Assembly (NCBI GenBank): GCA_902783885.1
Contig: CACZSQ010000038.1
Span: forward strand, 1 to 33,809
Direction of reading: 5' to 3'
DNA from: an uncultured Bacteroidales bacterium
Lineage (GTDB): Bacteria; Bacteroidota; Bacteroidia; Bacteroidales; Bacteroidaceae
DNA: 33,809 bases
Shown: one piece after another, positions 1-33,809 of the stretch
Layout of the letters: the number at the start of each line of letters is the position of its first letter
Numbering within the stretch: position 1 is the first letter of the stretch
The notes under the pieces: model-generated
Told to the model about the DNA's origin: nothing
Seen by the model: the letters and a program-made list of their open reading frames with translations, nothing else
Database searches by the model: none
Position numbers and translations under genes: made by a program

Positions 1-1
1 A

Positions 2-133
2 GATATATTCAATTGGCGTCCCAAGAAGCCTGGCACCGAGCTGAAGCCTTCTGTCCAACATGAGAAGCCCCAGTCGAAGAAGAAAAACAAGCAAGCTCCA
101 GCTTCCAAGAAATCTCCGGCCCCTGCAAAATAG
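2..133 (+). CDS. C-terminal end of an unidentified Lys/Pro-rich protein (5' truncated)
   Basis: An open frame enters from the left edge and ends at TAG 131-133, giving 43 residues. They begin DIFNWRPKKPGTELKP and finish as a Lys/Pro/Ala-rich tail (KKKNKQAPASKKSPAPAK). The basic, low-complexity tail carries no domain signature. In Bacteroidales the gene before mutL and its small companion is often an OstA/LptA-like outer-membrane biogenesis protein. That identity is a guess from gene order, because too little sequence is present to test it. It reads in the same direction as the next gene, 55 bp away. Confidence 0.55.
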   Translation, partial: DIFNWRPKKPGTELKPSVQHEKPQSKKKNKQAPASKKSPAPAK

Positions 134-188
134 TTTCCCCCTATCTATTTCTTAATATTTTCCATTCCTCTATCTATTCTTTCACTAT

Positions 189-485
189 ATGGCTCTTTTT
201 AAGACACGTGAACCTCGCCGCTTCCAAGGCGTCCATATATACACCTCTGAGCGACAGGACAAACTAAACCGCCTCGTGGCAGAAGCTAAGCGCGAGGAAC
301 AGATACAACGTGGCGAAACGCCAGAATATACACCTGACATAGAATCCTATCGCGGTAAGTTCGCTCAGAACCTCAAGAAGGCTGATCCCAACCGCCGTCG
401 TCTTCATCCCGGTATAGCAATTGCGCTCATTGTTATACTGCTGATAATCTGGCATTACCTCCTCACAGGATCTTTTCGGTTCTGA
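189..485 (+). CDS. small conserved-type membrane protein upstream of mutL
   Basis: This 98-residue protein starts at ATG 189. Residues 1-72 are hydrophilic and highly charged, with many Arg, Lys and Glu. A single hydrophobic segment near residues 75-92 (GIAIALIVILLIIWHYLL) sits at the C-terminus and is followed by SFRF. This suggests a tail-anchored inner-membrane protein with its basic N-terminal part in the cytoplasm. No named domain is recognised and no function is proposed. The position just before mutL, same strand, 79 bp away, suggests co-transcription. Confidence 0.75.
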   Translation: MALFKTREPRRFQGVHIYTSERQDKLNRLVAEAKREEQIQRGETPEYTPDIESYRGKFAQNLKKADPNRRRLHPGIAIALIVILLIIWHYLLTGSFRF

Positions 486-564
486 TTCATAAATCTCTGT
501 TTGGCGCTTCTGACTCCATTCTACATTTCATCTATCATTATTCAACTCATAACTATTCACTCCC

Positions 565-3443
<2,879 letters not shown>

Positions 3444-3500
3444 TTTTTTGCTTTAACGGGACCAAAATGTATGTAGAAACGAAAAAAAAGTGTGAAAAAG

Positions 3501-3531
3501 TTGGTGGTTTCACGAAAAGTGCGTTACTTTG
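3501..3531 (+). promoter_or_regulatory. Bacteroidetes-type promoter of the aromatic amino-acid operon
   Basis: TTACTTTG at 3524-3531 matches the Bacteroidetes -7 box TAnnTTTG with one difference. A TTGG at 3501-3504 lies 19 bp upstream, the expected place of the -33 TTTG box. Transcription would begin near 3537-3540, leaving about 18 nt before the leader-peptide ATG at 3557. This is a pattern match and no start site has been mapped. Confidence 0.55.
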
Positions 3532-3556
3532 TCACCGTTAAACAAATAAGAATGTC

Positions 3557-3613
3557 ATGAGACTTTACAACGCATACGCCTATTCCTATTATTACTTTAC
3601 CCAAACAAGGTGA
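3557..3613 (+). CDS. Tyr-rich attenuator leader peptide
   Basis: An 18-codon open frame from ATG 3557 to TGA 3611-3613 reads MRLYNAYAYSYYYFTQTR. Six of the 18 residues are Tyr, three of them consecutive (codons 11-13) and followed by Phe. Such density is not expected by chance and is the hallmark of a leader peptide whose translation senses charged tRNA-Tyr, with perhaps a minor input from tRNA-Phe. The stop codon overlaps the first bases of the antiterminator arm, as in classical attenuators. An A-rich stretch (aaataag) precedes the start, typical of this phylum, where Shine-Dalgarno sequences are weak. The frame is open, the attenuator role is inferred. Confidence 0.85.
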   Translation: MRLYNAYAYSYYYFTQTR

Positions 3614-3683
3614 AGCGGGAAGGCGCGTGTAACAGTTGAAACGTCACAAAGTCGAAACAGTAAATAATAACGAATCCCGCTTC
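3612..3683 (+). promoter_or_regulatory. antiterminator pairing of the aromatic operon attenuator
   Basis: GAAGCGGGA at 3612-3620 is perfectly complementary (9 bp) to TCCCGCTTC at 3675-3683. The second segment is also the left arm of the terminator, so the two structures exclude each other. The first arm overlaps the leader stop codon. A ribosome that finishes the leader covers it and permits termination, whereas a ribosome stalled at the Tyr codons (3587-3595) leaves it free. A weaker possible protector pairing exists between 3572-3580 and 3622-3630, 8 of 9 positions counting G-U pairs. Structures were found by eye, without energy calculation. Confidence 0.8.
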
Positions 3684-3702
3684 CCAATGGAGCGGGATTT
3701 TT
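3673..3702 (+). terminator. attenuator terminator
   Basis: AATCCCGCT (3673-3681) pairs with AGCGGGATT (3691-3699) over 9 bp, with a 9-base loop and a run of five T at 3698-3702. It is a good intrinsic terminator lying 18 bp before the first structural gene rather than after one, as expected for a regulatory terminator. It could also stop read-through from trpS. Confidence 0.85.
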
Positions 3703-3719
3703 CATTCAATATCAAAGCA

Positions 3720-4931
3720 ATGAGTAACACTACTTCTCAAACACAAACTTTCAAACCTGCCGACCGTCTCTCGAGCGTTCAGGAGTACTATTTCTCGCGG
3801 AAACTGAAGGAGGTGGCCAAGTTGAATGCTGAAGGTAAGAATATCATCAGTCTTGCCATCGGCAGCCCTGATATGCCACCCTCAGAACGTACGATTGAGG
3901 TGTTGTGCAAGGAAGCTCACAAGACGAATGGCCACGGCTATCAGCCCACCATAGGGACTCCTGAGCTCCGCACGGCGATGGCCCATTTCTATCAACGTTG
4001 GTATGGTGTCACACTTGACCCGCAGACAGAGATTCAGCCGCTCATCGGTTCCAAAGAGGGCATCCTTCATGTCACGTTGGCTTTTGTGAACCCTGGCGAG
4101 CAGGTCCTCGTTCCCAATCCTGGCTATCCCACTTATACAGCTCTTTCCCGTTTGCTGGGTGCTGAGGTGGTTAACTACAACCTAACAGAAGCCAATGGCT
4201 GGCAGCCCGATTTTGAGCAGTTGGAAGCCATGGATCTCAGCCGTGTGAAGCTGATGTGGACTAACTACCCTCATATGCCGACAGGTGCTCCAGCCCGTCG
4301 TGAGACCTACGAGCGTCTGGTGCAGTTCGCACGACAGCATGGTATTATCATAGTGAATGATAACCCGTATAGCTTTATATTAAATAAAGGTGAGCATCTC
4401 TCTATACTCCAGATTCCCGGAGCCAAGGATTGTTGTATAGAGTTCAATTCCATGTCCAAGAGCCATAACATGCCGGGATGGCGTGTTGGAATGCTTTCCA
4501 CCAATGCACAGTTCATACAATGGATCCTTAAGGTGAAAACCAATATCGATAGTGGCACATTCCGTGCTTTACAGTTGGCTGCAGCCGATGCGCTGACTAA
4601 CAGCACCGAGGAGTGGCATCGTGAAATGAATGTCAGAACATACGCAAACCGTCGTTCTATTGCAGAGGAGATTATGACAGCCCTTGGTTGTTCTTTCGAC
4701 CCCTTGCAAACTGGTATGTTTCTTTGGGGCCGCATTCCAGAAGAGATTGCCAATGTGGAGGACCTCACAGAGCGCGTGCTCCACGAAGCCCGTGTCTTCA
4801 TCACCCCAGGATTCATCTTCGGCTCTAATGGCAACCGTTATATCCGCATCTCACTCTGTGCCAAGGATGAGCAGATGCGGGAGGCACTTGATCGTGTGCG
4901 AACGATGTTAAACATTAAAAATACACATTAA
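3720..4931 (+). CDS. class I/II PLP-dependent aminotransferase, probably aromatic
   Basis: This 403-residue fold-type I aminotransferase has the PLP-binding Lys at about 247 in NSMSKSHNMPGWRVG. Upstream are the expected NPGYPTY and NDNPYSF segments, and RISLCA near the end carries the carboxylate-binding Arg. It sits first in an operon with DAHP synthase/chorismate mutase and prephenate dehydrogenase, so transamination of 4-hydroxyphenylpyruvate (and perhaps phenylpyruvate) is the likely job. The fold alone does not settle substrate. Start choice: an in-frame TTG at 3636 would extend the protein by 28 residues but runs through the terminator hairpin, so ATG 3720 (MSNTTSQTQ) is preferred. Thirteen bases separate it from the next gene. 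Confidence 0.9.
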   Translation: MSNTTSQTQTFKPADRLSSVQEYYFSRKLKEVAKLNAEGKNIISLAIGSPDMPPSERTIEVLCKEAHKTNGHGYQPTIGTPELRTAMAHFYQRWYGVTLDPQTEIQPLIGSKEGILHVTLAFVNPGEQVLVPNPGYPTYTALSRLLGAEVVNYNLTEANGWQPDFEQLEAMDLSRVKLMWTNYPHMPTGAPARRETYERLVQFARQHGIIIVNDNPYSFILNKGEHLSILQIPGAKDCCIEFNSMSKSHNMPGWRVGMLSTNAQFIQWILKVKTNIDSGTFRALQLAAADALTNSTEEWHREMNVRTYANRRSIAEEIMTALGCSFDPLQTGMFLWGRIPEEIANVEDLTERVLHEARVFITPGFIFGSNGNRYIRISLCAKDEQMREALDRVRTMLNIKNTH

Positions 4932-4944
4932 ACCAAACATAAAT

Positions 4945-6015
4945 ATGGAACTCGAATTGACTTTAGAAGGAATGAATTTAGGTATAGACGAGAGACGTCC
5001 TCTGGTAATAGCCGGTCCATGCTCGGCAGAGACTGAAGAACAAGTGATGGAAACCGCTCGTCAGTTGTCTCATAATGGAATAAAGATTTTCCGTGCAGGC
5101 GTTTGGAAACCTCGCACAAAACCTGGCGGTTTTGAAGGCAAGGGGGCAGAGGCCTTGCCCTGGCTGCAGCGTGTGAAGGCCGAGACAGGGATGCTTTTAG
5201 CTACTGAGGTTGCAACCCCCGAGCACGTGGAAACAGCCCTCAAGGCTGGCATTGATATCTTGTGGATCGGGGCCCGCACCACCGCCAACCCCTTCTCTGT
5301 GCAGGCTATTGCAGATGCGCTGAAGGGCACGGATGTGCCCGTGCTCGTCAAGAATCCTGTGAATCCCGATATCGAGCTGTGGACAGGCGCTCTCCTGCGT
5401 ATTAACAATGCTGGAATCCGTCGTCTCGGCGCCATCCATCGCGGTTTCTCCAGTGTAGATAGCAAGCTATACCGTAATCCACCGATGTGGCATATTCCTA
5501 TCGAGCTCAAGCGTCGTTTCCCTTCCTTGACCATCATCACAGACCCCAGTCACATGGGTGGACGTCGCGATCTTGTGGCCCCCCTTGCCCAGCAGGCGAT
5601 GGATCTCGGGATGGATGGGCTGATGATAGAGGCTCATTGCAACCCTGACTGCGCGTGGAGCGATGCCAACCAGCAAGTGTTGCCCGAGGTGCTCGATTTC
5701 ATCCTCGACCGTCTCGTTGTTCGCGAAAGCGTGGAGATCACAGAGAGCATCAGCCAGCTGCGCAAGCAGATTGATGAACTCGATAATCAGCTCATGGACC
5801 TTCTCACCAAGCGTATGCGTGTTAGCCGAGAGATTGCAGAATACAAGAAGCTACACAATATGACCGTTGTGCAGACGACTCGCTATAGTGAAATCCTCGA
5901 CAAGCGTGCTGCCCAGGGCGTTCTTTGCGGGATGAATCCTGATTTCGTCAAGAAGGTCTATGAGGCTATTCACAGCGAGAGTGTCAGGCAGCAGATTGAG
6001 TACATGAATAAATAA
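4945..6015 (+). CDS. bifunctional DAHP synthase (type I-beta) / chorismate mutase
   Basis: The first 265 or so residues form a type I-beta 3-deoxy-7-phosphoheptulonate synthase: AGPCSAE, KPRTKPGGFEGKG, WIGARTTANPFSVQ, LVKNPVNPD, DPSHMGGRR and the metal-ligand region EAHCNPDCAWSD. From about residue 270 an AroQ-type chorismate mutase follows (ISQLRKQIDELDNQLMDLLTKRMRV). It catalyses the first step of the shikimate pathway and the conversion of chorismate to prephenate. The mutase is C-terminal, as in the Porphyromonas gingivalis enzyme, which is known to be feedback-inhibited by prephenate. In Bacillus the mutase is N-terminal. Length (356 aa) fits the fusion. It is the second gene of the attenuated operon, 11 bp before the dehydrogenase gene. 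Confidence 0.95.
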   Translation: MELELTLEGMNLGIDERRPLVIAGPCSAETEEQVMETARQLSHNGIKIFRAGVWKPRTKPGGFEGKGAEALPWLQRVKAETGMLLATEVATPEHVETALKAGIDILWIGARTTANPFSVQAIADALKGTDVPVLVKNPVNPDIELWTGALLRINNAGIRRLGAIHRGFSSVDSKLYRNPPMWHIPIELKRRFPSLTIITDPSHMGGRRDLVAPLAQQAMDLGMDGLMIEAHCNPDCAWSDANQQVLPEVLDFILDRLVVRESVEITESISQLRKQIDELDNQLMDLLTKRMRVSREIAEYKKLHNMTVVQTTRYSEILDKRAAQGVLCGMNPDFVKKVYEAIHSESVRQQIEYMNK

Positions 6016-6026
6016 GGTCTTATATT

Positions 6027-6803
6027 ATGCGAATATTAATCTTAGGTGCCGGAAAGATGGGGTCGTTCTTTACGGACCTCCTCAGTTTCGACCACGAGGT
6101 GGCCGTTTATGACAATGACCCACAGCGTCTGCGCTTTCTCTACAATACACAGCGTTTCACCTCTTTGGACGAGGTCGATGACTTTCATCCAGAGTTTGTC
6201 ATCAATGCCGTTTCGCTGAAATACACGCTCACCGTGTTTGATGAGCTCTTGCCCCACATTGGCAAAGACTGCGTCCTCTCAGACATCAGCAGTGTCAAGA
6301 CGGGCTTCAAGGAGTATTACGAGAACACCGGTCACCGCTATGTCTCGTCGCACCCGATGTTCGGTCCCACTTTTGCCAACCTTGGGCAACTCAGCAGCGA
6401 GAATGCCATTCTCATCAATGAGGGTGACTACATGGGACGAATCTTCTTCCGTGATCTCTACACGCGCCTTGGTCTCAACCTTAAGGAAATCTCTTTCGCC
6501 GAACACGATGAGACTATGGCCTATTCGTTGAGCATCCCCTTCGTTTCGACCTTTGTCTTCTCAGCCGTGATGAAGCATCAGGATACTCCGGGAACCACCT
6601 TCAAGCGTCACATGACAATAGCCCGAGGAGTGCTTTCGGAGGACGACACATTGTTGCGCGAAATACTTTTCAATCCCCACACGAAGCCTAAGGTAGAGAG
6701 CATCCGCACGGAACTGAAGCAGCTCATCCAGATAATCGACGACCGCGATGAGGAAGCCATGACAGCTTACCTCACCCGCATCCGACAGAATATCAATGAA
6801 TGA
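6027..6803 (+). CDS. tyrA: prephenate dehydrogenase
   Basis: This 258-residue protein has an N-terminal Rossmann fold (LILGAGKMGSFFTDLL) followed by the helical dimerisation region of the TyrA family. It includes SDISSVKTGF, SSHPMFGPT and a His/Glu-rich segment ISFAEHDETMAYSLSIP that fits the prephenate-binding area. It oxidatively decarboxylates prephenate to 4-hydroxyphenylpyruvate, the committed step to tyrosine. The protein is short and shows no C-terminal ACT domain, so allosteric control through ACT seems absent. Transcriptional attenuation and control of the upstream synthase may carry the regulation (inference). The next gene starts 3 bp after the stop. Confidence 0.92.
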   Translation: MRILILGAGKMGSFFTDLLSFDHEVAVYDNDPQRLRFLYNTQRFTSLDEVDDFHPEFVINAVSLKYTLTVFDELLPHIGKDCVLSDISSVKTGFKEYYENTGHRYVSSHPMFGPTFANLGQLSSENAILINEGDYMGRIFFRDLYTRLGLNLKEISFAEHDETMAYSLSIPFVSTFVFSAVMKHQDTPGTTFKRHMTIARGVLSEDDTLLREILFNPHTKPKVESIRTELKQLIQIIDDRDEEAMTAYLTRIRQNINE

Positions 6804-6806
6804 CAA

Positions 6807-7673
6807 ATGAGACGTCTTTTCTCTCTGCTTTTATGCTTTTGTTGTATTACCATCGCTGCACAGGAGCTCACCGTAGGTAGCTACAACATCCGCTACAAGA
6901 ACCGCGGCGACAGCATCCGTGGTAACGGATGGCAGGAGCGTTGTCCGAGCATCTGCAACCAGCTCCTTTGGGAACGCCCCGACATATTCGGCACACAGGA
7001 GGTGCTGCACGGCCAGCTTCTAGACTTGGAAAAAGGCTTGAAGACTTATCAGTGGATAGGTGTTGGACGCGACGACGGGAAGCAGGCGGGCGAGTATGCG
7101 GCCATCTTCTACAACCCTCAGCGCGTGGAACTCCTGGAGGAAGGCCATTTCTGGCTTAATGAGACACCTGACCGTCCAGCCCTTGGGTGGGATGCCGCCT
7201 GCATACGCATCTGCACGTGGGGACATTTCCGCGACCGTCTCACGCAGAAGGATTTCTATTTTCTAAACCTCCACATGGACCATGTTGGGGTGAATGCCCG
7301 TCGCGAGTCTGCCAAGCTGGTCATGCAGCGCATCACTGCAATGACCGATGGCGGAAAGAAACTGGCAGTGCTCACGGGTGACTTCAATGTGCCGCAGACC
7401 GATGAACTCTACAGTCTCTTCACGCAGTCCGGTGTGCTTAAGGACTGCTACATTGAGGCTCGCGAGCGTTTTGTAGAGAACGGAAGCTTCAACAGTTTCA
7501 ACGCACAAGCTTACACCACCGAACGTATAGACCACATCTTTGTGACACCAAAAACGGCCGTCGATGCTTTTGCTATTCGCACTGACGGCCGTTGGCAGAA
7601 GGATGAGGACGGACAATGGACTTGTCGTCTCCTCTCAGATCATTATCCGCTCTTTGCCAGAATCAGGTTTTGA
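6807..7673 (+). CDS. secreted endonuclease/exonuclease/phosphatase-family protein
   Basis: This 288-residue protein begins with a signal peptide (MRRLFSLLLCFCCITIAAQ, cleavage probably after AAA or AQ). The EEP metal-dependent hydrolase motifs follow in order: SYNIRY, TQEVLHGQ (metal Glu), NLHMDHVG, LTGDFNVP (Asp/Asn) and SDHYPLFARI (catalytic Asp-His). The family includes nucleases, sphingomyelinases and phosphoesterases, and substrate cannot be chosen from sequence. Export suggests a periplasmic or outer-surface phosphodiesterase. It follows tyrA by 3 bp and so is probably co-transcribed with the aromatic operon, although no metabolic link is evident. Its stop lies 7 bp from the convergent cysK stop. 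Confidence 0.88.
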   Translation: MRRLFSLLLCFCCITIAAQELTVGSYNIRYKNRGDSIRGNGWQERCPSICNQLLWERPDIFGTQEVLHGQLLDLEKGLKTYQWIGVGRDDGKQAGEYAAIFYNPQRVELLEEGHFWLNETPDRPALGWDAACIRICTWGHFRDRLTQKDFYFLNLHMDHVGVNARRESAKLVMQRITAMTDGGKKLAVLTGDFNVPQTDELYSLFTQSGVLKDCYIEARERFVENGSFNSFNAQAYTTERIDHIFVTPKTAVDAFAIRTDGRWQKDEDGQWTCRLLSDHYPLFARIRF

Positions 7674-7680
7674 CGTGTTC

Positions 7681-8628
7681 TCAGAGGGGATAGTTTTCAA
7701 TGTCAAAGAGTTGGGTGGAAAGATAACGTTCACCTGTGTCAGGCAGAAGTACGACCACGTGCTTGCCGGCATTCTCTGGGCGGCGTGCTATTTCGGCAGC
7801 GGCAAAGGCTGCTGCACCCGATGAGATGCCCACCAGCAGTCCTTCTGTGCGAGCCAGTTCCCTTCCAGTGCGCAGGGCATCGTCGTTTTCTACATCGAAC
7901 ACTTCGTCGATGATGGCACCGTCATAGGTCTTGGGGATGAAGCCAGCGCCGATACCCTGAATCTTATGCGGTCCGCTGGGCTGTCCATTGAGGACGGCGG
8001 AATCCTTGGGCTCCACAGCGATTATCTTAATGTTCGGATTCAGTTCCTTCAGGCGTTTGCCAACACCGGAGACCGTTCCGCCCGTGCCTACACCGGCTAC
8101 GAAAATGTCAATTTGCCCCTCAGTCTGCTCCCATATTTCCACGCCCGTAGTAGCATAATGGCGGGCGGGGTTGGCGGCGTTTTCGAACTGCTGTAGGATG
8201 ATGCTGCCCGGGATGCTGTCGCGCAGTGCTTCTGCTGCGGCAATGGCTCCTTTCATGCCATCCTTGCCGGGGGTGAGACGTACTTCGGCACCGTATGCTT
8301 TCACCAGATTGCGGCGTTCAACGCTCATGGTTTCCGGCATAGTGAGAATCAGGTGGTAACCTTTCACGGCGCTGACCAGTGCCAGACCCACGCCAGTGTT
8401 GCCGCTGGTGGGTTCGATGATGGTGGCGCCAGGCTTGAGGAGGCCGCGTTGTTCAGCGTCTTCGATCATGGCGAGTGCTATGCGGTCCTTCACACTGCCT
8501 CCAGGATTGAAGAACTCCACTTTTGCAATGACGGGGTTAGCGATGCCACGGGCATTCGAGAATTTGTTAAGCTCTACGAGCGGTGTGCGACCAATCAGTT
8601 CGGTCAGTTGTTTTGCAATTTGTTTCAT
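7681..8628 (-). CDS. cysK: cysteine synthase (O-acetylserine sulfhydrylase)
   Basis: This 315-residue fold-type II PLP enzyme condenses O-acetylserine with sulfide to make cysteine. The PLP Lys is residue 47 in NPGGSVKDR. The substrate loop [11 protein letters not shown] and the phosphate loop [11 protein letters not shown] are intact, and the C-terminal SSGAAAFAA segment is present. Start: the longer open frame would add 45 unconserved residues across the intergenic space, so ATG 8626-8628 ([20 protein letters not shown]) is used. It is the last gene of the minus-strand metY-metH-metF-cysK series, 19 bp after metF. Confidence 0.95.
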
Positions 8629-8647
8629 TGTGTTTAAGTGTTGTGAG

Positions 8648-9607
8648 TTAGAAAATATTTTTAACGATTTGACAAACATTATCGGTTTTGGCCATTGTGT
8701 AGAAGTGAATGGCTGGAACGCCGTGTGCCAGCAGATCGCGACCTTGGGCAATAGCCCATTCAATGCCTATCTGGTAAGCTGCTTCGGCGGTTTTGGCAGC
8801 ATTCAGTTCGCTGACCAACGGCTGTGGAATGTCAATATGGAAGGACCTCGGTAGCAGTTCGATTTGTCGCTGACCTGAAACAGGCTTGAGTCCTGGGATG
8901 ATTGGCACCGTGATACCCGCCTTGCGCAGACGATCCACGAAGCGATAGAAACATTCGTTATCAAAGAACATCTGGGTGATGATGTAGTCGGCTCCGGCTT
9001 CTACCTTTTGCTTCAGGTAGTGGATGTCGGTGTCGAGGTTAGCGGCCTCGAAATGCTTCTCTGGATAAGCTGCCACGCCGATGCAGAAATCTGTTGGCAG
9101 CCCTTGTCTCACTGTGGGGTCGAGGTATTGGCCTTTGTTCAGCTGCCGAATCATCGCTACGAGCTCCGAACTGTGGCAGAAACCATCGGTCTCAGGGATG
9201 AAGTAGCGCTGTCCGGGTAATGCATCGCCGCGTAGGGCTACGACATTCTCGATGCCAAGAAAATGCAGGTCGAGCAGTTCGCTCTCCACTCGTGATCGGG
9301 ATGCCCCTCCGCAGATGACGTGAGGCACGATGTCAAGTTGCGGATAGCGTCGCATGATAGCTGCTACGATAGCCACTGTGCTCGGGCGCTTGGCCAGCGT
9401 CATCTTGGTAAACGAGCCGTCTGCATTGGGAACGTATTCCACCTCATCGCGATGGCATGTGATGTTGATGAACGGCGGCGCGAACTCCATCAGAGGGTCG
9501 AGGCTGTCGTAGAGACGGCTTGCATCGCTTCCTTTCAGGGGCGGCACCAACTCGAAGCTGGCAAACGGGCTTCCTGAACGTTGTAATATATCTATGACTT
9601 TACTCAT
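8648..9607 (-). CDS. metF: 5,10-methylenetetrahydrofolate reductase
   Basis: This 319-residue FAD-dependent TIM-barrel enzyme makes 5-methyltetrahydrofolate, the methyl donor of MetH. The catalytic Glu is residue 19 in SFELVPP. Further family segments are [24 protein letters not shown] and [13 protein letters not shown]. There is no C-terminal regulatory domain, as usual in bacteria. Start: ATG at 9605-9607 ([15 protein letters not shown]). The frame is open further upstream but that part overlaps metH and is not conserved-looking. It begins 7 bp after metH ends, so the two genes are tightly coupled. Confidence 0.95.
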
Positions 9608-9614
9608 GTGTGAG

Positions 9615-12600
9615 TTATAGGTTTGGGAGTTTATGTTTTGACAGTAGCCTCTCGCCTTCTGCAAGGGAAATGCCACGGCGTTGGCAGTAGTCTGTAAACT
9701 GGACCTCGTCGATGTGGCCTACGGGGAAGTAGCGTGCTTCGGGATGGTTGATGAAGAGCCCGCAGATGGCAGTGGAAGGCTGTATGGAGTAGTGGTCGGT
9801 CAGTGTAATGTCCAGTTTCTGTTCAGCCTTCATTCGGTCGAAGACGATACGTTTGAGCGAGTGGTCGGGGCATGTGGCATAGCCAAAGGCCACGCGCAGG
9901 CTCCTCTGTTCTCCAAAGAGGCGTCGCTGGACCTTTTCGGCGGCAGCTTCTGCTAGGCGGGCACAGAGCGCGTGACTCATGAGGCGTTCCGTCTCATCGG
10001 CCGACTCTCCGACAGGTCGTGCCACTACGGTGAAGAGTCCCAGTTGGCTAATGTGTTGCTCATCGAAATAGTCGGAAAGGCATAGGAAGTGGCCAGTTAC
10101 GCTCTGACTTCGGAGCATTGGAAGAACGGTGCCGTCGGAGAGCACGATGTCGTTTTCGCGGCGTATAGCCGACTCGAATTGAGCTAATGCCTGCACCTGA
10201 ATCAATCCTTGTCCGATGGCGCGGTTCAATTCATGCTTTCCCTCGTTGAGGGTGCGTTCCGCCTCGGGATTTACGAGCTGTTGCTGCAGGCTTTCACCCT
10301 TAAAGCCCCAAAAGAGTAGGAACATCCGCCAGTCGATGAGGGCGGTGAGTTCCTCTAGGTCGAGCATCTGCCCTATGCCGAGCGTGAAATCTGTTTCTGG
10401 AATTCGTGCTGAGGTTTCATGCCATTCGATATGAGGTGCACGGAGGTTCGCTTCATCGTAGGGCACGATGGCGGGCCTGTGTTCACCATAGGCTTCTCGA
10501 ATCTGTTGTTGTTCTGCTTCCACTTGGGCGAGGGTGGCGGTAGGGTTCATCTGCAGGCGTTTGGCCAGAAGAGAGGTCTGTGAGGCATCGCCACCATAGA
10601 GGACGCCACCTTTGTAGAGGGGAGCCAGCCGCACGGCAGTGTGCACTGCTGAGGTGGTGGCACCGCCTACATTGATAGGTGTTGTGAGTCCTTCGCTCTC
10701 AAAGAGCTGGCAGAGCTGTTCCATCTCTTTCAGCGAGGGCGTAATCAAGCCGCTGATACCTACCAGACAAGGCTTGTGCTCGCGTGTGGCTGCCAGAATG
10801 GTTTCGTTCGGTACCATCACGCCGAGATCGATGACCTCGAAGCCGTTGCAGCTAAGCACGATGCTGACGATATTCTTGCCAATATCGTGTACGTCGCCGT
10901 TGGCCGTAGCCAGCACCACCCGCGGGCGGTCGGTGTCCTCAGCGCCTCGCTCGGCATCAATGGCCGGTTGCAACAGTGCTACGGCTTCCTTCATCACCTT
11001 GGCCGATTTCACCACCTGCGGCAGGAACATCTTGCCCTCGCCAAAAAGTTGCCCGATGTGTTCCATAGCCTGCATGAGCGGTTGCTCGATGACCGCGATG
11101 GGTCGCCCGTATTTCTCCAGCGCCTCGGGGATATCCTCGGCCAGATGGCTGCTGTCGCCCTTGCTCAGGGCATAGCTCAGGCGCTCCTCTATGCTGCGAC
11201 TGCGCCATGTCTCGACAGCGGTCGCCGCATTCTTGTTGTCTTCAGCAACCGCCAGTAGGTCGGATGCCACGGCAATCAGACGATCTGTTGCCTCGTCGTC
11301 GCGGTTGAGGATAACGTCCTCCACAGCCTTCAGCAACTCGGGGGCGATGTCATCATACGCCTGCAGCATTGACGGATTCACGATGGCCATATCCAATCCG
11401 GCATGGATGGCATGGTAGAGGAACACCGAGTGCATGGCCTCGCGCACACGATTATTACCGCGGAAGCTGAAGGAGAGGTTGCTCACGCCGCCGCTGGTCT
11501 TGGCCTCCGGCAGGTTCTTCTTGATCCACTCCACAGCGCGGATGAAGTCATAGGCGTATGCCTGATGCTCTCGCAGTCCAGTGCCAACGGACAGGATATT
11601 CACGTCGAAGATAATATCCTGCGGCGGAAAACCGATGCCCGTTAGCAGGTCATAGGCACGGCGTGCGATGGCAGTCTTGCGCTCGAAGGTGGTAGCCTGA
11701 CCCTCCTCGTCGAAGGCCATTACCACTGCGGCAGCGCCCAAATGTCGCAATTCCTGAGCCTTGTGCAAGAATTCCTCGGGGCCGTTCTTGAGGCTGATAG
11801 AGTTGACGATGCTCTTGCCTTGTACGTTCTTCAGGCCAGCGATGACGGTGTCCCAGTCCGACGAGTCAATCATCACGGTGGCGTGTGCTACAGCTGGGTC
11901 GCTCGTGAGGTAGCGGCAGAACGTCTGCATCTCTTCTCGGCTATCAAGCATGGCATCGTCCATATTGATGTCGATGACAGTGGCTCCACCTTCTATCTGC
12001 TGGCGGGCCACGGCCAGCGCTTCATCGTAGTGCTTCTCGGCAATCAGTCGGGCAAACTTGCGGGAACCAGCTACATTGGTGCGTTCACCTACATTGATGA
12101 AGTTTTGCGTCTTGGGGTCGATGAGCAGGGCATCCAGTCCTGCCAACCAAAGGCGGTTGTCAGCCTCTGGCAGCTGTCGGGGCTTCAGCCCGTCGAGTGC
12201 TTCGCGGATGGCGCGGATGTGACATTCGTCTGTTCCGCAGCATCCCCCGGCAATGTTCAGCAGTCCTGCCTGGGCCATTGCACGCAGGTGTCTGGCGGTA
12301 TAGTGGGGCAGTTCCTCGTATTCGCCCATCTCATTGGGTAATCCCGCATTCGGGTAGAGCGACAGATAGACGGGGATGCGTCGCGAGAGTTGTTCCACAA
12401 AGGGACGTAGCTCCGTCACGCCGAAGGAGCAGTTGAGGCCGAAGCTGAGCAGGCGAGGGTAGTGGGCAATGCTGATGTAGAAAGCCTCCAAGGTCTGTCC
12501 TGTCAGTGTGCGCCCGCTGCGGTCATTGATTGTCGCTGACACCATCACGGGCACAGGTTCTCGACGTTTCTCATTCAGTTGCTGGATAGCATAGAGTGCA

Positions 12601-13094
12601 GCCTTGGCATTGAGTGCATCATAGCAAGTCTCCAGCAAAAGAATATCCACTCCACCTTGCAGCAATGCCGCTGCCTGTTCGCGGTAGGCGTCAGCCATCT
12701 CGTCGAACGACACCGCACGGCTCCCTGGCTGTTCCATGTCTGCTGCCAGCGAGAGGGATTTGGGTGTTGGCCCCATTGAGCCGGCCACCCACACCTTGCG
12801 GTCGTGTTGCTCATCAGCCACACGACGTGCAATCTGTGCTCCCGCCAGTGCCATCTCTGCAGCTTGCGCCTCCAAGTCGTATTCATGCTGACTGATACGG
12901 TTGCTGGAGAACGTGTTGGAGGTGATGATGTCTGCCCCCGCAGAGATATAGTCACGATGAATCGAGGCAATCAGATTGGGCATTGTCAGGTTCAGTGCAT
13001 CGTTGTTACCGGTGATGCCCTGTGCCTGAATCTTGGTGCCCATGGCTCCGTCAAGAATCAGGATTCGTTGTTTCAGATGCTCCTCAATCGTCAT
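9615..13094 (-). CDS. metH: cobalamin-dependent methionine synthase, full length
   Basis: This 1159-residue enzyme transfers a methyl group from 5-methyl-THF to homocysteine. All four modules are present: a homocysteine-binding barrel with Zn ligands Cys222, Cys285 and Cys286 (LNCSFG, GGCCGTD); a pterin-binding barrel (FINVGERTNVAGS, about 325-590); the B12 cap and Rossmann domain with the lower axial His736 in DVHDIGKNIV; and the C-terminal AdoMet reactivation domain from about 865, ending in RVAFGYATCPDH. It is only slightly shorter than the E. coli enzyme (1227 aa). Because the reactivation domain is retained, it should be repairable by reductive methylation. It depends on B12. A promoter candidate precedes it, so it may be transcribed separately from metY as well as by read-through. 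Confidence 0.97.
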   Translation of the reverse strand: MTIEEHLKQRILILDGAMGTKIQAQGITGNNDALNLTMPNLIASIHRDYISAGADIITSNTFSSNRISQHEYDLEAQAAEMALAGAQIARRVADEQHDRKVWVAGSMGPTPKSLSLAADMEQPGSRAVSFDEMADAYREQAAALLQGGVDILLLETCYDALNAKAALYAIQQLNEKRREPVPVMVSATINDRSGRTLTGQTLEAFYISIAHYPRLLSFGLNCSFGVTELRPFVEQLSRRIPVYLSLYPNAGLPNEMGEYEELPHYTARHLRAMAQAGLLNIAGGCCGTDECHIRAIREALDGLKPRQLPEADNRLWLAGLDALLIDPKTQNFINVGERTNVAGSRKFARLIAEKHYDEALAVARQQIEGGATVIDINMDDAMLDSREEMQTFCRYLTSDPAVAHATVMIDSSDWDTVIAGLKNVQGKSIVNSISLKNGPEEFLHKAQELRHLGAAAVVMAFDEEGQATTFERKTAIARRAYDLLTGIGFPPQDIIFDVNILSVGTGLREHQAYAYDFIRAVEWIKKNLPEAKTSGGVSNLSFSFRGNNRVREAMHSVFLYHAIHAGLDMAIVNPSMLQAYDDIAPELLKAVEDVILNRDDEATDRLIAVASDLLAVAEDNKNAATAVETWRSRSIEERLSYALSKGDSSHLAEDIPEALEKYGRPIAVIEQPLMQAMEHIGQLFGEGKMFLPQVVKSAKVMKEAVALLQPAIDAERGAEDTDRPRVVLATANGDVHDIGKNIVSIVLSCNGFEVIDLGVMVPNETILAATREHKPCLVGISGLITPSLKEMEQLCQLFESEGLTTPINVGGATTSAVHTAVRLAPLYKGGVLYGGDASQTSLLAKRLQMNPTATLAQVEAEQQQIREAYGEHRPAIVPYDEANLRAPHIEWHETSARIPETDFTLGIGQMLDLEELTALIDWRMFLLFWGFKGESLQQQLVNPEAERTLNEGKHELNRAIGQGLIQVQALAQFESAIRRENDIVLSDGTVLPMLRSQSVTGHFLCLSDYFDEQHISQLGLFTVVARPVGESADETERLMSHALCARLAEAAAEKVQRRLFGEQRSLRVAFGYATCPDHSLKRIVFDRMKAEQKLDITLTDHYSIQPSTAICGLFINHPEARYFPVGHIDEVQFTDYCQRRGISLAEGERLLSKHKLPNL

Positions 13095-13120
13095 TGTAGG
13101 CTCAGTTTTTTATTGACCGT

Positions 13121-13129
13121 GCAAAGATA
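13121..13129 (-). promoter_or_regulatory. -7 box of a metH promoter
   Basis: Read on the minus strand this is TATCTTTGC, a perfect TAnnTTTG box with the frequent trailing C, 26 bp before the metH start. The -33 region is only T-rich (around 13150-13155), so the promoter may be weak. It lies in the 77-bp gap between metY and metH. Confidence 0.5.
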
Positions 13130-13171
13130 GGCAGAATTAATAGAAAGATAAAAAATATGAGTTAAAATATG

Positions 13172-14476
13172 TCACGCTTTCTCCAATGCCTGCGCGATAT
13201 CCTCCAGAATATCGTCGATGTGCTCAGTGCCAATGCTCAGTCGCACGGTGGCGGGCGTGATGTGCTGTTCAGCCAGTTCTTCGGGCGAGAGCTGCGAATG
13301 GGTGGTGGTATAGGGGTGTATGACGAGGCTCTTCACATCGGCCACGTTGGCCAGCAACGAAAAGATCTGCAATGCATCAATGAAGCGCCAGGCCTCCTCC
13401 TGCCCGCCTGCTATCTCGAAGGTGAAGATGCTACCACCGCCCTGTGGAAAGTAACGCTCGTAGAGCGCATGGTCGGGGTGGTTGGGTAGGCTGGGGTGGT
13501 TCACGCGAGCCACCTTGGGGTGACGATTCAGGAAATCCACCACTCGCAGCGCATTCTCCACATGCCTTTCCACTCGTAGGCTCAGTGTCTCCACACCTTG
13601 TAGCAGGATCCATGCGTTGAAGGGTGAGATGGCAGCTCCCGTGTCTCGTAAGAGCACCGCACGGATGCGGGTCACGAAGGCGGCAGCACCTGCCACGTCG
13701 GCAAACACGGCACCATGGTAAGAGGGGTCGGGTTTGGCCAGGCTGGGGAATCGGTCGGCATTGGCTTTCCAGTCAAAGCTGCCGCCATCCACGATGATGC
13801 CGCCCAGCGAGCTGCCGTGACCGCCCAGAAACTTAGTGGCAGAGTGAACCACAATGTCGGCACCGTGCTCAAGAGGCCGGATTTGGTAAGGGGTACCGAA
13901 TGTGTTGTCGATGATCAGGGGGAGTCCGTGGCGGTGGGCCACAGCGGCCACGCCCTCTATGTCCGTTACTCCTGAGTTGGGATTCCCGAAGGTTTCGGCA
14001 TAGATGGCTTTCGTGTTGGGGCGGATGGCCGCTTCGAGGGCCTCGAGGTTGTTGACATGGACGATGGAATTGCTGATGCCCTGCGCTGCCAGTGTGTGCG
14101 TTATCAGATTATAGGAACCACCGTAGAGGTCGTCAGCTGCCACGATATGGTCGCCAGCCTGCGCAATGTTCTGCAGCGCGTAGGTTACAGCTGCCGCACC
14201 GCTGGCCACTGCCAGCCCGGCCACGCCGCCCTCCAATGCTGCCACGCGGTCCTCCAGCACACCCTGTGTTGAATTGGTCAGACGCCCGTAGATGTTGCCT
14301 GGGTCACGGAGGCCGAAGCGGTCGGCAGCGTGTTGCGAATTGCGGAACACGTAGCTCGTGGTCTGATAGATAGGTACTGCGCGTGCATCCGTTGTGGGGT
14401 CGGCGTTCTCTTGTCCTACGTGCAATTGCAACGTCTCGAATCTCAGTTTTCGTTCTTGTGCCATAATCGTACTCAT
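13172..14476 (-). CDS. metY: O-acetylhomoserine sulfhydrylase (Cys/Met metabolism PLP enzyme)
   Basis: This 434-residue member of the gamma-family of PLP enzymes has the PLP Lys at 215 in VVHSATKFLGGHGSSLGG. FETLQLHVGQ near the N-terminus, IYQTTSYVF and the long size match O-acetylhomoserine sulfhydrylases, which form homocysteine directly from sulfide, rather than the shorter cystathionine gamma-synthases and lyases. The product feeds MetH, encoded next. Starts at 14476 (MSTIMAQER) and 14464 (MAQERKLRF) are both possible. The first is chosen because an A-rich stretch precedes it. The symbol is assigned by family and context, so O-succinylhomoserine use cannot be excluded. Confidence 0.9.
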   Translation of the reverse strand: MSTIMAQERKLRFETLQLHVGQENADPTTDARAVPIYQTTSYVFRNSQHAADRFGLRDPGNIYGRLTNSTQGVLEDRVAALEGGVAGLAVASGAAAVTYALQNIAQAGDHIVAADDLYGGSYNLITHTLAAQGISNSIVHVNNLEALEAAIRPNTKAIYAETFGNPNSGVTDIEGVAAVAHRHGLPLIIDNTFGTPYQIRPLEHGADIVVHSATKFLGGHGSSLGGIIVDGGSFDWKANADRFPSLAKPDPSYHGAVFADVAGAAAFVTRIRAVLLRDTGAAISPFNAWILLQGVETLSLRVERHVENALRVVDFLNRHPKVARVNHPSLPNHPDHALYERYFPQGGGSIFTFEIAGGQEEAWRFIDALQIFSLLANVADVKSLVIHPYTTTHSQLSPEELAEQHITPATVRLSIGTEHIDDILEDIAQALEKA

Positions 14477-14533
14477 TTTATTATTGAATGTGATTGTGTT
14501 GTGGTTGTTTGTTTTTTTTGTATGATTTCGGCT

Positions 14534-14567
14534 GCAAAGATACGTATTTATGGAAATATCTTCCAAA
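14534..14567 (-). promoter_or_regulatory. promoter of the metY-metH-metF-cysK series
   Basis: On the minus strand TTTG (14567-14564) is followed after 21 bp by TATCTTTGC (14542-14534), an essentially perfect Bacteroidetes promoter. The start point would lie near 14527. The remaining leader of about 50 nt is A/C-rich and unstructured, so no riboswitch or leader peptide is seen. Confidence 0.75.
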
Positions 14568-14594
14568 TTATTTTTATAATTCAGAAAAAGACAC

Positions 14595-14603
14595 TACATT
14601 TGC
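14595..14603 (+). promoter_or_regulatory. -7 box of the Lrp/AsnC gene promoter
   Basis: TACATTTGC matches TAnnTTTGC exactly. The -33 region at about 14571-14575 is a run of T without a clear TTTG. It lies back to back with the metY promoter, 27 bp away, so one regulator bound between them could affect both. Confidence 0.55.
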
Positions 14604-14614
14604 CCAGTTGATTA

Positions 14615-14633
14615 GATGATTATTATCATTCTC
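14615..14633 (+). promoter_or_regulatory. palindromic operator candidate in the lrp leader
   Basis: The core ATGAT-TATT-ATCAT (14616-14629) is a perfect 5-bp inverted repeat. The 19-bp site agrees with the classical Fur box at 15 of 19 positions by eye. It lies just after the predicted start of the lrp transcript. It could equally be an autoregulatory site for the Lrp-like protein, since AT-rich palindromes are common for that family. The regulator is not determined. Confidence 0.35.
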
Positions 14634-14668
14634 TTTTATTCATGAGCTCATTCTTGGAATAAATCACT

Positions 14669-15130
14669 ATGGAACAGTTAGACAAGACTGATATTGCCAT
14701 TCTCCGTGCGCTTCAACGCAATGCAAAACTCACCACCAAAGAGCTGGCAGACGCCGTTCACCTGACGCCTACGCCAGTTTTTGAACGCCTGAAGCGCCTG
14801 GAGCGACAGGGAATAATAAAACAATATATTGCAGTGCTGGATGCTCGCAAGCTCGACCGTGCCTTCATCGTCTTCTGTAGCGTTAAGCTCTCGCGTATGA
14901 ACCACGATATCGCCCTTGACTTTGTTCGTCGTATTGCTGAAATTCCCGAAGTCACTGAGTGTTACAACATCTCGGGTGACTTCGACTATCTCCTCAAGAT
15001 AAATGTCCGAGACATTGCCCAGTATCAGGAGATCTTGCTCAATAAGCTTGGCGTCATCGACAGCCTTGGCTCCGTGAAAAGCTCCTTCGTAATGGACGAA
15101 ATCAAACACGACTACGGCATCAGCCTCTAA
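14669..15130 (+). CDS. Lrp/AsnC-family transcriptional regulator
   Basis: This 153-residue protein has the typical two parts: an N-terminal winged HTH (LDKTDIAILRALQRNAKLTTKELADAVHLTPTPVFERLKRL, about 4-45) and a RAM/AsnC ligand-binding domain whose signature appears in VTECYNISGDFDYLLKINV. Such proteins form octamers and respond to amino acids, often Leu, Met, Lys or Asn. Divergence from the methionine/cysteine module suggests, without proving, that it regulates metY and responds to methionine or a related amino acid. A strong terminator follows its stop. Confidence 0.93.
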   Translation: MEQLDKTDIAILRALQRNAKLTTKELADAVHLTPTPVFERLKRLERQGIIKQYIAVLDARKLDRAFIVFCSVKLSRMNHDIALDFVRRIAEIPEVTECYNISGDFDYLLKINVRDIAQYQEILLNKLGVIDSLGSVKSSFVMDEIKHDYGISL

Positions 15131-15143
15131 TCATGAATAGATA

Positions 15144-15181
15144 AAAAGCCCAACTTCTGAAAGCGATGAAGTTGGGCTTTT
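15144..15181. terminator. strong bidirectional terminator after lrp
   Basis: AAAAGCCCAACTTC (15144-15157) and GAAGTTGGGCTTTT (15168-15181) form a perfect 14-bp stem with a 10-base loop. T runs on either strand let it work in both directions. It separates lrp from the convergent GH31 gene. Confidence 0.92.
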
Positions 15182-15211
15182 GCATGGTGCTTTGATAGAA
15201 TGCCAAAAAAG

Positions 15212-15269
15212 GTATATACGAAAGTGAAAACACGTATATACGAGTTTGCTCTTTCGTATATACGTGTTT
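15212..15269. repeat. three GTATATACG repeats, two forming a 16-bp hairpin
   Basis: AAACACGTATATACGA (15228-15243) and TCGTATATACGTGTTT (15254-15269) are a perfect 16-bp inverted repeat with a 10-base loop. Each arm contains the self-complementary decamer CGTATATACG. A third GTATATACG lies at 15212-15220 without a partner. The hairpin lies 13 bp past the GH31 stop on the minus strand, so it may be that gene's terminator, although its T run is short (TTTT). Confidence 0.7.
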
Positions 15270-15281
15270 CTGAACGCTCGC

Positions 15282-17699
15282 TTATAGCTTGATGCTGACG
15301 GGGCGACCGGTGTAGGTGACGGTGTGGACGACATCACCTGGGAGGTGTATGCGGAAATGGCGTGAGGCCAGCATTCCGGGGAAGGAGCCTGTGCGTGTGC
15401 CAATTGTGAGCCGACGGCTGCGGTCGTTCCAGCGGATGGGAATCTCGGTGTAGGCTCCTTGCTCGTAACGGTAGGAGTCGCCTTCGTCCTCATAGAGGGT
15501 GAAGGTTGCGTCGGCGCCGGGATAGATGATGAGCTCTAAGTCGTCCCATGGACGCTCAGAGGCGTACTGCACATCGGGGCCTATAGGCAAGATGCTACCG
15601 GCCCGCACGTAGAGCGGACTGTGGGAAAGGGGGATGGTGGCTGTCACCGTCTGACTGCCCTGCAGGCGCTCGCCCGTCCAGAAGTCGTACCAATCCGTAC
15701 CTGCGGGCAGGTAAGCTTCGTAGGTGTGGCTCTTAGACCAGTCTGTTGTGGGATATGCTTTGGCGTTGCTGTCGTTGTCGTTCTGCTTGTTCCATCCTGT
15801 GAGTTCATCGGTGCGGACGATTTTCTCCTCGGTGTAGAGCGGCCTGGTCACAGGAACTGCCAACAGCGCCCGCCCAAACATATACTCTGAGTTCATGTCC
15901 CAAACCTTCTTGTCATTTGGAAAGTCCATCACAAGGGCTCGCATGAACGTATCATCGTGGCGCGACACTTGCCACGAAGTACTATATATATAAGGTAACA
16001 GACGATAGCGGAAGCGCACGGCATCTACGAGTGCGTCATAGACTGGCTGGCCGGCTTGTCCGTAGTAATAGAGCTCCCGATATACATCGGTGCCGTGGCT
16101 GCGCATCATAGGGCAGAGGGCTCCAAACTGCATCCAACGGACGTAGAGTTCCTGGAACTGTGGGTTGCGGGTTGCGGAGTTGTGCCCGAGGGTGTTATAA
16201 GCACCGGCGAAGAAGCCGCCGATGTCGGTGTTCACCTGAGGGTTGGCGGTGAGGCTGTAGTTGAGGCAAAGGGGAATCTGCTTGCGCAGGTTCTCCCAAC
16301 TGGAGCCAATGTCGCCGCTCCAGGTGTTGGCGCCTGTGCGCTGCTGCCCGGCGAAGTAGCTGCGTGTAAGGATGAAACAGCGCTTGTCGGCATCGACGGC
16401 GCGCTGGTTAGCATAAACACCCTCAACGGTGGCTAGCGGGAATGCGTTGCGCACACTGCGGTAGGATCCACGCTGTGCATCGGCGGTGGCGATGACCTCA
16501 TCCAGATCGCTTTCCTTGAAGCTGAGGTGGTCGGGGTCGGTGGAATCCATCCACCACGCATCGATGCCCATCTTGTGAAGACGCGTGAGGTTCTGCCAGT
16601 AGATGCTGCGGGCCTCGCTGGAGTAAGGGGTATAGCAGCGCACGCCGCTGGGATAGTCCATGCGCGGTGGCCACATGGGCAGGCCGCTCTGCGGCCATGT
16701 CTCGAAGCCCATGAGATAGCCTTTCTCAGCCATTTGCCTGTAACCTTTGGTTTCAGGACCGAAACTGGCCCAGATGCTGATGCTCATGTGCGCATGGTAC
16801 TTTCTATGGACATCGTCGATCATTCGCTGGGCGCCTTGAAATTCCTCGTTGAGAAACTCCATGGCATTCCAATTGTAGTTGCTGCCCCAGTACTGCCAGT
16901 CCTGGATGATGCCGTCGAAGGGTACGCCGAGGCTGCGATATTTGTCAACAACTTCGAGAAGCTCGCCCTGACTCTTGTAGCGCTCGCGGCTTTGGTGGAA
17001 ACCGTAGGTCCACAGAGGAAGCATGGGCGCTTTTCCTGTGAGATGGCGCAACTCACGGATGACTCCGTCGGCAGAGCCGCCATAGGTGAAGTAGTAGTCC
17101 ACGCCTTCGCCTACCTGTGACTCCAATGTGACTCCTGCGCGACTGTCAAACTGGGTAGGGGAGTAGTTGTCCCAGTAAATGCCATAGCCTTTCAAACTTT
17201 GGAACACGTTGGCGTAGTCCTCGAGGTTGGACTGTATCATCAACCTGTTCTCACCGCGCTGGCTCATCTTGCCGTTCTGTAGCATTCCGATGCCGTAGAG
17301 GGGCTCGTCGTTGTCCAAGAGCCACGACTGGCGCACGCGATAGCGTCCGCTGTCAGGACCGTTGGTAATCGGTGTGAGGGCGTAGTCGCCCTCGCTCACG
17401 AGGTGGCGTCCCTTGGCATCGGCGAAGCTGACCTGCCCCGTGGCGTGGTTGACGCTGACGCTCAGCGCAGAACTGGTGTAAGTCGTAAGGTTCCCCTGAG
17501 TACGTGTCTTCACCTTTACGGCCTCGGGTGTTGCTGTGACTACAAAGCTGTTGCATCGCTGTACCGCTCCGCCCTCGGCGCTTTTCTGAATGCGTACGGT
17601 CTGTGGGGTGAAGAATGTAACGACTTGCGCGACGGCCGTCTGTGCAACCATCAGGGTGATGAGGGTCATCAGTTGATGACGTAAACTGTTCCTATCCAT
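15282..17699 (-). CDS. secreted GH31 glycoside hydrolase (alpha-glucosidase/alpha-xylosidase family)
   Basis: This 805-residue protein begins with a signal peptide ending near VAQTAVAQ. An N-terminal beta-sandwich is followed by the GH31 barrel (GFHQSRERYKSQGELLEVVDKYR, IIQDWQYWG). The nucleophile is Asp385 in DAWWMDSTDPDH and the acid/base is Asp463 in TWSGDIGSSWE. C-terminal beta domains follow, including a DUF5110-like end with YPGADATFTLYEDEGD. The family cleaves alpha-linked glucose or xylose from oligosaccharides. The WWMDSTDPD signature resembles alpha-xylosidase-type members from Bacteroidetes, but the substrate is not settled by sequence. No SusC/SusD pair is nearby. It follows kbl on the same strand with a hairpin between them. 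Confidence 0.93.
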   Translation of the reverse strand: MDRNSLRHQLMTLITLMVAQTAVAQVVTFFTPQTVRIQKSAEGGAVQRCNSFVVTATPEAVKVKTRTQGNLTTYTSSALSVSVNHATGQVSFADAKGRHLVSEGDYALTPITNGPDSGRYRVRQSWLLDNDEPLYGIGMLQNGKMSQRGENRLMIQSNLEDYANVFQSLKGYGIYWDNYSPTQFDSRAGVTLESQVGEGVDYYFTYGGSADGVIRELRHLTGKAPMLPLWTYGFHQSRERYKSQGELLEVVDKYRSLGVPFDGIIQDWQYWGSNYNWNAMEFLNEEFQGAQRMIDDVHRKYHAHMSISIWASFGPETKGYRQMAEKGYLMGFETWPQSGLPMWPPRMDYPSGVRCYTPYSSEARSIYWQNLTRLHKMGIDAWWMDSTDPDHLSFKESDLDEVIATADAQRGSYRSVRNAFPLATVEGVYANQRAVDADKRCFILTRSYFAGQQRTGANTWSGDIGSSWENLRKQIPLCLNYSLTANPQVNTDIGGFFAGAYNTLGHNSATRNPQFQELYVRWMQFGALCPMMRSHGTDVYRELYYYGQAGQPVYDALVDAVRFRYRLLPYIYSTSWQVSRHDDTFMRALVMDFPNDKKVWDMNSEYMFGRALLAVPVTRPLYTEEKIVRTDELTGWNKQNDNDSNAKAYPTTDWSKSHTYEAYLPAGTDWYDFWTGERLQGSQTVTATIPLSHSPLYVRAGSILPIGPDVQYASERPWDDLELIIYPGADATFTLYEDEGDSYRYEQGAYTEIPIRWNDRSRRLTIGTRTGSFPGMLASRHFRIHLPGDVVHTVTYTGRPVSIKL

Positions 17700-17713
17700 G
17701 TTTTTCTAATGAA

Positions 17714-17747
17714 ACACTCCCCTTCCCACCCGTGGGGAGGGGAGTGT
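17714..17747. repeat. G/C-rich hairpin between kbl and GH31, related to the coding palindromic element
   Basis: ACACTCCCCTTCCC (17714-17727) and GGGGAGGGGAGTGT (17734-17747) form a 14-bp stem with one G-U pair and a 6-base loop. It shares the ACTCCCC...GGGAGGGG core with the elements in feoAB and GH2. It sits 14 bp before the GH31 start codon. It may attenuate transcription from kbl, but no clear T run follows on the minus strand. Confidence 0.65.
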
Positions 17748-17768
17748 GAGATGAAGAGTTTTATTTCT

Positions 17769-18956
17769 TTATTTCAGCACGCCCAGTTCCTTGCCAACCT
17801 TGATGAAGGCGTTGATGCACTTGTCGAGCTGAGCACGGTCGTGGCCTGCGGAGATCTGCACGCGGATGCGGGCCTGTCCCTTCGGCACGACGGGATAGTA
17901 GAAACCAGTAACGTAGATGCCTTCATCCTGCAGGCGTGCGGCGAAGCGCTGCGAGAGGGGAGCGTCGTAAAGCATCACAGCGCAGATGGCGCTCTGGGTG
18001 GGCTTGATGTCGAAGCCGCTGGCCATCATCTTGTCGCGGAAGTAGTTGACGTTCTCCACGAGACGGTCATGCAGTTCGTTGCTCTCGTCGAGCATCTTGA
18101 ACACCTCGAGGGCAGCACCTACGATGCCAGGAGCCAGAGAGTTGGAGAAGAGGTAGGGACGTGAGCGCTGGCGCAGCAAGTCGATAATCTCCTTGCGTCC
18201 TGTCGTGAAGCCGCCCATAGCACCGCCGAAGGCTTTGCCGAGGGTCCCCGTGTAGATGTCCACGCGACCGTAAGTCTTGAAGAACTCGCTGACGCCACGA
18301 CCAGTAGGACCTACAACACCTGCAGAGTGGCTCTCATCGACCATCACCAGAGCATCGTACTTCTCAGCCAAGTCGCAGATTTTGTCCATCGGAGCCACAT
18401 TGCCGTCCATCGAGAAGACACCGTCAGTGACCACGATGCGGAAGCGCTGTTCCTGAGCGGCCTGCAACTGGCGCTCCAGATCCTCCATGTCGGCGTTGGC
18501 ATAGCGGTAGCGCTTGGCCTTGCAGAGGCGCACGCCGTCGATGATGCTGGCGTGGTTCAGGGCATCACTGATGATGGCATCCTCCTCGGTGAGCAGGGGC
18601 TCGAAGACGCCGCCGTTGGCATCGAAGCAGGCTGCGTAGAGGATGGTGTCCTCGGTCTTGAAGAACTTACTGATGGCTGCCTCCAGCTCTTTGTGCACAT
18701 CCTGTGTGCCGCAGATGAAACGCACGCTGGACATACCGTAGCCGCGGCGGTCCATCATCTTCTTGGCGCCCTCGATGAGGCGGGGATGGTTGCTCAGGCC
18801 AAGGTAGTTGTTGGCGCAGAAATTCAGGACTTCCTTGCCGGCCACCTGAATGGCAGCGGCCTGCGGGCTCTCAATGAGGCGCTCCTCCTTGTAGAGACCT
18901 GCCTCGCGAATCTCCTTCAGCGTCTGCTGAAGATGCTGTTGCATTTTTCCGTACAT
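17769..18956 (-). CDS. kbl: glycine C-acetyltransferase (2-amino-3-ketobutyrate CoA ligase)
   Basis: This 395-residue alpha-oxoamine synthase carries the PLP Lys at 241 in [13 protein letters not shown] and the conserved [34 protein letters not shown] and [10 protein letters not shown] segments. It cleaves 2-amino-3-oxobutyrate with CoA into glycine and acetyl-CoA, the second step of threonine breakdown. Related enzymes are AONS (BioF), KAS and ALAS. Length and the [13 protein letters not shown] segment fit Kbl, and the threonine dehydrogenase at 21661-22620 supports it. The start at 18956 (MYGKMQQHL) is used, although Met5 is also possible. Confidence 0.94.
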
Positions 18957-19011
18957 AATAATATAGTTTAAAGGTTTAAGAAATTTAAGCGTTTAATGTG
19001 GAATCTGAGGA

Positions 19012-19019
19012 CAAAGGTA
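19012..19019 (-). promoter_or_regulatory. -7 box of the kbl promoter
   Basis: Minus strand TACCTTTG is a perfect TAnnTTTG box, 55 bp before the kbl start. No convincing TTTG lies 19-21 bp further upstream. Confidence 0.45.
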
Positions 19020-19093
19020 GTGAAAAGTTTTATAGGAGGCCTACAATCGCCGTAACTTTTTGTGCTGCATTAAGATTTGTTTAACATCTACGC

Positions 19094-21502
19094 TCATCGC
19101 ACACGGCTGTTGAGAGTGATGGTGCCGTATCGCAGGCTCTCTGCCGACACTGTCACGCATGTCTTACCGCTTTTGTGAGATGCCCGTACGATGAGCAGTG
19201 CACGTCCGTGCCATGCAGGATGCCTGTTGTCCTGCACGCTGTCGGTCTCTCGGAGGTCGGCATTGCCGAAGGCTGCCAACGAGGCTGGGCCTGTGAGCTG
19301 GGCTGTCAGGGGCGTTGTAGCCTGCGGGCATATATGTCCATCTGCATCTATTACCTCTATGGTGACATATACCAAATCCTGCCCGTCAGCACACATCTGT
19401 GAGCGGTCGGCAGTCAAGCGAAGGGCTGCAGGCTCCCCTGCAGTGCGCAGCGTGCGCCTCTCAACCACCTCACCACCGCTATCCAAAGCCTCCGTCGTAA
19501 GCGCACCTGCCGTGTAAGGCAATGTGAATGTCGCCATGAAGGCTGTGCTCTCGTCGCAGGATTTTTCCCCTATTATCTTGTCGTTCAGCAAAAGACGCGC
19601 ACGCGGATGACGGCTATACACTTCCACCTGTATGTCTTTACCCTCCCATCCAGGCCAGTTCCATGACTCCCACGTGGGCCACGTGCTCCACATCGTAGTG
19701 CGTATAGGCTCCACATAGCCATCGGGTTCACGCACGGCCATATACAAAGCCGATGCCTTGCCGTCGATAACACCCACGTTGCCATTCCACAACAGCGACC
19801 TGTAGTAGCTGACGGGCTTTCGTAAGCCTGTGATATCTACATCACCACAGTAGGCTCCATGCCACGGCCACTGGCTGCGCTCGTAGTGCTCACCCTGTGG
19901 CCATGAGGCATAGCGCCAACCACCAATGCCGCTCTCTCCGAGGTAGTCAAGACCAGTCCACACGATGTCGCCTATGACATACGCGTTGTCGCGCACCGTC
20001 TGCCAGTTCATAAAGGCATCAGCTGGATAAGACTCCGTCTGCCAGATGATGCGCTCCGGCACACGCTTGTGGTCGGCCATGTGTTTATGCAACATGTAAT
20101 TATAGCCCACAATGTCCAAAACCTCTGCATGAGGGTCGTAGATATCCCAGTCGTCATCCCACGCACATAGGGCTTCAGTGACCGGTCGCGAGCCGTCGAT
20201 GCGGTTTGTGGCACGCTTCAGCATCTTAGCCGTGTGCACCACACGGATATCCTTACGCTCGATGACTTCGTTGCCGATGCTCCACGCAATGATGCTGGGA
20301 TGGTTGACATCGCGCCGTACCATACTTTGCACCTCCTGTTCAGCTTGTTCGTCGAAGAAAAGGTGAAAGTCATGCGGATTCTTCTGCGAGCGCCATCCGT
20401 CGAAGACCTCATCGATGACCAGCATTCCTAAGCTGTCGCAAGCTGCTAAGAAGGCGGGCGACGGCGGATTATGCGAGGTGCGCAGCAGATTGAAGCCGGC
20501 CTCTTTCATCGACCGAACCTTGCGGACTTCTGCCGCATCAAACGAAGCAGCCCCAAGCAGGCCGTTGTCATGATGCAGGCAGGCACCGTTGATGAGGATG
20601 GGCTGTCCGTTGAGACGGAAGCCCTGCTTGGCATCATATTCTATAGTGCGTATGCCGAAGGACACGTTGGCCTCATCCAAGATGGTGCCATCCTCCTGTG
20701 ACAATGTCAGATGAGCGGTGTACATCTCCGGTTTCTCCAGCGTCCACAGGCGGGGGTGAGGGATGTCCAACAATGCCGCAGCGGATATATGTGGGTGCTC
20801 TTCCATAAACTTGACGTTAATACGCTTTGTCTGGTCTTCGACGCGGGCGGTAAACACCAAGCTATCGCGGTAACCGGTAGCCTCATTCGCCATCGTTGCT
20901 TTTATGCAAAGCTGTGCGTGTCCGTCGGTGACACTCAGGGTAGTTACGCTGATGCCCTTGTCTTGATGTGGAGCGAAATGAATGGCGCCGCTCTCCTCCA
21001 GCCATACGTGACGATAGATGCCGGATCCCGAGTACCAGCGGCAGTTCTTCTGTCGGGAGTTATCTACGCGCACAGCTACCACATTGCGCCCCCGTACCAA
21101 ATACGGAGTGACATCCACAGCAAACGAGGTGTAGCCGTAGTCATGGTGCCCAGCCTTGTGGCCGTTCACATAGATGTCTGCACGCTCGTAAACGCCTTCG
21201 AAATAAAGCTCCGTGTGCGCTGCCACACGCTTGAGTATAAAACTCTTGCGGTACCACCCCGTTCCCGTAGCGTACCATCCGCCGTCGTTGCCTGCGGGGG
21301 CATCGGCCTGTGGCGGTGCAGCCACGCTCCAGTCGTGGGGAAGCTCCACGGCCGCCCATGCCCTGTCGTCGTAACCAGCCAGGGCAGCATCGGGGGTGTC
21401 GGCAAGCATGAATTTCCAGCCTGCATCAAACAGAATGTGCTTGCCGGCTGTCATGCAGGCGCAGCAACAGAAGAGGGACGCAAGAACCAGCAATCGTCTC
21501 AT
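19094..21502 (-). CDS. secreted GH2 beta-galactosidase-like enzyme
   Basis: This 802-residue retaining glycosidase has an N-terminal signal sequence with a Cys cluster (LFCCCACMTAG) that may be a lipobox. The sugar-binding jelly roll (LPHDWSV, GTGWYRKSF, YFEGVYERADIYVNG, NSRWYSGSGIYRHVWL-like) is followed by an immunoglobulin-like domain and the catalytic barrel. Acid/base Glu412 lies in WSIGNEVIE and nucleophile Glu490 in IWQTESYP. C-terminal domains of the DUF4982 and invasin-like type follow. Such enzymes remove beta-linked galactose or other terminal sugars from glycans. The actual substrate is unknown. It lies between kbl and threonine dehydrogenase, an unusual place for it. Confidence 0.92.
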   Translation of the reverse strand: MRRLLVLASLFCCCACMTAGKHILFDAGWKFMLADTPDAALAGYDDRAWAAVELPHDWSVAAPPQADAPAGNDGGWYATGTGWYRKSFILKRVAAHTELYFEGVYERADIYVNGHKAGHHDYGYTSFAVDVTPYLVRGRNVVAVRVDNSRQKNCRWYSGSGIYRHVWLEESGAIHFAPHQDKGISVTTLSVTDGHAQLCIKATMANEATGYRDSLVFTARVEDQTKRINVKFMEEHPHISAAALLDIPHPRLWTLEKPEMYTAHLTLSQEDGTILDEANVSFGIRTIEYDAKQGFRLNGQPILINGACLHHDNGLLGAASFDAAEVRKVRSMKEAGFNLLRTSHNPPSPAFLAACDSLGMLVIDEVFDGWRSQKNPHDFHLFFDEQAEQEVQSMVRRDVNHPSIIAWSIGNEVIERKDIRVVHTAKMLKRATNRIDGSRPVTEALCAWDDDWDIYDPHAEVLDIVGYNYMLHKHMADHKRVPERIIWQTESYPADAFMNWQTVRDNAYVIGDIVWTGLDYLGESGIGGWRYASWPQGEHYERSQWPWHGAYCGDVDITGLRKPVSYYRSLLWNGNVGVIDGKASALYMAVREPDGYVEPIRTTMWSTWPTWESWNWPGWEGKDIQVEVYSRHPRARLLLNDKIIGEKSCDESTAFMATFTLPYTAGALTTEALDSGGEVVERRTLRTAGEPAALRLTADRSQMCADGQDLVYVTIEVIDADGHICPQATTPLTAQLTGPASLAAFGNADLRETDSVQDNRHPAWHGRALLIVRASHKSGKTCVTVSAESLRYGTITLNSRVR

Positions 21503-21533
21503 GATAGGGTGTATAAGAATTGCATTTCGGCCA

Positions 21534-21541
21534 CAAAGTTA
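21534..21541 (-). promoter_or_regulatory. -7 box of the GH2 (19094-21502) promoter
   Basis: Minus strand TAACTTTG matches TAnnTTTG, 32 bp before the start codon. The -33 region is AT-rich without a clear TTTG. Confidence 0.4.
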
Positions 21542-21604
21542 TACATTATTATTTATATTCATGATTTTTTCGCATAATAACTTTTCGCTTTTCACATTTT
21601 TGCA

Positions 21605-21613
21605 TACCTTTGC
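21605..21613 (+). promoter_or_regulatory. promoter of the threonine dehydrogenase gene
   Basis: TACCTTTGC is a perfect -7 box. TTTT at 21582-21585 lies 19 bp upstream as an imperfect -33 box. The predicted leader to ATG 21661 is about 40 nt. Confidence 0.55.
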
Positions 21614-21660
21614 AGCGTAAAGTTAAACAAAACCATTCAAACTAACTCTATCAGAAAGCA

Positions 21661-22620
21661 ATGAAGAACATCCTTGTGATTGGCTCAACGGGCCAGATTG
21701 GCTCTGAACTGACAACCGAACTTCGCAAAATCTATGGTAGCGACCACGTGGTGGCCGGCTATATCCCAGGTGCTGAACCAAAAGGCGAATTGGCAGCAGG
21801 CGGTCCCTCCGCCATTGCCGATGTCACTAACGGCGAGCAGATGGCTGGGGTTGTGAAACAATATGGCATTGACACCATCTATAATCTGGCAGCGCTACTC
21901 AGCGTCGTGGCAGAGCAGAAGCCGCGTCTGGCATGGAAGATTGGTATCGACGGCCTCTGGAATGTCCTCGAGGTTGCTCGCGAGAACAAGTGCGCAGTCT
22001 TCACGCCCTCCAGTATCGGCAGCTTCGGCCCCTCCACCCCCCACGAGTTGACACCTCAGGACACTGTCCAGCGTCCCAAGACTATCTACGGTGTCAGCAA
22101 GGTCTGCACCGAGCTGCTCTCCGACTACTACTACACCAAGTACGGCGTTGACACGCGCAGCGTACGCTTCCCCGGCCTCATCAGTTATGTGACCCCTCCG
22201 GGCGGCGGCACCACCGACTATGCTGTGGACATCTTCTATTCAGCCGTGCGCGGTGAGAAGTTCATCTGTCCCATTGCCGAGGGTACACGCATGGATATGA
22301 TGTATATGCCTGATGCCCTGCGCGCCTGCACCGAGCTTATGGAGGCTAATCCCGACAAACTCATCCACCGCAACGGCTTCAATGTCACTGCTATGAGCTT
22401 CCCGCCTGAGAAGATCTATGCTGAGATTCGCAAGCGCAAGCCCGACTTCAAGATGGAGTATCAGGTGGATCCCCTGAAGCAGTCCATCGCCGAGAGCTGG
22501 CCTGACAGCCTGGACGACAGCGCCGCTCGCGAGGAATGGGGCTGGCACGCTAACTTCGGTCTTGCTTCAATGACGCGCGATATGCTTGAGAAGCTTGCCA
22601 AGAAACTGAGCAACGAATAA
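21661..22620 (+). CDS. L-threonine 3-dehydrogenase, epimerase-like (SDR) type
   Basis: This 319-residue extended short-chain dehydrogenase has the NAD motif GSTGQIGSELT at the N-terminus and the catalytic pair YGVSK (Tyr, Lys), with Ser in TPSSIGSFGP. The segments GGTTDYAVDIFY, YMPDALRA and FNVTAMSFPPE are typical of the threonine dehydrogenases that resemble UDP-galactose epimerase, known from Flavobacterium and mammals, and differ from the zinc enzyme of E. coli. It oxidises threonine to 2-amino-3-oxobutyrate, the substrate of Kbl encoded about 2.7 kb away on the other strand. Together they turn threonine into glycine and acetyl-CoA. Confidence 0.9.
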   Translation: MKNILVIGSTGQIGSELTTELRKIYGSDHVVAGYIPGAEPKGELAAGGPSAIADVTNGEQMAGVVKQYGIDTIYNLAALLSVVAEQKPRLAWKIGIDGLWNVLEVARENKCAVFTPSSIGSFGPSTPHELTPQDTVQRPKTIYGVSKVCTELLSDYYYTKYGVDTRSVRFPGLISYVTPPGGGTTDYAVDIFYSAVRGEKFICPIAEGTRMDMMYMPDALRACTELMEANPDKLIHRNGFNVTAMSFPPEKIYAEIRKRKPDFKMEYQVDPLKQSIAESWPDSLDDSAAREEWGWHANFGLASMTRDMLEKLAKKLSNE

Positions 22621-22654
22621 TCCTTTAAGTCGAAGGACACTACAGGAAAGAGAG

Positions 22655-22683
22655 GGCTGTGTCATTACCGAAGTGACACAGCC
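22655..22683. terminator. terminator after threonine dehydrogenase, shared with the minus strand
   Basis: GGCTGTGTCA (22655-22664) pairs with TGACACAGCC (22674-22683) over 10 bp with a 9-base loop. The flanks extend the stem with a bulge (AGAG/CTCT) and TCTTTGTG follows on the plus strand. The left side overlaps the last codons of the minus-strand FeoB-associated gene, so it serves convergent transcripts. Confidence 0.8.
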
Positions 22684-22835
22684 TCTTTGTGTTTGTGGCA
22701 GCACGAGTCTGCCATCGGGCAGCCGGCACAGCGGACATCACCCGTGTGGCATGTCGTGTGGAAACGCTTCCACAGGCGTCGTGCGGTGTAGCCTACGCAA
22801 GCCAGAAGGATGAGGATGACAATGAATAATTGCAC
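22665..22835 (-). CDS. FeoB-associated Cys-rich membrane protein
   Basis: This short gene reads GTG 22835-22833 to TAA 22667-22665, 56 residues. One N-terminal membrane helix (about 3-17, FIVILILLACVGYTA) is followed by a basic stretch (RRLWKRFH) and a Cys/His cluster: C-H-T-G-D-V-R-C-A-G-C and C-C-H-K-H. This layout matches the FeoB-associated Cys-rich protein family (PF12669), small partners of the ferrous iron transporter that may form part of the pore complex or bind iron. It starts 21 bp after the feoAB stop in the same frame. AAGGA lies 8 bases before the GTG, favouring that start. The final KEAVSLR residues come from the terminator hairpin region. Confidence 0.85.
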   Translation of the reverse strand: MQLFIVILILLACVGYTARRLWKRFHTTCHTGDVRCAGCPMADSCCHKHKEAVSLR

Positions 22836-22856
22836 AATGCTGTTCCTTGAAAAAGA

Positions 22857-25307
22857 CTACATCAGTTGGGCTATTTGCACGAAAAGGGCTGAAACAATCC
22901 ATGCCACGGCGGTGGTGTAGAAGGCTGCAAAAACAGCCCATCGCCAGCTGCCGGTCTCGTTCTTGATGGCAACGATGGTTGCCAGACAAGGGAAGTAAAG
23001 CAGGATGAACAGCAGGTAGGCGAACGAGATGAGCGGCGTGATGCCGTCTGCGGCCATCAGCTGGCGCAGATGCGTGTATTTGTTGTTGTCTTCGGCGAAC
23101 GTGTCGTCGTCGCCGAAACTGTCGTCGCCCGCATAGAGGACACCCATGGTGGAGGCAACAATCTCCTTGGCACCCACGCCCGCGATGAGGCTCACATCCA
23201 GCTTCCAGTTGAAGCCCTGCGGGGCAAACAGCGGCTCAATGCCCTTACCCATACGGCCGAGGTATGAGGCCTCCATAGAGGGAGCCGTTGAAATGAGTTT
23301 CTCATTTTGCGATGTAGGACCGAAGTAGCTCAGCGCCCACACGAGGATGCTGGCCACGAGGATGATGCCGCCCATCTTCTTCAGGTACTCCTTTCCCTTC
23401 TCCCACGTGTGGCGACCGATAGCCTGGGCTGTGGGCCATCGGTAGGGGGGTAGCTCCATCACGAAGGGGGTGTCCTCGCCTTTGATGATGAAGGTAGCGA
23501 AGATGCGCGAGACCAGGGCAGCCATCAGGATGCCGATGGCATAGAGTGCCACCAGCACTGTGCTGCGCCACTGCGCCGCAAAGAATGTCCCCACCACCAT
23601 TATATATATAGGTAGGCGCGCGGAACACGACATGAAGGGAAGAATCATCATCGTGATCAGGCGAGAGCGGCGGCTCTCGATGGTGCGCGTGGCCATCACG
23701 GCAGGAACGTTGCAGCCAAAGCCCATCACCAACGGGATGAATGACTTGCCGTGGAGACCTATCCGGTGCATCAGTTTGTCCATGATGAAGGCTGCACGGG
23801 CCATATAGCCGCAGTCTTCCATGAAAGAGATGAAACAATAGAGAATCAGAATCTGGGGCAGGAAGACAATCACAGAGCCTACGCCGCCGATGACGCCATC
23901 GACGAGCATCGACCGCAGAGGACCCTCGTTCATCGTTGAGCCTATCCACTCACCAAGCCATTCCACGCCTGCCTCTATCCAGTCCATAGGATACTGACCC
24001 AGGGCAAAGGTGGTCTGGAACATCACGAAGAGGATGAGGAAGAAGATGGGGAATCCCAGATACTTGTTAGAGAGCAGGTTGTCAAGGCGATGCGTGGTGC
24101 GGTAGGTGTCGCGCTTGGTGCCCGTGCGGAACTCTGCCTCTGAGAGTGCTCCGTGTATGAAGCCATACTTGGCATCCATGATTGCTGTTTCGGAGTCAAC
24201 GCCCGTTTCCTGGAGAACGCGACCGCCGGCATAGTCGCGGGCGGCCATCAGACGCTTACGGTCCTCGCTGCGGTGCTCGCTCTCCACATGGCTCTCCACA
24301 AAGTGTATCGCTTCGGTGTCGTGCTCCAGCAACTTCAAGGCCAGATAACGCGTGGAGAAACGTGTGCTCAAGTGTTCATCGGCTTTCAGGAACTGCTGGA
24401 TATGGGCGATGCCGTCTTCGATTTCGTGGCCATAGTTGATATGGATATGTCGTGCTCGCGGTTCCTGGTCCTCAAACACCTTGATGACCGTGTGGAAGAG
24501 CTCCTTCACGCCGCGGCCGCTCTTGAACGAGGTCGGAACCATCGGCACGCCGAAAAGCGTGGAGAGCGTGTCAAGCTGCACCTGGTCACCACGCTTCTCA
24601 AACTCATCGAACATATTCAACGCGCACACGACGCGCAGATTCATGTCAATGAGCTGTGTGGTCAGGTACAGGTTGCGTTCGAGGTTTGAGACATCAATGA
24701 CGTTGATGATGACGTCGGGCTGTTCGTTGGCAAGGTGATGCCTCACGTAGAGCTCCTCGGGAGAATAGCAGGAGAGGGAGTAAGTGCCGGGCAAGTCCGT
24801 CAGGTGGAAAGTGTAGCCCTCCTGCTCTGCTGTTGCTGTTGTAGCATCCACCGTGACTCCCGAGTAGTTCCCCACCCGTGCGTGGGCGCCGCTGGCATAG
24901 TTGAACAGCGATGTCTTGCCGCAGTTGGGATTGCCAATCAAGGCAACGGAGATAGAGGTGCCAAACCCGGACCCCACGGACTCTCCCCCCTGCCCCTCCC
25001 TGTTAGGGAGGGGAGTAGAATCCATCTGAGAAAGAGGCTCTTCTTGTTTGGTGACCGCTCCCTCCCTAACAGGGAGGGCGGGGGGAGAGTCTGTTACCTC
25101 AATCATCTTCGCCTCCTCATGTCGCAGACTCACTTCGTAGCCCATGAGTTTGTATTTCACGGGGTCCTGCAAAGGCGCGTTGAGCAGGGCCTCCACGGGT
25201 TGTCCCTTGACGAAACCCATCTCGATGATGCGTTTGCGAAAACCGCCGTGACCGCTCACTTTCACGATGTAAGCCCGTTCTCCTGTCTGGAGTTCTGATA
25301 GTTTCAT
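22857..25307 (-). CDS. feoB: ferrous iron transporter, FeoA-FeoB fusion
   Basis: This 816-residue protein joins an N-terminal FeoA SH3-like domain (about 1-71, LSELQTGERAYIVKV to EEAKMIEV) to FeoB. The GTPase domain shows G1 GNPNCGKTS, G3 DLPGTYS and G4 NMFDE. A helical GDI region follows, then the membrane part with two Gate-type segments, including LVMGFGCNVPAVMATRTI and GVGAKEIVASTMGVLY. It imports Fe2+ across the inner membrane. Fused FeoAB is normal in Bacteroidales. The linker at residues 72-110 is unusual: it is encoded by a palindromic repeat (DSPPALPVREGA and STPLPNREGQGGES). A small FeoB-associated gene follows. A typical promoter lies upstream, and no convincing Fur box was seen. 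Confidence 0.96.
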   Translation of the reverse strand: MKLSELQTGERAYIVKVSGHGGFRKRIIEMGFVKGQPVEALLNAPLQDPVKYKLMGYEVSLRHEEAKMIEVTDSPPALPVREGAVTKQEEPLSQMDSTPLPNREGQGGESVGSGFGTSISVALIGNPNCGKTSLFNYASGAHARVGNYSGVTVDATTATAEQEGYTFHLTDLPGTYSLSCYSPEELYVRHHLANEQPDVIINVIDVSNLERNLYLTTQLIDMNLRVVCALNMFDEFEKRGDQVQLDTLSTLFGVPMVPTSFKSGRGVKELFHTVIKVFEDQEPRARHIHINYGHEIEDGIAHIQQFLKADEHLSTRFSTRYLALKLLEHDTEAIHFVESHVESEHRSEDRKRLMAARDYAGGRVLQETGVDSETAIMDAKYGFIHGALSEAEFRTGTKRDTYRTTHRLDNLLSNKYLGFPIFFLILFVMFQTTFALGQYPMDWIEAGVEWLGEWIGSTMNEGPLRSMLVDGVIGGVGSVIVFLPQILILYCFISFMEDCGYMARAAFIMDKLMHRIGLHGKSFIPLVMGFGCNVPAVMATRTIESRRSRLITMMILPFMSCSARLPIYIMVVGTFFAAQWRSTVLVALYAIGILMAALVSRIFATFIIKGEDTPFVMELPPYRWPTAQAIGRHTWEKGKEYLKKMGGIILVASILVWALSYFGPTSQNEKLISTAPSMEASYLGRMGKGIEPLFAPQGFNWKLDVSLIAGVGAKEIVASTMGVLYAGDDSFGDDDTFAEDNNKYTHLRQLMAADGITPLISFAYLLFILLYFPCLATIVAIKNETGSWRWAVFAAFYTTAVAWIVSALFVQIAQLM
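24978..25092. repeat. protein-coding palindromic repeat element, two inverted arms, inside feoAB
   Basis: Two G/C-rich arms, 24978-25018 and 25058-25092, are inverted copies of each other over about 35 positions with only small indels and end changes. About 39 bp of unrelated sequence lies between them. Each arm also folds on itself (CCCTCCCTGTTAGGGAGGG). The host frame stays open through the whole element, adding about 38 residues to the FeoA-FeoB linker. An independent single arm is found in the GH2 gene at 31037-31079. The similarity is seen directly. Mobility is inferred. Confidence 0.85.
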
Positions 25308-25326
25308 ATCCTTCTCTTTTTCTGCT

Positions 25327-25359
25327 GCAAAAGTACAGATTTATCTTCAAATGGCCAAA
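25327..25359 (-). promoter_or_regulatory. promoter of feoAB
   Basis: On the minus strand TTTG (25359-25356) and TACTTTTGC (25335-25327) are separated by 20 bp, an excellent match to the Bacteroidetes promoter. The start would fall near 25320, leaving a leader of only about 13 nt. Confidence 0.7.
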
Positions 25360-25405
25360 TAAGCTGCCATCATGTGCTAAAAAATCACTGATTATAGGTA
25401 ACGCC

Positions 25406-25440
25406 CGGCCAAAAAGTCTGATATTCTGACTTTCTGGCCG
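25406..25440. promoter_or_regulatory. inverted repeat upstream of clpB, operator or leader hairpin candidate
   Basis: CGGCCAAAAAGTC (25406-25418) and GACTTTCTGGCCG (25428-25440) pair at 12 of 13 positions around a 9-base centre, TGATATTCT. It lies 120-155 bp before the clpB start and about 50 bp beyond the feoAB promoter. A heat-shock operator for clpB is one reading. A transcribed hairpin between divergent genes is another. Upstream of clpB only a poor promoter match was found (CTTTTGC around 25461-25467). Confidence 0.45.
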
Positions 25441-25562
25441 CTCTGTTGTCTTTCGCACACCTTTTGCCGCAGGGCATTTGAACACTTGAACCTCGTAACC
25501 ATTGAATCCTCATATTTCTTTATTTAATAATTGATGTTTAATTCTTTAAATCTTTCCTTGAT

Positions 25563-28226
25563 ATGAACTTCGAGAAATTTACCATCAAAGCACAAGAGGC
25601 CGTGCAGGAGGCCGTTCACACCGCCGAGGCCCGTCGTCAGCAGGCTATCGAGCCGGAGCATCTGCTCGCTGCCATCATGAAAACTGGTCAGCAGGTCGTT
25701 CAATTCCTGTTCCGCAAGTTGTCTGTCAACGAGCAGGCTGTCACTCGGGCCGTTGAAGCCCAGCTGCAGAGTCTGCCGCGCGTGGAAGGTGGGGAGCCCT
25801 ACCTTGCACGTGAAACAAATAGCATTCTGTCCCGTGCCGAGGAACTGGCCGCCAAGCAGGGCGATGAGTTTGTCACCATCGAACTTCTCCTGCTCGCCAT
25901 CATAGGCAGCGGTTCCACCGCAGCCAGAATCCTCAAAGATGCAGGCGTCTCGGAGAAAGAACTTGCCGCAGCCATTCGTGAACTGCGCGGCGGACAGCAG
26001 GTGAAGTCGCAGTCGAGTGAGGACACCTACCAGAGTCTTTCCAAGTATGCCCGCAACCTGATAGAGGAAGCACGTGCCGGCAAGCTCGACCCCGTCATCG
26101 GGCGCGATGAGGAGATTCGCCGCGTGCTGCAGATCCTCAGTCGCCGCACCAAGAACAACCCCATTCTCATAGGTGAACCGGGTACGGGCAAGACTGCCAT
26201 TGTGGAGGGACTCGCCCATCGTATCCTACGGGGCGATGTGCCTGAGAACCTGCGCGAGAAGCAACTGTTCTCCCTCGATATGGGCGCGCTCATCGCCGGT
26301 GCCAAGTACAAAGGTGAGTTCGAGGAACGCTTGAAGAGCGTCATCAACGAGGTCACCAAGAGCGAGGGACGCATCATCCTCTTCATCGATGAGATACACA
26401 CCCTCGTAGGCGCCGGCAAGAGTGAAGGCGCCATGGATGCTGCCAACATTCTGAAACCAGCCCTGGCGCGCGGCGAACTGCGCGCCATCGGTGCCACCAC
26501 CCTCGATGAGTACCAGAAGTACTTCGAGAAGGACAAGGCCCTCGAGCGCCGTTTCCAGAGTGTGATGGTTGATGAGCCGGATACTCTCTCCAGCATCTCC
26601 ATCCTGCGTGGGCTGAAGGAACGCTACGAGAACCACCATCGCGTACGTATCCAGGACGATGCCATCATCGCTGCCGTAGAACTTTCCAACCGCTATATCA
26701 CCGACCGCTTCCTCCCCGACAAGGCCATCGATCTGATGGATGAGGCCGCAGCCAAGCTCCGCATGGAGCGCGACAGTGTGCCAGAGGAACTGGATGAAAT
26801 CAGTCGCCGCCTCAAGCAGCTTGAAATCGAACGCGAAGCCATCAAGCGCGAGGCCGAAAGTGTGAACGGAGATTCCGTCGCCGCTGCTAAACTGCAATCC
26901 CTCAACCGCGACATCGCAGATCTGCGCGAACAGGAACAGCAGATGAAGGCCAAGTGGGAAGGTGAGAAAGCTCTACTCTCCAAAATACAGGCTAACAAGC
27001 AGCAGATAGAACAGCTGAAGTTTGAGGCAGAACGCGCTGAGCGCGAAGGCAACTTCGCCCGTGTTGCTGAAATACGCTACGGGAGCTTACAGTCTCTCGA
27101 AGCAGAAATCCAGAAGATTCAGGAGCAGCTCCGCAGCGCGCAAGGCGCAGAGGCGATGGTTAAAGAGGAAGTGACCGCCGATGACATCGCCGAGGTTGTC
27201 AGCCGCTGGACTGGCATCCCTGTGTCGAAGATGCTGCAAAGTGAGCGCGAGAAGTTGCTGCACCTCGAAGAGGAACTGCATCGCCGTGTCATTGGGCAGG
27301 ATGAGGCCATCCGAGCCGTTGCTGATGCCGTGCGGCGTTCACGGGCTGGATTGCAAGACCCCAAGCGACCCATCGGTTCCTTTATCTTCCTCGGTACCAC
27401 GGGTGTCGGTAAGACCGAACTGGCCAAGGCGCTTGCCGAGTTCCTTTTCGATGACGAGACGATGATGACGCGTATCGACATGTCAGAGTATCAGGAGAAA
27501 CACAGCGTCAGCAGGCTCATAGGTGCACCTCCGGGATATGTAGGTTACGACGAGGGCGGACAACTCACCGAGGCCGTGCGCCGCAAGCCTTACAGCGTCG
27601 TTCTCTTCGACGAGATTGAAAAGGCACACCCCGACGTGTTCAACACACTCCTGCAGGTGCTCGACGACGGCCGGCTCACCGACAACAAAGGTCGCACGGT
27701 CAACTTTAAGAACACCATCATCATCCTTACTTCGAACCTCGGCAGTGAGTACATCCGCGAGCAGTTCGCCAAACTTGATTCACCCGTCAATGGGAGTATA
27801 AAAGGTGATTACGACGCCGAGAGAACCCTGCCCGCCCACAATCGCGAGGCCGTCATCGAAGAGACCAAGCGCACCGTGATGGAGCAATTGAAACGCACCA
27901 TACGTCCTGAGTTCCTGAATCGTATCGATGAGACGATTATGTTCGAACCGTTGACGCAGGCTGAAATCCGTCAGGTGGTGATGCTGCAGGTCAGCGCTGT
28001 GCAGAAGATGCTCGGTCAGAACGGCATCACACTCGACCTCACCGATGCAGCCATCGACCTGCTCACCCGCGAGGGCTACGATCCTGAGTTCGGTGCCCGT
28101 CCGGTGAAGCGTGCCATCCAGCGCCTGCTCCTCAACGACCTCTCGCGTGCCATCCTTGCCGGCACCGTCAGCCGCGACCATGCCATCCGCGTAGATGCCG
28201 AGGACGACCACCTCACCTTCAGCTAA
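25563..28226 (+). CDS. clpB: ATP-dependent disaggregase ClpB
   Basis: This 887-residue Hsp100 chaperone works with DnaK to dissolve protein aggregates in the cytoplasm. The N-terminal Clp repeats (about 1-145) are followed by AAA+ 1 with Walker A GEPGTGKT and Walker [11 protein letters not shown]. The coiled-coil middle domain at about 410-540 ([23 protein letters not shown] onward) identifies ClpB rather than ClpA or ClpC. AAA+ 2 has GTTGVGKTE and [11 protein letters not shown]. The arginine-finger and sensor region [10 protein letters not shown] is intact. A stretch of about 20 residues ([20 protein letters not shown]) precedes [10 protein letters not shown] and seems longer than usual in ClpB. 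Divergent from feoAB. Confidence 0.96.
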
Positions 28227-28232
28227 GCATAG

Positions 28233-28323
28233 CTGTCAGACCATCACTTTAAAACCATCGCCCATCACTCCTATAGGATAAGAACTTCATCCAAGGGGGT
28301 GTTGGGCGATGGTGCTATGACAG
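28233..28323. terminator. long imperfect hairpin between clpB and the TRL-like gene
   Basis: ACCATCGCCCA (28254-28264) pairs with TGGGCGATGGT (28303-28313). The stem continues inward through CACTCC/GGGGTG, and outward CTGTCA (28233-28238) can pair with TGACAG (28318-28323). It lies between two convergent genes and probably ends both transcripts, although no strong T run flanks it. Confidence 0.6.
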
Positions 28324-28332
28324 TTCGAAGGC

Positions 28333-28632
28333 TTATTCGCCATAGACGCGGGTGGTGTGGTTGATCCACAAGCCAAGGCATACGGACTTGTCGATGTACT
28401 CCACATGGGAAATCTTTGTGATGCCGCCGTTTTGGGCTGCCTTCTGGAGGTTGTTCTCCTTGCCCTTACTGCTCCACATTCCGAGGATAATGGTAGATTT
28501 AGCCTCGCCCATTTTGGGACCGATGGGGCTGTTGGAGGAGATGGCGGCTCCGCTGTTGATAGTTGCGCAGCTGCAGAGGGTTGCTGCAACGACGGCAGCT
28601 GATGCTGCGAAGGTCATGAATGCTTTTTTCAT
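28333..28632 (-). CDS. TRL-like small lipoprotein
   Basis: This 99-residue protein has a lipoprotein signal (MKKAFMTFAASAAVVAATLCSC) with lipobox L-C-S-C and the lipidated Cys at 22. The mature part holds GMWSSKGKENNLQKAAQNGGITKISHVEY, the pattern of the TRL/TRL-like family (PF13146), small periplasm-facing lipoproteins of unknown function once noted near tRNA-Leu genes. A perfect -7 box (TATCTTTG, minus strand 28688-28681) lies 48 bp upstream. It is a single-gene unit. Confidence 0.82.
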   Translation of the reverse strand: MKKAFMTFAASAAVVAATLCSCATINSGAAISSNSPIGPKMGEAKSTIILGMWSSKGKENNLQKAAQNGGITKISHVEYIDKSVCLGLWINHTTRVYGE

Positions 28633-28680
28633 TGTGTTTGTTTTTTAGGGTTGGACTTGATAATCGAATGATTTCAAAAA

Positions 28681-28688
28681 CAAAGATA
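28681..28688 (-). promoter_or_regulatory. -7 box of the TRL-like gene promoter
   Basis: Minus strand TATCTTTG is a perfect TAnnTTTG box. No clear TTTG is seen 19-21 bp further upstream. Confidence 0.45.
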
Positions 28689-28702
28689 CTCTTTTTTCTC
28701 CT

Positions 28703-28739
28703 TTTGTAATAATAATCATGGAATAAAGTGTATATTTGC
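28703..28739 (+). promoter_or_regulatory. promoter of the GH2 gene at 28787
   Basis: TATATTTGC (28731-28739) is a perfect -7 box. TTTG at 28703-28706 lies 24 bp upstream, slightly further than the usual 19-21 bp. The leader would be about 40 nt. Confidence 0.5.
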
Positions 28740-28786
28740 AGGCAAATATTAAGTTTTACTCACATTAAACTCACTCTTTCGGCCTT

Positions 28787-31267
28787 ATGAATACATTTTT
28801 GGCTTCTGTTGTCCTGCTGTTGTCAACCCTGCAGCCGCGAACATCAACTCTTTTCAACTTCGGATGGAAGTTTCACGCTGGAGACATTGAACAGGCAGAA
28901 CAGCCAGCCGTAAACGATGCGGATTGGCGAATGCTTGACCTGCCTCACGACTTCCAGATTGAACAGCCTTGGGTAGTGCCTGGCGAGGATGAACGACCCG
29001 ACACGAGCGACCCGGGGGCCAACGTCAAAAGCCGTCTCTCGCCGCGTGGGTTCAAGGAGATGGGCATTGGCTGGTACCGCAAGTCATTCGTGCCCGACGA
29101 GGCATGGCGGGGTAGGAGAGTGCTCATCGATTTCGAGGGCATCCTGTACACGGGAGATGCTTACCTCAATGGTCAGTTCATCGGCAAAACGGACTACGGC
29201 TACTTGGGCTTCGAGGCAGATGTAACCAAGCTCCTGAAGTGGGGCGAGACAAACGTCCTGGCTGTACGCGCAGACAGCCGCAGAGCCAACAACAGCCGTT
29301 GGTACACAGGGGCCGGCATCTACCGCGACGTCCACCTGATTACCACCGACCCCAACACCTATTTCACACGCCATCCATTACGCATCACCACAAATGGTAC
29401 TGACAGCGTTTTTGTGCAGGCAGAGGCAACCTGTCTGGAACGGGGCGTGAAAGAGCTTACTTTCACAACACGTATCTTCAACTGTGACGGCCAAGTCGTG
29501 GCTGAACAGCAGACCGTAGCGCCTTTCCGTGGCAACCAGAAGACGCGTGAATATATGTTGTCTGCCATCTCCTTGCCAAATGCCCATCGATGGGACATAG
29601 ATGATCCCTATCTCTACACCGCCGAAGTCACAGTCTGTCACGCTGATGGCAGCGTGGCCGACTGCGTCCGTTCACGCTTTGGCATTCGCCAACTGGAGTT
29701 CTCCCCTGCCTTTGGCATGAAACTCAATGGCCGCAAGGTGATTCTCAAGGGCATCGCCAACCATCACACCCTCGGTGCCCTCGGCGCAGCAGCCTATCCC
29801 AGAGCCATTGAGAAGCGCCTGCGCCTGCTCAAGGACTTCGGCTTCAATCACATCAGGACTTCGCATAACCCTTACAGCGAGAGCCTGCTCGACCTCTGCG
29901 ACTCCCTGGGCATCCTCGTTGTGGATGAACTCTACGACAAATGGCTCACACAATACTGCGGTGGACGTGCAGAGTGGATGGATCTGTGGCAGCACGATAT
30001 CCCAGAGTGGATTACACGCGACAGGAATCACCCCAGCATCGTGTTCTGGAGCCTCGGAAATGAATTGCAGACCTATTGGAACATTCCTTTTGCCGACTGG
30101 GGCGTGACACCTTACCGCATGATGAAGCCCCTGCTAAAGCGCTACGATGATACTCGCCTGATTACCGTGGCGATGCATCCGCGTGGTCGCTCGCTTGAAA
30201 CCGATTCACTGCCTGCACCTTTGGTGATGGAGACCGACATAGCTGCATATAATTATAGGTATATGTATTTCCCTGGCGACGGACAGAAATTCCCGTGGAT
30301 GATGTTCTACCAGAGCGAAGCTACAACTGCTGCCATGGGACCTAACTACTACGAGATGGATCTCTCAAAGGTCATCGGCCTCGCCTACTGGGGCGCTATC
30401 GACTATTTGGGCGAGAGCCAGGGGTGGCCGGCCAAAGGCTGGGCGCAGGGTGTCTTCTATATTGACCTCACCACGAAGCCCAACGCCTATCTCGCCAAGA
30501 GCATCTTCTCGGATGAGCCCGTCGTGCACTTGTGCTTCCAGGAGCAGAGCCGCGACATAGAGTGGAACGGTGTCAAACAGCGCATCCGTCGCCTCTCCGA
30601 CCACTGGACGCGCACACCGGGCGAGGCGCTGAACCTCACCGTCTATACCAATGCCGATGAGGTGGAACTCATCATGAACGGCCGCAGTCTCGGCACCAAG
30701 AAGAATGACCGCAGCAACCCAAAGGTGCGCAACCAGATTCGCTGGGATGCCTTCAACTATGAACCTGGATACATCGAAGCCATAGCCCGCAACGCAGGCA
30801 AGATTGTTGCCCGCCACCGCGAAGAGACCGCCGGACCTGCCGTTGCCCTCCGTCTCGTGCCAGACCTCCCCACCACCCTAAACTCTAAACTCTCAACTCT
30901 CCACTCTCAACACTCCACTCTCAACTCTTACTGGCACGCCGATGGCATCGACCTCCAGCACGTAAGCGTGGAAGCTATTGACAAAAAAGGCCGCATAGTC
31001 CCCACTGCGAATATGGATGTCCATTTCTCAATAGATACTACTCCCCACCTTAGGGAGGGGCAGAGGGGAGAGTCTGCCCCTTGCTCCCTCATCGCCGTAT
31101 CTTCGGGTGATCACTATAGCGACGAGCTCACGGCTACCGACCATCGCCGCCTCTACGAGGGCCGTGCACTCGCCATCCTTCGTGCAGGTCTTCAGCCCGC
31201 TACCGTCACCCTCACCGCAACGGCGCCCGGGCTGAAACCGGCAAAACTGAAGCTTCTGACGCAATAG
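28787..31267 (+). CDS. secreted GH2 beta-galactosidase-like enzyme with repeat insertions
   Basis: This 826-residue enzyme has an N-terminal signal peptide (MNTFLASVVLLLSTLQPRTS). The GH2 jelly roll (LPHDFQIE, GIGWYRKSF, YTGDAYLNG, NSRWYTGAGIYRDVHL), an Ig-like domain and the barrel follow. Acid/base Glu426 lies in WSLGNELQT and nucleophile Glu511 in MFYQSEATT. The C-terminal invasin-like domain contains two foreign-looking stretches: about 697-716 (TTLNSKLSTLHSQHSTLNS) from a heptanucleotide tandem repeat, and about 751-764 (TTPHLREGQRGES) from a palindromic element also present in feoAB. Both lie in probable loops, and the frame continues normally afterwards (GDHYSDELTATDHRRLYEG). Substrate unknown, and no SusC/SusD genes are nearby. 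Confidence 0.92.
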   Translation: MNTFLASVVLLLSTLQPRTSTLFNFGWKFHAGDIEQAEQPAVNDADWRMLDLPHDFQIEQPWVVPGEDERPDTSDPGANVKSRLSPRGFKEMGIGWYRKSFVPDEAWRGRRVLIDFEGILYTGDAYLNGQFIGKTDYGYLGFEADVTKLLKWGETNVLAVRADSRRANNSRWYTGAGIYRDVHLITTDPNTYFTRHPLRITTNGTDSVFVQAEATCLERGVKELTFTTRIFNCDGQVVAEQQTVAPFRGNQKTREYMLSAISLPNAHRWDIDDPYLYTAEVTVCHADGSVADCVRSRFGIRQLEFSPAFGMKLNGRKVILKGIANHHTLGALGAAAYPRAIEKRLRLLKDFGFNHIRTSHNPYSESLLDLCDSLGILVVDELYDKWLTQYCGGRAEWMDLWQHDIPEWITRDRNHPSIVFWSLGNELQTYWNIPFADWGVTPYRMMKPLLKRYDDTRLITVAMHPRGRSLETDSLPAPLVMETDIAAYNYRYMYFPGDGQKFPWMMFYQSEATTAAMGPNYYEMDLSKVIGLAYWGAIDYLGESQGWPAKGWAQGVFYIDLTTKPNAYLAKSIFSDEPVVHLCFQEQSRDIEWNGVKQRIRRLSDHWTRTPGEALNLTVYTNADEVELIMNGRSLGTKKNDRSNPKVRNQIRWDAFNYEPGYIEAIARNAGKIVARHREETAGPAVALRLVPDLPTTLNSKLSTLHSQHSTLNSYWHADGIDLQHVSVEAIDKKGRIVPTANMDVHFSIDTTPHLREGQRGESAPCSLIAVSSGDHYSDELTATDHRRLYEGRALAILRAGLQPATVTLTATAPGLKPAKLKLLTQ
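30881..30929 (+). repeat. heptanucleotide tandem repeat in GH2, seven units
   Basis: Seven consecutive 7-base units read AACTCTA, AACTCTC, AACTCTC, CACTCTC, AACACTC, CACTCTC, AACTCTT. The 49 bases encode an Ser/Thr/Leu-rich stretch. Since 7 is not a multiple of 3, a change by one or two units would shift the frame of the last 110 or so residues. Confidence 0.85.
31037..31079 (+). repeat. single arm of the palindromic coding element in GH2
   Basis: It starts CTACTCCCC at about 31038, passes through TTAGGGAGGGGCAG and ends GGGGAGAGTCTG. It agrees base by base with the minus-strand reading of the feoAB arm at 25018-24978, apart from a 3-base gap in the loop and about four substitutions. It is translated in the same phase (TTPHLREGQRGES against STPLPNREGQGGES). 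Confidence 0.82.
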
Positions 31268-31298
31268 TTCCTCATCTTTCAAGCGAAATATATAAAAG

Positions 31299-31337
31299 GC
31301 AAGGGGCTGTGTCTAATCAAACGACACAGCCCCTTGC
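31299..31337. terminator. terminator of the pyrophosphatase gene, shared with GH2
   Basis: GCAAGGGGCTGTGTC (31299-31313) and GACACAGCCCCTTGC (31323-31337) form a perfect 15-bp stem with a 9-base loop. On the minus strand CCTTTTAT follows, so it best serves hppA. It lies between two convergent genes. Its core GGCTGTGTC recurs in the terminator at 22655-22683. Confidence 0.9.
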
Positions 31338-31356
31338 TAAGTAAAGAATCTTGAGG

Positions 31357-33549
31357 TTACGAGAAGGCGACAGTGAGTCCGGCCATGACAATGCTGACCA
31401 TGGACATCAGCTTGATGAGGATGTTCAGCGATGGTCCACTGGTGTCTTTGAACGGATCGCCGACGGTGTCGCCTACGATGGTTGCCTTGTGTGCGAAGCT
31501 GCCCTTGCCACCGAAGTTGCCTTCCTCGACCATCTTCTTGGCATTGTCCCAAGCACCGCCAGCATTGGCCATAAAGACAGCGAGCGTGAAGCCGCCAGCC
31601 AAGCCACCGACCAACAGACCGAGAACGCCAGCCACGCCGAGGACTAAGCCTACAATGATAGGAATGGCAATGGCCAGAAGCGACGGGAAGATCATCTCGT
31701 GCTGAGCAGCACGCGTGGAGATGGCAACACAGGAACCGTAGTCGGGCGTTGCCTTGCCCTCGAGGATGCCCTTGATCTCACGGAACTGACGGCGCACCTC
31801 TTCCACCATCTTCTGGGCAGCTCGGCCTACAGCCTCCATCGTGAGGCCGCAGAACAGGAAGGCCGCCATGGCACCGATGAAAGCGCCGACAAGCACACGC
31901 GGGTTCATCAGGTTGACTTGGAAGTAATTCATGAAATCGGGAATCGTGGCATCGGCAGCAGCGATGACCTCGCCCTTGAGGTTCGTGAGTGTCATGCCGG
32001 TGCGCTCCATGGCAATCTTGATTTCTTCGATATATGACGCCAACAGAGCCAGAGCTGTGAGCGCTGCAGAGCCGATGGCGAAGCCCTTTCCTGTAGCGGC
32101 GGTGGTGTTGCCGAGAGCATCCAAGGCATCGGTGCGATGGCGCACCTCTTCGCCCAGCTCGCTCATCTCGGCATTGCCGCCGGCATTGTCGGCGATGGGA
32201 CCATAAGCATCGGTGGCAAGGGTGATGCCCAGTGTAGAGAGCATACCCACGGCGGCGATGCCGATACCATAGAGGCCGTGAGACAGTGCCTCTGCGCTCA
32301 TCTCCATGTCGAAGCCGTTGGCACACAGGTAGCTGAGCATGATTGCCACACCGATGGTGACCACGGGGATACACGTCGAGATCATGCCTGTTCCTATACC
32401 TTTAATAATAACGGTTGCAGAACCTGTCAAGCCGGCTTCTGAAATCTTCTGTGTCGGTTTGTAGGAGTGGCTGGTGTAGTACTCTGTGGCCTGGCCGATG
32501 ATGACGCCAGCTGCCAAACCTGAGATGACGGAGAATGAGAGGCCAAGCCAGTTGTCGATGCCGAGGAAATAGAGAATGGCGAATGTGGCCACGGCGATGA
32601 GCACAGCGCTGATGTTCGTACCCACGGCTAATGAGCGCAGCAAATCACGCATGGTCGCTCCTTCCTTCGTGCGTACAAGATAAATGCCGAAGATGCTTAG
32701 GAACACGCCCACGGCGGCAATGAGCATCGGAGCGATGACAGCTTTCATCTGCATGTCCCCGCTCATGGCAAAGGCTGTAGCGCCAAGGGCTGCCGTGGAG
32801 AGGATAGAGCCGCAGTAGCTCTCGTAGAGGTCGGCACCCATGCCGGCCACGTCTCCTACGTTATCGCCGACATTGTCCGCGATGGTTGCGGGGTTGCGCG
32901 GGTCGTCCTCGGGGATGTCGGCCTCAACCTTGCCCACAATGTCTGCGCCCACGTCGGCTGCCTTCGTGTAGATGCCGCCGCCCACACGGGCGAAGAGAGC
33001 TTGTGTCGAAGCACCCATGCCGAAGGTCAGCATCGTCGTCGTGATGGTGATGAGGGCCATGCGGTCGCCTTCGTAGAAGTTGCTGAGGATGAGGAACCAG
33101 ATGGCTATGTCGAGGAGTCCGAGTCCCACGACCGTCAGTCCCATGACGGCTCCTGAACGGAAGGCTATCTTCAAACCGCCGTCGAGGCTCTTACGGGCGG
33201 CATTGGCTGTGCGCGCCGAGGCATAAGTGGCTGTCTTCATACCGAAGAAGCCGGCCAAACCCGAGAAGAAACCACCCGTGATGAAAGCAAACGGCACCCA
33301 TGGGTTCTGCCATTGCAGACCATAGGCCATGAAGGCGAAGAGAATGGCCAGCACCACGAAGACGATGGTGACCACCTTGTACTGCTGTTTCAAGTAAGAC
33401 ATGGCACCGCTGCGGACGTAGCCGGCGATTTCACGCATCCGAGGCGTGCCCTCGTCCGCAGCCATCATGGTGCGGAAGAAATAAAATGCCATGCTCAGCG
33501 CCACTACAGATGCGATGGGCACGAGCCAGAAAGCTGATGGAATGATCAT
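31357..33549 (-). CDS. hppA: membrane-bound ion-pumping pyrophosphatase, K+-dependent type
   Basis: This 730-residue protein has about 16 predicted membrane helices. It hydrolyses pyrophosphate and pumps Na+ and/or H+ outward across the inner membrane. Substrate signature DVGADIVGKVEADIPEDDPRNPA and the loop NVGDNVGDVAGMGADLYESY are intact, and a second acidic site follows near GDTVGDPFKDTSGPS. At the K+-determining site, GNTTAATGKGF has Ala484 where K+-independent enzymes have Lys, so K+ dependence is predicted. The related Bacteroides vulgatus enzyme pumps both Na+ and H+, and the same is plausible here but not readable with certainty. Single-gene unit with its own promoter and terminator. 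Confidence 0.96.
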   Translation of the reverse strand: MIIPSAFWLVPIASVVALSMAFYFFRTMMAADEGTPRMREIAGYVRSGAMSYLKQQYKVVTIVFVVLAILFAFMAYGLQWQNPWVPFAFITGGFFSGLAGFFGMKTATYASARTANAARKSLDGGLKIAFRSGAVMGLTVVGLGLLDIAIWFLILSNFYEGDRMALITITTTMLTFGMGASTQALFARVGGGIYTKAADVGADIVGKVEADIPEDDPRNPATIADNVGDNVGDVAGMGADLYESYCGSILSTAALGATAFAMSGDMQMKAVIAPMLIAAVGVFLSIFGIYLVRTKEGATMRDLLRSLAVGTNISAVLIAVATFAILYFLGIDNWLGLSFSVISGLAAGVIIGQATEYYTSHSYKPTQKISEAGLTGSATVIIKGIGTGMISTCIPVVTIGVAIMLSYLCANGFDMEMSAEALSHGLYGIGIAAVGMLSTLGITLATDAYGPIADNAGGNAEMSELGEEVRHRTDALDALGNTTAATGKGFAIGSAALTALALLASYIEEIKIAMERTGMTLTNLKGEVIAAADATIPDFMNYFQVNLMNPRVLVGAFIGAMAAFLFCGLTMEAVGRAAQKMVEEVRRQFREIKGILEGKATPDYGSCVAISTRAAQHEMIFPSLLAIAIPIIVGLVLGVAGVLGLLVGGLAGGFTLAVFMANAGGAWDNAKKMVEEGNFGGKGSFAHKATIVGDTVGDPFKDTSGPSLNILIKLMSMVSIVMAGLTVAFS

Positions 33550-33588
33550 AGTTAGTTTTAAGTTGTTTAGTTTATAGGTTTACGAGCA

Positions 33589-33596
33589 CAAAAGTA
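33589..33596 (-). promoter_or_regulatory. -7 box of the hppA promoter
   Basis: Minus strand TACTTTTG fits TAnnTTTG exactly, 40 bp before the start codon. TTTG at 33624-33621 lies 24 bp upstream, slightly far for a -33 box. Confidence 0.5.
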
Positions 33597-33769
33597 GTAA
33601 AAATTCTTGAACCTCACTCACAAAACCACGAAAAAAACATTTCAGAGCCCAAAATAGCACAACAATTATTGATCTCAACCTCGCACCGCCCGTCCCAGGA
33701 GAGTGCCACCAACGATTCAAGCAAAAATGATGGGTGGACGGGGGAGATAGGCCTCATTTTCACACAAAA

Positions 33770-33801
33770 ATCGCCTGCATCAGTGTGTTGATGCAGGCGA
33801 T
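33770..33801 (-). terminator. terminator of a minus-strand gene beyond the right edge
   Basis: ATCGCCTGCATCA (33770-33782) and TGATGCAGGCGAT (33789-33801) form a perfect 13-bp stem with loop GTGTGT. On the minus strand it is followed by TTTTTGTG, an intrinsic terminator. The gene it serves must lie to the right of this window. The rest of 33597-33769 shows no gene. Confidence 0.82.
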
Positions 33802-33809
33802 GTGCTGTG

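Follow-up and report, generated by a model that had tools for sequence, protein, structure and literature searches.

The pheA and trp leader attenuators of enterobacteria combine a short leader rich in codons for the operon's product with three competing helices and an intrinsic terminator, and older comparative work on attenuation reportedly named Bacteroidetes/Chlorobi. Published traces of such control in this part of the bacterial tree come from several sources. The Bacteroid-trp motif (RF01692) is listed for Bacteroidetes as a cis-regulatory RNA in a table of PMC2864571, a section of PMC9723704 presents strong clues to attenuation by leader peptides ahead of amino-acid operons in Flavobacterium psychrophilum, and a passage of PMC7366714 mentions sORFs of B. 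thetaiotaomicron that are reminiscent of attenuation leader peptides. Predicted uORFs encoding Phe and Tyr at genes of the shikimate/aromatic pathway appear in a figure legend of PMC6429828. Among the matches listed in our literature search, titles and abstract openings named no Phe/Tyr leader in Bacteroidota, a query combining tyrosine codons with leader peptides returned no match, and excerpts of PMC4833913, PMC6847099 and PMC12121999 hold nothing on an aminotransferase/DAHP synthase/tyrA operon. Ribosome-mediated attenuation is a known kind of mechanism, and the operon described here may already figure in a supplement.

The DNA analysed, referred to as the window, is a stretch of 33,809 nt from an uncultured Bacteroidales bacterium. 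On its forward strand, trpS (2349-3443) is followed by three genes named according to their Pfam domains: a class I/II aminotransferase (3720-4931; PF00155), a DAHP synthase fused to a chorismate mutase (4945-6015; PF00793, PF01817) and a tyrA-like prephenate dehydrogenase (6027-6803; PF02153). The NCBIfam matches shown for the three products all lie below the curated cut-offs, and the aromatic specificity of the aminotransferase is therefore taken from context; its closest relatives in named records are mostly from Prevotella, Prevotellaceae, Bacteroidaceae or Bacteroidales, many of them from ruminants. Judged from the sequence, the region between trpS and this operon very probably acts as a transcription attenuator of the ribosome-mediated kind, which controls all three genes in response to charged tRNA-Tyr and, to a minor extent, to Phe.

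Anatomy of the candidate attenuator

The anatomy described in the original prediction was confirmed to base level. What had been described as promoter-like boxes is a promoter of the Bacteroidetes type (3501-3531, plus strand), consisting of TTG at -33 (3501-3503), a 20-nt spacer and TTACTTTG at -7 (3524-3531); the latter box differs by one base from the consensus TAnnTTTG quoted in a passage of PMC9723704. A simple pattern scan, designed for sigma-70 promoters and for terminators, picked up neither of these elements of the attenuator, presumably because its promoter belongs to another type and its terminator stem extends into the T run.

Downstream of the promoter, the same strand encodes the leader peptide MRLYNAYAYSYYYFTQTR, followed by its stop (3557-3613). 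The predicted 18-codon frame is present, with six Tyr codons (at 3566, 3575, 3581, 3587, 3590 and 3593), the last three of which are consecutive and followed by a single Phe codon (3596). Antiterminator arm A, or segment 2 (GAAGCGGGA, 3612-3620), overlaps the leader stop codon and is, exactly as predicted, the perfect reverse complement of 3675-3683. This shared arm B, or segment 3, serves both as the partner of arm A and, again in line with the prediction, as the 5′ arm of an intrinsic terminator on the same strand (segments 3:4 with T run, 3672-3702), whose hairpin (3672-3700) has a folding energy of -17.7 kcal/mol and whose T run covers 3698-3702. The proposed likeness to the geometry of the classical trp/phe attenuators was supported and extended by a further helix that the prediction lacked: in helix 1:2, the protector (3595-3615, plus strand), CTTTACC (3595-3601) pairs with GGTGAAG (3609-3615), joining the last Tyr-Phe-Thr codons to the first part of arm A and completing the classical set of 1:2, 2:3 and 3:4.

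Several controls address how readily such features arise by chance. Among the window's ATG-initiated ORFs with 8-45 aa, 409 when both strands are counted, the leader is the sole one with at least five Tyr, and likewise the sole one with YYY or with six Y/F in 12 residues. Dinucleotide shuffles of 3444-3719 (plus strand) never produced an ORF with six Tyr (0/5000) and produced one with six Y/F in 12 residues four times (4/5000), while 9-nt exact complementarity to 3669-3685 was attained in 6 of 2000 shuffles of 3597-3640. The fold of 3538-3705 beats 200 out of 200 dinucleotide shuffles (z -4.28). A known Rfam leader or riboswitch was rejected: gathering scores were not attained by any family, either in the window or in 18 related loci.

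Proposed mechanism and ribosome geometry

When Tyr-tRNA is ample, the ribosome would reach the stop codon and cover arm A, allowing the terminator 3:4 to form; with no ribosome on the leader, helix 1:2 would hide arm A and the terminator would form again. When Tyr-tRNA is short, the ribosome would stall on the Tyr codons and open helix 1:2, leaving arm A free beyond its leading edge. Free arm A could then pair with arm B, which would block the terminator and let the operon be transcribed. For this scheme we infer translation of the leader, stalling, coupling between ribosome and RNA polymerase and a response to tyrosine.

The geometry of the leaders in the window and its relatives can be compared with this scheme. 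Measured from the last aromatic codon, arm A starts 8-15 nt downstream in 102 of the 103 leaders and 4 nt downstream in the other one. Relative to the end of the stop codon, its start varies in the same 103 from 46 nt upstream to 5 nt downstream, meaning that its spacing is held to the sense codons and not to the stop, as the edge of a stalled ribosome requires. In masked folding, the transcript was folded as far as arm B, with the ribosome-covered part masked according to the E. coli footprint; this gave a probability of A:B pairing in the window of 0.00 on free RNA, 0.96-0.97 with the ribosome stalled on the aromatic codons and 0.00 with the ribosome at the stop. The corresponding means of the 103 leaders are 0.54, 0.90-0.92 and 0.06; arm A is thus not hidden on free RNA in many relatives, and the antiterminator exceeds 0.5 with the ribosome at the stop in seven of the 103. 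These seven excepted at the stop, spacing and masked folding agree with the predicted logic whereby stalling frees the arm and finished translation masks it.

Codon use was counted in 99 of 106 distinct leaders with a hairpin. Among the upstream Tyr codons both TAT and TAC occur, and this synonymous variation suggests that the leader is translated; the last two aromatic codons are nearly invariant (TAC in 98 and TTT in 97 of the 99). Bacteroidota mRNAs naturally lack Shine-Dalgarno sequences, according to the abstract of PMC6847099. A separate observation concerns the codon before the last Tyr-Phe (3590-3592 in the window), which is TTT in 89 and TAT in nine of the 99 leaders and never TTC or TAC; helix 1:2 as drawn gives no explanation for this third-base T, fixed in 98 of 99.

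Compensatory change in the three helices

An arm complementary to the terminator was found, relative to shuffles, at p <= 0.05 in 102 and at p <= 0.01 in 80 of the 106 distinct leaders with a hairpin. Dropping L039 (wrong ORF picked) as well as L040 and L087 (arm or terminator mis-picked) left 103 usable sequences, 68 of which form the covariation alignment after near-duplicates were removed by eye (here and below, L-numbers denote loci and G-numbers genomes, G000 being the genome that holds the window).

Compensatory changes in both hairpins, named as a check in the original prediction, are found across relatives. In the terminator, they affect 9/9 pairs and 60 cells compared to 8.2 in shuffles, with 96.4% of cells paired; in the antiterminator A:B, taken as the extended helix, they affect 9/11 pairs and 30 cells compared to 9.8, with 80.8% of cells paired. 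For neither helix did any of 500 shuffles score as high, and sliding the partner lowers the paired cells to 38-53%. The outer pairs of the antiterminator are often broken (35/64 and 29/68 cells in the worst cases), and in its count of further pair types it does not exceed controls (81/500 shuffles reach it). As drawn, the predicted antiterminator and terminator are mutually exclusive, and both are conserved.

Helix 1:2 shows double changes in 4/7 pairs and in 31 cells, compared to 12.3 in shuffles (0/500 as high), and the share of paired cells drops in each of its slid versions. The two outermost pairs fail to form in 24 and 25 sequences. As a count of doubly changed pairs, four does not clearly exceed controls: 39/500 shuffles reach it and one slid version surpasses it. 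RNAalifold on the leader and arm region (54 sequences) lends weak support, returning just five inner pairs of the helix, one of them covarying. The parts of the putative attenuator, their conservation and their covariation can all be read from sequence.

Spread among relatives

Within the genus, the aminotransferase was matched at E <= 1e-90 in 130/139 genomes and pheA, the gene for prephenate dehydratase (PF00800; E <= 1e-60), in 129/139. The 129 rows of the leader table, in which G004, G015, G027 and G034 were not entered, correspond to 119 distinct aminotransferase loci, 115 of which, counting the window, have a Phe/Tyr-rich leader: 100 before pheA-first operons and 15 immediately before the aminotransferase. 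The leader frame and its Tyr codons, whose conservation had been proposed as a check, are kept in relatives, and so are Phe codons. Relatives typically place a mixed Phe/Tyr leader before pheA; the leader in the window is a Tyr-biased version of that arrangement. A Bacteroidetes-type TWnnTTTG lies within 75 nt upstream of 100/103 leaders (fraction in shuffles 0.07), and TTG is found 18-22 nt further upstream of that box in 93/103 (0.003).

Three of the four tabulated loci without a leader lie at contig ends (L106, L141 and L151), and the fourth belongs to G020, where leader and terminator stand ~1 kb upstream of pheA (L062, G020:C28); this distance may reflect an insertion between switch and operon. 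Outside the table, G004 (L070) has a pheA-first operon and a promoter-like TATACCTTTG near pheA, with no leader at the threshold used, possibly a natural loss. In G015, two contigs each carry a pheA-first operon (L073 and L074) and the two leaders differ, pointing to duplication or contamination.

A covariance model of the element, built partly from sequences on which it was run, has a single match at E <= 0.01 in G000 (E 4e-17). Across 39 genomes, it has 23 matches below E 1e-6, every one of them situated, by coordinates, ahead of the aminotransferase or pheA (~1 kb upstream in G020); at weaker scores, up to E 0.01, matches also occur in other places.

At the family level, the aminotransferase was matched in 136/166 and pheA in 135/166 genomes, and a leader was present in 19/20 regions fetched from 17 other genera (raw count), a detached pheA being the exception. 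At the class level, where pheA was matched in 59/197 genomes, raw counts excluding the window's own locus give a leader with at least five Tyr/Phe in twelve residues at 20/29 pheA loci, with none found at the other nine, and at 14/23 of those outside the order. An arm complementary to the terminator (p <= 0.05) accompanies 12/20 of these leaders, 9/14 outside the order; some of the misses were probably made by the script, which mistook a late Tyr/Phe past the arm for the final aromatic codon. At this distance, arm sequences may differ completely, e.g. GAGAACTTC with GGAGTTCTC in L202. Similar elements thus occur well beyond Prevotella, and a large group of gut, rumen and environmental bacteria includes many relatives with a similar switch.

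The aminotransferase itself varies at one site. After NPYSF, eight of 130 distinct copies (L033, L092, L093, L096, L119, L230, L231 and L236) have an in-frame insertion, giving a segment of 20-53 residues compared to 7-8 in 117 copies; the window's copy (3720-4928) has none. Most of the insertions are translated palindromic repeats, e.g. CCCTCCCTT...AAGGGAGGG, that of L119 being a QSN repeat. They appear to resemble mobile palindromic elements inside coding genes, of which the Rickettsia RPE are a known example.

Operon content and leader composition

In G000, pheA lies on another contig (L172, G000:C37), 6 nt behind a TrpB-like gene whose partial protein matches PRK12391 and TIGR01415. By eye, G356 and G361 also have a TrpB-like neighbour ahead of pheA, and the upstream gene in G019 differs; these differing neighbours suggest that detached pheA has probably moved more than once.

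In all 15 aminotransferase-first loci, pheA is elsewhere or was not found (G018, G319 and L118). Their leaders have a mean Phe share of 0.30; that of the pheA-first leaders (n = 100) is 0.42 (one-sided Mann-Whitney p = 2e-5, kinship ignored). Mixed leaders nevertheless precede the aminotransferase in L088, L094, L152 and G319 and, outside the genus, in G399. Conversely, three detached pheA have Phe-rich leaders of their own (G016, G334 and G287), with Phe shares of 0.86, 0.83 and 0.71 that exceed those of all 100 tabulated pheA-first leaders (maximum 0.625); outside the genus, one pheA-first leader is equally Phe-rich (L288, 9 Phe and 3 Tyr). The regions of ten other detached pheA, including that of G000, contain no leader at the thresholds used (G000, G019, G066, G272, G277, G306, G324, G356, G361 and G399).

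On an aminotransferase tree built by a quick method, with 24 of 110 inner branches starred, independent pairs with and against an association of Tyr bias with pheA loss averaged 2.7 vs 1.0 (3.0 vs 1.1 at another threshold); with seven starred pairs, this tree-aware test of Tyr specialisation is underpowered and not significant. Specialisation of leaders for Tyr or Phe after loss of pheA is thus suggestive but not significant after phylogenetic correction. We tentatively entertain, with slightly less than even confidence, a scenario for the whole class Bacteroidia in which one old dual Phe/Tyr attenuator has a codon mix that evolves with operon content: once pheA exits, the leader would duplicate or shift, so that pheA would come to have a Phe sensor in front of it and the remaining genes a Tyr sensor. 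If true, the codon mix following operon content would constitute a natural test of codon-level sensing, and a class-wide dual attenuator would imply close coupling of ribosome and polymerase in Bacteroidota.

Alternative readings

The hairpin could be a mere end terminator of trpS or another upstream gene, the leader ORF and the arm match being coincidental. This reading can draw on trpS ending at 3443 on the same strand and on the pattern scan that did not list the attenuator promoter, yet trpS and the hairpin are separated by a Bacteroidetes-type promoter, arms A and B covary, and the element stays with the aminotransferase or pheA even where another gene lies upstream (ORF 690-1838 in L108; detached pheA in L166 and L167). 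On these grounds it was rejected as extremely improbable. Hardly less improbable is a nascent-chain sensor, in which the leader peptide inside the exit tunnel would detect free tyrosine or phenylalanine and stalling would not depend on hungry codons, much like TnaC, whose nascent peptide senses tryptophan there. The C-terminal Y-F-Y-F motif, well conserved in most relatives, would suit such a sensor; the remainder of the peptide varies, however, Tyr/Phe make-up differs among leaders, and induction by the end product would have the wrong sign for a biosynthetic operon, and this reading, too, was rejected.

It is unlikely, to a lesser degree, that the window leader too responds mainly to phenylalanine, or to both amino acids equally. 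A Phe codon in the last aromatic position and the mixed leaders of most relatives favour this reading; six Tyr codons to a single Phe codon in the window, and the location of pheA on another contig of G000, speak against it. An attenuator responding chiefly to charged tRNA-Tyr remains the preferred reading.

Comparison with known systems

Bacteroid-trp RF01692, which we take to be a Trp leader, was matched in three of 61 genomes searched, twice above the cut-off and not in G000. For the window element no Rfam family reaches its cut-off, a difference from the enterobacterial leaders. The candidates in F. psychrophilum and B. thetaiotaomicron differ in that the relevant sections of PMC9723704 and PMC7366714, supplements aside, name no Phe/Tyr operon, and the uORF legend of PMC6429828 gives no organism, while passages of that paper on its five genomes make no mention of Bacteroidales.

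The present locus points to tyrosine as an amino acid sensed by attenuation and gives a handle on transcription-translation coupling in Bacteroidota. It would also extend the classical attenuator, with compensatory changes in three helices, to the principal Phe/Tyr operon of a group dominant in gut and rumen. Like the enterobacterial pheA and trp attenuators, it has a codon-rich leader, three competing helices, a stop codon beside segment 2 and an intrinsic terminator; unlike them, it uses Tyr codons (Phe and Tyr in relatives), belongs to a Phe/Tyr operon and has a Bacteroidetes-type promoter.
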